Positions 1-64,000 of a stretch of 64,000 bases of DNA are shown piece by piece. Under the pieces are notes generated by a model, which made no database searches, was not told the origin of the DNA, and was given only the letters and a program-made list of their open reading frames with translations. Position 1 is the stretch's first letter; every line of letters starts with the position of its first letter. A program made the translations under genes and the position numbers. Location of the stretch: NCBI RefSeq assembly GCF_001584615.1, contig NZ_LQQC01000010.1, positions 620,001-684,000 of the forward strand, written 5' to 3'. Origin of the DNA: Brevibacterium ravenspurgense. GTDB lineage: Bacteria > Actinomycetota > Actinomycetes > Actinomycetales > Brevibacteriaceae.

Positions 1-148
1 ACACAGCTCACCCGGGCAGGCGCCTCGTAAGCCGAATCTGCGACACCTCGTCGGCTCTTTTGCAAAACACCCGAAACAATACGCGGGCAACGGCCCAGCA
101 GACCGTACAGTGAGAAAAACCTTTGTCTTCCCCATGTAAAGGACTCAC

Positions 149-1915
149 ATGCGACACCTACCGGCAACACTCGGCGCCCTCGGGGTGGCCGTTGCGGTAG
201 CCGTGCCCGCTGCCGCGGCACCCAATGCCGACAGCAGCGCAGAACCGGCGCCGCAGGAGACCGCCAAGAACGCTCCGCAGGAAACCGACAACGACGGTCA
301 GGAACCCAAGGTCGACACCGTCAAGCAGAAGGTTGACGCTGACAGCACGGCCCTCATCGACGCCACCGGCACAAACGATGAGAACACCGTAGTCATCTTC
401 GGAGCGACATGGGCAGGCGACGCCCAGCCGAAGGTCGAGTACCGCTCAAAGGTGACCAACAGCCTCAAATGGTCGATGTGGCAGGAACTCGAGGCCGACC
501 CTGACGAAGGCCCCGACGACGGCTCGAACGAGGCCAACACCCCCGGCACGGGAGCCGTCAGCGCTGCCTACAACGAAAAGATCGAAGTGCGCACCAAGGG
601 CGCACCCGTCACCGTGACCGTCACGACCACCCCGATCACGGACGCCGACCGCACCATGTTCGGCGGCGTCAACGACGAAGGCACATTCTCCTCCCCCGAC
701 CTCAACGAACCCGCATCGTCCGCGCCGGAAGCCGACTCCACCTCGGCAGCCGGCAGCGGCCCCATCGCCGGCGGCAAACTCAACGCCAAGAAAGCCGCAT
801 CCATCGGCGGCTTCAAGTACTTCTCGCGCAAGCAGTGGGGTGCGCGGAAGGCTCGCTGCTCGACTTCGACGACCAACCGCAACACCGCGACGATCATCCA
901 CCACACGGAAGGCTCGAACAGCTACTCCAAGGAGCAGGTTCCGGGCATCCTCCGCGGTATCCAGTCCTACCACCAGGGCAGCCGTCACTGGTGCGACATC
1001 GGCTACAACATGCTCGTCGACAAGTACGGCAACATCTACGAGGGTCGCCCCAAGCTCGACAAAGCCGCCATCGGTGCCCACGCATCGAGCGTCAACCGCG
1101 GCACGTTCGGCATTTCAGTGATCGGCTCCTACAAGAAGAAGGCGCCTGAGGCAGCAATCAACTCGGTTGCCCGCATCGTCGCCTGGCAGTCCTCGAAGTG
1201 GAACTGGAAGATCGACTCCAAGGTCACCCTGACCTCGGCAGGCGGCGCCACCCGCAAGTACCCCAAGGGTGCGAAGATGACCGTGCAGCGCGTATCCAGC
1301 CACAGGGACATCGGCAACACCGACTGCCCCGGCGACGGTCTGTACAGCCAGCTGGGTGACATCCGCAAGAAGGCCATCGGCTTCCAGAAGGGCAAGCCTC
1401 CGGCACCGGCTGAAAAGCCCAAGAGCCCCATCCAGAAGTTCCACGAGGCCAACAAGTCCAAGACCGGCAAGCCCACGGGCAAGGAGCACGGCGGTCTGCC
1501 CGGCGGCGGCGCGTACCGAGCCTTTGAAAAGGGCGCGGTGCACCACTCACCGAAGACCGGCACCCACTTCACCCGGTTCGGCTCCGGCATCCAGAAGGCA
1601 TGGGCTGCGCAGGCCTTTGAACGCGGCGCGCTGGGCTACCCGACCGGCGAAGAATCCTGCACCATCAAGGACGGCGGCTGCTACCAGGCGTTCCAGAACG
1701 GCTCAATCCACTGGTCGCCCAAGATCGGCGCCCGCAAGCTCATGTACGACTCCGCCATCCGCAAAGAATGGGCCAAGCAGGGCTTTGAACGCGGCTCGCT
1801 CGGCTACCCCACAACGGAAGAGTTCACGTGGGGCAAGTACAAGCGCGTCAACTTCGAAGGCGGCTACCTCACCTGGACAAAGGAAGAGGGTGTGAAGCAC
1901 CACAAGAAGAAGTGA
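149..1915 (+). CDS. Secreted N-acetylmuramoyl-L-alanine amidase with LGFP repeats
   Basis: Predicted to cut the amide bond between N-acetylmuramic acid and the peptide stem of peptidoglycan outside the cell. Residues 1-23 form a signal peptide ending near AAAA-P. An acidic, low-complexity segment follows. The amidase_2/PGRP domain spans about residues 225-400. Its likely zinc ligands are one of H251/H252 (IIHHTEG), H385 (SSHRD) and C393 (TDCPG). The C-terminus (about 435-585) carries LGFP-type repeats, seen as GALGYPTGEE and GSLGYPTTEE; in corynebacteria and mycobacteria such repeats tie proteins to the cell wall. The ATG follows AAAGGA at a 5-nt gap. It stands alone and ends at a strong terminator. 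Family call is firm; the exact bond cut is inferred. Confidence 0.9.
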   Translation: MRHLPATLGALGVAVAVAVPAAAAPNADSSAEPAPQETAKNAPQETDNDGQEPKVDTVKQKVDADSTALIDATGTNDENTVVIFGATWAGDAQPKVEYRSKVTNSLKWSMWQELEADPDEGPDDGSNEANTPGTGAVSAAYNEKIEVRTKGAPVTVTVTTTPITDADRTMFGGVNDEGTFSSPDLNEPASSAPEADSTSAAGSGPIAGGKLNAKKAASIGGFKYFSRKQWGARKARCSTSTTNRNTATIIHHTEGSNSYSKEQVPGILRGIQSYHQGSRHWCDIGYNMLVDKYGNIYEGRPKLDKAAIGAHASSVNRGTFGISVIGSYKKKAPEAAINSVARIVAWQSSKWNWKIDSKVTLTSAGGATRKYPKGAKMTVQRVSSHRDIGNTDCPGDGLYSQLGDIRKKAIGFQKGKPPAPAEKPKSPIQKFHEANKSKTGKPTGKEHGGLPGGGAYRAFEKGAVHHSPKTGTHFTRFGSGIQKAWAAQAFERGALGYPTGEESCTIKDGGCYQAFQNGSIHWSPKIGARKLMYDSAIRKEWAKQGFERGSLGYPTTEEFTWGKYKRVNFEGGYLTWTKEEGVKHHKKK

Positions 1916-1941
1916 TCCTCTTCAGAGTTCGTCTCACCTGA

Positions 1942-1983
1942 GCGGGGCGGCAGTTCTGATCGAACTGCCGCCCCGCTTCTTTG
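1942..1983 (+). terminator. Rho-independent terminator of the LGFP amidase gene
   Basis: A perfect 15-bp stem (1942-1956 with 1962-1976), 5-nt loop, followed by TTCTTT. It lies 27 bp past the amidase stop codon. Confidence 0.9.
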
Positions 1984-2038
1984 TTCGGCTGCCGTGTTCG
2001 CTTCCGAGTGCTGACGAGGCGCCGCTAGAGTGAGCGGT

Positions 2039-2749
2039 ATGACTGACCTTGCGAAGCTGGACACCGAAGGCGTTCAACGGGTGCTCGCGGTTGTGGCCCA
2101 CCCGGACGACATGGAGTACGGAGCATCGGCAGCAGTTGCCAAGTGGGCGGCAGAGGGAATCGAAATTCACTATCTGCTGCTGACCGCCGGAGAAGCCGGC
2201 ATCGCCTCCATCGAACCAGACCGGACCGCAGCCCTTCGCGCGGAAGAACAGCAGGCGGCCTGTGACATCGTCGGAGCTGCGTCACTGGAAATCCTTGGCT
2301 TCCCGGACGGACTGCTGGAACCCGACCACAGCGTGCGCAAGGCCATTGTCCGCAAGATCCGCGAAGTACGGCCGCAGATGGCGATCTCACTGACGTGGGA
2401 ACTCGAAGTCGGCTTCGGCATCAACCACGTCGACCACCGTGCCTGCGGTATGGCACTCATGGACGCCATTCGTGACGCCGACAACCCGTGGATCTTCCAG
2501 GACCTGGGTCTTAAGCGCTGGAAGGTCGAACGGGCCCTATTCTGTGCAGCAACAAAGCCCACGCACTATGTCGATGTGTCCGGCGAACCTCTGCAGAAGG
2601 GCATCGCCTCACTGGCAGCCCACGAACAGTATCTTGCAGCGCTGCCCGACCACCCCACCCCAGAAGAGATCAACCGGGGTGTGACAGAGGAAGCCGGCAG
2701 GCGCCTCGGGATTGAGGCCGCTCTACCAGTCCGTGAGGTGCGGCTGTGA
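2039..2749 (+). CDS. PIG-L (LmbE-type) family deacetylase
   Basis: A 236-residue zinc-dependent N-deacetylase of the family that includes MshB, Mca and LmbE. The metal motif AHPDD is near residue 18 and the second motif NHVDHR near 132. Known members remove acetyl groups from GlcNAc-type substrates or cleave mycothiol conjugates. Substrate cannot be told from the sequence. It lacks a signal peptide, so it is cytosolic. A GTG lies 9 bp upstream in frame, but the ATG gives the more usual N-terminus. It overlaps the next gene by four bases (GTGA), so the two are translationally coupled. Confidence 0.85.
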   Translation: MTDLAKLDTEGVQRVLAVVAHPDDMEYGASAAVAKWAAEGIEIHYLLLTAGEAGIASIEPDRTAALRAEEQQAACDIVGAASLEILGFPDGLLEPDHSVRKAIVRKIREVRPQMAISLTWELEVGFGINHVDHRACGMALMDAIRDADNPWIFQDLGLKRWKVERALFCAATKPTHYVDVSGEPLQKGIASLAAHEQYLAALPDHPTPEEINRGVTEEAGRRLGIEAALPVREVRL

Positions 2750-3660
2750 CAGCTGTTCCGTGGCAGCCGGAGTCCGAGCCGAGCGTCACCGACACCGCAC
2801 TCGTGTTTGAGGGCGGAGGCATGCGGGCTGCCTTTTCTGCCGGCATTGCCATCACACTCATTCGGGCCGGCATCGACTTCCCGCACACCTTCGGGGTCAG
2901 CGCGGGCACTTCGACGACGGCAAACCTGGTGTCGCGCGACATCGATCGCGCCAGGCGCAGCTTCGTGGAGTTCTCCACCGACCCGCAGTTCGGGTCGCTG
3001 AAGACTTTTGCGCGCGGGCAAGGGCTGTTCAACGCCGAATACATCTACCAGAACACCGCCCTGCCCGATCAGGCCCTGCCGCTTGACTGGGACACCTTCT
3101 GCGCGCACCCCTCAGAAGTGTCCGTTGTGGCGTTCAATGCCGAAGACGGCACGACCGTCGAATGGCGGCGTGCTGACTTCCCCACGATGGACGACTACCT
3201 GCTGCGCGTGCGAGCATCATCGACCATGCCTATCGTCATGCCCGTCACAGACGTTGACGGCACCCTCTACGTTGACGGTGCTCTTGGTGACGGCGGCGGA
3301 ATCGCTCTGCCGGCCATGCTCGATGCGGGTTTTGACCGGGGCGTATTCGTGCTGACCCAAGAACGCCGGTACCGGAAATCGCCCGCGCGGTTCAAACACA
3401 GCACCCGGCAGATCTTCCGTCGGCTGCCCGCGGTCCCCGCGGCAATGGAAACCCGGGCGGCACGCTACAACAGCATCCGCGAACAGCTGTTCGACCTCGA
3501 AGCAGAAGGCAGAGCCTTCATCATCGAACCGGACATCATGCAGATCGGCAATTCGACCCGGAACCTGTCGCAGCTGGCGGCGGCACACCGGCACGGGCTG
3601 TCCGTCGGTCGCCGCAAACTGCCCGGGCTGCGAGACTTCCTGGGGCTATCATACGAATGA
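2746..3660 (+). CDS. Patatin-like phospholipase (RssA/YjjU type)
   Basis: A 304-residue patatin-fold lipid acyl hydrolase. The oxyanion motif GGGMRAAFSAG is at residues 24-34, the nucleophile elbow GVSAGTS follows, and the dyad aspartate is in DGALGDGG. These are the complete catalytic features of the family. There is no signal peptide. It starts at a GTG inside the stop codon of the PIG-L gene, so both are probably made from one message. Substrate is unknown; bacterial relatives act on phospholipids or acylglycerols. Confidence 0.88.
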   Translation: MTAVPWQPESEPSVTDTALVFEGGGMRAAFSAGIAITLIRAGIDFPHTFGVSAGTSTTANLVSRDIDRARRSFVEFSTDPQFGSLKTFARGQGLFNAEYIYQNTALPDQALPLDWDTFCAHPSEVSVVAFNAEDGTTVEWRRADFPTMDDYLLRVRASSTMPIVMPVTDVDGTLYVDGALGDGGGIALPAMLDAGFDRGVFVLTQERRYRKSPARFKHSTRQIFRRLPAVPAAMETRAARYNSIREQLFDLEAEGRAFIIEPDIMQIGNSTRNLSQLAAAHRHGLSVGRRKLPGLRDFLGLSYE

Positions 3661-3717
3661 GCGTCGCTGCAGCTGCGCGCTGTCGGTTTGAGACGGCCGC
3701 CCACTGACGACAAAAGA

Positions 3718-3750
3718 AAGGGCCGGCGGGATTTCCTCCCGCCGGCCCTT
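3718..3750. terminator. Bidirectional terminator between convergent patatin and tpx genes
   Basis: A 14-bp stem (3718-3731 with 3737-3750) with A-rich sequence on one side and T residues on the other. It serves both the plus-strand patatin gene and the minus-strand tpx gene. Confidence 0.85.
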
Positions 3751-3778
3751 CGATCAGCTGAGTGCTGACCAGTGAGCT

Positions 3779-4276
3779 TTACTTGAGCGCGCCCAGTGCC
3801 GCCTCGTAATCCGGTTCCTGACCGATTTCGGGAACCTGCTCGGTGTAGACGACCGAACCTTCGGCGTCCACAACGACAACCGCGCGCGACAGAAGACCCT
3901 TCAGCGGGCCTGCAGTCATCGTGACGCCGTAGTCCTCACCGAAGGAGGAACGGAACGCCGAGGCGCTCACGACATTGTCAATGCCCTCAGCCGCGCAGAA
4001 GCGCTCCTGCGCAAACGGAAGGTCCTTCGACACGTTGAGGACAACCGTGTTGTCACGGCCGCCGGCCTTTTCATTGAAAGCGCGGACACTCGCCTGGCAC
4101 ACGCCGGTGTCAATGCTGGGGAAGATGTTGATGACCAGCTGCTTGCCGGCGAAGTTCTTCAGTTCAACGTCGGAAAGATCCGTGCCCACCAGAGTGAAAG
4201 CGGGAGCCTGCGCGCCCTTTTCAGGGAGGTTTCCGACGGTGGTGATGGGGTCGCCCTGGAAAGTGATGTCTGCCAT
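3779..4276 (-). CDS. tpx: Thiol peroxidase, atypical 2-Cys peroxiredoxin
   Basis: A 165-residue cytosolic peroxiredoxin that reduces hydrogen and organic peroxides with electrons from thioredoxin. The peroxidatic cysteine is C60 in PSIDTGVCQ and the resolving cysteine is C94 in ERFCAAEG, both at the spacing typical of Tpx. Length and full-length sequence pattern match the family. It is convergent with the patatin gene. A GAAAGGAATTCTC leader upstream of ATG supplies the ribosome binding site. Confidence 0.96.
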   Translation of the reverse strand: MADITFQGDPITTVGNLPEKGAQAPAFTLVGTDLSDVELKNFAGKQLVINIFPSIDTGVCQASVRAFNEKAGGRDNTVVLNVSKDLPFAQERFCAAEGIDNVVSASAFRSSFGEDYGVTMTAGPLKGLLSRAVVVVDAEGSVVYTEQVPEIGQEPDYEAALGALK

Positions 4277-4332
4277 GAGAATTCCTTTCGTAGATTGGCC
4301 TGCCCTGCGGTGTTAGACCACCGGACGGGAGG

Positions 4333-4773
4333 TCACTGCTGCGCTTTTTCGCGTACCTGACGCTGGATGCGGGCCAGCATGCCGGACATTCCGTTCAGCC
4401 GCAGCGGACTGACCTGCTTTTCAATGTTGAGCTTAAGCGGGAAATCTGCGGGAACGTCGAGGACTGTCTGCACGGTTGCTCCATCCAGGCCCTCATTCAG
4501 GATCCCCGCGAAGCCGCGCGTGGTCGGAGCTTCCGCAGGTGCCGAAAAGAACAGGTGCACCGTGCTGTCCGGCTGGGTGCCGTCGACCTCCACGCGGATG
4601 AAGATCGGCGACTGGCATTCCGGAACGGGCTCAAGCAGCTTTGGATCGTCCTTCAGCCGCTGTGGAAGGTCCGGCAGTTCGTCGCTGAATTCCAGCAGCA
4701 GTTCCAGCCGCTGGCTTTCCTCCATAGCGCCGAAGTCGTCGGCGATTTCCTGCAGTGCCTGCGGAATAGTCAC
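4333..4773 (-). CDS. SufE family sulfur acceptor protein
   Basis: A SufE/CsdE-like protein of 146 residues. In the family it takes sulfur from a cysteine desulfurase or handles persulfide. The sulfur-accepting cysteine is in VPECQSPIF. The GTG at 4773 was chosen because it overlaps the sseA stop codon (GTGA); the longer in-frame N-terminus would read back inside sseA. Coupling to a rhodanese fits a shared role in sulfane-sulfur handling. Its exact desulfurase partner is not in the window. Confidence 0.9.
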
Positions 4774-5675
4774 TTCTGCGGAGCCTCTCCCGGCTGGTCT
4801 CCCTGGGCGATCGGCACGCGCATGGCGTTGCCCCATTCGGTCCAGGAACCGTCGTAGTTCTTCACGTTCTCAAAGCCCAGAAGGTAGGACAGCACGAACC
4901 ACGTGTGGCTGGAGCGTTCACCGATCCGGCAGTAGGCGTAGGCAACGTCGGTCTTGCCCAGGCCGAGGTCATCAATGTAGATCTTGCGCAACTGATCAGC
5001 CGATTTGAACGTGCCGTCCTCATTGGCCGCGGTTGCCCACGGCACCGAGTGAGCGGTGGGAATGTGTCCACCGCGCAGAGCGCCCTCTTCCGGGTAGTCC
5101 GGCATGTGGGTGCGCTCACCGGTGTATTCCTGCGGGCTGCGCACGTCGATCAGCGGGATCTGGCCGATGGCTTCCAGCACTTCGGGCAGGAGCGCGCGGA
5201 TAGGTGCGTCGTTGCGTTCCACTACCGGGTAGTCGGTGCGTTCACGCTGCGGCTTTTCGCGCGTCATTTCGCGGCCTTCGGCTTCCCACTTGGCGCGGCC
5301 GCCGTCCATGAGCCGAACGTCTTCGTGGCCGAACAGTTTGAACACCCACATGGCGTATGCAGCCCACCAGTTGGACTTGTCGCCGTAGACGACGATCGTG
5401 TCGTCGCGGCTGATGCCCTTGGCGCTCATCATTTCGGCGAATTCGGGGCCCTGCACGTAGTCGCGGACCACCTGGTCGTTCAGTTCGGTGTGCCAGTCGA
5501 TCTTGACCGCGCCGGGAATGTGGCCGGTTTCGTAGAGCAGGACGTCTTCGTCAGATTCGACGACGACAACACCGGGGGTGTTGAGGTTCTCAGCCACCCA
5601 CGCGGTGGAGACGAGAGCTTCCGGGTGCGCGTAGTCGGCGAACTTCGGATCGGTTGTGTCTGGTGAAGCGGTCAC
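4770..5675 (-). CDS. sseA: Thiosulfate/3-mercaptopyruvate sulfurtransferase
   Basis: A two-domain rhodanese of about 302 residues that moves sulfur from thiosulfate or mercaptopyruvate to an acceptor. The N-terminal domain is inactive in form; the C-terminal domain has the active-site loop CRIGERS with the catalytic cysteine at about residue 249. The GTG at 5675 is preferred over an ATG 24 bp upstream because GGAGG sits six bases before it. The gene is followed by sufE with a 4-bp overlap. The SseA name follows the actinobacterial rhodanese-SufE pairing. Confidence 0.92.
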
Positions 5676-5758
5676 TGGGCCTCCGTGCTGCGTAGGCAAT
5701 AGGTAATGTTTTTCTAGCCTAATGGACGTGTGTACCGCCGAAGCAATTGAGGACTACC

Positions 5759-6556
5759 TCACTTGTCGGCGGTCTGCTTAAGGAAACCGCGAAGCACCGC
5801 CAAGAATTCCTCAGGTTTTTCTGAGTGCACCCAGTGACCTGCGTCTTTGACCATGACTTTGTGGGCGCGTGGGAAGAGAGCACGCATGGGTTCGTCGTGT
5901 TCGTCCTTGATGTAGTTCGACTTCGCTCCGCCCATCCACAGGACTGGACCGTCATAGGTGGTTTCGAACTCGGGGAACGCGTTGATGTCGCCCACCGCGT
6001 TGTTGAGCATGGCCACGTTGGCTTGGAACTCAAAGCCGCTGTCGGACCGGCGCAGGTTCTGCAGGAGGAAGCCGCGCACGGTGGGGTCGGATACGCCGGC
6101 TTCTTCGAGTTCGGCGTCAGCCTGGCTGCGGCTTGAGAGCGCTTCGAGGTCAAGACCGGCGAGCGCGCTCAGAAGCGGCACGAAGTTGGAGTCCTTCGAG
6201 CTGACCGGCGACATGTCTTCGACGATGAGTGCCGTGAACAGCTGGGGTTTGCGCAAAGCGGCGACCATAGCGGTCTTCGCACCCATCGAATGGCCCAGCA
6301 GCACGACAGAGTCTTCGCCGGTTTCTGGCAGGATCACATTTTCTATGAACTCGATGACGGCCTGGCCCATGTCTTCGTAGTCGAAGTCCTCGGTCCACGG
6401 GGAGCTTCCGTGGTTGGGCAAGTCCACGAGGAAGCACCGGTACTCGTCTTCCAGCGCTTTTGCTGCGGAGAGAAAATTGCGCCCCCGGCCCATCAGGCCG
6501 TGGAGGAAGACGACTGCCGGTCCGGTCGTGCCGTAGGCGGTATAGGACAACTGCAT
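5759..6556 (-). CDS. Alpha/beta hydrolase, YbfF-like esterase
   Basis: A 265-residue single-domain hydrolase. The nucleophile is in GHSMG (around residue 100), the acid is probably in VEDMSP, and the histidine is in DAGHWVH near the C-terminus. The HGLMGRGRNF loop supplies the oxyanion hole. No signal peptide, so cytosolic. It resembles YbfF-type acyl-ester hydrolases. It is divergent from the rlmA-like gene with only 22 bp between start codons, so the promoters must overlap the coding edges. Confidence 0.85.
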   Translation of the reverse strand: MQLSYTAYGTTGPAVVFLHGLMGRGRNFLSAAKALEDEYRCFLVDLPNHGSSPWTEDFDYEDMGQAVIEFIENVILPETGEDSVVLLGHSMGAKTAMVAALRKPQLFTALIVEDMSPVSSKDSNFVPLLSALAGLDLEALSSRSQADAELEEAGVSDPTVRGFLLQNLRRSDSGFEFQANVAMLNNAVGDINAFPEFETTYDGPVLWMGGAKSNYIKDEHDEPMRALFPRAHKVMVKDAGHWVHSEKPEEFLAVLRGFLKQTADK

Positions 6557-6578
6557 GGGGCCTCCCTAAACTGGTTCG

Positions 6579-7517
6579 GTGCTTGATCTTAGTCTGCTGC
6601 GCTGCCCGGTCTGTCAGGGGAAGCTGCATGCCGTCGGTGAGCCTGACCGCGTGCGGGCTGTTGAATGCGGAGAGCGGCACAACTTTGCGCGGGCCAGGAA
6701 GGGCTATCTTTCACTGCTGTCAGGCCCGAAGGCTCGCAGCGGTGACACTGCCGATATGGTCGCTGCTCGCCGCAGCTTCCTGGACTCAGGTCTGTACTCT
6801 CAGTTGGCCGCTGAGGTCGCCCGCTGCGCGGTCGAAGAGGCACAGTCCGGGTCCGCTCTCGCGGCACCCGCTGACGAGGTGCCCGCTGCCGAGGAGCCCG
6901 CCGCCGAGGAGCCCGCCGACTCCCCCGCTCCCCTCACCGTGCTCGATGCCGGCTGCGGGACCGGCTACTACTGTGCCGCAGTGCTGAGCGCCTGTGCTGA
7001 AGCGGGTGTGGCTGCGCGGGCCTACGCTTTTGATTCAGCTCCCGCGGCAGCAGCTGCGGCTGCAAAAGCCCACCCGAGGATCACTGCTTTTACATGGGAT
7101 GTCTACCGACCCTTGCCTCTTGAGGACAGCAGCGTTGATGTGATTCTCAGCGTGTTCTCCCCCAGGGTGCCCGCTGAATTCCACCGGGTGCTCAAACCCG
7201 GTGGTGCGCTCATCACCGCCCGTCCCACACAGAAGCATTTGGCAGCGCTGCTGCAGTCTCACGACGGGACCGTGAGCATCGATGAGCACAAAGAAAGCCG
7301 ACTCCAGCGGTCACTCGAGCCGTTCTTTGCAGAAGGTGAGCGGCGCCTCGTGAACCATCCCCTGCATTTGAGCGCCCGTCAGGCGCGCGAACTGATCGGC
7401 ATGACGCCCTCGGCCTGGCACATTGACCCGCATGTTTTCACGGACGATGTGACGGCTGAGTTCTCCGTCGTCGTGTCCCCGTGGCACCGTCGACCAGGCG
7501 GCCAGGCCGACCGTTAG
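6579..7517 (+). CDS. RlmA-type 23S rRNA guanine-N1 methyltransferase
   Basis: The N-terminus holds the zinc knuckle typical of RlmA/TlrB (CPVC, then C and H in VECGERHNF) followed by KGYLSLL. The S-adenosylmethionine motif is VLDAGCGTGYY. Known relatives methylate G745 or G748 of 23S rRNA; in Gram-positive bacteria the G748 enzyme affects mycinamicin and tylosin sensitivity. Length is 312 residues, longer than usual, because an Ala/Glu/Pro-rich segment (about residues 95-120) sits just before the SAM motif. GTG start. Which guanine is modified is an inference. Confidence 0.85.
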   Translation: MLDLSLLRCPVCQGKLHAVGEPDRVRAVECGERHNFARARKGYLSLLSGPKARSGDTADMVAARRSFLDSGLYSQLAAEVARCAVEEAQSGSALAAPADEVPAAEEPAAEEPADSPAPLTVLDAGCGTGYYCAAVLSACAEAGVAARAYAFDSAPAAAAAAAKAHPRITAFTWDVYRPLPLEDSSVDVILSVFSPRVPAEFHRVLKPGGALITARPTQKHLAALLQSHDGTVSIDEHKESRLQRSLEPFFAEGERRLVNHPLHLSARQARELIGMTPSAWHIDPHVFTDDVTAEFSVVVSPWHRRPGGQADR

Positions 7518-7527
7518 ACTACGGGGC

Positions 7528-8043
7528 GTGACTGATGATCTTTCCCGCCTGAGCTCTTTTATTCGCGTCATTCCGGACTACCCGTCCGAGGGCATCCAGT
7601 TCCAAGACATTACGCCGTTGCTGGCTGATTCCTGGGCTCTGCGACGCGCGGCCGAGCTCATGGTCGAACCGTTTGCCGGTCAGTTCGATGTTGTCGCCGG
7701 GATCGAAGCGCGCGGATTCATCTTCGCCGGTGTTGCTGCGGCTCTGGCCGGAACGGGCTTCGTCCCGCTGCGCAAGGCCGGTAAGCTGCCAGTCCCCGCT
7801 GCACGAGTTGAGTACGACCTCGAATACGGTTCAGCGGCAATCGAAGCGAGCGACCAGCTGGCCCCTGGCGTGCGGGTGCTTCTCATTGACGACATCCTCG
7901 CCACCGGAGGCACACTTGCCGCGGGCCTGGAGCTCATCAACACACTCGGCGCGAAGACCGTCGGAACGTCCATCCTGCTGGAGCTTGAGGGCCTTAACGG
8001 CCGCGAGCGCGTCCCGAACGTGCACTCTCTTTTCGCGGTGTGA
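7528..8043 (+). CDS. apt: Adenine phosphoribosyltransferase
   Basis: A 171-residue purine salvage enzyme that joins adenine to PRPP to give AMP. The PRPP-binding motif is VLLIDDILATGGTL, and DVVAGIEARGF is the conserved flexible-loop side. GTG start, ten bases after the upstream methyltransferase gene, so probably the second gene of that unit. In many corynebacteria apt is followed by rel; here it is followed by a palindromic repeat instead. Confidence 0.96.
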   Translation: MTDDLSRLSSFIRVIPDYPSEGIQFQDITPLLADSWALRRAAELMVEPFAGQFDVVAGIEARGFIFAGVAAALAGTGFVPLRKAGKLPVPAARVEYDLEYGSAAIEASDQLAPGVRVLLIDDILATGGTLAAGLELINTLGAKTVGTSILLELEGLNGRERVPNVHSLFAV

Positions 8044-8067
8044 GCTGCGGGGCGGTTTCCCAGCCAG

Positions 8068-8138
8068 ACTTGCGCTTTAATGCAGATTCACGCGTTAATG
8101 CGGCGCATTAACGCGCAAACCTGCATTAGCGCGTGAAT
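8068..8138. repeat. 71-bp palindromic element, copy 1
   Basis: Four 18-bp motifs sit side by side around a dyad at base 8103: A> 8068-8085, B> 8086-8103, <A 8103-8120, <B 8121-8138. Motif A reads ACTTGCGCTTTAATGCAG; motif B reads ATTCACGCGTTAATGCGG. The 13-bp arms GCAGATTCACGCG and CGCGTGAATCTGC (8082-8094, 8130-8142) are perfect complements. It fills the gap between convergent apt and the macro-domain gene. The same element recurs at 9.2, 11.5 and 60.3-61.0 kb. Confidence 0.9.
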
Positions 8139-8211
8139 CTGCGTTGAGACGACGCGCTGTCCGAAGCGCAGAACTGCGTCAGCGCGTGAATGCGTCAGTC
8201 AGCAAGCCACA

Positions 8212-8746
8212 TCAAACAGTCGTCGGTGAATCCAGCTGGGCGCGGAAGGCGCGCTCGGCCTGCTCGCCGAAGGGCACAAACACCACGCGGGTGACAACGT
8301 CGCCCACTTCGGCGGCGGTTTCCTTGACGGTTTCGACAGCAATGCGGGCCGCGTCGTCCATTGGCCAGCCGTACACGCCTGCCGAAATCGCTGGGAACGC
8401 GACACTGTGTGCGCCGATCCGCTTGGCTTCGCGCAGGGATTCCCGGTAGGCCGAAGCCAGCGTTGCCGACCGGTCTTCTGTCTTGGCATACACCGGCCCG
8501 ACGGTGTGAATGACCCAGCGGGCGGGCAGCTCTCCCGCGGTGGTCGCGGCAGCTTGGCCTGCCGGCAGCCCGTCGGGGTATGCGCTTTCACGCAGCTGTT
8601 TGCACTCGGCCAGAATTGCAGGTCCGCCAGCGCGGTGGATCGCCCCGTCGACGCCTCCCCCACCCATCAGCGTGGAGTTTGCCGCATTCACCGATCGCGT
8701 CGACATTCTGCTGCGTGATATCACCGGGTTCAATGCACAGTTCCAT
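8212..8746 (-). pseudogene. Macro-domain protein (ADP-ribose hydrolase type), frameshifted
   Basis: Macro domains of this kind bind ADP-ribose and remove O-acetyl or ADP-ribosyl groups. Starting at the ATG complementary to 8744-8746, preceded by GAGGAG, the frame reads MELCIEPGDITQQNVDAI and then breaks. Shifting by one base at about 8691 restores VNAANSTLMGGGGVDGAIHR and the rest of the domain, including SAGVYGWP. One extra G in the coding strand (ATCGGTGAAT instead of ATCGTGAAT) explains it. Either the gene is inactivated, or this is a sequencing error. The remaining domain is otherwise intact. Confidence 0.85.
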
Positions 8747-8781
8747 GGTTGCTGCTCCTCTGTTCCGGCCAGGAGATCCGA

Positions 8782-9153
8782 CTATTGGGCGTTGTCCTGC
8801 AGCCAGTGGGCAAGCACTGGCACGTGGGAGTGTTCGATGTCTTTCGCGGCTGTCAGCAAAGTGACGTGCGCACTGTGGGAGAGCCTTTCGGCAAGGTCTG
8901 CCGCATCGGCGTTGTCATCAAGTTCGGCTCGGTAGCGGTTCTGAAACTCTGACCAGCGGCCTTCGCGGTCATCGTGGAACCACGATCGAAGCTCAGCACT
9001 GGGGGCGGCGTCTTTAGCCCATTCGTCAATGTCGAGGGTTTCCTTTTTGATCCCCCGCGGCCACATACGATCCACAAGCACGCGAGTGCCCTTAGTTTCC
9101 GGCGCGTCTCCGTATGTGCGGCGAAAAGTCCACTTCGAGCTCAGCTCTGCCAT
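8782..9153 (-). CDS. DUF488 (YeaO-like) family protein
   Basis: A 123-residue protein with the family signature VLVDRMWPRGIKKE followed by WAKDAAPS and RSWFHDD. The biochemical role of DUF488 is not established. The ATG is well placed after AAAGGAG. It lies 35 bp upstream of the macro-domain gene on the same strand, so the two may share a transcript. Confidence 0.85.
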   Translation of the reverse strand: MAELSSKWTFRRTYGDAPETKGTRVLVDRMWPRGIKKETLDIDEWAKDAAPSAELRSWFHDDREGRWSEFQNRYRAELDDNADAADLAERLSHSAHVTLLTAAKDIEHSHVPVLAHWLQDNAQ

Positions 9154-9242
9154 TGAAGCTCCTTTCTCGGTGGATTGGCACTCTCAGTGTCTCGCTTCAC
9201 TTGCCCCGATGGGAAGCATCCCCCATCACTGTCCCAGGCTGG

Positions 9243-9313
9243 AATCGCGCTTAAATGCAGATTCACGCGCTGATGCAGCGCATTAAAGCGCAAAGCTGCA
9301 TTAGCGCGTGAAT
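9243..9313. repeat. 71-bp palindromic element, copy 2
   Basis: Same A> B> <A <B arrangement as copy 1, centred on base 9278. Differences include an inner TGATGC in place of TTAATGC. It sits between the start of the DUF488 gene and the end of the BCCT gene. The preceding CCCAGGCTGGAATC is shared with copy 3 (before 11520), so the repeated unit extends left of the palindrome. Confidence 0.88.
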
Positions 9314-9331
9314 CTGGTTAGAAAGGAAACC

Positions 9332-11350
9332 TCAGCGTTTACTGGAGCGCTTATTCATGCGCTTCGCGCGTTTGCGGGCTTCCTTTTCGATCTTGGCGCG
9401 TTCACGGCGCTGTTCCTTCGTCATGAAGTCAAGCTGGCCGTGCGGATCGAGGTATTCGCCGGTTTCGTAGTCGTACGGAACCGGGTTGCCCTCAGAGTCT
9501 GTGCGCTGATACCAGTCGGTCGCTTCTTCCGACGTGGAATCGAAACCGTAGCCCGCAGAGTACTCAGAGTTCGGTTCGGTCTGTTCGACCTTGACGGCGA
9601 AGTTATCACCGTAGTTCTCCAGACCGTAGCGAACGGCGTTGTCGAGGACCTTGCGCTGGTAGTTCTGCCGGTACGTGCGCGGGTCACTGCGCAGCGCCTT
9701 CCACAGCCCGACGCACATGAGAACGATGATGACCGAGAACGGCAGGGCCGTGATGACAATGAGGTTCTGCAGGCCCTGCAGGGCGTCGTCTCCGCCGGTC
9801 AGCAGAATCACAACGGCGATGCCGGCCATGCACAACGACCAGAACACGGTCACGCCGCGGCGAGGGAAGGGATTGCCCTTCTGTGCCAGCTGCGAGTTGA
9901 CCAGTGAAGCCGAATCTGCAGTCGTGATGAAGAAGATGGCCAGCATGAACATGAGAAGCGGAGCGACGATCTGTCCGCCGGGCAGGTGGTCGAGCACAAT
10001 GAAGATGGTCTCTTCCGGTGCCGGCATTTCACCGGTGCCGCCGGTGATTGCACCCGCCGTGTGCTCAAGGTAGATGGCGGTGCCGCCCAGAATGGTGAAG
10101 GCCAGAACGATAATCGACGACGGGATGAGCAGCACACCCATGACGAACTGACGGATGGTGCGTCCACGCGAGATCTTCGCGGTGAAGATGCCGACGAACG
10201 GCGACCAGCTGACCCACCAGGCCCAGTAGAAGATCGTCCAGTCGGTGAGAAACGCCTCCGTGTCCTCTCCCTCGGACATGTTGCGCGCCAACATTGTCGG
10301 CAGTTCGCCCACGTAGTCGATGACGACGCCGGGTACGACGTTGAGCAGGAACGCCGTCGGGCCGACGATCAGGAAGAAGAACGCCAAACCGACCGACAGC
10401 CACATGTTGGTGTTCGACAGAAGGCGGATGCCCTTCGAAACACCCGAAACGGCCGAGATGATGGTGCCGATTGTCAGCACCATGATGATGAGGATGGCAA
10501 TCGTGTTGCCGGCGGTGTTCCAACCGGTGACCACCTGGGCACCCCGGGCAATCTGCAGAGCGCCGATGCCCAGTGAGGCGGCGGTTCCGAACAGGGTGGC
10601 GATGATGGCCAGACCGTCGATGATCCGCGAGCCCACCGTATTCGAATCACCCGTGATGAAGCTGAGGATTGACGACATGAGCGGCACGCGCCCGCGGCGG
10701 AACGAAAAGTAGGCGACTGACAGACCCACGATGGCGTAAATAGCCCAGGCGTTGAGCCCCCAGTGCAGTGCGGTCTGCACGAGTCCGCCGACGATGGCGG
10801 GATCGGTTCCGCTCTCATAGGCGTCGGGCCGCGGCTCAAGGTAGTGCAGCAGCGGTTCGTAAGGGCCGAAGAAGATCAGCGCAATGCCGATTCCCGCCGC
10901 GAACAGCATCGCTGCCCACGAACCGGTGGAGAACTCGGGTTTTTCGCCGTCGAGCCCCAGTGGGATGCGGCCGGCCCGGCTGAAAGCCAAAACCAAAAGG
11001 AAGATGAGCAGGCCCGCGGCAATCACCGTGAAGATCCAGCCGAGGTTCTGCATCGTCCACGTGAGCATCGCACCGGAAACGCTGTTCACAACTTCCGGCT
11101 GGGCAATGCCCCAGGCCACGAAGGACACGATGAGCGCACCGACGACCACGAGGATCGGCTTGTCAATCCCGTAGCGCACGCGCTGATCTTCGATCGACAC
11201 GCCCGGCACAAGCGCGGGGTGCACCCCGTGAGGGTATTTGGGCGGCTGAAAGATCTTCTTACCGGCGCGCAGGGTCTTATCCAGTTTGCCCTGGGGTTTT
11301 GCCGGCGGAGTGCTTTTCTCTTCCGCAGCTGTCTGAGGCTTTTCGTTCAT
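9332..11350 (-). CDS. BCCT family betaine/choline/ectoine transporter
   Basis: A 672-residue secondary transporter with about 12 membrane helices. The family signature around WAWWVSWSPFVG is clear, as is the GIA-rich helix-1 region. Relatives (BetP, EctP, LcoP, BetT) take up compatible solutes with Na+ or H+. A hydrophilic N-terminal stretch of about 70 residues and a charged C-terminal tail of about 100 residues resemble the osmosensing extensions of BetP-like carriers. Substrate is not certain; the sarcosine oxidase operon at 33-38 kb makes betaine-type compounds plausible. Start ATG follows AAGG at a 9-nt gap. Confidence 0.93.
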   Translation of the reverse strand: MNEKPQTAAEEKSTPPAKPQGKLDKTLRAGKKIFQPPKYPHGVHPALVPGVSIEDQRVRYGIDKPILVVVGALIVSFVAWGIAQPEVVNSVSGAMLTWTMQNLGWIFTVIAAGLLIFLLVLAFSRAGRIPLGLDGEKPEFSTGSWAAMLFAAGIGIALIFFGPYEPLLHYLEPRPDAYESGTDPAIVGGLVQTALHWGLNAWAIYAIVGLSVAYFSFRRGRVPLMSSILSFITGDSNTVGSRIIDGLAIIATLFGTAASLGIGALQIARGAQVVTGWNTAGNTIAILIIMVLTIGTIISAVSGVSKGIRLLSNTNMWLSVGLAFFFLIVGPTAFLLNVVPGVVIDYVGELPTMLARNMSEGEDTEAFLTDWTIFYWAWWVSWSPFVGIFTAKISRGRTIRQFVMGVLLIPSSIIVLAFTILGGTAIYLEHTAGAITGGTGEMPAPEETIFIVLDHLPGGQIVAPLLMFMLAIFFITTADSASLVNSQLAQKGNPFPRRGVTVFWSLCMAGIAVVILLTGGDDALQGLQNLIVITALPFSVIIVLMCVGLWKALRSDPRTYRQNYQRKVLDNAVRYGLENYGDNFAVKVEQTEPNSEYSAGYGFDSTSEEATDWYQRTDSEGNPVPYDYETGEYLDPHGQLDFMTKEQRRERAKIEKEARKRAKRMNKRSSKR

Positions 11351-11406
11351 ATCTGTATACCTTAGGAATCCCCCGACCTATTGCAAGATCATCGCTTTTC
11401 GGGGAG

Positions 11407-11505
11407 GAAAGCAGAACAAAAGCACGAGGCGGAAGTCGCCTTCCGCCTCGTGCCTTTGGTTTGTGTGTTGTGTCGGCTCAGACAGCTGCCGCTGTCTGGC
11501 GGGCC
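11407..11505. repeat. 99-bp direct duplication, left copy
   Basis: Identical over 99 bp to 11668-11766. It holds a perfect hairpin (GCACGAGGCGGAAG and its complement) plus a copy of the last codons of the small gene that ends at 11739. The left copy is not attached to a gene and is best seen as a leftover of a local duplication. Confidence 0.92.
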
Positions 11506-11519
11506 CGTTCCCAGGCTGG

Positions 11520-11590
11520 AATCACGCTCTAATGCAGATTCACGCGTTAATGCAGCGCATTACAGCGCAAAGCTGCATTAAAGCGTGAGT
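11520..11590. repeat. 71-bp palindromic element, copy 3
   Basis: A> 11520-11537, B> 11538-11555, <A 11555-11572, <B 11573-11590. It lies exactly in the 162-bp segment between the two copies of the 99-bp duplication. Sequence to its right (GCGTTCGGGCGGCGCGCC) resembles what follows copy 1 (GCGTTGAGACGACGCGCT), so the family extends beyond the palindrome on that side too. Confidence 0.9.
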
Positions 11591-11667
11591 CTGCGTTCGG
11601 GCGGCGCGCCGAGCGAAGCGCACATCGACGACTGACCGGCGCACCCAACACCACAAACCAGCTGGCA

Positions 11668-11766
11668 GAAAGCAGAACAAAAGCACGAGGCGGAAGTCGC
11701 CTTCCGCCTCGTGCCTTTGGTTTGTGTGTTGTGTCGGCTCAGACAGCTGCCGCTGTCTGGCGGGCC
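11668..11766. repeat. 99-bp direct duplication, right (functional) copy, with terminator
   Basis: The right copy overlaps the 3' end of the minus-strand gene starting at 11996 and supplies its rho-independent terminator: a 14-bp GC-rich stem followed on the minus strand by TTTTGTT. This is the parental copy, because here the coding end continues into a full gene. Confidence 0.9.
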
Positions 11767-11996
11767 AGGTTGTAGTTGAGGAGACCGCGCACCCAGGGTG
11801 CGTAGTCTTCGCGCGGGGTCTTTTCGGCAAAGACGTCCAGCTGCGCGTCATAGGAAAAGCTGTCGTTGAGAACGGCCAGGCGAATGAACTCTTCGCAGGC
11901 GCTCTCCGGGATGCCGAATTCTTCGGCGAACTGCTCAGAAGTGAGCGTTACGGGTGTGGTTTCGGTGAACGGGCGGATGTTTACATCTGTCTTCAT
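11739..11996 (-). CDS. Small conserved-looking hypothetical protein
   Basis: An 85-residue acidic soluble protein with no signal peptide and no family that I recognise. It reads MKTDVNIRPF, then a stretch predicted to be helical (SEQFAEEFGIPESACEEF, LLNYNLARQ). The ATG at 11996 was chosen because GGAGG lies five bases before it; a longer in-frame start has no such site. Good codon bias and a strong terminator support a real gene. Its last codons lie inside the 99-bp duplicated block. Confidence 0.7.
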   Translation of the reverse strand: MKTDVNIRPFTETTPVTLTSEQFAEEFGIPESACEEFIRLAVLNDSFSYDAQLDVFAEKTPREDYAPWVRGLLNYNLARQTAAAV

Positions 11997-12090
11997 CACC
12001 CCTCCATTGAAGCAAACAGCTTCAGCGAGCGTCCCAGCACCCCCGCTTTTGGGGCTGACATCCACCCCGGTGCGGCCCTAGGCTGGGGGC

Positions 12091-13068
12091 ATGAGTGAGA
12101 ACACGCAGATGCAGTACAACCGTCTGGGTCGCGCGGGCCTCAAAGTGAGCGAACTGTCGTTCGGTTCGTGGGTCACGTTCGGCGATTCCATTGACACCGG
12201 CCTTGCCAAGGAGTGCATGCAGACCGCTGCCGAAGCCGGTGTCAACTTCTTCGACAACGCCGAGGTCTACGCCGGCGGCAAGTCCGAAGAGATCATGGGC
12301 CAAGCCATCGAAGAGCTCGGCTGGAAACGCAATTCCTATGTCATTTCGACCAAGCTGTTCTGGGGAATTGAAGACAACATCAACCTCAAGAACACCCTCA
12401 ACCGCAAGTACCTGATGCAGGGCATCGACGGTTCTCTCGAGCGTTTGGGCCTCGACTTCGTTGACCTTGTGTTCTGCCACCGTCCCGACCCGGATACCAC
12501 TCTGGAGGAAACCGTGTGGGCGATGAGCGACATCGTCTCCAGCGGCAAGGCCCTGTACTGGGGAACCTCCGAATGGTCAGCCGAGGAGATCCGCGGCGCC
12601 TATGAGATCGCGGAGCGGCACCACCTGCACAAGCCGTATATGGAACAGCCGCAGTACAACCTGCTCAACCGCACCCGCGTGGAAGATGAATACGCTCGCC
12701 TCTACGACGACATCGGCCTGGGTCTGACCACGTGGAGCCCGCTAGCCGGAGGGATTCTCACGGGCAAGTACCTCGACGGCGTCCCCGAGGGTTCACGTGC
12801 GACGGCAAAGGGCCACAGCCACTTGGCGGAGGAATCCACCAAACCGGAAACCGCTGACCGTGTGCGCCGCGTGGTCGACATGGCGCGCGAACTTGACGTC
12901 ACTCCGGCACAGCTGTCACTCGCCTGGCTTCTGAAGAACCCGCGAGTTTCAACGGTCATCACGGGTGCAAGCTCAGTTGATCAGGTCAAAGACAACATGG
13001 GCGCACTCACAGCCAAGGAGCGTCTGGACGACGAGGCGAAGGCCCAACTGGACGAGACCTTCAGCTGA
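12091..13068 (+). CDS. Aldo/keto reductase, potassium-channel beta-subunit-like
   Basis: A 325-residue NADPH-dependent oxidoreductase with the AKR fold. The catalytic tetrad is visible: D and Y in [12 protein letters not shown] in ISTKLFWG, and H in [10 protein letters not shown]. The GTSEW and QPQYNLLNR motifs place it with the KCNAB/YghZ branch, whose bacterial members reduce aldehydes such as methylglyoxal. Substrate is not determined. It is a single-gene unit ending at a terminator. Confidence 0.92.
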
Positions 13069-13102
13069 CGACCCACGTCTCGAATCTCTGACTGAAGTCA
13101 CA

Positions 13103-13144
13103 AGCGGGGCGGGCTGCACAGCAGATGCTCGCCCCGCTGTTTTC
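13103..13144 (+). terminator. Terminator after the aldo/keto reductase gene
   Basis: A 9-bp stem AGCGGGGCG/CGCCCCGCT (13103-13111 with 13130-13138), 18-nt loop, then GTTTTCT. It separates the convergent reductase and hydrolase genes. Confidence 0.75.
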
Positions 13145-13169
13145 TGGGCGCTTTGAGCCCTGGAAGCCT

Positions 13170-14006
13170 CTATGCCCCCGGTGCAGGGTCCATTTGCCAA
13201 CGTGTCAGCGGCTCCGCTTGAGCCTTCAGCGCCGGCAGGTAGGCAGCTTCACCGGCGGCGTGGACTTTGATGAATGCCGTGATGCGCGAAAGGATGAGTG
13301 GGTCGTCGATGATTCCGCTGTTATGTCGACCGGCAATCCGTGTGAGCATTGCCCGCTGCCGCGACTTCTTCATGCTGGTGTAGATGGGTCGGGCGTGTTC
13401 GCTCATGGGCGCGACCGTGTCGTTGCTGCCGCCCACAATGAGCACCGGTGATGCGACTGTGCTGAAGCCGCGCTGTGCCCAGGGGTTGAGGGCAACAACT
13501 GCGGAAACGTTTTCACTCTCCGCGGCGGTAAGCGCCCCTCCGCCGCCCATGGAGTAGCCGACAAGCGCGGTTTTCGCCGGGTCGATGACGCTTGCCCATT
13601 CACCGCGACCGCGGGCGTCATCGAGTGCGGCGAGCATCTGCTTGGCCCGGTACTCCGGAAATGCCTTCGGTTCGATTGATCCTGCGGCCAGAACAGCGCA
13701 GCCGTGGGTGGCGAGTCGCTTGGCGATCGTGTGCATCTCCTCGGCTTTACCCGTGTAGCCGGGGAAAGTGACGACAACGGGGCAGCGTGCCTGCGGTTCG
13801 CGCGGCCAGAACAGGGTTGCGGCACCGTAGCCGGGGGTTCTGACCAGGCGCGACTGGAGGAGTTTGTGGGGTCCGGGAAGGCGGACGTCAGCGGCTGAAG
13901 CACTGACCGCACCGTACTGGGTGCGGGCCGCGGGCATGACGGTCAGAGCGGCGGCTGCGAGGCTGCCGAGCGCAAATGATCGTCGACTGACGAACCTGCC
14001 TGACAT
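13170..14006 (-). CDS. Exported alpha/beta hydrolase of the cutinase/PET-hydrolase type
   Basis: A 278-residue hydrolase whose layout matches actinobacterial cutinases and IsPETase. Visible residues are Y84 (FPGYTG, oxyanion), S152-M153 (GYSMGGGG, nucleophile), W176 (NPWAQ, aromatic clamp), D196 (SNDTVAP) and H228 (GRHNSG). Spacings differ from IsPETase by only one to five residues. The N-terminus SRRSFALGS with a hydrophobic stretch looks like a twin-arginine signal, so export folded is likely. The C-terminal disulfide of known PET hydrolases is absent. The ATG at 14006 follows AGGAG; a longer start lacks a binding site. Esterase activity is a safe inference; polyester cleavage is not proven. 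Confidence 0.85.
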   Translation of the reverse strand: MSGRFVSRRSFALGSLAAAALTVMPAARTQYGAVSASAADVRLPGPHKLLQSRLVRTPGYGAATLFWPREPQARCPVVVTFPGYTGKAEEMHTIAKRLATHGCAVLAAGSIEPKAFPEYRAKQMLAALDDARGRGEWASVIDPAKTALVGYSMGGGGALTAAESENVSAVVALNPWAQRGFSTVASPVLIVGGSNDTVAPMSEHARPIYTSMKKSRQRAMLTRIAGRHNSGIIDDPLILSRITAFIKVHAAGEAAYLPALKAQAEPLTRWQMDPAPGA

Positions 14007-14110
14007 GGCACTCCTGGAATGTGGGGAAGACTCATTCAATGTACCGCCGCACAGCCCGTTTTCGGCTCAGGTGCCGACCGCGTGTTGGCTCCCCAGATGT
14101 GCTGGGAGGC

Positions 14111-14761
14111 TCAGGACTGACGAGGTGCCGCCGACTTCCGCACGGACCGCGCCTTGTCGATGAAGGTCCGGATGAGGGCGTGGTCCTTCACTCCCCGACT
14201 GGATTCCACACCGGATGACACATCAACGCCGATTGCCCCCGAGGATTCGGCGGCCTGGGCGACGTTGTCGGGGTTGAGGCCGCCGGCGAGGACAAACGGT
14301 CCTCGGTCGCGTTCGTGCAGCTGGGTTTGGTCCCACCGCTGACCTGCGCCCGGCGCGGGAGCATCAAGCAACAGGAGGTCGTCGCCGAATGCGCCGGCGT
14401 GGGCTTCAGGGTCGTGGGCCAGAGACACAGCACGCCACAGCTTCAAGCCCGGCGCCGCAGCACGTGCAGCGGAGAAATCGGAGTGCTCGTAGTGGCCGTG
14501 CAGCTGCAGGGCATCAGCACCGATCCGCTGAGCCATGGAAGCAGCATCAGCCGCGTCCATGTCGAAGACCACGAGAACAGCGAGTGCCGACCCCGCCTCG
14601 TGAATCCAGGTGACAAGCTGTTCCGCGGTGTCTGCGTCGACGTGCCGCGGCGATGGCTCGTAGTGCATGATGCCCAGCGCGTCCGCACCTGCCTCGACGG
14701 CAGCCCGCACGTCGCCGCGTGTTCGAACGCCGCAGATTTTAACGAAAAGAGAGTCAGTCAC
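14111..14761 (-). CDS. trpF: Phosphoribosylanthranilate isomerase
   Basis: A 216-residue (beta/alpha)8 enzyme of tryptophan synthesis that converts N-(5-phosphoribosyl)anthranilate to CdRP. Motifs are KICGVR near the N-terminus, LQLHGH, LAGGLNPDNV and GVDVSSGVES, all standard for TrpF. It stands away from other trp genes, as a separate gene rather than a trpCF fusion. GTG start. It follows ychJ-like by five bases in the same direction, so it belongs to that unit with the upstream symporter gene. Confidence 0.93.
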   Translation of the reverse strand: MTDSLFVKICGVRTRGDVRAAVEAGADALGIMHYEPSPRHVDADTAEQLVTWIHEAGSALAVLVVFDMDAADAASMAQRIGADALQLHGHYEHSDFSAARAAAPGLKLWRAVSLAHDPEAHAGAFGDDLLLLDAPAPGAGQRWDQTQLHERDRGPFVLAGGLNPDNVAQAAESSGAIGVDVSSGVESSRGVKDHALIRTFIDKARSVRKSAAPRQS

Positions 14762-14766
14762 TGTAC

Positions 14767-15180
14767 TCAGTCTGCGCTTTCGTGTTCACCGTCAACATAG
14801 AACCAGCGGCCGGCCCGGACAGCAAAAGACGAACGCTCCCGCATGGTGCCGGTCTCGCCGCCAACACGATAGTGAGCCGCGAACTCGACGATCCCAGTCT
14901 TATCCCCCGCTCCCCCATCGACCGTGTCGAGGATGTCAAGAGAAGTCCACTCCACCTCGGCATCCAGCTGTGTATCAGCCGGTCGCGTACGGGGATGCCA
15001 CGTGCGGAACAGGTAGTCGGCGTTGCCTAAGGCACAAGCCGTAAACCGCGAGCGCATGAGCGCCTCAGCTGTGTCTGCCGCGCGTGTGCCTTCCAGCAGC
15101 GGCAGGCAGCAGTCACCCAAGACGGCACCGGTAGGAAGGCCGCCGCAGGGGCACGTGTCAGAGGTTCTGCGGGGAATCAT
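14767..15180 (-). CDS. YchJ family protein (UPF0225)
   Basis: A 137-residue protein with the N-terminal SEC-C-like zinc motif CPCGG...GDCC, then the core EALMRSRFTACALGNADYLFRTWHP and the C-terminal ERSSFAVRAGRWFYVDG. This fits YchJ throughout. The function of the family is unknown. The start ATG overlaps the stop codon of the upstream symporter by one base, and trpF follows five bases later, so translation is coupled. Confidence 0.88.
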   Translation of the reverse strand: MIPRRTSDTCPCGGLPTGAVLGDCCLPLLEGTRAADTAEALMRSRFTACALGNADYLFRTWHPRTRPADTQLDAEVEWTSLDILDTVDGGAGDKTGIVEFAAHYRVGGETGTMRERSSFAVRAGRWFYVDGEHESAD

Positions 15181-16460
15181 CAGGTCGCTTCGATGATGCG
15201 GTCGTTTTCATCCTGCCCGGAGCCCTCCGCGGGACGGCCGCCGATCTTGTCGACGATCATGGCAATCGCGCCGTCACCGGTGACGTTGGCGGCCGTGCCG
15301 AAGCTGTCGAGCGCGATGTAGGCGGCGAACATGAGGCCCACTTCCACCTCGCCAAAGCCGAGCATCTGCGTGAGCAGACCGGCCGCGGCGGCAATCGCGC
15401 CGCCGGGAACACCCGGTGCGGCAATCATCATGACGCCGAGCATGAGGATGAACGGCAGGTACGTCAGGAACGAGGTGTCACCGCCGGTGATCATGAGGAC
15501 GGCCATCGAGAAGCACGTGATCTTGATCATCGAGCCGGACAGGTGGACGGTGGCACACAGGGGAACAACGAAGCCGGCCACGGTGTCAGACACGCCGTTC
15601 TTCTTGGCTGAGCGCAGTGTCACCGGGATCGTCGCGGCAGACGATGCCGTGCCAAGTGCGGTGAAGTAGGCATCGCGCATGTTCCACAGCGACTTCACGG
15701 GGTTGCGTCCCGCAATTGCTCCGGCCGCCGTGTACTGCACGAGCAGCATGAAGAGGGTCAGCGCGAACGACACGATGACCACCAGCAGGAACTTCTGCAC
15801 GACGATGACAGCTGCACCGCTGTGGGCAAGCTCTGCAAAGATCCCGAAGATGAACAGCGGCAGAGCGGGCACGATGACGTTGCGGATGAGGCTTTCGACA
15901 ATCGAGCGGAACTCGATGGCGCCTCGGAAAAGAACACGGCTGCGGAACGCCGTCAGGCCCGCGCCGATGATGATGGCCAAAACGAGGGCGCTCATGACGC
16001 CGATGACGGGCTCCAGCACGATTTCGGTAGCCACATCGGCCGCGGCCAGCGGGTCGTCGGGGTCGATCTCAGTGGCCTCGCTGACCACGGTGAAGAACGG
16101 GGCGAAGCCCTCGCCCTCCGCATCGGCGATGCCCTTGATGTCGGTGCCCTCAAGTGAGGAGCGGAACAGCCAGCTGGAGGTGAAGTAAGCCAGCAGACCT
16201 GCAAGCAGGGTCGAGGTGTAGGAGATGCCCGCGGTCATGCCCAGCTGTTTGCCTCCCCCTTTGCCGAGTTCTGCAATTGCCGGTGCGACAAGACCGAAGA
16301 TGATGAGCGGCACAACGAACGACAGCAGACCGGAGAACACGGAATTGTAGGTGGCGAAAACTCCGCCGAGCCAGGCCGGCAGGATCGGGCCGACGAGGAT
16401 TCCGAGGACGATCGCGATGACGATCCACACCAGAAGCGGGAGTGAACGGATCAGCTTCAT
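15180..16460 (-). CDS. Dicarboxylate/amino acid:cation symporter (DAACS family)
   Basis: A multi-helix membrane carrier of the GltP/SstT type that moves dicarboxylates or amino acids such as glutamate or serine with Na+ or H+. The re-entrant loop motif GTASSAATIPVTL and the final ALDSFGTAANVTGDGA motif are diagnostic. The ATG at 16460 begins just ahead of the first helix; a GTG at 16511 in frame would add 17 residues, and neither has a strong binding site. Substrate cannot be assigned. Confidence 0.9.
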   Translation of the reverse strand: MKLIRSLPLLVWIVIAIVLGILVGPILPAWLGGVFATYNSVFSGLLSFVVPLIIFGLVAPAIAELGKGGGKQLGMTAGISYTSTLLAGLLAYFTSSWLFRSSLEGTDIKGIADAEGEGFAPFFTVVSEATEIDPDDPLAAADVATEIVLEPVIGVMSALVLAIIIGAGLTAFRSRVLFRGAIEFRSIVESLIRNVIVPALPLFIFGIFAELAHSGAAVIVVQKFLLVVIVSFALTLFMLLVQYTAAGAIAGRNPVKSLWNMRDAYFTALGTASSAATIPVTLRSAKKNGVSDTVAGFVVPLCATVHLSGSMIKITCFSMAVLMITGGDTSFLTYLPFILMLGVMMIAAPGVPGGAIAAAAGLLTQMLGFGEVEVGLMFAAYIALDSFGTAANVTGDGAIAMIVDKIGGRPAEGSGQDENDRIIEAT

Positions 16461-16559
16461 GAGTTGTTGTGCTTTCTGCGGTGAACAAAGAATGGCATTA
16501 AGGGAATACACAGGATTCTAGGGAAGCCCTGCGCTGCCCGTGCACGCGGCGCACGAATA

Positions 16560-16602
16560 GGGGCCTTCGGTTCACTCCGAAGAGTGGACCGAAGGCCCCT
16601 GT
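16560..16602 (-). terminator. Terminator between MFS transporter and symporter genes
   Basis: An 18-bp near-perfect stem (16560-16577 with 16582-16599) with a CGAA tetraloop, one G-T pair. It ends the message of the MFS gene whose stop is at 16640. Confidence 0.8.
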
Positions 16603-16639
16603 TCCGCCGAGGTGCCATGCGGCTTTACGGCCTGTGAGC

Positions 16640-18145
16640 TCAGGTGTCGCTGGATTCGTCTTCTTCTGCGACCCGTTCAGCCTTTTCGACCATTTCGTCG
16701 TGCGTCATGCCGCGCTGGCCGGGCTGACGACGCTCAGCCAGTGCCTTGTCCGTCGGCGACTGCGGCATGACGCGGGTGCCGACGGTGCCGGGCTGCTGGC
16801 GACCGTGAATCGAAGCACCGGCGGTTTCTGGCATAAACCACGTGGCGATCAGGCCGATGACGCAGGCGAGGATCATGTAGTACGCCGGGAACAGGAGGTC
16901 GCCTGTTGCTTTGACGCCGGCTTCGTTGATCAGTCCGGCAGTGCCGCCGAGTGCAGACACGGACAGGTTGTAGGTGACCGAGAAGCCCAGCAGGCGCACG
17001 TGCGCGGGGAACATCGCCGGGAAAGTCGCCGAAATCGTCGCGAGCATCGGCACGTAGGCGATGCCGAGCACTGCGAAGCCCACGAGGGCAAAGCCGAAGC
17101 CCAGGGACATCATCTTGAACATGGGGATCGCGAGAACACCCACGGCGATCGTGGTGAAGAACCACAGCGGACGACGCCCGAACTTGTCCGATGCCGCACC
17201 GAAGATCGGCATGAACAGCACGATGAACAACTCGCCGACGAGGATCACGATGAGCGAGGTCTGCGAATCCATGCCGATCTGCGCCTCGAAATAGGACGGC
17301 ATGTAGGTCAGCAGCGTGTAGTTGACCATGTTGACGGTTGCAACGAGTGCAAACAGGATGATGACGTCGCGGCGGTACTCCTTGAACACCGCGCGGAAGC
17401 GGTCCATTGTCGAGGTGTCGTCCTCTTCCGGGTCTTCCTGGATTTCATTGAACACCGGGGTGTCTTCAAGCTTCGAGCGCAGGTACCAGCCGATGAAGCC
17501 CATGGGCAGTGCGATGAGGAACGGGATCCTCCAGCCGAAGGAGTCCATCTGCTCAGGCGTCACGTTGAACTGGATGAGCAGCATGAGGGCGGCGCCGATG
17601 ACGTAGCCGGTCAGCGAGCTCGCCTCGAGGAACGAACCGAAGAAACCGCGACGACGGTTAGGGGCGTACTCAGCCATGTACGTGGCTGCTCCGCCGTATT
17701 CGCCGCCGGTGGAAAAGCCCTGCACCAGGCGCAGAATGATCAGCAGGATGGGCGCCCAGATGCCGATCGTCTGGTAGGTGGGAAGAAGGCCGATGAGGGT
17801 TGTTGCCCCGGCCATGAGCAGAATCGTGGCGGCCAGCACTCCCTTGCGGCCGATCTTGTCACCCATGGGACCCCAGAAGAACCCACCGAGGGGTCTTGCC
17901 AGGAAGGAGATGGCGTACGTCGCCATGGTGGCCATGATCTGGTATTCGCCGAGTGCATCGAAGAAGTGATGGGCGATGTACGTTGCGGCAATCGCGTATA
18001 CGCCGTAGTCGTACCATTCGGTCATATTGCCGATGGCCGAGGCGGCTGTTGCCCTGCGGACAACCTTTGGATCGGCCGCGTGGTCTTCGGCTTCGCGCGC
18101 GTAGTCTGATGCGAGCAATTCTTGTGAGCTGCTGTCAGAACTCAT
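16640..18145 (-). CDS. MFS transporter of the metabolite:H+ symporter (ProP/KgtP-like) family
   Basis: A 501-residue 12-helix carrier. The signature IGNMTEWYDYGVYA in helix 1 and GDKIGRKGVL in the first cytosolic loop identify the metabolite:H+ symporter group, whose members carry proline, betaine, alpha-ketoglutarate, shikimate or citrate. The acidic tail (DEMVEKAERVAEEDE) is helical in tendency and recalls the ProP tail but lacks a clear heptad. ATG at 18145 follows GGAAGG at five bases. Substrate is open. Confidence 0.9.
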   Translation of the reverse strand: MSSDSSSQELLASDYAREAEDHAADPKVVRRATAASAIGNMTEWYDYGVYAIAATYIAHHFFDALGEYQIMATMATYAISFLARPLGGFFWGPMGDKIGRKGVLAATILLMAGATTLIGLLPTYQTIGIWAPILLIILRLVQGFSTGGEYGGAATYMAEYAPNRRRGFFGSFLEASSLTGYVIGAALMLLIQFNVTPEQMDSFGWRIPFLIALPMGFIGWYLRSKLEDTPVFNEIQEDPEEDDTSTMDRFRAVFKEYRRDVIILFALVATVNMVNYTLLTYMPSYFEAQIGMDSQTSLIVILVGELFIVLFMPIFGAASDKFGRRPLWFFTTIAVGVLAIPMFKMMSLGFGFALVGFAVLGIAYVPMLATISATFPAMFPAHVRLLGFSVTYNLSVSALGGTAGLINEAGVKATGDLLFPAYYMILACVIGLIATWFMPETAGASIHGRQQPGTVGTRVMPQSPTDKALAERRQPGQRGMTHDEMVEKAERVAEEDESSDT

Positions 18146-18215
18146 ACAAACCTTCCTAATTTGAGACATCAGTCACTGTAGCGAAGAGCAGTGCCGATGG
18201 CTAAAGCAGGAAAAT

Positions 18216-19127
18216 CTACATGGCCGGCAAGCGGAGTGTGACCGTCGAACCCTGTCCGTACCAGGACTGCAGCGAAGCGGTGCCGCCGTGGCGTTCGATG
18301 ATGGCGCGGACCATCGGCAGCCCGAGCCCGCTGCCCTCCGTCCCGCGGACTTCGCGTGAACGGCCGAGCTCTTCCCACACGGTTTCGATCTCATCCGGCG
18401 CTATCCCGCGGCCCGTGTCGGCACATTCAATGACAACCCAACCGCTCTCTTCGCGGCCGCGCACTTCAATGTGAGCCCCCGGGGGTGAGTACTTCACTGC
18501 GTTGCTCAACACGTTCGACACGGCCAAAAACAGAAGGTCTGAGTCACCCCGAACGTGAGGCAGGGGTCGCGGTGCCTGAGGCAGAGACACCTGGAACCTG
18601 CGATCCCGAGCACCCGGAACTTCAAGAACCGTCTGCACCGCCTCGTGCACAAGAGCGCCGATGTTGACCGCGGAGGGTTCGAGTTCAGCGTGTTCGACTT
18701 CGCTGATTTTGCGCAGATTGCTCAGCAGACTGCTCAGACGCACGGCCTGAGCATCGATGCTGTCGCGCTGCCGCTGGGACGGTTCGTCGGCCAGGGCTGC
18801 GCGAATGCCCTGAATGGGGTTCTTCAGTTCGTGGTCCAGACGGGCCAGCAGACGCTGGCGGCGGCGAGTCTGCTCATCGCGCACCTGCGCTGAAGCTTTG
18901 ACGGCACCGCGCCGGGCAAGGACGACAGCGGCAAAACCGGCCGCGAACAGGCCGGACAGCAGCAGGCCGAAAACGAGGGGCGCCCACGCTACCCGGGCCG
19001 TGATAACCGCTTGGGTTCGCGAGTCGACGAACAGCCACCCCACCGTCACAATCAGCCCGATGAGCAGGGGCGCAAGCAGCGCTGAGGCGATGACCAGCGG
19101 TGTGCGCTGCTGTTTCTGTTCGCTCAT
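18216..19127 (-). CDS. Sensor histidine kinase
   Basis: A 303-residue membrane kinase. Two helices span about residues 12-34 and 48-70, with a very short outside loop between them, so it probably senses a membrane or internal signal. The dimerisation helix holds LDHELKNP with the phospho-histidine at H99. ATP-binding boxes are NVLSNAVKYSP (N), CADTGRGIAP (G1) and GSGLGLPM (G2). It overlaps the response regulator gene by four bases (ATGA). Target genes are unknown; the lipoprotein and OmpA genes just upstream are candidates. Confidence 0.93.
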   Translation of the reverse strand: MSEQKQQRTPLVIASALLAPLLIGLIVTVGWLFVDSRTQAVITARVAWAPLVFGLLLSGLFAAGFAAVVLARRGAVKASAQVRDEQTRRRQRLLARLDHELKNPIQGIRAALADEPSQRQRDSIDAQAVRLSSLLSNLRKISEVEHAELEPSAVNIGALVHEAVQTVLEVPGARDRRFQVSLPQAPRPLPHVRGDSDLLFLAVSNVLSNAVKYSPPGAHIEVRGREESGWVVIECADTGRGIAPDEIETVWEELGRSREVRGTEGSGLGLPMVRAIIERHGGTASLQSWYGQGSTVTLRLPAM

Positions 19128-19843
19128 CCGCGATCCACTGCTCCAAGAAATCGATATCCTGCACCCGACACCGTCTCAATGTAGGCGGGATCGCTGGAAT
19201 CGTCACCCAGTTCCCTGCGGATTTCGGCAATTCTGTGGTCAACCGCGCGTGTGGTCACAATCGCCTCGAAGCCCCACACGGTTTCCAGCAGACGCTGGCG
19301 AGAGAACACCTCGTCGGGGTGGCTCATAAGGAATTCCAGAAGAGCAAAGGCGCGCGGAGTCAGCTGTCGCTCGCTTCCGTCGACAAAAAGTCTCCGGGCA
19401 GGCCGGTCCAGACGCAGCTCGCCCGATACAAGAGCTTGGGCTGCGCTCAGCGGCGTCTGGCCCCGCTGGGTACGGCGCAGAACGGCACGGACTCGCGCCA
19501 TGAGCTCAACCGGGTCAAACGGCTTGGTCATGTAGTCGTCTGCACCGTCATCAAGGGCGGCTGCCCGTTCGAAGGTCTCCCCCACCTCGGTCAGCAGGAT
19601 GACGGGCAGCCATTCGTCGTCTGCCCTGATGCGACGCAGGACCTCCCGACCGTCAAGGTTCGGCATGAGCACGTCAAGGATGACCAGGTCAGGGCGGCGA
19701 GCCTCGATGGCGTGCAGCGCCTCGACACCGTCAGCTGCGGTTTCAGTGTCGAGGCCGCTGCGGCGCAGCACGGGGGCCAAGTGCTCGCGGATCGTGGAGT
19801 CATCATCGACGAGCAGCACATGCGGTCGTGTCTGGGCGGACAT
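19124..19843 (-). CDS. OmpR-family response regulator
   Basis: A 239-residue two-domain regulator. The receiver has the acidic cluster VDDD, phospho-acceptor D57 in VILDVLMPN, and K in MTKPFDP. The C-terminal winged helix is complete (LTPRAFALLEFLMSHPDEVFSRQRLLETVWG and AVDHRIAEIRREL motifs of the OmpR/PhoB class). It is coupled to the kinase gene and lies 17 bp after the OmpA-like gene. Confidence 0.95.
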   Translation of the reverse strand: MSAQTRPHVLLVDDDSTIREHLAPVLRRSGLDTETAADGVEALHAIEARRPDLVILDVLMPNLDGREVLRRIRADDEWLPVILLTEVGETFERAAALDDGADDYMTKPFDPVELMARVRAVLRRTQRGQTPLSAAQALVSGELRLDRPARRLFVDGSERQLTPRAFALLEFLMSHPDEVFSRQRLLETVWGFEAIVTTRAVDHRIAEIRRELGDDSSDPAYIETVSGAGYRFLGAVDRG

Positions 19844-19860
19844 TGTGTTCCTTCGCGGGC

Positions 19861-20379
19861 TCAGCCGTCGTAGCGGATTTCAACCCGTCGGTTCTTTTCG
19901 CGACCTTCCGGATTGTCTTTGCCGCCCTTTTCATTCGGCTCGATCGGCTTGCTGTCGCCAAAGCCCTTGACTTCAGTCTTGATGTCAGACCGGGCTTCCT
20001 TAATAGCCTTGGACACGGCTTCAGCGCGGCGCTTCGACAGAACGTCATTGCCTTCCTTGTACGGAAGGTTGTCCGTGTGGCCCTCAACCCTGACGGTCGC
20101 GTTCTGCGGCACTTTCTTGACCAGTTCGGCGATCTTCTTCTTCGCACCGTCAGACAGGTCCCATTTGCCGAGGTCGAACAGCACGTCCGAGGACAGCGTG
20201 ACGACTTTTTCGCCGGCGTCTTCGCGCGTGTCATCCATCGGCTCGATGTTGTCTTTAAGCGGGATGATCTCGGCCTTGATCGGTTCGATTTCCGATTTTA
20301 CTGCAGCCGCTGCGGGAACAGCGCTCAACACCATGACTCCGACCAAGCCGGCGGCTGCGAGCTTGGTTGGGGCGTTCAC
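19861..20379 (-). CDS. Secreted OmpA-family peptidoglycan-binding protein
   Basis: A 172-residue protein with a signal peptide (residues 1-25, ending AAAA), a short spacer, and a C-terminal OmpA-like domain. Diagnostic motifs are VEGHTDN, LSKRRAEAVSKAI and GREKNRRVEI, which in known members bind diaminopimelate in peptidoglycan. There is no beta-barrel, so it would be a soluble wall-associated protein. GTG start overlapping the stop of the upstream lipoprotein gene, so the two proteins are probably made together. Confidence 0.9.
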   Translation of the reverse strand: MNAPTKLAAAGLVGVMVLSAVPAAAAVKSEIEPIKAEIIPLKDNIEPMDDTREDAGEKVVTLSSDVLFDLGKWDLSDGAKKKIAELVKKVPQNATVRVEGHTDNLPYKEGNDVLSKRRAEAVSKAIKEARSDIKTEVKGFGDSKPIEPNEKGGKDNPEGREKNRRVEIRYDG

Positions 20380-21011
20380 TGGATCTTCACGCCCTTCACC
20401 AGCGGCTCACCTTCCCACAGGAAGACGTCCATCGTGTCAACGTCTTCCGGCGGAGCACCGAAAGCAGCCTTGCTCCGAGCTTCCGTCCCGGAACTCAGTT
20501 TGACGTCAAAGTACGAATCACTGAGATCTCTGATCATCTTGTGCTTGTTGAAGTTCTTCGTATCTACCGCGTAAGGCTGAAAACCTGTGCCGCGGACACT
20601 GTACAAGTCAGTCTCCTTATCGAGCTGAGTTTCCAGGGTGAAGCCGTAGACTGCTTCTACCGTCTGCTGGTTGCGCTTGACGCTGATCAGTCGGACTTTG
20701 AGCTTGGCATCTTTATCCCCGTCCACTTTCGCCGGAACTTCGACTTCGGCCAGGACGTCACCCGAAGCAGCCGCTTCCGAACCGCTGCCGGAGTCCTCGG
20801 AGTCTGCAGTGTCTGAGTCCCCACCGCTCTGGGACGCCGCTTCGCCAGAACCGCTGCCGGAGCTGTCCGAACTGTCATTCTGCTCTGACTGTTCAGACGT
20901 TTCCTTTTTGTCGTTAGACCCGGTGTTGAAGTCAACCGAACACCCTGTCAGACCCAGGGATGCAGCCACGGCCGCCGCGGCGATGACTGTTCGTACTTTT
21001 GTCGTGCGCAT
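20376..21011 (-). CDS. Ser/Gly/Asp-rich lipoprotein
   Basis: A 211-residue lipoprotein with lipobox LGLTGC (cysteine near residue 24). Residues about 28-85 are a Ser/Asp/Gly/Glu linker, followed by a folded domain rich in beta strand (ending FLWEGEPLVKGVKIQ). I do not recognise the domain. The ATG at 21011 follows GAAAGG; a longer in-frame start has no signal peptide. It couples to the OmpA-like gene through a 4-bp overlap and the kinase-regulator pair follows, suggesting one four-gene envelope unit. Confidence 0.82.
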   Translation of the reverse strand: MRTTKVRTVIAAAAVAASLGLTGCSVDFNTGSNDKKETSEQSEQNDSSDSSGSGSGEAASQSGGDSDTADSEDSGSGSEAAASGDVLAEVEVPAKVDGDKDAKLKVRLISVKRNQQTVEAVYGFTLETQLDKETDLYSVRGTGFQPYAVDTKNFNKHKMIRDLSDSYFDVKLSSGTEARSKAAFGAPPEDVDTMDVFLWEGEPLVKGVKIQ

Positions 21012-21174
21012 GTGAAACCTTTCGGTAGCGGACCGGGTGGGCCCTGTCGTGCTTGCTGACTCAAGACTACGAACGCGCAAAGCCCTGTTCGTCGCACAGA
21101 AGTCGCAAGAGTCCGGAAACTTGTACCAGCTTCGCGACATTCTGAGACACACAGGTGAACTCAGCGTGTACGCC

Positions 21175-21903
21175 TCAGCGGCGGCTTGCCTCAATCACCT
21201 CACGCGCAAAGCCGTCGAACAGCGCCTGGGCATTGCGCGCGCTGTCCTCTTCAACGCGGTCGGCGTGTTCAACGAGGGTGCCCTTGTCAAAGCCCAGTTT
21301 GGCCAGGCCGTCGGCTTCCCAGCCGCGCACGGAATCAGCAGACGCTTCGGGGTGAAACTGCATACCCCACGACCGACCGATGCGGAACGCCTGGATTTCG
21401 CACAGTTCGCTGCTGCCCAGCAGCTGGGCCGATTCCGGCAGTTGAGTGATGCGATCCACGTGGCTCTCAATGAAGTGGGTTTTCGGACCCACCTTGCCGA
21501 ACACGGGGTCAGCAGCGGCATCCGCGGTGAACGTGATTTCGGTTGCACCCTTTTCGGGTGCACCCGTTTTGGCTTTCACGGTGCCGCCGGCCACGTGGGC
21601 CAGCAGCTGTCCGCCCAGGCAGATGCCCAGCTGCGGTTTGTCGGCATCCCATGCGGCCCGCACGAGTTCCGCCTCGCGTTCCAGCCAGGGCGCCCGGTCG
21701 GTTTCATCCGGCATATAGCCGCCGCCCAGGTACACGAAGCCGTCGTAGTCGTCGACGACGTCCGGACCTGGGATGTCATTAAACGTGTCATCCGGTCCCG
21801 GCCCGATTCGCAGATCGAACTCGATGTGGTGGTCAATCAGGCGCGGCAGCAGTCGCCTGGGCTGTGAATCAACGTCATTGACGATGATGAGGATGCGGGC
21901 CAT
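21175..21903 (-). CDS. Class I glutamine amidotransferase-like protein
   Basis: A 242-residue stand-alone GATase1 domain. The catalytic cysteine is in GICLGGQLLA, and the His-Glu pair in MQFHPEA. Such free-standing members hydrolyse glutamine or gamma-glutamyl bonds; examples act on gamma-glutamyl-putrescine or related adducts. It is the last gene of a nine-gene minus-strand operon for peptide uptake and cleavage, five bases after the M19 dipeptidase gene. That setting favours a gamma-glutamyl hydrolase or transferase role, as an inference. RBS AGGAG nine bases before ATG. Confidence 0.88.
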   Translation of the reverse strand: MARILIIVNDVDSQPRRLLPRLIDHHIEFDLRIGPGPDDTFNDIPGPDVVDDYDGFVYLGGGYMPDETDRAPWLEREAELVRAAWDADKPQLGICLGGQLLAHVAGGTVKAKTGAPEKGATEITFTADAAADPVFGKVGPKTHFIESHVDRITQLPESAQLLGSSELCEIQAFRIGRSWGMQFHPEASADSVRGWEADGLAKLGFDKGTLVEHADRVEEDSARNAQALFDGFAREVIEASRR

Positions 21904-21908
21904 GGTTC

Positions 21909-22949
21909 TTACTCTCCTGAGCGCAGGAAACAGCGATAGCGGTCGTCGTGGGCTTCCAGCACGCGCAGCGCGTTGTCGAAGCCGAGTTTCTCAAGGTCGC
22001 CATCCGACCACGAACGCGAGCGCAGTTCGTCAATGAGAGCCGGATAGGTGCTGGCGTTGTCCAGTCCCGTGGGGAAGGAGTCCGTTCCGCAGAAGTCGGA
22101 TCCGATGCCCACGTGGTCAATGCCGATGCGTTCGCGCACGTAGTCGATGTGGTCGGCAACATCGCTGATGGTGACTTCCGGGGCTGTGCCTTCTTCTCCG
22201 CTCTTGACCCAGTCATAGCGTTCCTGCGACACGAATGAGGGCACGAAGGTCAGCATGTGCACTCCCCCGTTGGCCGGCAGACGGTCGATGATGTCATCGG
22301 GCACATTGCGCGGGTGCGAGCACAGGTTCAGCGCGTTCGAGTGGGTGAAAAGCACCGGCAGGTCGGTCATGGTGAGCACCTGGTCCATAACACTCGGCGC
22401 CACGTGAGACAGGTCCGGGATCATGCCGATCCGGTTCATCTCCTTGACCACTTCCCGACCGAAGTCGCTCAGACCGCCGTGCACCGCCTCGTCAGTTGCG
22501 GAGTCAGCCCAGCTGTGGGTGGTCGACCACGTGAGCGTCATGTAGCGAGCGCCGAGCTTGGCGAACATCCGCAGCGCGCCGAGTGATTCGTTGATCTGGT
22601 TGCCGCCCTCAACACCGAGCAGACCGCCGATGCGCCCGGCAGCTCGCTCAGCACGGATCGCTTCCGCGGTTGTAGCCCAGGCGAGGTCATTCGGGTAGGT
22701 GCTGATCAGGCGGTCGACGAGGTCGATCTGTTCGAGCGTCCAACGGACAGCTTCATCGCCCTTGATCGCCGAGTCGACGAAGACCGACCAGAACTGTGCG
22801 GCCACACCGCCGTCGCGCAGCTGCGGAATGTTGGTTTCGACAACCCCGTCGGGGCGGTCGAGGTCAGCGACGGAAGAGCTGCGGGTTTCGCGCAGCAGGT
22901 AAGGGAGGTCATTGTGGCCATCGAAAATGGGGATGAGTGGAGAGGGCAT
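21909..22949 (-). CDS. Membrane dipeptidase family (peptidase M19)
   Basis: A 346-residue zinc dipeptidase of the renal dipeptidase family. Metal-site motifs are FDGHNDLP near the start, GVEGGNQI, DLSHVAPSVM, FTHSNAL and GIGSDFCGTD. Bacterial M19 enzymes cut dipeptides that hold a D-residue at the C-terminal side, such as L-Ala-D-Glu or L-Xaa-D-Ala. No signal peptide or anchor is present, so it acts in the cytosol on imported dipeptides. RBS AAAGGA at seven bases. Confidence 0.93.
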   Translation of the reverse strand: MPSPLIPIFDGHNDLPYLLRETRSSSVADLDRPDGVVETNIPQLRDGGVAAQFWSVFVDSAIKGDEAVRWTLEQIDLVDRLISTYPNDLAWATTAEAIRAERAAGRIGGLLGVEGGNQINESLGALRMFAKLGARYMTLTWSTTHSWADSATDEAVHGGLSDFGREVVKEMNRIGMIPDLSHVAPSVMDQVLTMTDLPVLFTHSNALNLCSHPRNVPDDIIDRLPANGGVHMLTFVPSFVSQERYDWVKSGEEGTAPEVTISDVADHIDYVRERIGIDHVGIGSDFCGTDSFPTGLDNASTYPALIDELRSRSWSDGDLEKLGFDNALRVLEAHDDRYRCFLRSGE

Positions 22950-22982
22950 CGCCGGTCCTTTCTTCAGTCCGGTTGAGGTGTG

Positions 22983-23789
22983 TCAGGCGTGCAGGTGTGC
23001 GCTGATCAGGCCGCCGGCTTCGCGCATGATCGGCATGACTTCGAGGACGCGGTCTTCGTCTGCGGCCCAGTTGGCGAAGACCGCGTAGGCCACGCGGCGT
23101 TCGCGTGTGAAGGCGATGCCGGTGTCGGCGCGGACGCTGGAGTCGGTGCCGGTTTTGTTCACAATCCATTCGCCGCGCGTGTAGTAGTAGTGCGCCAGAG
23201 GGTCTGGTTCGAAGTAGGAGGCCACCATCGAGGTGTCGGCTCCCGCACCGAGCCAGCGGCGCATCATTTCCGAGGTCATCGGGTCGAACAGTTCGTCGCG
23301 GGACAGCCGCGCCATGTAGTCGCTCAGTTCGTAGGCGGTGCCTGATGACAGGCGGCGGGGTGCTCCTGCTGGGCGCGGCCAGCGCAGGAAGTCGTGCAGC
23401 GCGGAGTCCTTGTAGCCCAGCGCTTCGACTTCTTTGGCTACGCGGTCCAGGCCGACACGGGAGATGAGCACGTTCGTGGCGAAGTTGTCGCTGAAGGCGC
23501 CGATCAGCATGCCGACGTCGTGGATTGTCAGATCCGGCTGGTCAAGCAGGTACCAGATGCCGGATTCGTCGACGCGCTCTGCCGCGTTGCGGGTCAGCCG
23601 CTCATCCAGGCGCAGTTCACCGTTGTTCTTCATCTTCAGCGCTGCGTGCAGCAGGAAGATCTTGGCGATCGATGCGGTGGAGAGCACGCGGTCGGGTGCG
23701 TGGCTGAACACCTCTTCGCCCGTGTCGATGTCGATTGCGCTTGCCGAGAATTCAACTCCGTCGAGACGTGTGAACAGGTCAGCTGTCAT
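22983..23789 (-). CDS. Beta-lactamase-fold (class A-like) serine hydrolase, cytosolic
   Basis: A 268-residue protein with the three penicillin-recognising motifs: STASIAK (SxxK), FSDN (SDN) and NKTGTD (KTG). The usual deacylating ExxLN of true class A beta-lactamases is not visible in the expected place after SDN (DFLRWPRPAGAP instead). There is also no signal peptide. Both points argue against antibiotic resistance and for a peptidase or amidase acting inside the cell. It lies between the DUF819 carrier and M19 dipeptidase genes, which suggests a role on peptides with D-amino acids. RBS GGAGAAAGG precedes ATG. Confidence 0.87.
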   Translation of the reverse strand: MTADLFTRLDGVEFSASAIDIDTGEEVFSHAPDRVLSTASIAKIFLLHAALKMKNNGELRLDERLTRNAAERVDESGIWYLLDQPDLTIHDVGMLIGAFSDNFATNVLISRVGLDRVAKEVEALGYKDSALHDFLRWPRPAGAPRRLSSGTAYELSDYMARLSRDELFDPMTSEMMRRWLGAGADTSMVASYFEPDPLAHYYYTRGEWIVNKTGTDSSVRADTGIAFTRERRVAYAVFANWAADEDRVLEVMPIMREAGGLISAHLHA

Positions 23790-23843
23790 TGTTCTGCCTT
23801 TCTCCGGCGTTGTTCGCGGCCGGCTTCTGTTGCGAGATCAAAT

Positions 23844-25019
23844 CTATGCGAAGAGGCTCATCACCTGGCCGGCGGCCAGACCGAAGAACGTACCGGCGAA
23901 TGCGCCGATGAGCGCAAAGAGAACTCCCACGGGCACGAGCTCTCGGTTGAAGGCACCGGCGACGACGGGTGCGGAGGCAACACCGCCGATGTTCGCGGTC
24001 GAAGCGACAGCCAGGCTGAACAGCTCCGTTTTTGTGAGCTTGGCGTAGATGATCATGAGGACGAAGTGGATGGTGACAACCATGAGCCCGGCGAGCAGGT
24101 AGATCGGCGCTTCGACAAGCGATGTGAAGTCGGACCCTGCCGCAATGACTCCGATGATGATGTACAGCATGATGTAGGCGACATCCGATGCGCCGGCCAT
24201 CTTTCCGTACTTGGTCGAACCGATGATCAGGCCCACGATGCTGACGATGAGGATGGTCCAGGTTGTCGAGTTCACGACGACCCCGATTTCCGGCAGTTTT
24301 CCGCCGATCACGGTGGCCAGTGCTGATCCGAACAGGCCGATGGCCAGAACCCGGAACAGCGCCACGAGGTCCATTTTCTCTTCATCAGCGGAGCTCTTTT
24401 CGCCGCCTTCACCAGTCGAGGCTGCACGCGAAGACAGGGCCGAAGTGTCGGCTTTTGTCCACGCGTTGAATTTGTCAGAGATGCCGACGGACGAGAACAT
24501 CACCAGCAGCCACACGGAGTACACGATGGTGTCGACGATCAGCACGTGGCCGAAGATGTTCTCCGGCGGGTTGAGGATTCCCTGCACGGCCGCCATGTTC
24601 GCCGAACCGCCGGTCCACGAAGCTGCGAGCGCGGCCAGGCCCTTCCACGCTTCAGCTTCGAGAACCCCCTTGAGCACGGCGAAGGTGATGACGAATCCCA
24701 GCATGATCGAAACGGCGGTGGCCGCGTAGGTCAGCAGCAGCTTCGGGCCCAGTTTGATGATTTTTCGGACATCGCACTGGAACAGCAGGAGCATGATCAT
24801 TGCCGGCAGAAGAGCGTCTTTCACTCCCCCGCCGACAGCATCGATCGAATCGGATTCGCCGAAAACTCCGACGGTGTTGAGCAGCGCCGCTATCAGGTAG
24901 AGGAAGACGAAGCCGGGAACGTACCTGAAGACTGGAAGCCCACGGGCTTTGTCCAGGTAGACGAGTATCGCGGCTATTGCGATGAGCAGGCTGATGAACA
25001 GAAAACCGTCGGTGATCAT
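23844..25019 (-). CDS. DUF819 family membrane protein (putative carrier)
   Basis: A 391-residue membrane protein with roughly ten or more helices. The paired motifs AASWTGGSANMAA and ASTANIGGVASAPV mark the DUF819 (YjcL-like) family. The inverted placement of these two Gly/Ser-rich motifs is like that of secondary carriers with two pseudo-symmetric halves. Transport activity for the family is predicted, not proven. A hydrophilic loop (about residues 190-215) splits the halves. Its place inside a peptidase operon suggests it moves a product or substrate of those enzymes. Confidence 0.85.
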   Translation of the reverse strand: MITDGFLFISLLIAIAAILVYLDKARGLPVFRYVPGFVFLYLIAALLNTVGVFGESDSIDAVGGGVKDALLPAMIMLLLFQCDVRKIIKLGPKLLLTYAATAVSIMLGFVITFAVLKGVLEAEAWKGLAALAASWTGGSANMAAVQGILNPPENIFGHVLIVDTIVYSVWLLVMFSSVGISDKFNAWTKADTSALSSRAASTGEGGEKSSADEEKMDLVALFRVLAIGLFGSALATVIGGKLPEIGVVVNSTTWTILIVSIVGLIIGSTKYGKMAGASDVAYIMLYIIIGVIAAGSDFTSLVEAPIYLLAGLMVVTIHFVLMIIYAKLTKTELFSLAVASTANIGGVASAPVVAGAFNRELVPVGVLFALIGAFAGTFFGLAAGQVMSLFA

Positions 25020-25034
25020 AACTGTTTAGGGGGT

Positions 25035-26006
25035 TCACTCCTCGTTCGGTTCGATCGTCACAGTGGGTGCGGCACCGTCTGCCGGTGCGCTCAGCTTTGC
25101 GTGCACGCCCAACGGTACCGAACCGGCATGCGGGTGGTGGCCCAGTTCAACTTCCCACACGACCGGTACCTGGGCGTCGCCGAAGTACTCGCGCAGAAGC
25201 GCCCTGCGGTCATCGTTTTCACCGCAGCTCTCCCAGGAGCCCAGGACGACGGCGCCGGCCCGTTCGAGCCAGCCGATCCGTTTGAGCTGCAGCAGCAGAT
25301 TGTCCAGCCGGTACACATCCTCGTCGACGTCTTCCAAGAAGAGGATGCCCGGCTCCTCGGGTGCTCCCGGCTGGAATTCCGGCGCCCCAACACCGGCGGC
25401 GAGCAGACTGAGGTTGCCTCCATAGGTGATTCCCGTGAACTCACCGGAAGTGAGAGTCTGCGCCGGTTCACCCAGACGCACCTGTTCGTCTGACCACGGT
25501 GAGAACAGCCAGCGCTTGATGTCAGTGCGCACGCGCTCGCTGTCGCCGAAAACGGCGTTGCCGACCATGGGGCAGAACAGCGTGGGCACTCCCACGTGGT
25601 GCGCCCACGCCTGGTGCAGGGCGGTGATGTCACTCGACCCCGTCAGCAGCTTGGGACGGCCGTCAGGACGCGGCGCGTTCTCCGCCATGGAACCGAAGTC
25701 GATGCCGTCCAGCAGGCGCATGGCCCCGTAGCCGCCGCGCAGAGCAATGACAGCGGAGGCCTCGGGGTCGCACCAGGCGTTGACCAGGTCGCTGCGGCGT
25801 TCGTCATCGCTGCCGGCCAGGTACGAGGCGCGGGCATCGACTTTGCGAAGGTTCTCTCCGACCTGCACGTCAAATCCCCACTCTTCCAGCGCGGCGATTG
25901 CCGGTTCAACAGTTCCCTTGGGTGCTGGTCCCGAGGGGGCTACAAGCCACACTCGGTCGCCTGGGGCCAGTGGGGCCTGCTGTGCGTAGGGGTTGCGGTC
26001 AGTCAT
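25035..26006 (-). CDS. S66 family peptidase (LD-carboxypeptidase/MccF-like)
   Basis: A 323-residue serine peptidase. Known members are LdcA, which removes D-Ala from murein tetrapeptides, and MccF, which cleaves microcin C. The nucleophile is in LTGSSDITALH, the catalytic Glu in ILFLEDVDEDVYRLD, and His in VELGHHPH. ATG is preceded by GGAGG inside the ABC gene, which it overlaps by eight bases. No signal peptide. In Bacillus subtilis an S66 enzyme (YkfA) is likewise coupled to a dipeptide ABC importer, which supports murein-peptide recycling here. Confidence 0.9.
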   Translation of the reverse strand: MTDRNPYAQQAPLAPGDRVWLVAPSGPAPKGTVEPAIAALEEWGFDVQVGENLRKVDARASYLAGSDDERRSDLVNAWCDPEASAVIALRGGYGAMRLLDGIDFGSMAENAPRPDGRPKLLTGSSDITALHQAWAHHVGVPTLFCPMVGNAVFGDSERVRTDIKRWLFSPWSDEQVRLGEPAQTLTSGEFTGITYGGNLSLLAAGVGAPEFQPGAPEEPGILFLEDVDEDVYRLDNLLLQLKRIGWLERAGAVVLGSWESCGENDDRRALLREYFGDAQVPVVWEVELGHHPHAGSVPLGVHAKLSAPADGAAPTVTIEPNEE

Positions 26007-27765
26007 TGACGGCGCCTCCGGTTTCTTCTGTTGTGGTTGCCACAGGGTCGTCCGTCTTCGCGGTGACAGTCTTTGCCGTCTGCCCCTGAGCGGCCCGTTC
26101 TGAGCGGAAGCCGGGCACTGCGGCCAGCAGCTTGCGTGTGTAGTCGTGTTGAGGGTTCAGAAGAACATCCTCAACCGGACCGCGTTCAACGATTTCACCG
26201 CGGTACATGACGGCCACCGTGTCGGCGATGTTCCACGCCAGACCGAGGTCGTGGGTGATGACGAGTGCCGTGAGCCCAATGTTCTTCTTCAAAGCCAGGA
26301 ACAGCGACAGGATCTCACCGCGCACCGAAGCGTCGAGGGAAGCCACGGGTTCGTCGGCAATGAGAACATCAGGTTCGAGCGCGAGCGCGCTGGCAATGAC
26401 AACGCGCTGACGCTGCCCACCGGAAAGCTCCTGCGGAATCGGCTCAAAGAAGTCCTCGGCGGGAATCAGCTCCGCAGCTTCCAGGCTTTCACTCACACGC
26501 GCCCGTTCATCGCCGGTGAACTTCTGCACGCGCAGACCTTCTGCCACAGACTCATAGACCGAACGCGAAGGGTTGAGCGAACCCGACGGGTCCTGCAGGA
26601 TCATCTGCACATCGCGCCGGAACTTGCGCAGGCCCCGCTTGCTGGTCGGCAGAGGCTCACCCTGGAACAGCAGTTCGGATCCGGCGTCTGGCTGCTGCAG
26701 GCCAAGCAGCGTTCGCGCAAGCGTTGTCTTGCCCGAACCGGACTGTCCGACAACCGCAAGAACCTCCGAGCGGTGCAGTTTGAGATCAACGTTGTTGACG
26801 GCCTTTGTCAGCCGTCCCCGCGCCTTAAAGGTGACGTTGAGGTTCCGTGCCTCCAGCACCACCTCGTCAGTCATGGTGTGCGGAGTATCGACATCTACCC
26901 GGGCTGGGTTGCGGGTGATCGGGTTGAGACGCGATTCAGGATCCCCGATTGTGGGGAACGCATCCGCCAGCTGCTGAGTGTAGGACTCCTCCGGCTGGGT
27001 GCAGATCTTTTCGGCCGGCCCGATTTCGACGATCTTGCCGTGCTTCATGATCGCAATCCGCTCACACGCTGTGGCCAGCACCGAAAGGTCGTGCGAAATC
27101 ATCAGCAGCGAAATGCCGCGCGCCTCAACGAGCTCCCGCAGGCGGGTGAGGATCTGCTCCTGCACGATGACGTCAAGAGCCGTGGTCGGTTCGTCGGCGA
27201 TGATGATGTCGGGATCACAGGCCAGGGCCATGGCGATCATGACGCGCTGCTTCTGCCCACCGGACAGTTCGTGCGGATACGCCTGCGCGATCTGCGCGTC
27301 GAGGTCCACCTGCTCCAGCAGGCTGAGAACCCGCGCTTTGCGATCAGCTTCGGAACGCCATTCGTCTTTCACGTGCAGGTTGAGCGCTTCGAGGATCTGC
27401 TTGCCCACCGGGCGCACCGGGTTGAGCGAGTGCAGAGCACCCTGGAACACGATCGCGGCTTCCGACCAGCGGACCGCGCGCATCTGGCCGAAGTTCAGTT
27501 CGGCAATGTCGGTGCCGCCCAACAGCACGCGCCCGGTCAGCGTCGCGTTGTCCGGCAGCAGGCGCAGCACAGAGAGGATGAGCGTGGACTTGCCCGAACC
27601 GGATTCACCGGCGATGCCCAGTGTGCCGCCGGCCGGCAGTTCGAGGCTGACGTTCGATACCGCTGGGATGTCGCCTCGGGAGGTTCGCGACGAGTACGTG
27701 ATCGAAACGTCGTCGAAGACAAGATCTTTGCCCGCGGCAGCGGCAGCTTTTTCTGCTGTACTCAT
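25999..27765 (-). CDS. Peptide ABC transporter ATPase, fused DppD-DppF type
   Basis: A 588-residue protein with two complete nucleotide-binding domains in one chain, each driving import of peptides through the adjacent permeases. Domain 1: GESGSGKST, LSGGQKQRV, IIIADEPTTALD. Domain 2: GQSGSGKTT, LSGGQRQRV, VLIADEPVASLD. Both carry the extra C-terminal motif region typical of oligopeptide ATPases (IVEIGPAEKI, IVERGPVEDV). The ATG at 27765 overlaps the dppC-like stop by one base; a longer in-frame start runs into that gene. Confidence 0.93.
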   Translation of the reverse strand: MSTAEKAAAAAGKDLVFDDVSITYSSRTSRGDIPAVSNVSLELPAGGTLGIAGESGSGKSTLILSVLRLLPDNATLTGRVLLGGTDIAELNFGQMRAVRWSEAAIVFQGALHSLNPVRPVGKQILEALNLHVKDEWRSEADRKARVLSLLEQVDLDAQIAQAYPHELSGGQKQRVMIAMALACDPDIIIADEPTTALDVIVQEQILTRLRELVEARGISLLMISHDLSVLATACERIAIMKHGKIVEIGPAEKICTQPEESYTQQLADAFPTIGDPESRLNPITRNPARVDVDTPHTMTDEVVLEARNLNVTFKARGRLTKAVNNVDLKLHRSEVLAVVGQSGSGKTTLARTLLGLQQPDAGSELLFQGEPLPTSKRGLRKFRRDVQMILQDPSGSLNPSRSVYESVAEGLRVQKFTGDERARVSESLEAAELIPAEDFFEPIPQELSGGQRQRVVIASALALEPDVLIADEPVASLDASVRGEILSLFLALKKNIGLTALVITHDLGLAWNIADTVAVMYRGEIVERGPVEDVLLNPQHDYTRKLLAAVPGFRSERAAQGQTAKTVTAKTDDPVATTTEETGGAVND

Positions 27766-28727
27766 CAGCGGCTCCTGAGGGTCGGATTGGCAATTGCTTC
27801 GATAGCCCGGCCCACCAGCGTAAACGCAAGAACCACAGCGACGATCGCAAGGCCCGGGGTGAGGATGAACCACCAGTAGCCGGAGGTTGCCGCCGAAACA
27901 TCCATCGAGTTCTTCAGAATGGTTCCCCAGGACTGCTGAGTTGTGTCGCCCAGGCCCAGGAACGCGAGTGTTGATTCAGCGATGATCGCACCGCCCACCG
28001 TCAGCGTCGTGTTGGCCAGCACGAGCGGCATAACGGCCGGCAACAGGTGCGAGGTGATGATGTGCCAGTGGCCGGCGCCGAGCACTTTCGCGCGCTCAAT
28101 GTAGAGGCGCGATTCCGCCGACAGCGTCTGCGCGCGAACAATGCGGGCAGTACCGGCCCACGAGGTCACACCGATCGCGATGACGATTGTGAAGACTCCA
28201 CGCTCAAGAACAGAGGACAGGACAATCGCCAGCAGCAGCGACGGCAGAACCAGGAAGAAGTCGATGACACGCATGATCAGTCCGCCGACCCAGCCGGTGA
28301 AGTGCCCGGCCGCGATGCCCATGATCGTTCCGATGATCATCGACATGGCCGTGGCAGCCACACCGACGATGAGCGAAACCCGTGCACCCCACACCAGGCG
28401 CGCCCACAGTTCGCGGCCGTAGTTGTCTGTGCCCAGCGGATGCTCCGCACTTGGCGACGCGTAGCGCGGATTGTCGAGGTTCTGGGTCACGTCGAGCATG
28501 GAACGGTCCGCAATGAGCGGAGCGAACACAGCTACGAGGATCACCAGGATGAGAACGATCGCACCGGCAACGCCCGCGCGGTCTTCCAGGAAGATCTTCC
28601 AGTTCTTCTTCCAGGCTTCTGCACGCCGGCTCCATGTGAGAGCGCGGGCGCTCGAGGGAACAGCCGTGCCCTGGTTTTCGCGGCCAGCAGCCGTCTGCTT
28701 TTCGGAGGAGGTGTTGTGGGAAGTCAT
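27765..28727 (-). CDS. Peptide ABC transporter permease, DppC/OppC type
   Basis: A 320-residue permease with a cytosolic N-terminal stretch of about 40 residues and six membrane helices. The OppC N-terminal segment (DRAGVAGAIVLILVILVAVFAP) and the EAA-type coupling loop (RIVRAQTLSAESRLYIERAKVLGAGHW region) are plain. The ATG comes directly after the DppB stop codon (TGAATG) and has AGGAGG six bases upstream. Confidence 0.92.
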   Translation of the reverse strand: MTSHNTSSEKQTAAGRENQGTAVPSSARALTWSRRAEAWKKNWKIFLEDRAGVAGAIVLILVILVAVFAPLIADRSMLDVTQNLDNPRYASPSAEHPLGTDNYGRELWARLVWGARVSLIVGVAATAMSMIIGTIMGIAAGHFTGWVGGLIMRVIDFFLVLPSLLLAIVLSSVLERGVFTIVIAIGVTSWAGTARIVRAQTLSAESRLYIERAKVLGAGHWHIITSHLLPAVMPLVLANTTLTVGGAIIAESTLAFLGLGDTTQQSWGTILKNSMDVSAATSGYWWFILTPGLAIVAVVLAFTLVGRAIEAIANPTLRSR

Positions 28728-29792
28728 TCAGGCCCTCCTGACGCGCGGGTCGAGCTGGCGGTACACAAGGTCAGCCAGCAGGTTCATGATGATGATGGCC
28801 GCTGAGAAGACCACGAACGTGCCCTGCAGCAGCGGGAGGTCGGGACCGGAGATCGCCTCGAAGGTCAGCTTGCCCAGACCAGGCCACGAGAACACGGTTT
28901 CGACCGTTAGGGCACCGGCAATGAGACCGCCGATGTGCATGAAGACGAGTGTCACGGTCGGCAGCAGTGCGTTGGGCACAGCGTGCTTAAGCCGGACGTC
29001 GTCTTCGCGCAGGCCCTTGGCGCGTGCGGTGGTCAGGTAGTCGGCGCTCATCTCCCCCAGCAGAGATGCGCGCATCACCATGAGGTACTGCGCGTAGATG
29101 ACCGCGGTCATGGTGATGACGGGAAGAATGAGGTGCTTGGCTACATCGACCACGTATGTGAAGCTGCCCGGCTCAATTCCAGGTGAAACCATGCCGCCGG
29201 TGGGCAGCCACTGCAGCTTTCCGGCAAACACCATGAGCAGCAGAAGAGCAAGCCAGAAGGTCGGCACAGACCAGAAGACGAGGCTTGTGGAGGTTGTCAG
29301 CTTGTCGAAGAGGGAACCGCGCTTCCACGCGGCCAGCTGACCCATCCAGAGGCCCAGGGTGATGGCCAGAATCGCCGATGTGCCCGTCAGCAGCAGGGTC
29401 GGCCACGCGTATTCGGCGATGAGGCTGGCTACGGACTGCTTGTAGACGTAGCTGGTGCCGAAGTTGCCGCTGAAGATGCCCACCAGATAGTCCCAGAACT
29501 GGACGAGCACGGGCTTGTCGAGACCGTATTCGGCGCGCAGCTGAGCCATCTGCTCGGTGCTCATCTGCCTTTCGCGAGCGATCTTCTGCACCGGGTCGCC
29601 CGGCAAGACTCGGAAGGCGAAGAAGCCCAGCACGACAACCATGAACAGGCTGATGAGCGCTCCGCCCACTTTCCTCAGCAGGTAGCTGAGATAGGACTGA
29701 CCCGCCGGGGGCGCATCGATTTCCTCTGAACCGCCGGAAGCCTGATGCTTGAGCTTCTTATTTGCGGCCTGTGTCTCTGCGTTCACAGACAT
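28728..29792 (-). CDS. Peptide ABC transporter permease, DppB/OppB type
   Basis: A 354-residue permease with six predicted helices. The OppB signature GFFAFRVLPGDPVQKI is near the N-terminus, and the coupling loop is YLTTARAKGLREDDVRLKHA. About 40 hydrophilic residues precede the first helix, more than in most OppB proteins. ATG 29792 is chosen because a GGAAAG site lies just before it; the alternative GTG 15 bp upstream would overlap that site. Confidence 0.92.
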   Translation of the reverse strand: MSVNAETQAANKKLKHQASGGSEEIDAPPAGQSYLSYLLRKVGGALISLFMVVVLGFFAFRVLPGDPVQKIARERQMSTEQMAQLRAEYGLDKPVLVQFWDYLVGIFSGNFGTSYVYKQSVASLIAEYAWPTLLLTGTSAILAITLGLWMGQLAAWKRGSLFDKLTTSTSLVFWSVPTFWLALLLLMVFAGKLQWLPTGGMVSPGIEPGSFTYVVDVAKHLILPVITMTAVIYAQYLMVMRASLLGEMSADYLTTARAKGLREDDVRLKHAVPNALLPTVTLVFMHIGGLIAGALTVETVFSWPGLGKLTFEAISGPDLPLLQGTFVVFSAAIIIMNLLADLVYRQLDPRVRRA

Positions 29793-29845
29793 ATTTCTGC
29801 TTTCCACGTACTGCTGAGGTTCTTCGGCAGTGCGTTAAAGGTGCT

Positions 29846-29884
29846 CGAGGCGCCGGTCACCACTCGTGTGTCCGGCGCCTCGAA
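29846..29884 (-). terminator. Hairpin between solute-binding protein and permease genes (attenuator-like)
   Basis: A 12-bp stem TCGAGGCGCCGG with its complement and a 15-nt loop in the 117-bp gap between the binding-protein gene and dppB-like. It has only a short T run (CACCTTT), so it probably lowers but does not stop read-through or protects the upstream message. This would give more binding protein than permease. Confidence 0.6.
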
Positions 29885-29909
29885 TCTGTGGGCTAGGTGT
29901 TTCGTGGTC

Positions 29910-31718
29910 TCACGCTCGGTCGTCGGCGCTTCGGCGGCGCAGGACGAGCGGGATGGCAACAGCGGCGATCACGACGACCGCACCGATGCCGATCCACAGG
30001 CCGGCCGAGGAGCCGCCCTTGCCGCCGTCCGCCTCGTCAGCGGGAGCCGCCGTGAGGAAGCCCCAGTAGCCTGACTGGTTGCCGATCACACCGCCGTCTT
30101 CGGGCTGCGTGGTGAAGCCGGCGAAGCGGTCAGAACGGTAGGCCTCGAGCTGCTTGGGGTACCACAGGGTGATCTGCGGAGCGTCGTCGTAGTGCTGCTG
30201 CAGTGCCTGGTGGACGAGTTCCTGGCGCTTGCCTTCGTCGAGTTCGGTGTGCTGCTTCTTGTACAGTTCGTCGAACGCCTTGTTGCAGTAGCCGTCCTGC
30301 GAGGTCGGGCCGTTGCCCTCCGAGTCAGGACGCGAAGCGCAGGTGTTGATCGACAGCTGGTATTCCGGGTCGGGAGTAACCGACCAGCCGGTCACGTAGA
30401 TGTCGAAGTCGCCCTTCATCGTGCGGTCGGAAATCGTGTCGGAGTCACTGGACTCGGCCTTGATTTCAACGCCGATGTCCTTCAGCCACGGGGTGATGAA
30501 CTCTGCGATGGACTGTTCCGTCGGGGTCTGGGCATCGATCAGCAGACGCAGGGAGAGCTTCTTGCCGTCCTTTTCGCGGATGCCGTCGGAGCCTTCCTTC
30601 CAACCGGCCTCATCGAGCAGCTTCTTGGCGGCTTCGGGGTCGTGGGAGACGATCTTGTCGGACTTCGGCAGGTGCCACTTCTCAAAGGACTCCGGCACGA
30701 AGCTCGTTGCTTCTGTCGCGTAGTCCTGCATGACCTGTTCGCGCAGGGTCTTCATGTCGATGCCCAGGCGCAGAGCCTGGCGGACCTTGACGTCCTTCAG
30801 CGCTTCATTGCCGGTTCCGTAGGCTTCGCCCTCCGGGGTTTCAAAGCCGGGGTTGACGCCAAGGGCCGTGAAGCGGCGGGATTCACCGACATTGGTTTCG
30901 ATGTTGTCGGCGTTTTCCAGTGCCTTCATCTGTTCGGGGCTCAGCCCGGTCACGAAGTCGACATCACCGGCACGCAGCGCCTGCACCATGGCGTCGCTGT
31001 TCGTGTAGTAGGTGTACTGGATGGTGTCGACCTTCGGCTTGCCCTTCCAGAAGTTCGGGTTGGCCTTCAGCGTGATCGACTGGTTGGCCTTGTAGCTGTC
31101 CAGAACGTAGGGGCCAGAGCCGACAACCTCGGAGTCGTTGTCGTCCTTGGCGGGATCCTTTTTCTTGGACCACACGTGTTCGGGAACGACCGGAATTTCA
31201 ACACCGGGGTTCGGCGCCTGCGGCGATTTGAGCTTGATGACGACGGTGGTGTCGTCGGGAGCTTCAACAGATTCGAAGTTCTCCACAAGCGATCCGTTTG
31301 CGGCACCCATCGCGGGGTCTTCCATCATCTGCGTGTAGGTGTAGACGACGTCCTTGGACGAGATCGGTTCGCCGTCGGACCACTTCATGCCGTCGCGAAT
31401 GGTGAACGTCCATTCGTCACCGGTGTCGTTGGCGTCCCATTTCTCTGCCAGGCCTTCGGTCGGGCCGAAGTCCTTGGAGTCGTACTGCACGAGGTTTTCG
31501 TACACGTAGCGGTTGATGGCCGTTGGTGTGAGGTAGATCGAGGTGAACGGGTTGAAGTTGTCGACAAGACCCGAGGTGGCAATCCGCATGGTCGTGTCTG
31601 ACGCCGCCTGTTCGGTCGACTGGGCTGCCGCGGGCAGCGCCGCACCGGTCGCCCCGAGGATCGTCATAGCGGTGGCAGCGGCCGCTGCCGTGCACCTCTT
31701 GAGAGCTGATCTGAACAT
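29910..31718 (-). CDS. Peptide ABC transporter substrate-binding protein (family 5) with C-terminal membrane anchor
   Basis: A 602-residue family 5 (DppA/OppA-like) extracellular binding protein. The signal peptide (about residues 1-32) has no lipobox cysteine. The body shows typical motifs such as ENLVQYD and TFTIRDGMKWSDGEPISSKD. Unlike most Gram-positive members, which are lipoproteins, it ends in a membrane helix (LWIGIGAVVVIAAVAIPLVL) followed by RRRSADDR, so it is likely held by its C-terminus. ATG 31718 follows GGAAGGAAG. It heads the nine-gene peptide operon. Confidence 0.92.
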   Translation of the reverse strand: MFRSALKRCTAAAAATAMTILGATGAALPAAAQSTEQAASDTTMRIATSGLVDNFNPFTSIYLTPTAINRYVYENLVQYDSKDFGPTEGLAEKWDANDTGDEWTFTIRDGMKWSDGEPISSKDVVYTYTQMMEDPAMGAANGSLVENFESVEAPDDTTVVIKLKSPQAPNPGVEIPVVPEHVWSKKKDPAKDDNDSEVVGSGPYVLDSYKANQSITLKANPNFWKGKPKVDTIQYTYYTNSDAMVQALRAGDVDFVTGLSPEQMKALENADNIETNVGESRRFTALGVNPGFETPEGEAYGTGNEALKDVKVRQALRLGIDMKTLREQVMQDYATEATSFVPESFEKWHLPKSDKIVSHDPEAAKKLLDEAGWKEGSDGIREKDGKKLSLRLLIDAQTPTEQSIAEFITPWLKDIGVEIKAESSDSDTISDRTMKGDFDIYVTGWSVTPDPEYQLSINTCASRPDSEGNGPTSQDGYCNKAFDELYKKQHTELDEGKRQELVHQALQQHYDDAPQITLWYPKQLEAYRSDRFAGFTTQPEDGGVIGNQSGYWGFLTAAPADEADGGKGGSSAGLWIGIGAVVVIAAVAIPLVLRRRSADDRA

Positions 31719-32048
31719 ATCTTCCTTCCGCCTGGCCTCTTGCCGCACCAGCCCCGTCGCGTGGTGCGTGGGACACGTCGAACGTGTGCCGATGCGACCG
31801 CCCCGCAGAAGCTGTTTCTGTAAGTTACATCACAAGCTCTTGTGTGTTCAAAACCACACGCTGAACTGTCTCAAAAGCAGCGGAAGACGAGTTCCCCATC
31901 ATGCGCTCAAAACCCCCTCACCCACCCCTTATGGCCAGCAAACACGGGGAGTAACCTGGTAGTGAGAACGGCAGAGATTAAGGAGTCACAAGCCCCGATT
32001 CTCGAAAGTTCTCGCACATATACACCAAAGTGCTTGAGGAGCAGTGGT
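31719..32048. promoter_or_regulatory. Divergent intergenic region between peptide operon and butanediol dehydrogenase gene
   Basis: About 330 bp with no convincing gene. It must hold the promoters of both the peptide operon (leftward) and the dehydrogenase gene (rightward). The stretch is less GC-rich than its surroundings. Near 31953-31976 is GTAACCTGGTAGTGAGAAC, but I cannot fix start sites. GAGGAG at 32036-32041 is the dehydrogenase ribosome binding site. Confidence 0.5.
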
Positions 32049-33110
32049 ATGAAAGCCGCACGCTTTTACGACCGTAAAGACATCCGCATCGAAGACATCC
32101 CCGAACCGGAACTGAAGCCAGGCACCGTTGCCATTGACGTCGCGTGGTGCGGCATCTGCGGCACGGACCTCCACGAATACCTCGAAGGCCCCATCTTCGT
32201 GCCGCCGAAGGGCCACCCGCACCCCATTTCCGGCGAAGAGGCGCCGGTCACCATGGGCCACGAATTCTCCGGCACCATCACCGCCCTCGGTGAAGGCGTC
32301 ACCGGCCTCGAAGTCGGCCAGAACGTCATCGTTGAGCCCTACATCATCGGCGAAGACGTCGACACGAGCGAAGGCCAGAACTACCACCTCTCCGAGAACA
32401 TGAACTTCATCGGTCTGGGCGGCCGAGGCGGTGGCCTGTCCGAAAAGATCGTCGTCGAACAGCGCTGGGTCCACCCCATCGGCGACGTCCCGCTGGACGA
32501 AGCCGCTCTCATTGAGCCGCTGTCCGTTGGCCACCACGCATTCGTCCGCTCCGGCGCCAAGGCCGGCGACGTCGCAATCGTCGGCGGTGCGGGCCCCATC
32601 GGCCTGCTGACCGCAGCCGTTCTCAAGGCTGAAGGCCTGACCGTCTACATTTCGGAGCTGTCGGAAGCCCGCAAGGAAATGGCCCGGAGCACCGGCGTGG
32701 CAGACGAGGTCTTCGACCCCCGCGAAGTCGATGTCGCAGCCAAGGTCAAGGAACTCACCGGCGGCAAGGGCGCAGACGTGGGCTTTGAGTGCTCGTCCGT
32801 CCCGGTCGTTCTCGACATGCTCATGGATGCTGTTCGCCCCGCCGGCGTCATCGTCAACGTGTCGATCTGGGGCTACAAGCCCGAGGTCGATCTGCCGAAG
32901 CTGGTTCTCAAGGAAATCGACCTGCGCGGAACCATCGGCTACGCCAGCGACCACCCCGCCACCATCAAGCTGGTGCAGGAAGGCAAGCTCGACCTGTCGA
33001 AGTTCATCACCGCCCGCATCAAGCTTGACGAACTGGTCGACAAGGGCTTCGAGCAGCTCATCAACAACAACGAGCAGCACGTGAAGATCCTCGTGAACCC
33101 CAACGCCTGA
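32049..33110 (+). CDS. (R,R)-butanediol dehydrogenase-like zinc alcohol dehydrogenase
   Basis: A 353-residue medium-chain dehydrogenase that interconverts acetoin and 2,3-butanediol or related diols with NAD(H). The catalytic zinc ligands are in WCGICGTDLHEY, TMGHEFSG and LIEPLSV; the Rossmann motif is VGGAGPIGLL. The four cysteines of the structural zinc site are missing: the segment after VEPYIIG reads EDVDTSEGQNYHLSENM. That loss is unusual for the butanediol branch. ATG follows GAGGAG by seven bases. Ends at a strong terminator. Confidence 0.88.
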   Translation: MKAARFYDRKDIRIEDIPEPELKPGTVAIDVAWCGICGTDLHEYLEGPIFVPPKGHPHPISGEEAPVTMGHEFSGTITALGEGVTGLEVGQNVIVEPYIIGEDVDTSEGQNYHLSENMNFIGLGGRGGGLSEKIVVEQRWVHPIGDVPLDEAALIEPLSVGHHAFVRSGAKAGDVAIVGGAGPIGLLTAAVLKAEGLTVYISELSEARKEMARSTGVADEVFDPREVDVAAKVKELTGGKGADVGFECSSVPVVLDMLMDAVRPAGVIVNVSIWGYKPEVDLPKLVLKEIDLRGTIGYASDHPATIKLVQEGKLDLSKFITARIKLDELVDKGFEQLINNNEQHVKILVNPNA

Positions 33111-33140
33111 TCAATTCAGGCCTGAGCCGAGCTCAGACAG

Positions 33141-33192
33141 AAGATCCGGCCCGGTGGGAACCTCTGCGGTTTCCACCGGGCCGGATCTTTGT
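33141..33192. terminator. Bidirectional terminator between bdh and soxG
   Basis: A stem of more than 18 bp (33141-33160 paired with 33171-33190) ending in TTTGTGT on the plus strand and in a T tract on the minus strand after the complement of AAGATC. It separates two convergent units. Confidence 0.88.
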
Positions 33193-33253
33193 GTCAGGAC
33201 GCCTCTCAGGCCTCCGTGCGCTGTTCAAACAGCACCGGGGCCGGCCACACCAG

Positions 33254-33907
33254 CTAGGGGCGGTCAGCAAACTCCCGCATAGCGTCGAGCAGCCAGTTGG
33301 CGGTGTGATCGGCAAAGGATGCCCGCGGCATAATCCAGTACGAATCCTCATCCGTTCGCCACAGAGCGGCCGAGGACCCTGCGACGAGTGTGAGGATCGC
33401 ACTGCCGACCGGGAAGAAGTCCGGGTGCACGTCCACCTCGACCATTCTGCAGAGAACGTCGACGGCGTTCGGACCCGTCAGCTCGAGCACGGTCCGGTTG
33501 CCTGAAAGGTCAACGGCCTGCCCGCGGTGCTCCCCTACCGCCTCGGCGAGGATCCCGGCCAGAGCGGAACACGACAGCTCCCTTTCCGCCTCGTCACCGG
33601 CAACCAGCAGGAAGTCATCCGGACCGAACCACAGCACGTACCCGGTGACTGGCGCCTCGACCTCGGAAACCTGGCCCACCTTCCGCGGAAGTGGTGCACC
33701 GAGCACTTTCTCCAGCCCGTCGGCGGCCGGCCCGCCCGGTTCGGCGCGCAGGCTGATCTGCGTGCGGAACGGAACTTCGCGCAGCCGCACCCGCGACCCG
33801 CCAGCGGCGTCGAGTTCGGCGGCGCGTTCGGCAAGCGGGCTGCGGCGCAGGCTGAGGACGTCCTGTCGCGAAACTTCGGTCTGAGAAACAGCGGTGTTGT
33901 CAGCCAT
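33254..33907 (-). CDS. soxG: Sarcosine oxidase gamma subunit
   Basis: A 217-residue subunit of the heterotetrameric sarcosine oxidase. It belongs to the GcvT-like fold; [12 protein letters not shown] near the start and [20 protein letters not shown] are typical SoxG motifs. In the enzyme it packs near the tetrahydrofolate side of the alpha subunit. Its ATG overlaps the soxA stop by eight bases, with GGAGAA as binding site. Last gene of soxBDAG. Confidence 0.9.
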
Positions 33908-36900
33908 CTCGGCGTTCTCCTTCCGGATCGAACAGTACGGTCGGCCCGACTTCGACTTCGGCGAAGCCGCCCTCGCACGTGGCCATGAGCTTCTGGCCGA
34001 TGAGCGACGGCCCGTTTTTGATCAGCGCAAGCCCGAACGTGCGGCCCAGGGCCTGCGAATCGTAGCTGGAGGTCACGTGCCCCTGCATGGGAATCGGCGC
34101 CTTCGGCAGACCTTCGCCCGTGTAGTCGCCCAGGTCATCGGGGAATACCAGCTGGCTGCCCTCCGGCAGGCGCAGCTTGGGGTCGGTCGGCAGGACGCTC
34201 ACCAGCTGTTTGCGGTTCTCATCGACGTTGGCAAGCCGTGAGTACGACCGCTTGCCGATGAAGTCCTTCTTCAGCTTCGATACGACCCAGTCCATGCCGA
34301 GGTCCTGCGGTGTGACGGTCCCGTCGGTGTCTTGGCCGACCACGATGTAGGCCTTTTCGGCTCGCAGCACGTGCATGGTTTCCGTGCCGTAGGGCGTGAT
34401 GTTGAACTCCGCGCCGGCGTCGGCAACGTCTTCCCACACCTTGAGTCCGTAGTAGGTGGGCACGTTGATCTCATAGGCCAGTTCACCGGAGAAGGTGATG
34501 CGCACGACCCGGGCGTCGATGCCGGAGGCGAGTGTCGTGTTGCGGTACTCCATGAACCCGAATCCCTCTTTCGACACATCGAGGTCCGGGGCCATTTTGC
34601 GCATGACGTCGCGGGATTTCGGGCCGACGACGGCGATTGTGCTGTACTGCTCGGTCGCCGATGTGAACACCACGTCCAGTTCCGGCCATTCGGTCTGCGA
34701 CCACTCTTCGAGCCATTCGAGGACATCGGCCGCTCCGCCGGTCGTGGTCGTCATGAAGAAGTGGTCGTCTGCCAGACGCAGGGTCACACCGTCGTCGAAC
34801 ACCATGCCGTCGGGAGTGCACATAACCCCGTAACGGGCTTTGCCGACCTTGAGCTTGAGGTAGCCGTTGGTGTAGATCCGGTTGATGAACTCCGCGGCGT
34901 CCTTGCCCTTGATTTCGATTTTGCCGAGTGTTGTGGCATCCAGGAAGCCCACGGATTCGCGTACTGCCCGGCATTCGCGGGCAACTGCTGCGTCCATGTC
35001 CTCCCCGTCCTGCGGGTAGTACCACGGGCGCTTCCACTGGCCGACGTCTTCGAACACCGCGCCGCGGGCCACGTGCCACGGGTGGATGTTCGTCTGCCGG
35101 GCGGCGTCGTAGAGTTTGCCGACGCCGCGCCCGGCAAGTGCCGCAAACGCCACCGGGGTGTAGGGGGCTCGGAAGGTTGTTGTGCCGATCTGCCCGGGGG
35201 TGATCCGCCTGTTTTCTCCCGAGGTGCCGCTCACCACAGTGTTGATCGGCTTCTGACCGGGCTGGCCGGTTGCCAGAGCGCTGATTTCAGCACCCGTGAG
35301 AGCTTCCGCGATGAGGCCAATGGTGTTGACTCCGCCGATCTTCCCCTGGTCCACACCCGTGGAGATCGAGGTGTAGCGCTTGATGTGCTCAACGGACAGC
35401 ATGCCTGCGCCGGAGGCTCGGATGATGTCGCGGACGGTGTTGTCGCGCTGGAAGTCGACGAAGTATTCAGCCAGTGCGGACAGCTGTTCGGGCTCGGTGC
35501 CCAGTTGCTGTTCGGCGTCTGGGCCGGGAATGAACCACAGCTGGTCGGCCTGGCCGGTCTCAGTCACGCGCGCGGCTGCCGTTTCGGGGTCGTAGAAGGA
35601 GCTGGCCTCCCCCGCTGCGGCTGCTGCTCCGGCGGCGGTTCCTTCGGCGAGCGCACGGGCCAAGCTGTAGCTTCCGTTGAGGGCGCCGACGGTGTGCTGG
35701 CGTTCGACGGCGGCAGCCGGGATGAATCCGGCCAGCTGGTCGTCCCAGTACATGCGGCCCTGCCGCTGGGAGTGCAGGTGGACATTCGGCGACAGTCCAC
35801 CGGAGACTGCGAGCAGGTCAGCTTCTACGCGTTCCGCCTGGTGTTCCTGACCGCGCGGGGCGATCCACACGGCTTCGAGGCGGTCTTCACCTTCCGCTTG
35901 GACCACGGCGCTGCCGGGGCGCACCTCGACACCGGCGGCTCGTGCCGTATCAGCCTGCGCGGAGTCGGCTCGAGAATCGACAATGGTGACCTCGGCTCCA
36001 GCGCGTGCCGCATCGACTGCGGTGCGATAGGGGGTGTCGTGGGTGGTGAACAGAACGATCTTCTGTCCCGCCAGCACCCCGTAGCGGCCCAGGTACCGCT
36101 GGACCGCGGAGGCGAGCATGATTCCGGGGAGGTCGTTGTCTGCAAAGACCAGCGGGCGGTCAAACGCTCCGGTGGCGAGCACGACTTCCCCGGCGACCAC
36201 GTGCCACAGCCTTTGGCGCGACACTCCGTCATGGCGGGTTTCGCCCGCAGCCTTGTATGCCGAGTCGCGGTCTTCGAGTGCCACGAGGTAGTTGTTGTCG
36301 TAGGAGCCGACAACAGTTGTGCGCGACAGCAGGCGGACGTTGCCTGAGTCTCGCAGCTCCCGCACTGTCTGTTCAACCCACTGGGCTGCCGGCAGGCCGT
36401 CGATGACGCTGGTTTCGTCATCCGGCGCGCAGTCCAGCAGGGTTCCGCCGAAGGCGTGGTCCTGTTCGAACAGCACGACGCGCTTGCCGGAGACCGCGGC
36501 GGCCTGTGCTGCGGCAAGGCCCGCGGGTCCGGATCCGATGACTGCGACTTCGGCGAAGATTGTGCTCTTGTCGTATTCGTCTTCATCCGGCCTCGGATCC
36601 AGCTGGCCGATGCCTTCGAGCAGCTTCACGGACATGCCCTCGGAGATTTCCACTCGCGTTGCCGGGAGCATGGATTCATTGTGTTCGCCTTTGACCATCA
36701 CGAAGGCGTTGGGCTCTTCCGCACCGGCTGAGAGAATGCCGCGGGGGCGGCGCCGGTAGATGGAGTCACCCACGCGGATCCGCCCGTTTGCCAGCAGGGC
36801 CGAGGCAATCGTGTCGCCTGCCTGCCCGGTGTAGGTCTGGCCGTCAACGGTGAAGGTGACGGTTCGTTCGGATGTGATTGAACCGGTGCGCACCCGGTGC

Positions 36901-36938
36901 GACGTGTGTGTCTGCTCAGCGTGGTTCTGCTCAGTCAT
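33900..36938 (-). CDS. soxA: Sarcosine oxidase alpha subunit
   Basis: A 1012-residue subunit. The N-terminal 2Fe-2S-like domain ([22 protein letters not shown]) leads into an FAD/NAD-binding domain with [15 protein letters not shown] at about residue 133. From about residue 640 to the end is a GcvT/aminomethyltransferase domain ([39 protein letters not shown]) that transfers the methyl carbon to tetrahydrofolate. The enzyme oxidises sarcosine to glycine, H2O2 and 5,10-methylene-THF. Length and domain order are standard. Overlaps soxD by eight bases. Confidence 0.96.
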
Positions 36939-37284
36939 TGTTCTTCCCTCCAGCTGTGTGCGGGCCGGATTCCTGCGGGGCCGCCATGGGAGTTACGGCC
37001 GGCGGCTGCGGAAGTTCGGGTTTGGGGTCCGTCAGACGGTAGGTGGTGGAAATCGTGTAGCTCTGGGTGTCGCGCAGGACGTTGAACCATTTGCGGCAGC
37101 CGGCGGTGTGCGCCCAGCGTTCGTAGAACGAGCCTTTGGGGTTGTCCCGATAGAACACGTATTCGGCCCACTGTTCGTCAGTGAGTGCCTGAGGGTCTTC
37201 CGGGTAGTTCACGTGGGCTTGGCCGCCGTAGGTGTATTCGGTTTCAGCGCGGGGCCCGCAGTACGGGCAGTCGATCATGAGCAT
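36931..37284 (-). CDS. soxD: Sarcosine oxidase delta subunit
   Basis: A 117-residue zinc protein with the zinc motif CPYCG near the N-terminus, then [25 protein letters not shown], which supplies the other ligands (H and C). These motifs are diagnostic of SoxD. The C-terminus is a Pro-rich tail. ATG is preceded by GAGGAG. It lies 11 bases after soxB. Confidence 0.94.
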
Positions 37285-37295
37285 GATGACTCCTC

Positions 37296-38552
37296 TCAGT
37301 GGGCGACGGCGGCAGCGCCGTGTTCGTCGATGAGCTGGCCGGTGACAAAGCGCTCAAGGCTGAAGGGGGCATTGAGCGGATGGGGTTCGTCTTCGGCGAT
37401 GGTGTGTGCGTAGGTCAGGCCGGCTGCGGGGGCGCCTTTGAAGCCGCCGGTCCCCCAGCCGCAGTTGATGTAGAGCTGGTCGACCTCGGTTTTCGACACA
37501 ATCGGCGAGGCGTCGAGTGTCACGTCGACGATCCCTCCCCAGGTGCGCAGCAGGTGGGCGCGGGCGAAGATGGGGAACAGTTCAACAGCTGCTGACATCT
37601 GGTTTTCGATCACGTGGAATGAGCCGCGCTGGCCGTAGCCGTTGTAGGAGTCCACACCGGCGCCCATGACGAGTTCGCCCTTGTGAGCCTGGGATACGTA
37701 CACGTGCACGTGATTGCTCATCACGACATTGGGGTGGACCTGTTCGTGCAGTTCGGATACGAGCGCCTGCAGCGGATGGGACTGGATGGGCACCCGGATG
37801 CCTGCCAGTTCAGCCAGGACCGATGTGTGTCCGGCTGCGCACATGGCGACTTTGCCGGCTGCGATTGTGCCGCGGGTCGTCTGCACTCCCGTCACCCTGT
37901 TGCCGTCGAAGAGGAAGCCGGTGACTTCGCAGTTCTGGATGAGGTCCACGCCGAGTTCGGCGGCGCGCTTGGCATAGCCCCAGGCCACCCAGTCGTGTTT
38001 GGCGATGCCGCCGCGCGGCTGGTAGGTCGCGCCCATGACGGGGTAGCGAATGTCGTCGCTGATGTTGATGATGGGGCAGGCTTCTTTCACCTGCTGCGGA
38101 TCGAGCCATTCGGAGTCGATTCCGTTGAGGCGGTTGGCTTCGACCCGGCGGATGGATTCGCGCACATCCCCCAGCGTGTGGGCCAGATTGAGAACTCCGC
38201 GCTGCGAAAAGAACAGGGTGCAGTCGAGCTCTTCTTCCAGCCCCTCCCACAGTTTCAGCGAGTGTTCGTAGATCGCTGCGGATTCATCCCACAGGTAGTT
38301 CGACCGGATGATGGTGGTGTTGCGGGCCATGTTGCCGCCTGCCAACCATCCTTTTTCCACGACGGCGACATTCGTGATGCCGTGGTTCTTCGCCAAGTAG
38401 TAGGCGGTGGCCAGACCGTGCCCGCCGCCTCCGATGATGACGACGTCATAGGACTTTTTGGGCTCCGGATTTCCCCACATGAAATCGGGGTGTTCCGGCA
38501 GTTCCCGCTGATTCGCAGTCAGAACACCGGTGTCGATGCGCTTAATGCTCAT
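37296..38552 (-). CDS. soxB: Sarcosine oxidase beta subunit
   Basis: A 418-residue flavoprotein (DAO family) that binds noncovalent FAD through [17 protein letters not shown] and carries covalent FMN on a histidine near residue 170 (the [15 protein letters not shown] region is in the expected place). It performs the actual oxidation of sarcosine. The conserved C-terminal [16 protein letters not shown] motif is intact. ATG preceded by AAGGAG. First gene of soxBDAG; promoter in the 190-bp gap to the divergent regulator. Confidence 0.95.
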
Positions 38553-38742
38553 GGGCGGCTCCTTGCTATCGGCTCTGATGAGCAGGAATCGTTAAACGAC
38601 GACTGATATATAAGTGTCATATTAGAATTGCTGAAAAGGTCAGGTCAAGAGAACCGCACACCGATTTTTGCCTGATTTCTGCCAAGCCCAGACCGATCTC
38701 AACGCCACAGCGAGAAGACTCAACCACTGAAGGAGCCACACC

Positions 38743-39441
38743 ATGAGTTCAGCCCCAGCCGAACTCCCCCAGTGGGGGCCGACCGGCACCTCGTTAGCCC
38801 AGACTGCCTATGAGGCGATCAAAGAGAAGCTCATCCTGCTGCGCATCGGCCCCGGTGAGCCGATCAGCGAAACCGAGCTCGCAGACGAACTGGGAGCCGG
38901 CCGGACACCCATACGGGAAGCGCTCAAACGCCTGGAAGGCGATCACCTGGTGGTGAGCTACCCGCGGCGCGGAACTTTTGCAGCGGGCGTCGACATTGCC
39001 GAACTCGCAGCCGTGACAGAGCTGCGCAGAGCACTCGAACCCGTCGCGGCCAGCGCCGCCGCTGAACGCGCCAACGCGCAGCAGCGGGACGATCTGCGTG
39101 CCGCCATCGAGCGCATCCGCAGCTTTGTCGCAGAAGCCCCCGAGGATTCCGCCGGAGACGGCGGGGCCGCAGAAGCGTTTCTACGGCTGGACACCCTGGT
39201 CCACCACACCATTTATCAGGCCTGCGGCAATGCGCACATTGCCGACATCCTGGCCCGCTATCACTACCTGGCCATGCGGATCTGGGCGCTCGCCGCACAC
39301 CGCCTGCCTGGAATCATTGAGCACGCCGAAGATCACATTCCGCTGCTGGAGGCCATTGTCGACGGCCAAGCCGATAAGGCTGCAACCATGACAGTTGAAC
39401 ACATCGACGAATTCGAGCGCAGCCTGCGCGCCATGTTCTGA
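38743..39441 (+). CDS. GntR-family (FCD domain) transcriptional regulator
   Basis: A 232-residue regulator with an N-terminal winged helix (SETELADELGAGRTPIREALKRLEGDHLV) and a C-terminal FCD ligand domain (DTLVHHTIYQACGN). FCD metal-binding histidines appear in HHT and EHAEDH. It is transcribed away from soxB, and purU follows, so it most likely controls sarcosine use in response to sarcosine or a related metabolite. GAAGGAG sits before ATG. The 190-bp gap contains an AT-rich segment near 38606-38628 that could hold the operator; I could not define a clean palindrome. Confidence 0.9.
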   Translation: MSSAPAELPQWGPTGTSLAQTAYEAIKEKLILLRIGPGEPISETELADELGAGRTPIREALKRLEGDHLVVSYPRRGTFAAGVDIAELAAVTELRRALEPVAASAAAERANAQQRDDLRAAIERIRSFVAEAPEDSAGDGGAAEAFLRLDTLVHHTIYQACGNAHIADILARYHYLAMRIWALAAHRLPGIIEHAEDHIPLLEAIVDGQADKAATMTVEHIDEFERSLRAMF

Positions 39442-39547
39442 CGCTGACCGCCACCTTCGGGAAGCACCCAAACAGGGGCGCTGACCTGATGCAATGCCGG
39501 TACTGGTTCAATAGCTCCAGCCGATTTCACCAAACAAAGTGAGAGCC

Positions 39548-40390
39548 ATGGAGCGCTTCATCATCACCGTCGCCTGCGCAGACGCGCCGGGCATCGTCCA
39601 CGCCGTCACGGAAGTCCTCGTCCGCCTCGGTGGGAACATCGTCGAATCCCAGCAGTTCACCTCGCCGGACTCCGGGACGTTCTTCTTGCGCATCGAGGTT
39701 GATGCACCGTGCGACCGCGAACAACTGGAAGCCGCAATGGCGCCTGTCAAGGAACGCTTCACCATGGAGCTGGGCCTGCACCGCAGTGCCGACAGGGTGC
39801 GCACCCTCATCATGGGCTCAAAAGATCCGCGGACCCTCAACGAGGTGCTGTTCGACCATCACCTGGGCCAGCTCAACATCGATGTGCCGCTGGTCGTGTC
39901 CAATCACATGGACCTGAAGAAGCACGCAGACTTCTACGGCGTGGACTACGAGCACGTCCCGATCACCAAGGACACGAAAACCGAAGCAGAAGCCCGACTG
40001 CTGGAGCTCATCGAGGAACACGACATCGAACTGGTGGTGCTTGCCCGCTACATGCAGATCCTGTCGGACGAACTGGCTGAAAAGCTGGCGGGGCGGGCCA
40101 TCAACATCCACCACTCGTTCCTACCGGCTTTCAAGGGCGCTCGCCCCTACCACCAGGCGCACAGTCGCGGCGTGAAGCTCATCGGCGCCACGGCTCACTA
40201 CGTGACGGCTGACCTCGATGAGGGGCCGATCATCGAGCAGAACGTCGTACGGGTCGACCACACGAAGTCACCGGATGAGCTCATTGCAATCGGGCGCAAT
40301 GTTGAGGGCCGGACGCTGGCCCAGGCGGTGCGCTGGCATGCCGAGCACCGCGTGCTGATGGATGGGACCCGCACCGTCGTGTTCAGCTGA
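39548..40390 (+). CDS. purU: Formyltetrahydrofolate deformylase
   Basis: A 280-residue enzyme that hydrolyses 10-formyl-THF to formate and THF. The N-terminal ACT domain (CADAPGIVHAVTEVLVRLGGNIVES) is followed by a formyltransferase-like domain with NIHHSFLPAFKGA, ATAHYV and the catalytic DLDEGPIIEQ. Next to soxBDAG it would drain one-carbon units after sarcosine oxidation and restore free THF. A GTG three codons upstream is possible; the ATG fits the family start. Ends at a terminator. Confidence 0.96.
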   Translation: MERFIITVACADAPGIVHAVTEVLVRLGGNIVESQQFTSPDSGTFFLRIEVDAPCDREQLEAAMAPVKERFTMELGLHRSADRVRTLIMGSKDPRTLNEVLFDHHLGQLNIDVPLVVSNHMDLKKHADFYGVDYEHVPITKDTKTEAEARLLELIEEHDIELVVLARYMQILSDELAEKLAGRAINIHHSFLPAFKGARPYHQAHSRGVKLIGATAHYVTADLDEGPIIEQNVVRVDHTKSPDELIAIGRNVEGRTLAQAVRWHAEHRVLMDGTRTVVFS

Positions 40391-40403
40391 TTCGCCCTTC
40401 TTC

Positions 40404-40450
40404 AGGCCTCGTCAGGGAACTGGAACTCCAGTTTTCTGACGAGGCCTTCC
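40404..40450 (+). terminator. Terminator after purU
   Basis: A 12-bp stem AGGCCTCGTCAG/CTGACGAGGCCT (40404-40415 with 40436-40447) with a 20-nt loop that can itself pair (CTGGAACTCCAG), followed by TCCTCTT. Confidence 0.82.
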
Positions 40451-40543
40451 TCTTGCTGGGCCCCAACTTTGGGCGCCGAGAAAAAGATCTTCGATACAGC
40501 CAGACCCGCCGAGCAAGGCATTCAGCATGATTCTTTTGCGTTA

Positions 40544-40562
40544 TTGGATAAGGCTAACCTAA
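40544..40562 (+). promoter_or_regulatory. DtxR-type iron box upstream of the siderophore-binding protein gene
   Basis: TTGGATAAGGCTAACCTAA matches the known DtxR consensus TTAGGTTAGGCTAACCTAA at 16 of 19 positions. It lies 45 bp before the GTG start of an iron-siderophore binding protein, where an iron-bound repressor would block the promoter. A second overlapping half (AACCTAA) follows at once. Confidence 0.85.
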
Positions 40563-40607
40563 CCTAATGTTTCGTCTCTTTAATCCAGATCGCAACAGAG
40601 GAATCCT

Positions 40608-41672
40608 GTGTCTCCTTTCCCCATCGCTCGTGCCGGGCGAGCCCTGGCAGCAGCGGCAATCGCCGGCTCACTCGCATTCACCCTCGCAGCCTGCGGCACA
40701 GAGCAGTCCGGCAGCAGCAGCCAAACGCAGGCCACTGCGGCCACTGACGAATTCCCGGTCACGGTCGAGCACGCATTCGGCAAGACCACAGTCGAGAAGA
40801 ACCCCCAGCGAGTGGCGACGGTCGGCTGGGCTAACCACGAAGTTCCGTTGGCCCTTGGAATTGTGCCGGTCGGAATGTCGAAGGCCACGTGGGGCGATGA
40901 CGATGGCAACGGCATCATGCCGTGGGACGAAGAAAAGCTCTCTGAGCTTGGCGGAGAAACGCCGGTCCTCTTCGATGAGACCGACGGCATCCCGTTTGAG
41001 GAAGTTGCCAACACGAAGCCGGATGTCATCCTCGCGTCCTACTCCGGGCTGACGAAGGAAGACTACGAAACCCTCAGCAAGATCGCACGGGTTGTGGCCT
41101 ACCCCGACATTCCCTGGGGAACGTCGATGAAAGACATGACGGAGATGAACGCCACAGCGCTTGGCCGAAAGGCCGATGGCGAAAAGCTTGTTCAGGACGC
41201 TGAAAAGAAGGTTGCCGACGCTCTCGAGAAGCATCCAGACCTGAAGGGCAAGAAGGTGCTGTTCACGTCGTTCAGCGGTACCGAGGATTCATCTAAGGTC
41301 GGCTTCTTCTCAACAAAAGATCCCCGCATGGGCTTTTTGGCCGAACACGGCTTTGCCGCACCGGACTACGTCAAGAGCGAATCTGAGAAGAGCGATGCGT
41401 TCTGGCTCGAGGTGTCAGCGGAGAAGCCCGAGGTGTTCAAGGACGCCGACCTCGTTGTGTCGTACTCGTCAGGCAGCAAGGAAGACGACGAAAAGCAGTT
41501 GAAGAGCATGCAGTCCGATCCGCTCCTGTCGAAGATTCCCGCAATCGCCGACGGCCGTGTTGCGTTCCTCGAGAACGGACCTCTGGGAGCAGCCGCGAAC
41601 CCGTCGCCGCTGTCAATTCCGTGGGGCATTGACCGCTACTTCGAGCAGCTGGATGAAGCCCTCAAGGCCTGA
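40608..41672 (+). CDS. Iron-siderophore ABC transporter substrate-binding lipoprotein
   Basis: A 354-residue FepB/FecB-type binding lipoprotein. The lipobox LAAC places the acylated cysteine at about residue 29. The mature part opens with VTVEHAFGKTTVEKNPQRVATVGW, the standard start of this family, and ends PWGIDRYFEQLDEAL. It captures ferric siderophore outside the membrane for the permease that follows. GTG start after GAGGA. Iron control is suggested by the DtxR box. Overlaps the permease gene by 20 bases. Confidence 0.93.
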   Translation: MSPFPIARAGRALAAAAIAGSLAFTLAACGTEQSGSSSQTQATAATDEFPVTVEHAFGKTTVEKNPQRVATVGWANHEVPLALGIVPVGMSKATWGDDDGNGIMPWDEEKLSELGGETPVLFDETDGIPFEEVANTKPDVILASYSGLTKEDYETLSKIARVVAYPDIPWGTSMKDMTEMNATALGRKADGEKLVQDAEKKVADALEKHPDLKGKKVLFTSFSGTEDSSKVGFFSTKDPRMGFLAEHGFAAPDYVKSESEKSDAFWLEVSAEKPEVFKDADLVVSYSSGSKEDDEKQLKSMQSDPLLSKIPAIADGRVAFLENGPLGAAANPSPLSIPWGIDRYFEQLDEALKA

Positions 41673-42696
41673 CGCGAAGCCGCTCAGTGCGCCTGCTTCG
41701 TCGACAGGCGGCGTCAAGTCGGCAACGGCGATTGCCCTGCTTGTTGTCCTTGTCGCCGCTGCCGCGGTGTGCTCATTGATGTTCGGAGTGCGAAGCATGA
41801 CGGCTTCTGACGCACTCGGCGCACTGACCGGCAGCACTTCAACTGCCGGTGAGGCAGCCGCGGCGGGCAGGATTCCGCGCACCGCGCTGGCCATGAGCGT
41901 CGGCGCGGCCCTTGCCGCGGCGGGAACCACGCTGCAGGCCGTTACCCGCAATCCACTTGCCGACCCCGGTATCTTCGGGATTCTTGCGGGCGCCGCGCTG
42001 GCGGTATCAGCTTCTATGGCGTTCACCGGGCTGTCGCGTCCCGCTCCGACAATGGTCGTCGCCGTTGTCGGAGCGTTTGCCGCGTCTGCCTTTGTCTACG
42101 CCGTCGGGTCTCTGGGGCGAGGCGGTGCTACTCCTCTGAAGCTCGCCTTGTCAGGTGCCGCGACCGCCGCGGCCCTGTCGAGTCTGACCAGCGCAGTCAT
42201 ACTTCCGCGCGAGGACGTCATGGACCGGTTTCGCTTCTGGCAGATCGGCTCTGTGGGAGGTGCCGAGTGGTCGACTCTTGCCGCTGCCGCTCCCCTGCTC
42301 GTAACCGGCGCTGTCATCGTGTGGCTGTCCGCTTCCGGACTGAACGCTCTGGCTTTGGGTGATGAAGCGGCGGCTGGCTTGGGCGTACCGGCGGGCAGAA
42401 CCCGACTGCTTGCCGTCGTCGGTGCGGTGATCTTGTGCGGAACCGCTGTTGCGGTCGCAGGGCCGATCGGATTCATCGGGCTCATCGTTCCCCACACCCT
42501 GCGCCTGCTTCTGGGTACGGACCACAAGCTTCTCATTCCAGCCTCGTTCCTGGGAGGTGCCGTCATTCTCACCGCAGCAGACACCCTCGGGCGCGTTGTC
42601 GGCCGACCCAGTGAGATTGCGGTCGGCATCATCACGCCTCTTCTGGGGGCACCCCTGTTCATTTGGCTGGCTAGGTGTACTGATCGGGGAGGTTAG
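41653..42696 (+). CDS. FecCD-type siderophore permease, 3' end replaced by IS sequence
   Basis: A ten-helix iron-chelate permease. Family motifs are AVTRNPLADPGIFGILAGAAL, GPIGFIGLIVPHTLRLLLGTDHKLLIP and SEIAVGIITPLLGAPLFIWL. The reading frame is complete to about eight residues from the normal end, then runs into the IS481 left end at 42676, so the protein ends CTDRGG. The usual second permease and ATPase do not follow; IS and unrelated DNA do. The protein might still fold, but the import system is incomplete here unless a partner ATPase is elsewhere. Confidence 0.88.
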   Translation: MKPSRPDAKPLSAPASSTGGVKSATAIALLVVLVAAAAVCSLMFGVRSMTASDALGALTGSTSTAGEAAAAGRIPRTALAMSVGAALAAAGTTLQAVTRNPLADPGIFGILAGAALAVSASMAFTGLSRPAPTMVVAVVGAFAASAFVYAVGSLGRGGATPLKLALSGAATAAALSSLTSAVILPREDVMDRFRFWQIGSVGGAEWSTLAAAAPLLVTGAVIVWLSASGLNALALGDEAAAGLGVPAGRTRLLAVVGAVILCGTAVAVAGPIGFIGLIVPHTLRLLLGTDHKLLIPASFLGGAVILTAADTLGRVVGRPSEIAVGIITPLLGAPLFIWLARCTDRGG

Positions 42697-43660
42697 TTAA
42701 TCGTGTGATTGGTGGCTGGCCTCCGCATGCGGAATGGGGTCGGTGGTGATTATAGTCGTGGAGCCATTTGCCAAGTGCGTCGTTGCGTTCGTTTTCTGAT
42801 TGGTAGCACCTGGCATAAGCCCACCCATCTGTGAGCGTTCGGTGAAAGCGTTCGATCTTGCCGTTCGTCTGCGGTCGGTAGGGTCGTGTCCATTTCGGCG
42901 TGATGCCCAGCTCAGCACACGTTTGCTGCCACAGTGTTGATCGGTAACACGACCCGTTATCACTGATGACTCTCTTGACGTGAACATTGCGGTCTGCGAA
43001 CCATGCAGTCGCCCGGCGCAACACCCCTGCTGCGGTGACGGCCTTTTCATCATCGTGGATCTCTGCGTACGCCACCCGGGAATGGTCATCGACCACGGTG
43101 TGGACAAAGCAGTATCCCAACGCGGAGTGTCTGGACCGATCCTGTGGCTTGCCTTCTGTCTTTGCCCGGTTGAGGAAACCCTGAGCCTTGCCGACAAACC
43201 GCCACCCACCACCATCGGGGATCTTGCCGAACTTCGTCACATCCACATGGAGTAAGTCCCCCGGCTGATCATGTTCATAACGACGCACGACCTCACCGGT
43301 GGCACGGTCAAGATACGACAGCCGGTTCAGCCGGCAGCGTGTAAGCACCTGATGCGCTGTTGACGGCGCCACACCGCACAGAACAGCCAACTGCGCAGGT
43401 CCGATGCGTTTACGCAACCGCAGCGACACGATGCGTTTGACCACCTTAGACGTGGTCTTATTCGGGCTTGTGCGGGGTCGGGAAGAACGATCCTGCATGC
43501 CTTCACCATTGCGATAGCGTTCAACCCACCGTTTGACCGTTGGCCACGAACACTGAAAACGAGCAGCTACTTCAGCAATCGGCACGCCGTGTTCAACAAC
43601 GAGCTTGGCAACTTTCAAACGATGACGAGGAGTCAACGCTGCATTAGAGTGGACCATCAA
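42671..43660 (-). CDS. IS481-family DDE transposase
   Basis: A 329-residue transposase. An N-terminal helix-turn-helix (VAEVAARFQCSWPTVKRWVERY region) precedes an rve integrase core with the catalytic triad D in HVDVTKFG, D in VISDNGSCY and E in KIERFHRTL. The YNHHRPHSACGGQPP ending is typical. The stop codon TAG is made by the flanking CTAG at 42671-42674, outside the inverted repeat, as reported for some IS481 members. No frameshift is seen, so the copy may be active. Confidence 0.95.
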   Translation of the reverse strand: MMVHSNAALTPRHRLKVAKLVVEHGVPIAEVAARFQCSWPTVKRWVERYRNGEGMQDRSSRPRTSPNKTTSKVVKRIVSLRLRKRIGPAQLAVLCGVAPSTAHQVLTRCRLNRLSYLDRATGEVVRRYEHDQPGDLLHVDVTKFGKIPDGGGWRFVGKAQGFLNRAKTEGKPQDRSRHSALGYCFVHTVVDDHSRVAYAEIHDDEKAVTAAGVLRRATAWFADRNVHVKRVISDNGSCYRSTLWQQTCAELGITPKWTRPYRPQTNGKIERFHRTLTDGWAYARCYQSENERNDALGKWLHDYNHHRPHSACGGQPPITRLTNLPDQYT

Positions 43661-43769
43661 GAAGACCTCTTGTGTCGAGTGAGCGGATTAGAGCACCTTC
43701 ATTCCACACCAGAGGTCTTCCCTATGCCACCGCAACACACAAACTCAACCAACGTCCCCGGTTAGTACA
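42676..43769 (-). mobile_element. IS481-family insertion sequence
   Basis: About 1,094 bp. Terminal inverted repeats are TGTACTGATCGGGGAGGTTA at the left and TGTACTAACCGGGGACGTTG read inward from the right, matching at 16 of 20 positions. One DDE transposase fills the element. Flanking bases are GCTAGG on the left and GCTAAC on the right, so only GCTA is shared and there is no full target duplication of the NCTAGN type known for IS481. The lost duplication and unrelated flanks point to a rearrangement through the IS. Confidence 0.92.
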
Positions 43770-43792
43770 GCTAACTGAGCTGGCGGGCGGGC

Positions 43793-43988
43793 TCACTCAG
43801 TCCGTGACTTCACTGATCCCGCAAACTCCGTCGCGAACGCGAGCAGTTCAGCGTCCTTAGCCGGGTGCGCCACAATCTGGATCGACTGTGGGTACCCGGC
43901 ACTGTCGGTGGTGTGCCACGGAACCACAACGGCCGGCCACCCCAACACGTTAAACGGCTGGCTGTAATGCATGTATACCGGTTGGACA
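43793..43988 (-). pseudogene. 3' remnant of an amidase-signature family gene
   Basis: About 60 C-terminal codons survive: YSQPFNVLGWPAVVVPW, then SIQIVAHPAKDAELLAFATEF before the stop. These are the final strands of amidase-signature enzymes (GatA-like). Everything upstream, including the Ser-Ser-Lys catalytic core, is missing. The frame runs straight into a CRISPR repeat at 43989, so the open frame continuing beyond that is not amidase sequence. A deletion joined the two. Confidence 0.75.
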
Positions 43989-44127
43989 GGGCTCATCCCC
44001 ACCTGCGTGGGGAACACGTCAGGTCTCTCGCGGAAGCGGCGACTGCTGAGGGCTCATCTCCACCTGCGTGGGGAACACGGACGCGTCCCACGCGGCTCCA
44101 CCACATGCCGGGGCTCATCCCCACCTG
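43989..44127. CRISPR. Orphan type I-E CRISPR remnant (two full repeats, one truncated)
   Basis: Repeat 1 (43989-44017) and repeat 2 (44050-44078) are 29 nt, differing at one base (CATCCCC versus CATCTCC), and hold the ACCTGCGTGGGG hairpin end and GGGCTCATC start of type I-E repeats. Spacers 44018-44049 and 44079-44110 are both exactly 32 nt, the I-E standard. A third copy starts at 44111 and keeps only its first 17 nt before unrelated DNA. No cas gene is in the window. Confidence 0.9.
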
Positions 44128-44376
44128 GTTGAGGTCCTGCGAAGAGCGGTTGCCGAAGTGCTCTGACAGCAGAGTCTCGATGCCGCGGACACACCTGATG
44201 TTGACCTGGTGTTCAGGCGTGAGTTGTTTCACAATATGCTTGAACTCTGCGGAAGAAACACTGCCGCAGGCTTGGGACAATTCGACTCACGGTCGCAGCA
44301 CCGCGGATGCGTGTTTCCCAACATTCCGCCAGTGCCACGCCAACACGGCGTGCACCCTGACAGTTAAGAAGACAAT
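44128..44376. other. Unassigned sequence between CRISPR remnant and lldP
   Basis: About 250 bp. An open frame on the minus strand starts at 44280 (reads SSAEFKHIVKQLTPEHQVNI) but matches no family I know and runs into the CRISPR repeats, so its C-terminus is artificial. It may be a 5' fragment of a lost gene. The part just before 44377 must hold the lldP promoter, but no clear -10 box stands out. Confidence 0.45.
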
Positions 44377-46062
44377 ATGGAGAAGTACACACCCGCCGTT
44401 GACGCCGTCGCGGGTTCAGTTACTGCATCGGCACTCGTGGGACTCATCCCGCTGCTGGTGTTCTTCGCAGCGCTGGTCGTTCTCAAGCGCTCGGCTCACG
44501 TTTCGGGCCTTATCGCCCTGATCACAGCGATCGTGGTGGCTGTTGCAGGCTTCAAAATGCCAGTCGGCTACGCACTGATGTCCGCACTGCAGGGTGCTGC
44601 GTTCGGCATCATGCCGATTGCTCTCATCGTCATCTTCGCCATCTGGCTCTACCAGCTGACCGTCATCAACGGTCGCTTTGAAGATCTGCGCAACATCTTC
44701 GACCGCGTGGGCCACGGCGACATCCGCGTGCAGGCACTCCTCATCGCCTTCTGCTTCGGCGGTCTCCTTGAAGCGCTCGCCGGCTTCGGCGCACCTGTCG
44801 CCATCACCGCCACCATGGTCATGGCACTCGGCATCAAACCACTGCGCGCAGCCGCCGCGGTCCTCGTAGCCAACACCGCACCCGTCGCCTATGGCGCCAT
44901 CGGCACACCCATCACCACCGCGGGCAAGCTCACCAACATCGACCCCAACGTCATCGGTGCGATCATCGGCCGCCAGTCACCCATCCTGGCTCTCGTCGTT
45001 CCGCTGATTCTGCTGTTCATCATCGACGGCCGCCGCGGTGTAAAAGATCTGTGGCCGATTGCCCTCGTCACCGGCGTCACCTTCGCCGTGTTCCAGTTCC
45101 TGTCGTCGAACTTCTTCAGCTACGAACTGACCGACATCGTCGCAGCACTCGGCGGTCTGGGCGGAACGATCCTGTTCATGAAGATCTACGAACCCCGCGG
45201 TTCGGTTGAAGCTCGTGAGCGCCTGGGCGTGGCGGAACCGCCGAAGGCCGAAAAGATCAGCGGCGAACGCACCTTCTTAGCGCTGTTCCCTTACCTTGCT
45301 CTCATCGTTGTGTTCGGCATCGCCAAGCTCGTGCCGCCGGTCACCGCGTTCCTCGCATCGACCGACGTCAAAATTCCCTGGCCTGTCATCCACGAAGCTC
45401 TCGTCGACGAAACCGGCGCGGTCCGCGACTCCACCGTGTTCACCCTCTCCTGGCTGTCCTCGCCCGGTTCGCTGCTGCTGATCACCGGCATCATCGTCGC
45501 GATCGTCTACAGCTTCTGCACCTCCGGCGGGAAATTCCCGTCACCCCTGGATGCGGCAGCCAAAGAGCTGGGCAACACGTTCTACCGCATGCGCTGGGCC
45601 GGCCTGACGATTGTGCTGGTGCTGTCGCTGGCCTACGTCATGAACTTCTCCGGACAGACCATCTCGATCGGTGTGTGGTTGGCCGGAACGGGCGCGGCCT
45701 ACGCCTTCCTGTCCCCGCTGCTGGGCTGGATCGGAACCGCCGTCACAGGTTCGGACACATCGGCCAACGCGCTGTTCGCCAAACTGCAGCAGACCGCCGC
45801 CGTCGAACTCAACGTGCACCCCGAACTCACGGTCGCCGCAAACACCTCCGGTGGTGTGGTCGGCAAGCTCATCAGCCCCCAGAACCTCGCGATTGCGGCT
45901 ACCGCGGCGAACATGCCCGGCCAGGAGTCGGTCATCTTCCGCAAGGTCATCGGCTGGTCCGTGGTGCTCGTCCTGTTCCTGTGTCTGCTCATCGGCCTGC
46001 AGTCCACCCCGGTCCTTGGCTGGATGCTCGCCGGTCTCGAGCTCGCTCCGCTCGGCGGCTGA
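44377..46062 (+). CDS. lldP: L-lactate permease
   Basis: A 561-residue carrier of the lactate permease family, with about 13 membrane helices. The characteristic GFGAPVAITATMVMALGIKPLRAA and TGSDTSANALFAKLQ motifs are complete. It imports lactate (and probably glycolate) with protons. No lldD or other lactate enzyme lies beside it. The region upstream is the CRISPR/IS junction, so native upstream regulation may have been altered. Ends at a terminator. Confidence 0.94.
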   Translation: MEKYTPAVDAVAGSVTASALVGLIPLLVFFAALVVLKRSAHVSGLIALITAIVVAVAGFKMPVGYALMSALQGAAFGIMPIALIVIFAIWLYQLTVINGRFEDLRNIFDRVGHGDIRVQALLIAFCFGGLLEALAGFGAPVAITATMVMALGIKPLRAAAAVLVANTAPVAYGAIGTPITTAGKLTNIDPNVIGAIIGRQSPILALVVPLILLFIIDGRRGVKDLWPIALVTGVTFAVFQFLSSNFFSYELTDIVAALGGLGGTILFMKIYEPRGSVEARERLGVAEPPKAEKISGERTFLALFPYLALIVVFGIAKLVPPVTAFLASTDVKIPWPVIHEALVDETGAVRDSTVFTLSWLSSPGSLLLITGIIVAIVYSFCTSGGKFPSPLDAAAKELGNTFYRMRWAGLTIVLVLSLAYVMNFSGQTISIGVWLAGTGAAYAFLSPLLGWIGTAVTGSDTSANALFAKLQQTAAVELNVHPELTVAANTSGGVVGKLISPQNLAIAATAANMPGQESVIFRKVIGWSVVLVLFLCLLIGLQSTPVLGWMLAGLELAPLGG

Positions 46063-46080
46063 TCGCTGCAGCACACACCT

Positions 46081-46116
46081 GGGACGGCGCGGTCACCGCG
46101 CCGTCCCTTAGTGTTT
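46081..46116 (+). terminator. Terminator after lldP
   Basis: A 13-bp perfect stem GGGACGGCGCGGT with its complement ACCGCGCCGTCCC around a single-base loop region (46081-46107), followed by TTAGTGTTT. Confidence 0.8.
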
Positions 46117-46148
46117 GAACTGTAAATTTTGTGTGAAAGGCAGGGACG

Positions 46149-47615
46149 ATGAGCTTCTGGACGGTCATGTGGGTGATCTGGCTCGTGGTGTCCTACACGA
46201 TCAAGATCATCGCTGTGGGCGTGGTGCCGGAAAACCGCCGGCCGGGCGCCTCAATGGGGTGGCTCATGGCCATCCTGTTCATCCCGCTGATCGGCGTGCC
46301 GCTGTTCATCATGTTCGGCAGTCCCTACGTCAACGACCGCCGACAGCGCATTCAAGCTGAAGTCAACCAGCTCCTGGAGAAGGGAACAAAAGACGTTCCC
46401 GACTGGCCCGAAGGCTACGAACCCGCCAGAGACTTCGCGCAGATTGTCCAGCTCAACCGCCATCTGACAGGCCTGCCGATGGTTGATGCCCGCAAACTGA
46501 GCATGTCCACCGACTACCGCCAGGTCTTTCATGACATGGCAGACGCCATCGACGCCGCCGAATCCTATGTGCACGTTGAGATCTACATCATGTCGCGCGA
46601 CGCCTACACCGAGCCGTTCTTCCAGGCCCTCGGTCGAGCTGCGCAGCGCGGTGTCAACGTCCGCGTTCTGCTGGATCACATCGGCTCGCGCAAATACGAC
46701 GGCTTCCGTGACATGCAGAAGTGGTTCGACAGTGTGGGCATTGACTGGGAGCTTATGCTTCCCTTCCTGCCGCTGCAGGGCAAAATGCGCCGCATTGACC
46801 TGCGCAACCACCGCAAACTCGTCGTGATCGACGGGCGGGTGGGCTTCATGGGCTCCCAGAACCTCATCGAATCCGCCTACGGATCCCAGAAGAACCGCGA
46901 GGCGGGCCGCCACTGGAACGACCTGTGGGTCAAAATGTCCGGCGAGGTCGTCGCCGAACTCGAAGCTGTATTCGCAACCGACTGGTACTCCGAACGCGAA
47001 GAGGTCATCGACATCCGGCCCTACGACTTCGACGGACGGCCGGTGCCGGAGTTCGAAGGCAAAGATGCGGTCGTCCAGCTGGTTCCATCGGGACCGGGCT
47101 TCAAAACGGAACCGAACCTGCGCTGCTTCACATCGCTGATGTACCTCGCCGAAAAGCGGCTGTCGATTGTCAGCCCCTACTTCGTACCGGACGAAACGAT
47201 CAAAGCTGCCATCATCACCGCCGCCCACCGCGGGGTCGAAGTCGAACTGTTCGTCAGCGAAAAAGCTGACCAGTTCATGGTCGAGTACGCCCAGTCGTCC
47301 TACTACGACAACCTACTGGAAGCCGGTGTGCGCATCTACCGTCTGCCCAAACCGCAGATTCTTCACACCAAGTGCTTCATCATCGACGACGACTACGCCG
47401 TCTTCGGATCATCCAACATGGATATGCGCTCCTTCAGCCTCAACTACGAAATCAGCCTCATGTGCGCTGAGGGCGATTTCGTGTCCGGCATTTCTGATGT
47501 CGTCGAGGAATATCGGGCCAGGTGCACGGAACTCACCTTGGATGAATGGCGGGAGAGGGGCCTGTTCCGCCGCTACCTGGAGTCCCTGTTCCGCCTGACA
47601 TCAGCACTGCAGTAA
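46149..47615 (+). CDS. cls: Cardiolipin synthase
   Basis: A 488-residue membrane enzyme that joins two phosphatidylglycerols to cardiolipin. Two N-terminal helices (about residues 3-22 and 35-55, PLIGVPLFIMFGSPY) are followed by two phospholipase-D motifs: HRKLVVIDGRVGFMGSQN and HTKCFIIDDDYAVFGSSN. Length and order match bacterial Cls. RBS GAAAGG. It stands alone between lldP and the MaoC gene. Confidence 0.94.
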   Translation: MSFWTVMWVIWLVVSYTIKIIAVGVVPENRRPGASMGWLMAILFIPLIGVPLFIMFGSPYVNDRRQRIQAEVNQLLEKGTKDVPDWPEGYEPARDFAQIVQLNRHLTGLPMVDARKLSMSTDYRQVFHDMADAIDAAESYVHVEIYIMSRDAYTEPFFQALGRAAQRGVNVRVLLDHIGSRKYDGFRDMQKWFDSVGIDWELMLPFLPLQGKMRRIDLRNHRKLVVIDGRVGFMGSQNLIESAYGSQKNREAGRHWNDLWVKMSGEVVAELEAVFATDWYSEREEVIDIRPYDFDGRPVPEFEGKDAVVQLVPSGPGFKTEPNLRCFTSLMYLAEKRLSIVSPYFVPDETIKAAIITAAHRGVEVELFVSEKADQFMVEYAQSSYYDNLLEAGVRIYRLPKPQILHTKCFIIDDDYAVFGSSNMDMRSFSLNYEISLMCAEGDFVSGISDVVEEYRARCTELTLDEWRERGLFRRYLESLFRLTSALQ

Positions 47616-47675
47616 CGCCAGTCACACCGGACGCGATAGATTGAGGGCAGTTCTCATGCAAAGGAGCACAGAATC

Positions 47676-48191
47676 GTGAGTGAAGAAAACGGGCCCGTCA
47701 TCCAGCAGCGTGGGCTGTACCTTGACGAAATGGAAGTCGGTGCGGTGTACAAGCACGCCCCCGGTCGCACCATGACAGAAGCGGACAACACGTGGTTCAC
47801 AGCCGTGACCATGAACACGCAGGCCCTCCATCTGGACGCCGCGTGGTCTGAGCAGCAGCCCTTCGGCCAGCGCCTGGTGAATTCCATGTTCACACTCGCC
47901 ACCCTCGTGGGCCTGTCCGTGTCCCAGCTGACCCAGGGCACCATCGTCGGCAACCTGGGATTCTCCGAAGTTTCGTTCCCCCACCCGGTGTTCCACGGTG
48001 ACACCCTGTACGCCGAAACGAAGATCCTGGACAAGCGGAACTCCAAGTCCAGGCCTGGACAGGGCATCGTCACACTCGAACACATCGGCCGCAACCAAGA
48101 CGGCACGGTCGTTGCCCGAGCCGTAAGGCAGACGCTCATGTTCACTTCCGACCCGAACGCCAACACGGCAGGCAGCGACGCCGCCGAGTGA
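47676..48191 (+). CDS. MaoC-family hotdog dehydratase
   Basis: A 171-residue single-hotdog hydratase. The (R)-hydratase motif is visible around ADNTWFTAVTMNTQALHLD, and FGQRLVNSMFTLATLVGLSV follows. Members hydrate enoyl-CoA substrates including mesaconyl-CoA. In mycobacteria a gene of this type sits next to a CitE-like lyase gene, as here (24 bp apart), in the Rv2499c-Rv2498c pair linked to itaconate and C5-dicarboxylate breakdown. GTG start after AAAGGAG. Confidence 0.88.
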   Translation: MSEENGPVIQQRGLYLDEMEVGAVYKHAPGRTMTEADNTWFTAVTMNTQALHLDAAWSEQQPFGQRLVNSMFTLATLVGLSVSQLTQGTIVGNLGFSEVSFPHPVFHGDTLYAETKILDKRNSKSRPGQGIVTLEHIGRNQDGTVVARAVRQTLMFTSDPNANTAGSDAAE

Positions 48192-48215
48192 CCCGCCCAT
48201 ACTGAGGAGACAACC

Positions 48216-49031
48216 ATGCCGACCATGAAACCCGCCTGGCTTTTTGTTCCCGGCGACCGCCCGGACCGCTACACGAAAGCCGCCGAGCGCTCCGACATCG
48301 TCATCGTCGACTTCGAAGACGCTGTGGCACCCGATGACAAAGCAGCCGCCCGCCGTGCCTTCCTCAACTTTCAGAACGGCCCTGATGCTCTGAGCCCGGA
48401 GCGGACCGTCATCCGCGTCAACCCCGCCGGCTCGCCGTCCTTTGCCGAAGACCGCAAGTTCATCGGCGAACTGTCCGGCCGCTACAGTTGCATGTTGCCC
48501 AAGGTAGAAAGCGCTGAGGACACCGAAAAGCTTGCCGGACTCAAGGTGATTGCGCTGATCGAAACCGCAAAGGGTGTTCTCAATGTCGGCGAGATCGCCG
48601 CATCGCCGAACGTGACAACCCTTATGTGGGGTGCCGAAGACCTCACCGCTGATCTCGGCGGCGGATCCTCCCGCAAAGCTGACGGCACCTATCGCGACTT
48701 CGCCCGCGTGGCGCGCGCCAACATGCTTCTGGCGGCAAAAGCCAACGGCAAGTACGCACTTGACTCGATCTGGGCGGACATCCCGAACCTTGAAGGTCTG
48801 CGTGCCGAAGCCGAAGACGCCGTGGAATCCGGCTTCGACGGCAAAGTGTCCATCCACCCCAACCACATCGAGGTGGTGCGCACAGCGTTCGCGCCGACAG
48901 CCGAGCAGATCCACTGGGCGCTTGGCGTGCTGAAAAAAGCCGAAACCTCCAACGGAGTCTTCCAGTACGAAGGGCAGATGATCGACGAACCTCTGCTGCG
49001 TCAGGCCCGCCGCATCCGCTCGCGCGCCTAA
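48216..49031 (+). CDS. CitE-like HpcH/HpaI family lyase
   Basis: A 271-residue (beta/alpha)8 acyl-CoA lyase. Motifs are LFVPGDRPDRYTKAAE, IVDFEDAV, IRVNPAG, MLPKVES, ALIETAKGV and WGAEDLTADLGG, and the C-terminal GKVSIHPNHIEVV. Free-standing CitE-like proteins act as (R)-citramalyl-CoA, beta-methylmalyl-CoA or malyl-CoA lyases rather than as citrate lyase subunits; no citD or citF is present. The MaoC neighbour fits the C5-dicarboxyl-CoA reading. Ends at a hairpin. Confidence 0.88.
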   Translation: MPTMKPAWLFVPGDRPDRYTKAAERSDIVIVDFEDAVAPDDKAAARRAFLNFQNGPDALSPERTVIRVNPAGSPSFAEDRKFIGELSGRYSCMLPKVESAEDTEKLAGLKVIALIETAKGVLNVGEIAASPNVTTLMWGAEDLTADLGGGSSRKADGTYRDFARVARANMLLAAKANGKYALDSIWADIPNLEGLRAEAEDAVESGFDGKVSIHPNHIEVVRTAFAPTAEQIHWALGVLKKAETSNGVFQYEGQMIDEPLLRQARRIRSRA

Positions 49032-49042
49032 GCCCCGCACCT

Positions 49043-49074
49043 TTGTGCCCCATCCTCTGTCAGCGGGATGGGGC
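49043..49074 (+). terminator. Hairpin between citE-like and def genes
   Basis: An 11-bp perfect stem GTGCCCCATCC with GGATGGGGCAC (49043-49053, 49064-49074), 10-nt loop, then AATTGTG. The weak T tract makes termination probably partial. It ends 12 bp before the def start codon. Confidence 0.65.
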
Positions 49075-49086
49075 ACAATTGTGCTT

Positions 49087-49743
49087 ATGAACCCGATTGT
49101 CGAGCAGGTTGATGCTGTTCTGCGCACAGCACAGGACAACAATGGCGTGGCACCCATCGTCCAAGCCGGCGACCCCGTGCTGCGCCGCCCGGCAGCCGCC
49201 TACACCGGACAGCTGTCAGACGAACAGCTTTTCGGTCTGCTCGAAGTTATGCGGGCCACCATGCACGCGGCCCCCGGCGTAGGGCTTGCCGCCCCGCAGA
49301 TAGGCATCGGCGTGCGCATCGCTGTCATAGAAGACCGGGTGCGACTGCCCGAAGACCAAGCCCGCGAAAGGGAGCGCACACCGCTTCCGTTCATGCCGCT
49401 GGTCAACCCAAGCTGGCAGCCGCTGAGCAATGAACGCGCCGCCTTCTTCGAAGGCTGCCTGTCCGTGCGCGGCTACCAGGCCGTGACAACGCGGTTTGCT
49501 CACGTGCGGCTGCGCTCAGAAGACCCTGACGGCAACGCACACAGCCGCGATTTCCGCGGCTGGCCGGCACGCATCATCCAACACGAACTCGACCACCTGG
49601 ACGGCACGCTCTACCTGGACCGCGCCGACATCCGCTCATTGACAGCCGACGACAACCGAGGCCTCACCCAGGGCGATCCCGCAACTGCCGCGCAGATGCT
49701 CGGATTCAGCCTTCCACCCCACACACCACAGGAGAACTCATGA
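49087..49743 (+). CDS. def: Peptide deformylase
   Basis: A 218-residue metalloenzyme that removes the formyl group from new proteins. The three motifs are complete: GVGLAAPQIG, EGCLSVRGY and QHELDHLDG (metal ligands C, H, H). An N-terminal extension of about 35 residues and a C-terminal tail of about 25 are longer than in E. coli Def. ATG 49087 chosen over a start that would lie in the preceding hairpin. Overlaps the next gene by four bases. Confidence 0.94.
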   Translation: MNPIVEQVDAVLRTAQDNNGVAPIVQAGDPVLRRPAAAYTGQLSDEQLFGLLEVMRATMHAAPGVGLAAPQIGIGVRIAVIEDRVRLPEDQARERERTPLPFMPLVNPSWQPLSNERAAFFEGCLSVRGYQAVTTRFAHVRLRSEDPDGNAHSRDFRGWPARIIQHELDHLDGTLYLDRADIRSLTADDNRGLTQGDPATAAQMLGFSLPPHTPQENS

Positions 49744-50765
49744 GCTCATTCTTCTCTTCACTGCGCGGTGCTGCAGATTCAGCTGCCGAGCGTTTCCTCC
49801 CACATGTGCAGAGCGCTGTTCCCGCCAGCAGCCTGCGCACCCTCGGAGCCGATGTCCTCTACAGCGTGGCCGCGGGCCTGCGCCCACGCCACGTGGGCAG
49901 CAGCCGTCTGGCTGGTGCAGCCGTTTTCGGTGGCCTCATGACGGCAGCGGCTGCTTTGGAAGTACAGCAGATCCGCGAAGACAATGCGTGGGCACTTTCC
50001 GTCGGCGACTCCGAGGCAATCGAAACCGCTGAGGACATCAGCATCGACAAGCTCGACACCTACCTCACGTGGGCGGCCCCTGTTATCGGTGTGGCTTCAG
50101 CCGCGCTGTGGCCGGTCAACGTGAAGGCCAACGACTGGCTCGATGCCCGCCTTCGCCGTTGGGGCGTTGCCTCACCCGCACTCGTTACGGGCCTAGCAAC
50201 CTTCGCTGTCAGCCGGGCAGCACGCCTTGTCGAAAATGCTCTCGAAGACGCGGACTACCCCCTGCCCGACGGCGAACCGACAGTCGTGACTTTGCCGCCG
50301 GAAATCCTTGACCTTCTGCAGCGGATAGCCGACCCGGCAATCTCGCCCCTGCCGCAGGCAGCCCAGCACATCCAGAAGCAGTTGCGCACCGCCTCGTTCA
50401 CGGTGTGGACTGACGATGATGAGGGCGTCGAGGACGGCGCACTCACCGGTGATGCCCTGCTGAACCGCGAACTGGACTTCGTCAGCGTGGACAACGGCAA
50501 CGACGACGTGGGCCCGATCGTTCCGCGTTCGCACACCTACCCCGTGCGCGGCCGCGTAAGCGTGGACGGCACCGACTACCTGGTCGAGCTGATGATCGAA
50601 GACGGCTGGCTGCGGGAAATCATGTTCTTCATCGACTGGGACGAAGAAGGCGTCGACCTCGAAGACGTTGACGCCGATTACAGCCCGGAGGACGAACCTG
50701 ACCTGTTGACCGTCGCACAGTGGGCAAGCGTCGCTGAGGACGCGCAGATCGAAGTCGAACAGTAA
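49740..50765 (+). CDS. Unrecognised protein with hydrophobic segments, coupled to def
   Basis: A 341-residue protein of no family I know. The N-terminal half has short hydrophobic stretches (AAVFGGLMTAAAALEV, TWAAPVIGVASAALWPV, SPALVTGLATFAVS) that could be two or three weak membrane helices. The C-terminal half is acidic, with a fold that looks beta-rich (RGRVSVDGTDYLVELMIEDGWLREIMFFIDWDEEGVDLEDVD). Its ATG lies in the def stop codon (ATGA), so it is made with deformylase. Function unknown. Confidence 0.8.
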   Translation: MSSFFSSLRGAADSAAERFLPHVQSAVPASSLRTLGADVLYSVAAGLRPRHVGSSRLAGAAVFGGLMTAAAALEVQQIREDNAWALSVGDSEAIETAEDISIDKLDTYLTWAAPVIGVASAALWPVNVKANDWLDARLRRWGVASPALVTGLATFAVSRAARLVENALEDADYPLPDGEPTVVTLPPEILDLLQRIADPAISPLPQAAQHIQKQLRTASFTVWTDDDEGVEDGALTGDALLNRELDFVSVDNGNDDVGPIVPRSHTYPVRGRVSVDGTDYLVELMIEDGWLREIMFFIDWDEEGVDLEDVDADYSPEDEPDLLTVAQWASVAEDAQIEVEQ

Positions 50766-50810
50766 ACCCCGCAGGGCCGCCGGTGGAATAGCCCAGGAGC
50801 GTGCGAGGTT

Positions 50811-51341
50811 ATGTCGAATATGAAGACGCTGACGCTTGCCGCCGGATGCTTTTGGTGCCTGGAAGCCGTCTACAGCCGTACCCGCGGAGTCAGCCGCGTC
50901 GAATCCGGCTACATCGGCGGTGACATTCCCGATCCCACCTACGCACAGGTGGCGTCGGGAATGTCGGGCCACGCAGAAGCCGTGCGCGTGACGTTTGACC
51001 CGGCCGTCGTGCCGGAAGATGTCATCCTCGGCATGTTCTTCACAGGGCACGACCCTACGAGCCTCAACCGGCAGGGCAACGATGTCGGCACGCAGTACCG
51101 TTCGGCCATGTTCTACGAAGACGCGGAACAGAAACAGCACTTCCAAGACGCCATCGCACACTGGCAAGAGCTTTTCCCCAGGTCGATTGTCACCACCCTG
51201 GAGCCCATGAGCCGGTTCTACGTGGCCGAAGACATCCACCAGAACTTCTACGGGCGCAATCCGGGCAACGGCTACTGCATGTTCGTCATCGACCCCAAGC
51301 TGGCGCAGGCGCGAGCCCGGTACGCCGAATACATGTACTGA
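50811..51341 (+). CDS. msrA: Peptide methionine (S)-S-oxide reductase
   Basis: A 176-residue repair enzyme that reduces methionine-S-sulfoxide. The active motif [12 protein letters not shown] is at residues 10-21, and the conserved [23 protein letters not shown] and [17 protein letters not shown] segments are intact; the last carries a possible resolving cysteine. A second ATG nine bases in is also possible. Confidence 0.95.
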
Positions 51342-51364
51342 CAACACGTGATCGAATGGAACCT

Positions 51365-52003
51365 ATGACAACCCCAGAAGAACCAACAGCGGCAACACCC
51401 CGCCGCCTCGACCCCGTCGAATTCACCGACCCGGTCCTCACCGCCATGAAGAATCGCCGCTCGGTGTCCAAGGTCGGACCCGAAACGCCGACCGATGCGC
51501 AGCTGCGCGACCTGCTGGCCGCCGTCACACCGGTGGCCGACCACAAGGCGCTGCGCCCGTGGCGGCTGATGACTCTGCGCGGTGACGACCGCGTGGGCCT
51601 TGCAGAGGCACTTGACGAAGCCGACGGAACCGTCCGCCCCGCAGGGGAAATCAACCCCAAGCCGTTTCGCGCCGAACTGCTCATCGCGGTCATTGCCGAC
51701 CACATTGAGCACCCCAAGGTTCCCCAGTGGGAACAGCACGCCACCGCCGCCGGTGCCGCCCATCTGCTGGAACTGGCCCTGTGGCAGGCCGGCTGGGGCG
51801 TTATGTGGCGCACCGGCCCGAACGCCAACGCCGAACCCATCCGCCGCTTCCACGGTCTGAAGGACAGCGAACTCATGATGGGCTGGCTGTACGTGGGAGA
51901 CGTGGAACCTGAATTCCACGAGCGACTGACCACGTCCAGCAGGCCGCCGCTCGACCCGGATGTCTTCCTTGACACCAAACAGGGGTGGTCTTCACGTCTG
52001 TGA
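51365..52003 (+). CDS. Nitroreductase family protein
   Basis: A 212-residue flavin oxidoreductase of the nitroreductase fold. The RRSVSKVGPETPTDAQLRDLLAAVTPVADHKALRPWRLMTL opening is typical (FMN phosphate arginines and the PWR segment), and NLL-type helices follow with the GWGVMWRTG loop. Substrate is not known; members reduce nitro compounds, quinones or flavins. The ATG at 51365 has GGAA before it; an ATG nine bases earlier is the alternative. Coupled to the next gene by a GTGA overlap. Confidence 0.85.
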   Translation: MTTPEEPTAATPRRLDPVEFTDPVLTAMKNRRSVSKVGPETPTDAQLRDLLAAVTPVADHKALRPWRLMTLRGDDRVGLAEALDEADGTVRPAGEINPKPFRAELLIAVIADHIEHPKVPQWEQHATAAGAAHLLELALWQAGWGVMWRTGPNANAEPIRRFHGLKDSELMMGWLYVGDVEPEFHERLTTSSRPPLDPDVFLDTKQGWSSRL

Positions 52004-53322
52004 AGAAGAGAGCTAAGTGGCGCGGGCCGAAAGTAGCGATGCCCGCGGACATTTGGGTGCTCATCAGCGCCGCGTTCATCGTGGCGATCGGCTTCGGCAT
52101 CATCGCTCCGGTGCTGCCGCAGTTCGCCCACTCCTTTGACCTGGGCGTGACCGCCACGACGATCGTGGTGAGCTCTTTTGCGTTCTTGCGCCTGCTCACC
52201 GCGCCCGCGGGCGGCCGCCTGGTCAACAAGTTCGGGGAAAGGCCCATCTACGTTGTGGGCCTGCTCATTGTCGCCGCTTCGACCTTTGCCGTGGCGTTTG
52301 CCCAGTCCTACGAACAGCTGCTGATCTTCCGTTCGCTCGGCGGCATCGGCTCGACCCTGTTCACGGTGTCAGCCATGGCGCTCATTGTGCGGATCGCCCC
52401 GTACAACGCTCGGGCTCGCGCCACCGGCATGTACGCGACCGCGTTCCTGGTGGGCAATATCGCCGGCCCCGTCGTCGGCGGTCTTATGGCCGGCCTGGGC
52501 ATGCGAGTGCCGTTCCTCATCTACGGCACCGGTCTGGTCATTGCCGCTCTGGTCGTGCACATCAAGCTGACCACCGGACGGAATGACGAGGTGGAGGGCC
52601 CGGAACCGCAGGGCGCACACGAGACCGCTGGGGTCGGCAGTGATGGTGCCGCCGACGGTTCCGTTTCACCGCAGGCTGCTGAAGCGGTCACCGCGAAGGA
52701 ACGCCCAGACCGGCTGCCTCCCATGCGCTTCCGTGAAGCGTGGGCCTTTAAGTCCTATCGGGCCGCGCTTGTCGGCGCGATGGCCAACGGGTGGGGTGCG
52801 ATGGGTGTGCGCACCGCCATCTACCCGCTGTTTGCGATCTACGCACTCCAGGCCGATGTCGCCGCCGCAGGTTGGGCGCTCGCCCTGTTCGCCGCCGGCA
52901 CCGCACTGTCAGTCAATACGCTGGGCAGGGCCGCCGATGTGTACGGCCGCAAACCGTTCATCATTGCAGGGCTGCTGGTGCTCGGCTGCTCCACGATCCT
53001 GGTTGGCCTGTGGCAGTCGTTCCCCGTCTTCCTGATCTTGTCGGTCATAGCCGGCATCGGTGCGGGCACCGTCAACGCACCCCAGCAGGCCGTCATCGCT
53101 GACATCATCGGGCCTGACAGGGCCGGCGGCAAAGTGCTGTCGCGCTATCAGATGGGCATGGACGTCGGCGCTATCTTCGGGCCGATCGTCTCCGGATGGC
53201 TGGCCGACGCCTACGGCTACGGGGTCGCCTTTGCCGCGGCCGGTGCAGTTGTTGTGCTCGCCGGTATTCAGTGGTTCTTCGCCGAGGAAACCATGCCGGG
53301 CCGCAAGAAAGCCGAGGCGTAG
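52000..53322 (+). CDS. MFS transporter, drug-efflux type (DHA1)
   Basis: A 440-residue exporter of the major facilitator family with 12 predicted helices. The first helix (ISAAFIVAIGFGIIAPVLPQFAHSF), motif A in GGRLVNKFGERPIYVVG and the helix-5 region GMYATAFLVGNIAGPVVGGLM (antiporter motif C) support drug:H+ antiport. A charged linker of about 50 residues lies between the halves. GTG 52000 overlaps the nitroreductase stop; GTG 51985 is also possible. Substrate unknown. Confidence 0.88.
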   Translation: MKKRAKWRGPKVAMPADIWVLISAAFIVAIGFGIIAPVLPQFAHSFDLGVTATTIVVSSFAFLRLLTAPAGGRLVNKFGERPIYVVGLLIVAASTFAVAFAQSYEQLLIFRSLGGIGSTLFTVSAMALIVRIAPYNARARATGMYATAFLVGNIAGPVVGGLMAGLGMRVPFLIYGTGLVIAALVVHIKLTTGRNDEVEGPEPQGAHETAGVGSDGAADGSVSPQAAEAVTAKERPDRLPPMRFREAWAFKSYRAALVGAMANGWGAMGVRTAIYPLFAIYALQADVAAAGWALALFAAGTALSVNTLGRAADVYGRKPFIIAGLLVLGCSTILVGLWQSFPVFLILSVIAGIGAGTVNAPQQAVIADIIGPDRAGGKVLSRYQMGMDVGAIFGPIVSGWLADAYGYGVAFAAAGAVVVLAGIQWFFAEETMPGRKKAEA

Positions 53323-53335
53323 AACCGAAGCTGGT

Positions 53336-53977
53336 TCAGCCCTCCTGGACGGGGGAGACCCACACCGCTTCGGCCAGATTTGGGGCGTTTTCCAGCACCG
53401 CGCCGGGAACAATGTGCGCCCCGGGAACACATCCGTGATTGGCGGCTTGCGTAAGAATGTCGTTTTCGCTGTCATCCACGCGATCCACCCGGTGCAGCCC
53501 TTCTGCCGTGGCCTCGCCCAGCAGAACCGCGCGATCAGGGTGGTAAATGCGGCCCCCAGCATCGGGAATCGGATCGCCGTGCGGATCAGCCGTGGGGAAT
53601 CCCATGAGCGCATCGATGCGGGACACGAAAAGGTCAGAAACAGCGTGTTCCAGTCGCTCCGCCTCGTCATGGACTTCCGTCCACGAATAATTGAGCATGC
53701 TGACCAAGTAGGTTTCGAGCAGGCGGTGCCTGCGGACCATCTGCACCGCGTGACGGCGGCCCACATCAGTCAGTCGAACCGGCTTGTACGGGGTGTAGGC
53801 AACAAGGTCAGCAGCGGCTAGGCGCTTGACGGTGTCAGTCACACTCGCAGACGATGTGCCGAACCTTTCGGCCAGGGCCTTCGTCGTGATGGGCCCACCA
53901 CCCCACTCCTCGGCGCTCCAGATGGCCTTGAGGAAGTCCTGGGTGACCGGTGACAGATGTTCCAGTTCAGTGCTCAC
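53336..53977 (-). CDS. DtxR/MntR-family metal-dependent regulator
   Basis: A 213-residue repressor. The winged helix (PITTKALAERFGTSSASVTDTVKRL) is followed by the metal and dimer domain with VHDEAERLEHAVSD, the standard ligand cluster, and a C-terminal SH3-like domain. It is 78 bp from mntH on the same strand side, so MntR-like manganese control of mntH is the best reading; iron control cannot be excluded. Convergent with the MFS gene. Confidence 0.9.
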   Translation of the reverse strand: MSTELEHLSPVTQDFLKAIWSAEEWGGGPITTKALAERFGTSSASVTDTVKRLAAADLVAYTPYKPVRLTDVGRRHAVQMVRRHRLLETYLVSMLNYSWTEVHDEAERLEHAVSDLFVSRIDALMGFPTADPHGDPIPDAGGRIYHPDRAVLLGEATAEGLHRVDRVDDSENDILTQAANHGCVPGAHIVPGAVLENAPNLAEAVWVSPVQEG

Positions 53978-54055
53978 ACCTTCACCCTATGCGTATTCGT
54001 GCATGTGCCGAAAGGGCTGCCGCTGCGGTCACAGCGGCGGTGCGGCGAAGGGTGA

Positions 54056-55345
54056 TTACACGTCGTAGCCCAAGCAGACCAGCACAATGAGCACCGCGTT
54101 GAGCGCCACAATGAGGGCTGTTGTCACCCACGCGGCAGCCTGCAGGGGCAGCGGGTTGGCGAACCGACCCATGATGCTGCGCCGGCCGGTGTAGATGACC
54201 AGCGGAATGAGAGCCGCGGGAATGCCGATTGAGAGCAGCACCTGAGACACGACGAGCGCGAACGTCGGATCGATGCCGAGGCCCAGAATGACAAGCGCCG
54301 GAATGAGGGTGGTGAGCCTGCGCCACAGCAGGGGGATCTGCACGTGCAGCAGGCCCTTCATGATCGATGCGCCCGCATAGGAGCCCACCGAAGTTGAAGC
54401 CAGGCCGGAAGCCAACAGGCCGATGCCGAAGAGCACGCCGATGAACGGGCCCATGGCCTCTGTGATGGCCGCGTGCGCGCCCTCAATGGTCTCCGTGCCC
54501 TCAACGCCCGGCAGGGCAGCCGCCGCCAGGAGCAGCATGGCGAGGTTGACGCCGCCTGCCAGGATGAGCGACAGGAACACGTCCCACCGGCTGGCCTTGA
54601 GCAGACGGGCAACAGTGCGTTCGGGAATGCCGGTGCCGAAGCGATCGCGGATGAGGTCCGAGTGCAGGTAGATGGCGTGCGGCATGACGGTCGCACCCAG
54701 AATTGCAGCGGCCAGCATGAGTGAGCGCGTGTCCTCAAAGCGGGGAATCATGCCCTGGGCCATGCCGGCGGGGTCGAGGTCGCTGATGAGCAGGCCGGCC
54801 GTGAAGCCGATCGTGATGATCACCAGCAGGGCGGTCACCAGTGCTTCGAACCACCGCTGACCGGCCCGGTCGGCGGTTGCCAGCAAGAGCATTGAGACCG
54901 CGCCGATGATCATTCCGCCCCACACCAGGGGGATGTCGAACAGGATGTACAGGGCCACCGCGCCGCCGACGACCTCGGCGAGGTCAGTTGCTGCGGCGAC
55001 GAGCTCCGCCTGCAGCCAGAAGGCTCGTCGGGCAGGTTTCCTCAGCCGCGCGCCCAGTATGCTCGGCAGGCTTTCGCCAGTGACCAGGCCGAGCTTGGCC
55101 GACAGGTACTGCACGATCATGGCGGTGAGATTGGCGGCAATGAGAACCCACACCAGCAGGTAGCCGTACTCGGCACCCGCGCTGAGGTTCGCGGCGACAT
55201 TGCCGGGATCGACATAGGCGATTGCCGCAACAAAGGCCGGACCCAAAAGCCACACCAGGCGCTTGCGGTGAACGTGCTGGTGGCGAGTATCGCCGCGTGC
55301 GCCGCTGTCGTGTGCGCCGCCGCGGGAAAGGGCCCTGTTTGCCAT
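54056..55345 (-). CDS. mntH: NRAMP-family divalent metal transporter
   Basis: A 429-residue proton-coupled Mn2+ (and Fe2+) importer with about 11 helices. The metal-binding DPGN in AYVDPGNVAANLSAG (helix 1) and the helix-6 MPHAIYLHS (A-x-x-M-P-H) are intact. It is followed by the DtxR/MntR regulator gene and preceded by a palindromic box that overlaps the leader. Confidence 0.95.
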   Translation of the reverse strand: MANRALSRGGAHDSGARGDTRHQHVHRKRLVWLLGPAFVAAIAYVDPGNVAANLSAGAEYGYLLVWVLIAANLTAMIVQYLSAKLGLVTGESLPSILGARLRKPARRAFWLQAELVAAATDLAEVVGGAVALYILFDIPLVWGGMIIGAVSMLLLATADRAGQRWFEALVTALLVIITIGFTAGLLISDLDPAGMAQGMIPRFEDTRSLMLAAAILGATVMPHAIYLHSDLIRDRFGTGIPERTVARLLKASRWDVFLSLILAGGVNLAMLLLAAAALPGVEGTETIEGAHAAITEAMGPFIGVLFGIGLLASGLASTSVGSYAGASIMKGLLHVQIPLLWRRLTTLIPALVILGLGIDPTFALVVSQVLLSIGIPAALIPLVIYTGRRSIMGRFANPLPLQAAAWVTTALIVALNAVLIVLVCLGYDV

Positions 55346-55349
55346 GAAA

Positions 55350-55363
55350 TTAAGGTAGCTTAA
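55350..55363 (-). promoter_or_regulatory. Putative MntR/DtxR operator at the mntH start
   Basis: TTAAGGTAGCTTAA: 5-bp arms TTAAG and CTTAA around GTAG, four bases before the mntH ATG. It resembles DtxR-type sites (12 of 19 over the wider window) and the regulator gene lies downstream of mntH. Position suggests a block to transcription start or early elongation. Confidence 0.65.
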
Positions 55364-55482
55364 CTTGCGGGTGCGGCCAAATTCTTGCGGAGGTTTTCCT
55401 CACCCGAAGAGTGCGGTTGTCCCGATGCGGACCGGGGGTTGACCTCAGGGTGTTCGCAGGGGCCGTCGAATAGGATGGCCGC

Positions 55483-58400
55483 GTGAAAACACTGACTCGC
55501 CTGAGCCTGAAGAACCGCGCCCTCATCGGACTGATCACCGTGGTTGCGGTGATGTTCGGCTTCATCGCCACAGCCCAGCTGAAGCGGGAGCTCTTCCCCG
55601 CCTTCGAACTGCCGCAGGCTGTCATCTCCGCCCAATACCCGGGTGCTTCACCCGAAGCAGTGGAGAGCGAAGTCACCGACATCATCGAAAGCGCGATCAG
55701 CGGTTCCGAATCAGTCGAATCAGTCAGCTCCACCTCGTCATCCGGTTCGTCCGAAGTGACGGCCGAAGTCGCCTACGGGACCTCGTCAGATGACATCGTC
55801 CGCGAACTTGAAGGCGCGATTGCCAAGGTCAAAGAACAGCTGCCCGACGAGGTCGACCCCGTAGTGTTCAGCGGTGCTCTTGATGAGTTCCCCGTCGTCG
55901 TCATTTCAGTCGCTTCTGACGGTGACAAAGAAAAACTGGCCGATGACCTCAATTCGGTTGTCGTCCCCGAACTGAAGAAGCTGGCCGGAGTGCGCGCAGC
56001 CGCGGTGTCCGGCGCTGACGTCAAACAGGTCAACATCACGGTTGACCAGGAGAAAGTCAAAGACAAGGGTGTCAGCGTCGATGAAATCGCCGGCGTCCTG
56101 CAGGCCAACGGCGTTGCCGCCTCGGCCGGTGAAATCGAAGGCGACAACGGGGACGCACCGGTCGAAGTCGGCGTGCGCATCACGAACCTCGACCAGATCC
56201 GCGACCTACAGGTCACGGGCAAGGACGGCCCCCTCAAACTGTCCGAGGTCGCTGAAATCAAGCAGGTGCCCGCACCGGTTGAAAGCATTTCGCGCACCAA
56301 CGGCAAAGAGTCGCTCACCCTGGCGGTGACGAAGACCCCTGACGCGAACACTGTCGATGTTGCAAACGCCGTGCACGACGCCCTGCCGAAACTGCAGGAC
56401 AAGGTGCGCGGCAACCCCGAATTCACCACGGTGTTCGACCAGGCCCCGTTCATTCAGCAGTCGATTGACGACCTCGTCCACGAGGGTGTGCTCGGCCTGG
56501 TGTTTGCGGTGCTGGTCATCCTGGTGTTCCTGCTGAGCGTGCGGGCGACCATCATCACGGCGATCTCGATTCCGCTGTCGCTGCTGCTGACAATGATCGG
56601 TCTGTGGCAGACGGGCTATTCCCTCAACATGCTCACGCTCTCAGCGCTGACCATCTCGATTGGTCGCGTTGTCGATGACTCGATCGTCGTCATTGAGGCC
56701 ATTCGCCGGCGCCACACGATGGGCGGCACCAAGTTCAGCAACATCCTCGCCGCCGTGGGCGAAGTCGCCGGAGCCATCACCGCTTCCACACTGACGACGG
56801 TGGCGGTGTTCCTGCCGCTGGTCTTCGTATCCGGCCAGACGGGCGAGCTGTTCCGTCCCTTCGCTCTGACCACCTCGATCGCCCTGCTGGCATCGTTGCT
56901 GGTGGCGCTGACGATCGTGCCGGTTCTGGCATTCTGGTTCCTGCACGCGCGCGAATCCAAAGTTCGCCTTAACCGCGCCCAGAAGAAGGAAATCGCGGCC
57001 CGCCGCAAGGAGGGGCTGCGCGGCCTGAAAGCTGAGCGCAAGGAGCGCCGCCGTGCTGGCAAGAAGGGGGCCGCCGCTGCTGAGACCGCCGAGGTGGCGC
57101 CGGCTGCCCGGGTGACCTCCACCTCGTCGGCAACTCCGGAAGCCGAGGCGGAGTCGGCTGATGCTGTTTCACCTGATGCCGAAAGCGAGATCGACGAGCT
57201 AGAGGGGCTGCGATCACCTGTCACCCGACTGCAGAAGACCTACACGCCGGTCATCGGCTGGACAGTGCGCCACCCGGTGATCACACTCGTCGCCAGCGTC
57301 TTGGTGCTGGTGCTCACTCTGGGCCTCGTGCCGCTTCTCAAGACCGACTTCCTGGGCGACATGGGCTCGGACACGCTCAACGCCAGCCAGAAGTTCCCCG
57401 CGGGTGTTGGCCTGGAGGAAGCCGGCAAGATTGCCGAGCCGGTTGAAAAGGACATCCTCGCCACGGAAGGTGTAGAGGATCTGAGCTTCACGGTCGGCTC
57501 AAGCGAGTTCGACATGGGCGGGGCTTCCGGTTCCGGCCGACTCAACGGCACCTACCTCATCAACCTGTCCGAAGGGGCAAGCGCTGACGAGGTCTCACAG
57601 CGCCTGACTGAGAAGTTCAAGGACATGGACCCGGACAAGTCCGGCAGCTTCGAAGTCATGGACAACTCCGGTCCCGGTGGATCGACAATCGACATCACGC
57701 TGACGGCAAACGACACAGAAGCGCTGAAGAAGTCCGCCGAAAAGCTCACAAAGAAGCTTGAGAAGACCGACGGCGTGAAGAAGGTCGACAACAGCCTGCG
57801 CGCTGTCGGCGATGTCATCCACGTCGACGTGAAGCGCAAAAAGGCAGCCGAATACGGTCTGTCTGAAGCGCAGCTGGGCCAGATCGTCACCCGTGCAATC
57901 AACGGGCAGATCATCGGCCAGGTGGTCCTCGACGACGTCACCAACAGCGTCTACCTGTTCGACGGCAACGCGGAGACCATCAGCGATCTCGAAGACATTG
58001 AACTGACCGTTATGGTCATGCCCGACGGATCGCCAGTCACGGGAGGTGCCGGTGCTGCCGGTGGCGCAGGAGGTGCTGGTGGCGCTGGTCGCCCGATGGG
58101 CGGTGGGCGAGTAGCCGAGCCTGCCTCGAAACCCTCAGACGGCCCGGGTCTGGGCTCCAATCCCGGTTCGACAGACCAGCCGCAGCAGCCGAACCCCGGC
58201 GATGAGGGAGGAGAAGGCGGTCAGCAACAGGCACCTCGTGAACCTGGGCAGGAAGGCGGCCAGCAGCCGCAGGCGCCCGGTGACGGAGGGCAGGCACCCG
58301 GTGACGGCGGGCAGATGCCTGACGGGCAGATGCCGCAGCAGCCTCAGATGCCCGAAATGCCTCAGATGCCGGAGGTTCCGGAGCCTCCGCAGCCGCAGGA

Positions 58401-59379
58401 GAAGACGATCAAACTCAGCGAGATCGCCAACATCACGCAGGAGAAGACCGCCCCGGTCATCAGCCACTCCGACGGCCTGCGCTCGGTGACGGTCTCAGCT
58501 ACTCCCGACGGCGATGACCTCGGAGCGGTGTCCGCCGCGGTGCAAAAGGCCGTCGACGACACGCAGTTGGAGCCGGGCGTCAGCCAGGACACCGGGGGCG
58601 TGTCCGCCGAACAGGAAGACGCCTTCAAGCAGCTGGGCCTGGCGATGCTCGCGGCGATCCTCATCGTGTTCATCATCCTGGTGGCCACATTCCGTTCGCT
58701 GCTGCAGCCGTTCATTCTGCTGGTGTCCATCCCGTTTGCCGCGACCGGTTCGATCCTCGCGCTGCTCATCACGAACACGCCCATGGGGCTGACGGCCATG
58801 ATCGGCATGCTCATGCTGATCGGCATTGTGGTGACGAACGCGATTGTGCTCATCGACCTGATCAATCGCTTCCGCGCACACGGGGCGGACCTCAAAACCG
58901 CTGTGTTCCACGGGGCGCGCCTGCGCTATCGCCCGATCATCATGACGGCGCTGGCGACGATCTTCGCGCTCACGCCCATGGCCATGGGACTCACCGGTGG
59001 CGGCGTGTTTGTATCTAAACCGCTGGCTCTGGCCGTCATCGGCGGTCTCGTGTCCTCGACAATGCTCACACTCATCCTGGTGCCGGTGCTGTACGAACTG
59101 CTTGAGGGCTTCAAGGAGCGTCGCGCTGAGAAGCGGGCCGTCAAGGACGGTGCGCGTGCCGCTGTCATCGACAAGGCCGAGGCGGAGGCTACGGGTGAGG
59201 CTGAGGCTCAGGCTGAGGCTCAGGCGGGTGCCGATGGTCAGTCGGTGGGTGCCGATAGCCAGGTGGTGGGCGTTGCCGCTGGTCAGGCGGCGGGGGCTTC
59301 TGGGCCGGCGAACGATGACCGCCCGACCCAGCCCATGCCGGCAGCCAAACCCGAAACCGGAGGCGATGATCAGCGGTGA
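55483..59379 (+). CDS. RND-family efflux permease (AcrB/SwrC type) with low-complexity inserts
   Basis: A 1,298-residue exporter, longer than the usual 1,000-1,050. Helix 1 (NRALIGLITVVAVMFGFIATAQL), the RND motif SALTISIGRVVDDSIVVIEAI with proton-relay acid residues, and the second-half LMLIGIVVTNAIVLIDLINR are all present. Insertions: a basic then acidic Ala/Glu-rich cytosolic loop (about residues 495-580), and a Gly/Pro/Gln-rich block of about 120 residues (about 852-973) inside the second outer domain. The C-tail is Ala/Glu/Gly-rich. GTG start. Substrates unknown; Gram-positive relatives export lipopeptides and detergents. Confidence 0.9.
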   Translation: MKTLTRLSLKNRALIGLITVVAVMFGFIATAQLKRELFPAFELPQAVISAQYPGASPEAVESEVTDIIESAISGSESVESVSSTSSSGSSEVTAEVAYGTSSDDIVRELEGAIAKVKEQLPDEVDPVVFSGALDEFPVVVISVASDGDKEKLADDLNSVVVPELKKLAGVRAAAVSGADVKQVNITVDQEKVKDKGVSVDEIAGVLQANGVAASAGEIEGDNGDAPVEVGVRITNLDQIRDLQVTGKDGPLKLSEVAEIKQVPAPVESISRTNGKESLTLAVTKTPDANTVDVANAVHDALPKLQDKVRGNPEFTTVFDQAPFIQQSIDDLVHEGVLGLVFAVLVILVFLLSVRATIITAISIPLSLLLTMIGLWQTGYSLNMLTLSALTISIGRVVDDSIVVIEAIRRRHTMGGTKFSNILAAVGEVAGAITASTLTTVAVFLPLVFVSGQTGELFRPFALTTSIALLASLLVALTIVPVLAFWFLHARESKVRLNRAQKKEIAARRKEGLRGLKAERKERRRAGKKGAAAAETAEVAPAARVTSTSSATPEAEAESADAVSPDAESEIDELEGLRSPVTRLQKTYTPVIGWTVRHPVITLVASVLVLVLTLGLVPLLKTDFLGDMGSDTLNASQKFPAGVGLEEAGKIAEPVEKDILATEGVEDLSFTVGSSEFDMGGASGSGRLNGTYLINLSEGASADEVSQRLTEKFKDMDPDKSGSFEVMDNSGPGGSTIDITLTANDTEALKKSAEKLTKKLEKTDGVKKVDNSLRAVGDVIHVDVKRKKAAEYGLSEAQLGQIVTRAINGQIIGQVVLDDVTNSVYLFDGNAETISDLEDIELTVMVMPDGSPVTGGAGAAGGAGGAGGAGRPMGGGRVAEPASKPSDGPGLGSNPGSTDQPQQPNPGDEGGEGGQQQAPREPGQEGGQQPQAPGDGGQAPGDGGQMPDGQMPQQPQMPEMPQMPEVPEPPQPQEKTIKLSEIANITQEKTAPVISHSDGLRSVTVSATPDGDDLGAVSAAVQKAVDDTQLEPGVSQDTGGVSAEQEDAFKQLGLAMLAAILIVFIILVATFRSLLQPFILLVSIPFAATGSILALLITNTPMGLTAMIGMLMLIGIVVTNAIVLIDLINRFRAHGADLKTAVFHGARLRYRPIIMTALATIFALTPMAMGLTGGGVFVSKPLALAVIGGLVSSTMLTLILVPVLYELLEGFKERRAEKRAVKDGARAAVIDKAEAEATGEAEAQAEAQAGADGQSVGADSQVVGVAAGQAAGASGPANDDRPTQPMPAAKPETGGDDQR

Positions 59380-60241
59380 GGTGAGCGGCGCCTCGTACCC
59401 GGGCAGGTTGACAAGCCCCGCCCGGTGGCGGGCGGAAGTGCTGCTGGTCGCGGGAGTTTCGCTGGGGCAGTCGGCGGTGTACGCCGTCGTGCGGCTGGCG
59501 GACATGCTCACGCGCGCACCGCTGAAAGACAGCACTGCGGGGCTCAACCACAGCCAGTCCACGCGGGAAGTTTTTGACCTGGTGTACCAGCTGCTGGGTA
59601 TCGGGTTCACGCTCGTGCCGGTGGCGCTCGCGCTGTACCTCATGTGGCTTGACGGGCAGGGTTCCGTGCTCGAGCGGCTGGGACTGGGGCGCGGTGTTGG
59701 TCGTGGTGCGGGGCGCGGTGCCGGCCCGGATGCGGGATGCGATGCTCGTGGTGGCGGCACTGCGTCTGATGGTGTTTTGCGCGATGGAGCTCGGCGTGCC
59801 GCTTGGGGTGATGCCTGGCGTGCCGTTGGGCTGTTTGTGCTGATCGGAGCGGGAACGCTCGTTGTTTATGCCGCTGGGCGAGCGCTCGGTGTGACTGCGC
59901 AGATTTCGACGAACAACTTAAACGCCGCGTGGTGGACCGTGCCGGTTCTGCTGCTGCAGGCGGTGAAGAACGGTGTGCTGGAAGAAGTGCTTCTGCTGGG
60001 GTTCTTCTGGGATCGGCTGGAAAGACTGCGCTGGTCGCCGTGGGCGATCATCGTGGGGCTGGCGGTTTTCCGCGGAAGCTACCACCTGTATCAGGGGTTC
60101 GGCCCCTTTGTTGGCAATGTGCTCATGGGGCTGATCTTCGGCTGGCTGTACATGCGCCGGCGGAGGGTGATGCCGTTCGTCGGTGCGCACTTCCTGCTGG
60201 ACGCGGTCGGCTTTTTGGTGCCGGGCATCCTGCGCGGCTGA
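59366..60241 (+). CDS. CPBP-family intramembrane metalloprotease
   Basis: A 291-residue membrane protein. The Abi/Rce1-type motifs are EEVLLLGFFWDRL (glutamates), FRGSYHLYQG (Arg/His) and VGAHFLLDAVGFL (His), which place it among CAAX-processing and bacteriocin-immunity relatives. A Gly/Arg/Ala-rich cytosolic or outside loop (about residues 110-155) is unusual. It overlaps the RND gene by 14 bases, so it is likely co-translated. Activity and substrate unknown. Confidence 0.85.
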   Translation: MISGEVSGASYPGRLTSPARWRAEVLLVAGVSLGQSAVYAVVRLADMLTRAPLKDSTAGLNHSQSTREVFDLVYQLLGIGFTLVPVALALYLMWLDGQGSVLERLGLGRGVGRGAGRGAGPDAGCDARGGGTASDGVLRDGARRAAWGDAWRAVGLFVLIGAGTLVVYAAGRALGVTAQISTNNLNAAWWTVPVLLLQAVKNGVLEEVLLLGFFWDRLERLRWSPWAIIVGLAVFRGSYHLYQGFGPFVGNVLMGLIFGWLYMRRRRVMPFVGAHFLLDAVGFLVPGILRG

Positions 60242-60249
60242 GTGCGCTC

Positions 60250-61042
60250 GGCGGCTGGGCCAGACTTGCGCGGGCGAATCCGCTCGGGCGCTGGGCCAAA
60301 CTTGCGCGCTAATGCAGATTCACGCGTTAATGCGGCGCATTTGCGCGCAAAGTTGCATTAAAGCGTAAATCTGGGTTGGACCGGCGGCGTGCGTTGTCAC
60401 GGTGAATTGCGTTTGGATGGGTAAAGCTCTTACCGGACGGGGTAGCCCGCCGGGGTGGCTGGGCCAAACTCACGCGCTAATGCAGATTCACGCGTTAATG
60501 CGGCGCATTTGCGCGCAAAGTTGCATTAAAGCGTAAATCTGGGTTGGACCGGCGGCGCGCGTTGTCACGGTGACTGCGTTCGGCTGGTAAAGCCCTTTCA
60601 GGACGGGGTAGCCCGCCGCGGCGGCTGGGCCAGACTTGCGCGCTAATGCAGGTTCACGCGTTAATGCGGCGCATTTGCGCGCAAAGTTGCATTAAAGCGT
60701 AAATCTGGGTTGGACCGGCGGCGTGCGTTGTCACGGTGACTGCGTTTGGATGGGTAAAGCCCTTTCAGGACGGGGTAGCCCGCCGTGGCGGCTGGGCCAG
60801 ACTTGCGCGTTAATGCAGTTTCACGCGTTAATGCGGCGCTTTTACGCGCAAAGTTGCATTAAAGCGTGAAACTGGGTTGGACCGGCGGCGCGTGTTGTCA
60901 CGGTGACTGCGTTTGGATGGGTAAAGCTCTTACAGGACGGGGTAGCCCGCCGGGGCGGCTGGGCCAAACTTGCGCGCTAATGCAGATTCACGCGTTAATG
61001 CGGCGCTTTTACGCGCAAAGTTGCATTAAAGCGTGAATCTGC
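60250..61042. repeat. Tandem array of five ~167-bp units, each with a 71-bp palindromic element
   Basis: The 71-bp elements are at 60300-60370, 60468-60538, 60634-60704, 60801-60871 and 60968-61038, with start-to-start steps of 168, 166, 167 and 167 bp. The ~96-bp linkers are near-identical and share GGTTGGACCGGCGGCG, GTTGTCACGGTGA and GACGGGGTAGCCCGCCG. A left half-unit (GGCGGCTGGGCCAGACTTGCGCG) starts near 60250. The stretch lies between the CPBP gene end and the VOC gene end. No protein-coding gene fits it. Confidence 0.92.
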
Positions 61043-61087
61043 CTTGGCACGGCGACACTGCGCATCCACGCCGCAGCCGCCGCGCCC

Positions 61088-61762
61088 TTACAGAACGACG
61101 CGGCCCTGCGGTGTGGTGAAGGTGACGGACATGATGCCCGGCTCGCCATGCGGAGCCACCCAGTCGATGCCGATTTCCGGGATGGGCTTGTGGGCGTCGG
61201 TGCCCAGCCAGTCGCGCACGCGGTCGCGGCTTCCGGCGATCTGCAGCGATTCAATGGCAACAGCGTCGTCGCCGGTGAGTTCGCCGCTGCCGTCCAGCTT
61301 GTTCTGCGGGCGGGCTGATGGGTGCAGTTCAGCGGGGGAGACCCAGTGGATGAAGTACGGCAGCTGGCCGTCGGCGATGACGCCCTTCACGCCGATCTGC
61401 TTCCAGTGGATTTCCTCTGAGCCTTCCGGGGTGCGGTTGCCGTCGACGGCTTTGCGCTCAAGGCGATCCTCAACCTTGGCCAGGTTGTTGACGCTGACGC
61501 ACCACGCCATCCAGCCGCCGCCCCTGTCAGACCGCGCCCTTGTGGCCTGCCCGAACGGGGTTGCCAGCGCTGCCGGGTGCTCGAGGGCTTCAACGACCTC
61601 GAGGTAGTGCCCGTTTGCCAGCGGGAAGATCAGGTTCCGCGTTCCGAACCGCGGGTGGATTCCGCCGTCGTAGTAGGTGATGCCGAGTTGTTCTGCCAGA
61701 CGGTCAGCCGTGGCGTGCAGACCGTCCTGCTGAGCGGCGAACGAAACATGGTCCAGATTCAT
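61088..61762 (-). CDS. VOC-superfamily (glyoxalase-like) protein
   Basis: A 224-residue protein with two glyoxalase-like beta-alpha-beta modules. The first opens NLDHVSFAAQQDG with GTRNLIFPLANGHYLEVVE, and the middle has QLPYFIHWVSP. Members bind a metal and act on varied small molecules or bind antibiotics; the activity here cannot be given. A palindrome resembling a DtxR half-site pair lies 37 bp upstream, suggesting metal control. Confidence 0.82.
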   Translation of the reverse strand: MNLDHVSFAAQQDGLHATADRLAEQLGITYYDGGIHPRFGTRNLIFPLANGHYLEVVEALEHPAALATPFGQATRARSDRGGGWMAWCVSVNNLAKVEDRLERKAVDGNRTPEGSEEIHWKQIGVKGVIADGQLPYFIHWVSPAELHPSARPQNKLDGSGELTGDDAVAIESLQIAGSRDRVRDWLGTDAHKPIPEIGIDWVAPHGEPGIMSVTFTTPQGRVVL

Positions 61763-61798
61763 ACCCTGAGCGTGGCACAGATCTCATTTTCACGTGAC

Positions 61799-61812
61799 TT
61801 AGGTATACCTAA
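61799..61812 (-). promoter_or_regulatory. DtxR-like palindrome upstream of the VOC gene
   Basis: TTAGGTATACCTAA is a perfect 14-bp palindrome and keeps the outer arms TTAGGT/ACCTAA of the DtxR box, but its centre is shorter than the 19-bp consensus. It sits 37-50 bp upstream of the VOC start codon. Confidence 0.55.
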
Positions 61813-61912
61813 CTTTCTTGCCCTGAGTGCTGCTGGGCCGCTTCTTATCTGACGAGGCGCCGCTCGCCACCTGCCGTCATCTTCGGGTTCCGCTGGGGCC
61901 CGGGGGCATGAA

Positions 61913-61949
61913 AAAGCGGGTGGGAGCGGCTTGCGCTCCCGCCCGCTTT
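61913..61949 (-). terminator. Terminator after ppa
   Basis: A stem of about 16 bp (AAAGCGGGTGGGAGCG with its near-complement), 5-nt loop, with a T run after it on the minus strand (CTTTTTCATG). It lies 24 bp past the ppa stop codon. Confidence 0.85.
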
Positions 61950-61972
61950 CAGCAGTCAGGTTTTAACAGCGG

Positions 61973-62458
61973 TCAGGCTTCGGCCTTGAAGCGGTCAATC
62001 GATTCCTGAACGATCTTTTCGGCGACTTCGCGGCCAGCCCATTCGGAGCCCTTGACGAACTTGTTCGGTTCGAGGTCCTTGTAGTGGACGAAGAAGTGCT
62101 CGATGGCGTCCAGCTGGAACTTGTCGACATCCTTGACGTCCTGGATGGCGTCGAAGCGTGGGTCGTCAGCGAGGACTGCGAGGACCTTGTCGTCGCCGCC
62201 GGCTTCGTCTTCCATGCGGAAGACGCCGATGGGGCGGGCATCCAGCTGGCAGCCGGGGAACACGGATTCGTGCAGCAGGACCAGAACGTCGAGCGGGTCG
62301 CCGTCTTCGCCGAGCGTGTCCTCAAAGAAGCCGTAGTCAGTGGGGTAGGCCATCGAGGTGAACAGGTAGCGGTCGAGCTTGACCCGTCCGGTTTCGTGGT
62401 CGACTTCGTACTTGTTGCGCGAACCCTGCGGGATTTCGATGGTGGCGAGAAGTTCCAA
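61973..62458 (-). CDS. ppa: Inorganic pyrophosphatase
   Basis: A 161-residue family I pyrophosphatase that hydrolyses PPi to phosphate. Metal-binding motif [11 protein letters not shown] and the start [16 protein letters not shown] are conserved, as is [13 protein letters not shown]. The first codon is TTG (complement of 62456-62458), supported by AAGGAG eight bases upstream. Divergent from dacB, an arrangement seen in many actinobacteria. Confidence 0.97.
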
Positions 62459-62554
62459 GAGATTTTCTCCTTACAGCTGGATGATCCTTAAGGATTCCAT
62501 GATTGACAGGCGTCACAATTAGCATAGTGAAGGCCAGAAAGAGGTGAGTAATCG

Positions 62555-64000
62555 GTGAGCAGATCACGTGCCCGCAAGAATAAGCGCCGCAGTGGGCGCG
62601 GGCGTGCAAAGGCGATCGGCGGCACTGCCGCGATTGTCGTGGCCGCTTTGACCGGATACGCCGCTCTCGATGCCCTCGACGCAGTTCCCGGCGTTCTCAC
62701 CGTTGTGCCGACCTCCGGCGGGAGCCCAGCTCCCGCACTTTCCGGAACTCCACCTCGGGCGCTTGATATTGCGGAACTCGACTCCAATGCGCCCGTGCCG
62801 AAGAAGATCGCCCCGGTCGTTGAAGACGCGTTCAAGAAAAGCGGCTTCAAGGGCAAAGCCGGCATCGACATTCGCGATGCCGCAACCGGCGAAGTCCTCT
62901 ACACGAAAGACGCCGGTGCGGACCGCACCCCGGCATCCGTGACGAAGGTGCTGACCTCAGCGGCGGCTCTCGGGGCTCTGGGCGCTGATCACACGTTCAC
63001 CACATCGGCCCGCCTGGATTCTGCAGAGGGAACCAGTGCTGCACTGGCTCTTGTGGGCGGCGGCGACGTCATGCTCGGGAAGGGTGAATCCAAACCGGGC
63101 GCCGTCAACGGCCGTGCAGGCCTGGGCACACTCGCTGAGGACACTGCGCACGAACTCAAAAAGCGCGGTGTGGACACGGTCGAGGTCTACGCGGACGTTT
63201 CCCGCTACACCGGCCCGCGGTTCAGCAAAGACTGGGACCGCGACGACATCGGATACGGCTTCATCACGAACATGGACCCGCTCATGGTTTCCATGGGGTC
63301 GAAGACCGGCGAATACAAAGCGCCGCGCACACCCGAACCCGCCCGGGATGCTCTTCGCGACTTTGCCGACGCTCTCACCGACAAGGGTCTCAAGGTCGAC
63401 ATCCGCAACCCTGATGTGCAGACCGAACCGCCAGCCGAAGAAGCCGCGCCGCTGCACGCGGACGGCACCGGCGATGACGGCAAAGACAAGAACGACGACG
63501 GCGCCGGCACGCAGCAAGGCCCGGCCGTTATCGCTGAAGTCCAGTCCGCCCCGGTGTCCAGCGTTGTGCGGCACGCACTGCAGCGTTCAGACAACATCGT
63601 GTCGGAAGCCCTCGGCCGTGAAGTCGCGCTGGCTCGCGGCGCGGAAGGCTCCGTGAGCTCAGCGGCGGCGGAAGTCCTGCAGCAGCTTAAAGACATGAAC
63701 GTCGACACCGGCAGCATCCGCCTGCACGACACATCGGGCCTGTCGTACAAGAACCGCATTTCCCCGCACGATCTGACCGGCATCGTCGTGGCCGCCGCAC
63801 AGTCCGATGACAGCCTGTCGCAGCTCATTCCCGGCATGCCGGTGGGTGGTCTCAACGGTACGCTCATCTACCGCTACGCAGAAGGCGGGGCGGCCGGAAA
63901 GGTGTCAGCCAAAACAGGCACGCTGGCAACTGTGGCGAGCCTGTCAGGAACCGTTCTCACGGCTGATGGCCGCCTGCTGGCGTTTTCGATGATGACCGAA
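62555..64000 (+). CDS. dacB: D-alanyl-D-alanine carboxypeptidase/endopeptidase (peptidase S13, PBP4 type), 3' end outside window
   Basis: At least 482 codons from GTG 62555, running off the window. An Arg/Lys-rich N-terminus leads into one membrane helix (AIVVAALTGYAALDAL), then a Pro-rich spacer and the penicillin-binding domain. Motifs: PASVTKVLT (SxxK), RSDNIVSEA (SxN) and SAKTGTLATV (KTG). An S13-type insert lies between SxxK and SxN, including an acidic loop (GTGDDGKDKNDDG). It trims or cuts peptidoglycan peptides outside the membrane. In related genomes tilS, hpt and ftsH follow. Confidence 0.93.
   Translation, partial: MSRSRARKNKRRSGRGRAKAIGGTAAIVVAALTGYAALDALDAVPGVLTVVPTSGGSPAPALSGTPPRALDIAELDSNAPVPKKIAPVVEDAFKKSGFKGKAGIDIRDAATGEVLYTKDAGADRTPASVTKVLTSAAALGALGADHTFTTSARLDSAEGTSAALALVGGGDVMLGKGESKPGAVNGRAGLGTLAEDTAHELKKRGVDTVEVYADVSRYTGPRFSKDWDRDDIGYGFITNMDPLMVSMGSKTGEYKAPRTPEPARDALRDFADALTDKGLKVDIRNPDVQTEPPAEEAAPLHADGTGDDGKDKNDDGAGTQQGPAVIAEVQSAPVSSVVRHALQRSDNIVSEALGREVALARGAEGSVSSAAAEVLQQLKDMNVDTGSIRLHDTSGLSYKNRISPHDLTGIVVAAAQSDDSLSQLIPGMPVGGLNGTLIYRYAEGGAAGKVSAKTGTLATVASLSGTVLTADGRLLAFSMMTE

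Follow-up and report, generated by a model that had tools for sequence, protein, structure and literature searches.

Among the intergenic palindromes of bacteria, REPs are the best known; they form hairpins, and many have been linked to a RAYT transposase. ERIC sequences are imperfect intergenic palindromes of about 127 bp, which occupy orthologous positions and have no known transposase; we know of no interleaved four-site design among ERIC-like palindromes. The attC sites of integrons are likewise imperfect palindromes, composed of four boxes that pair in a nested manner, and lie next to variable genes. According to PMC3733652 and PMC8266576, REP, BIME and REPIN sequences are short, GTAG- or CGTC-tagged intergenic palindromes, which occur in many copies and often in convergent regions. 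Template switching is reported to homogenise the arms of inverted repeats (PMC8604942, PMC8794818).

The stretch of DNA analysed here (“the window”) comprises 64,000 nucleotides from Brevibacterium ravenspurgense. An earlier note on it, drawn up from the letters and their open reading frames, had described eight copies of a palindromic element with four motifs in a dyad frame. All eight copies were confirmed, and they have in common an architecture of four sites at fixed offsets; the sites measure 17 bp, rather than the 18 bp given before, and follow the consensus GAYTYRCGCKYWAATGC. They are ordered > > < < at offsets 0, 18, 38 and 56, are separated by 1, 3 and 1 bp, and yield an element of about 75 bp (73-77 bp). 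Site 1 begins at window positions 8067, 9242, 11519, 60299, 60467, 60633, 60800 and 60967, which places the first three copies one base to the left of their earlier starts (8068, 9243 and 11520). The best-matching partners had been said to cross each other, A with A and B with B, and this crossing (s1 with s3, s2 with s4) is statistically supported both here and in the sister species Brevibacterium sp. HMSC07C04. The definition of the two types did less well, as TTGCGC versus TTCACGCG (a pyrimidine-purine step, CA, TG or TA) is a poor marker; the types are better told apart by positions 10-12, TTT-like versus GCT-like. The pyrimidine-purine step at positions 5-6 is found in 240/240 sites of the window genome and in 78/80 sites of HMSC07C04. 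The features of the window are as follows.

8065..8141, unstranded: element 1, between the convergent genes for a phosphoribosyltransferase (apt-like) and a macrodomain protein
8067-8083 (+), 8085-8101 (+), 8105-8121 (-), 8123-8139 (-): sites s1, s2, s3 and s4 of element 1
9240..9316, unstranded: element 2, with a DUF488 gene on one side and a BCCT transporter gene on the other
11407..11505, plus strand: the left one of two identical 99-bp direct repeats that bracket the element 3 insert
11517..11593, unstranded: element 3, within a 162-bp insert missing from HMSC07C04
11668..11766, plus strand: right copy of the 99-bp direct repeat, a perfect match to the left copy
60297..60373, unstranded: element 4, first unit of a five-unit tandem array
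60465..60541, unstranded: element 5, array member
60631..60707, unstranded: element 6, array member
60798..60874, unstranded: element 7, array member
60965..61041, unstranded: element 8, last array member

The array of elements 4 to 8 has a unit of about 167 bp and is flanked by convergent genes for an Rce1-like (CPBP) and a glyoxalase-like protein.

The window genome amounts to 2.30 Mb in 14 contigs. The core pattern CGYKNWAATGC matches it 181 times, compared to 15 matches for a reversed control pattern, and a DNA query produced 87 matches on both strands. The genome-wide search proposed in the earlier note, carried out as a DNA search and then a weight-matrix scan of the window plus 13 stretches picked from the DNA-search matches, yielded at least 60 elements in 25 intergenic regions; since the scan presupposes the spacing, the absence of other spacings cannot be inferred from it. 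Single copies occupy 13 of the 25 regions and arrays of 2 to 7 copies the other 12, and the regions at C12:183k and C14 may be one. Outside complete elements there are four strong site matches (C5:22520 and three at C14:250-303) plus one weaker match, and core matches outside elements are few and scattered among the 100 of 181 listed.

That the element always lies between genes holds for 59 of 60 copies, which overlap no called gene by more than 10 bp (gene calls made here), and the remaining one runs about 14 bp into a predicted 3' gene end. Convergent gene context is found for 11 of 23 typed element regions, versus 24 of the 144 intergenic regions of a C10 stretch (p 0.0005); for this typing, the co-directional label of C7:72059 was assigned manually, and two regions located at the end of a stretch or contig were left untyped. 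The regions also cluster, with another one within 8 kb for 17 of the 25, where random placing gives an expectation of 3.9. A protein encoded between two arrays on C7 had no match in a Pfam search.

The distribution of the element is narrow. A sequence model found it in 2/57 genomes of the genus, those of the window and HMSC07C04, under stricter filters with which weak matches may be missed, and a DNA query against 59 relatives agreed (2 match). A genus-wide element is thus rejected. Scanning the genome_contigs collection (84,980 species, each represented by one genome, the window genome's own records possibly excluded) with the pattern retrieved 14 stretches, ten of them from HMSC07C04; the other four are single matches in unrelated organisms and are read as chance, a rough estimate being that about 4 are expected. 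The same pattern found no match in viral contigs, and the tandem array as a query found none in a plasmid collection, which leaves a plasmid or viral origin unsupported. In a small sample, 194 kb of loci from other Brevibacterium genomes, a search for the four-site design with any sequence gave three matches, of which one was a simple repeat and the others were weak. Between the window genome and HMSC07C04, ribosomal protein L9 shows 99% identity, compared to 82% with the next genome; by this measure the two stand apart from the other genomes compared. Confinement of the element to two sister species speaks against a role in essential housekeeping. None of the entries listed in literature searches described the four-site element; in the portion of PMC5719810 consulted, both occurrences of “palindrom” refer to CRISPR.

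HMSC07C04 harbours 20 elements (model and scan), none of which belongs to an intact tandem array; two have fragments nearby. Each of the 20 maps to a region whose orthologue in the window genome also holds the element (19 regions), a placement backed by matches to both flanks in 14 cases and to one flank in 6. Over 73 bp, six single-copy pairs are identical at 371/438 positions (85%) with zero positions lost. In the five pairs with usable flanks, 311/365 element positions are identical versus 375/717 in the flanking intergenic sequence (52% with gaps counted; 66% of 565 aligned positions); the C7:72059 pair was excluded from the flank figure, as its flank contains a gene (811/964 identical there). 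Third codon positions of 56 genes show 72% identity between the two species. For the most part, then, the repeat has been passed on in place and is under constraint, because all 20 sister elements are orthologous and conservation exceeds that of third codon positions (six pairs) and of the flanks (five pairs).

Constraint is distributed unevenly along the motif. Across 18 ortholog pairs, positions 7, 8, 9, 15, 16 and 17 underwent 0, 4, 5, 2, 2 and 3 changes per 72, and positions 2 and 11 underwent 25 and 24 changes of 72 each, which delineates a slowly changing core, CGC...TGC. Array regions were compared by their closest copy, which flatters conservation and lowers the change counts; rows index 1 and 7 of the 20 were left out of the motif-change and ortholog-rank comparisons, and the shared-substitution test used all 20. 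The orthologous region is the best of 25 in 10/18 pairs, the other ranks being 2, 3, 4, 5, 7, 18, 18 and 22. Identity to the closest orthologous copy averages 0.85; the mean is 0.83 when array copies are averaged, and for non-orthologous copies it is 0.76.

Within the window, element 1 (8065..8141) has an orthologous copy in HMSC07C04. Element 3 lies in a 162-bp insert flanked by the two perfect 99-bp direct repeats, and its counterpart site in HMSC07C04 has a single copy of the 99 bp and lacks the insert. Together with its left edge, the insert resembles 8047-8170, which is 3.4 kb away (80% over 124 bp, mainly the element). The insert and the 99-bp duplication suggest local template switching in replication, and a transposon causing a 99-bp duplication is a less likely origin of element 3. 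No counterpart of element 2 (9240) was seen at the corresponding place in HMSC07C04, and the junction is less clean than that at element 3. A strong hairpin within the 99-bp repeat (11412-11463 and 11673-11724) is probably the terminator of a flanking gene, now duplicated.

Of the two genomes, only that of the window has tandem arrays and one or more clean extra copies. The earlier suggestion of a small mobile repeat is borne out to this extent; against it stand the orthology of 20/20 sister elements, the constrained core and the failure to find a REP-type transposase. Searches for transposon genes covered PF01797 and PF00589, and neither the window genome nor HMSC07C04 contains a RAYT (Y1_Tnp, PF01797); among the 39 genomes searched a single one, outside the genus, has one, and control matches were obtained in 5/14.

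With REPs and REPINs the element shares its intergenic location, many copies, inverted pairs, tandem arrays and a preference for convergent regions; it differs from them in its length of 73-77 bp, its four sites, its crossing partners and the conservation of its positions between species. Near the ends of 80 elements, GTAG, CTAC, CGTC and GACG occur 2, 0, 13 and 6 times, compared to 3.8, 3.6, 12.7 and 12.6 at random places. REP/RAYT membership is therefore rejected, as neither GTAG nor CGTC is enriched and no gene for a Y1 transposase was found in the genome. An imperfect intergenic palindrome at orthologous positions, for which no transposase was found, is reminiscent of ERIC, which differs in length (about 127 bp) and sequence. 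A short non-autonomous repeat with some extra copies is MITE-like, but the one clean empty site shows no short target duplication (a 99-bp duplication instead), and a parent element was not found. Similar to attC, the element is an imperfect four-part palindrome near variable genes; unlike attC, its partners cross, and there is no sign of an extra integrase. An integron cassette array is rejected, the genome having as many full-length tyrosine recombinases as several relatives.

Rfam gave zero matches at gathering score in the window, on which basis a known structured RNA is rejected; 60200-61100 contains two sub-threshold matches to a miRNA family. Plasmid iterons are rejected as well: contrary to the “iteron-like” site of the earlier note, the copies are scattered over 25 chromosomal regions, their order is inverted rather than tandem direct, and there is no plasmid match. 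Its statement that no described family fits is supported as regards Rfam, which gave no gathering-score match. Concerted multi-base changes in inverted arms (single cases here) recall template-switched quasi-palindromes, from which the element departs by its two interleaved arm pairs and weakened nested pairing, features absent from the abstracts of PMC8604942 and PMC8794818.

Covariation between the arms was assessed in 44 elements, 25 from the window genome (one per region) and 19 of the 20 from HMSC07C04; index 1 of the latter, a near-duplicate of index 0, was excluded from the permutation, position-10, covariation and stem-energy tests. The crossing frame (s1:s3 and s2:s4) reaches a covariation score of 0.198 versus 0.153 for shuffled sequences and has 84 versus 56 doubly changed cells, both values reached by 0/500 shuffles; control frames slid out of register lie between 0.017 and 0.092. 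On two stricter counts the support is weaker: pairs changed on both sides number 18 versus 15.0 (23/500 shuffles reach this value), and further pair types 42 versus 39.7 (101/500). The proposed co-variation of the arms is thus upheld by the crossing score, which lies above 500/500 shuffles, and less firmly by the stricter counts. The nested frame scores 0.106 versus 0.155, with 500/500 shuffles higher, and is low on the stricter measures too (497/500 and 500/500 shuffles higher or equal). Related sequences can exceed shuffles with the covariation tool used, and the opposite outcome for the nested frame in the same sequences is therefore a better control than the shuffles.

In permutation tests on HMSC07C04, s1-s3 (p 0.005) and s2-s4 (p 0.02) match above chance and s2-s3 under chance (p 0.004). 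In the window genome, s1-s4 and s2-s3 are far under chance (z -3.6 and -3.3), and s1-s3 and s2-s4 exceed chance at positions 10-12 (p about 0.01) and are not significant over all 17 positions (p 0.19 and 0.07). The letters at position 10 alternate (TGTG or GTGT) in 19/44 elements, where about 4.8 are expected; TTGG or GGTT and TTTT or GGGG each occur in 1/44 (about 4.2 and 4.1 expected). Avoidance of a long hairpin is thus insufficient to account for the alternation, which points to a preference for crossing identity or to avoidance of identical neighbours as well. A finer match inside pairs of equal type is found in HMSC07C04 (p 0.009, 26 pairs) and is missing in the window genome (p 0.46, 32 pairs), and the CA/TG step by itself gave no clear covariation in the permutation tests. 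Identical substitutions shared between orthologs (20 rows) are in weak excess, numbering 7 versus 3.5 expected for s1-s3 (p 0.05) and 5 versus 3.4 for s2-s4 (p 0.25), and the nested pair s1-s4 is equally high (7 versus 4.2, p 0.11). In one ortholog pair, a concerted change from CACGC to CGCTC affects both partner sites. Overall, crossing covariation is present, strong on some measures and weak on others.

Predicted stem energies follow the same pattern. With RNA and DNA parameters, on both strands and in strict register, the crossing stems exceed 300 shuffled combinations in stability (z -2.6 to -3.7); the nested stem, taken in register, falls short of them (z +4.7 to +5.5). Of the 120 strand folds predicted for the 60 elements, 89 are mainly nested, crossing hairpins account for 30, and one is of another kind; as the nested fold is the commonest, the crossing stems remain candidate structures. 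Folding favours the sense strand in 8/10 co-directional cases of the window genome and for 4/6 such elements of HMSC07C04, a bias that is suggestive only, as it is small and the two species share those regions. On the plus strand, G-U exceeds A-C by 41 to 11 for s2:s4 of the window genome, and the other counts are mixed (28/23, 18/26 and 25/16).

The account that we put forward, as a quite possible but tentative one, is that of a lineage-specific repeat between genes which resembles REP and ERIC, has mostly been passed on in place and retained by selection, has had its crossing arms shaped, and is read by a putative sequence-specific factor; the reader and a boundary-type function are what we infer. 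Such a factor would recognise the four 17-bp sites, either as duplex or on a folded strand, and the positions it tolerates may have been shaped such that s1 can pair with s3, or s2 with s4, to give alternative stems of about 17 bp each. Identical neighbours and a nested hairpin free of mismatches would be avoided, since either would be processed or deleted, and partner matching might be renewed at least partly by template-switch copying between inverted arms. Copies would multiply through replication errors (tandem duplication and local template switching) and not by a dedicated transposase, and the likely net role would be to mark the ends of genes, frequently convergent ones, as a structural or boundary site. 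If a factor reads the element, the about 80 natural variants could serve to separate binding constraint, strand pairing and template-switch copying from each other. The repeat, for which no RAYT was found, has been kept at orthologous sites through divergence, and the crossing evolution of its arms weakens the ordinary hairpin.

The main rival is a neutral quasi-palindrome, a reading which we rate as unlikely and yet serious: replication template switching would homogenise the arms, unstable nested perfection and identical neighbours would be purged, and the crossing similarity would be a by-product. The multi-base concerted changes in partner sites, the insert with its long flanking duplication, the tandem arrays, the weakened nested pairing and the lack of finer covariation in the window genome all agree with it, as does the arm homogenisation reported in PMC8604942 and PMC8794818. 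This rival accounts for the crossing but not for the persistence of the core, as it leaves unexplained why core and spacing outlast flanks and third codon positions, and why all 20 sister-species elements stay in place. Constraint in a position-specific manner in all four sites, the pyrimidine-purine step at positions 5-6 and the fixed spacing would also suit an array that is bound by protein as duplex only, with operator-like sites for a nucleoid-type or insulating protein and two paralogous or two-state readers causing the A/B alternation. A protein-binding site, as the earlier note proposed, is plausible and would fit the element near HMSC07C04 rplI, which follows a terminator-like sequence (judged by eye); taken alone, however, it would not predict crossing covariation, as a single protein predicts neither covariation between copies of one genome nor the finer within-type covariation in HMSC07C04, and we deem the duplex-only explanation decidedly improbable. 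The terminator-like sequence preceding the element at rplI makes termination unlikely as the main role there, which touches on a further proposal, namely a hairpin acting at mRNA 3' ends as a bidirectional terminator, stabiliser or RNase III site. This RNA-level role, to which we give little credence, draws on the enrichment between convergent genes, the better folding of the sense strand in 8/10 and 4/6 co-directional cases and the strong G-U excess in one comparison; the strand asymmetry is small and comes from regions common to both species, the other G-U/A-C counts are mixed and the orientation given to an element is arbitrary, shuffled combinations yield a stronger nested fold, and the window lacks an Rfam match at gathering score.

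Finally, the elements might be attC-like recombination sites that mark entry and exit points of gene blocks, which appears most doubtful. Four element-bracketed gene blocks differ between the two genomes, from 3/8 stretch pairs that were all chosen for holding elements; of the other five pairs, four retain the genes between elements, which speaks against this reading, and one was not resolved. In the C10 stretch, which was not selected for blocks, 2/6 blocks of at least 1 kb fall in element regions (5/144 intergenic regions; p 0.014), but among convergent regions the same test gives just p 0.06. The count omits gaps below 1 kb and a 2088 versus 2467 base gap at C10:629-631k, a filter artefact, since the gene there could be aligned. 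A search for tyrosine recombinases in the window genome and HMSC07C04 revealed no dedicated integrase, and permissive regions may gather both elements and blocks. The blocks concerned, and a larger one next to the counterpart of the five-unit array, are listed here.

C5:15856-22493 (L046:5857-12494): complete type I Wadjet system JetABCD, bracketed by elements C5:15663 and C5:22607
C8:39782-43202 (L050:13783-17202): Cna_B surface protein of 1139 aa, between elements C8:39572 and C8:43393
L103:2652-6434: HMSC07C04 P-II/ammonium transporter block between two elements; two tandem elements in the window genome
L106:2071-5679: HMSC07C04 permease/TetR/amine oxidase block between two elements; two tandem elements in the window genome
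C7:129710-141902 (L205, L206): HMSC07C04 12.2-kb block with ABC transporter genes and a nitroreductase-family protein, absent from the window genome

In the Wadjet interval, HMSC07C04 carries a block that encodes an ABC transporter, a FAD oxidoreductase and an aldehyde dehydrogenase and is flanked by an element on a single side, and its stretch corresponding to the Cna_B protein lacks this protein and holds a single element at that place. The 12.2-kb block, which we take to resemble a modified-peptide (TOMM-like) cluster, adjoins the sole HMSC07C04 element at the region of the window's five-unit array. A bolder version, which we consider a long shot, would see a new chromosomal module, in which the interleaved inverted repeats form orthogonal crossing stems, the strand switches between two hairpins (or a partial pseudoknot), the core is recognised and the element serves as a boundary or landing site for the gain and loss of blocks without a dedicated integrase. 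If this were true, the gene blocks exchanged would include a Wadjet defence system, a surface protein and metabolic operons. Through a tie to the exchange of gene blocks, it would become possible to test how a local defence island arose.

Several minor observations concern the same regions. About 6.3 kb of the window (33183-39503) are missing from HMSC07C04, with no element nearby, and the ammonium transporter of the L103 block looks broken, as its reading frames overlap. The window genome and HMSC07C04 each encode two full-length tyrosine recombinases, as do G026, G004 and G020, and there are 3 matches in G016 and 5 in G003; beside the two full-length ones, the window genome contains a sub-cut-off tyrosine recombinase fragment at C10:42035-42115.
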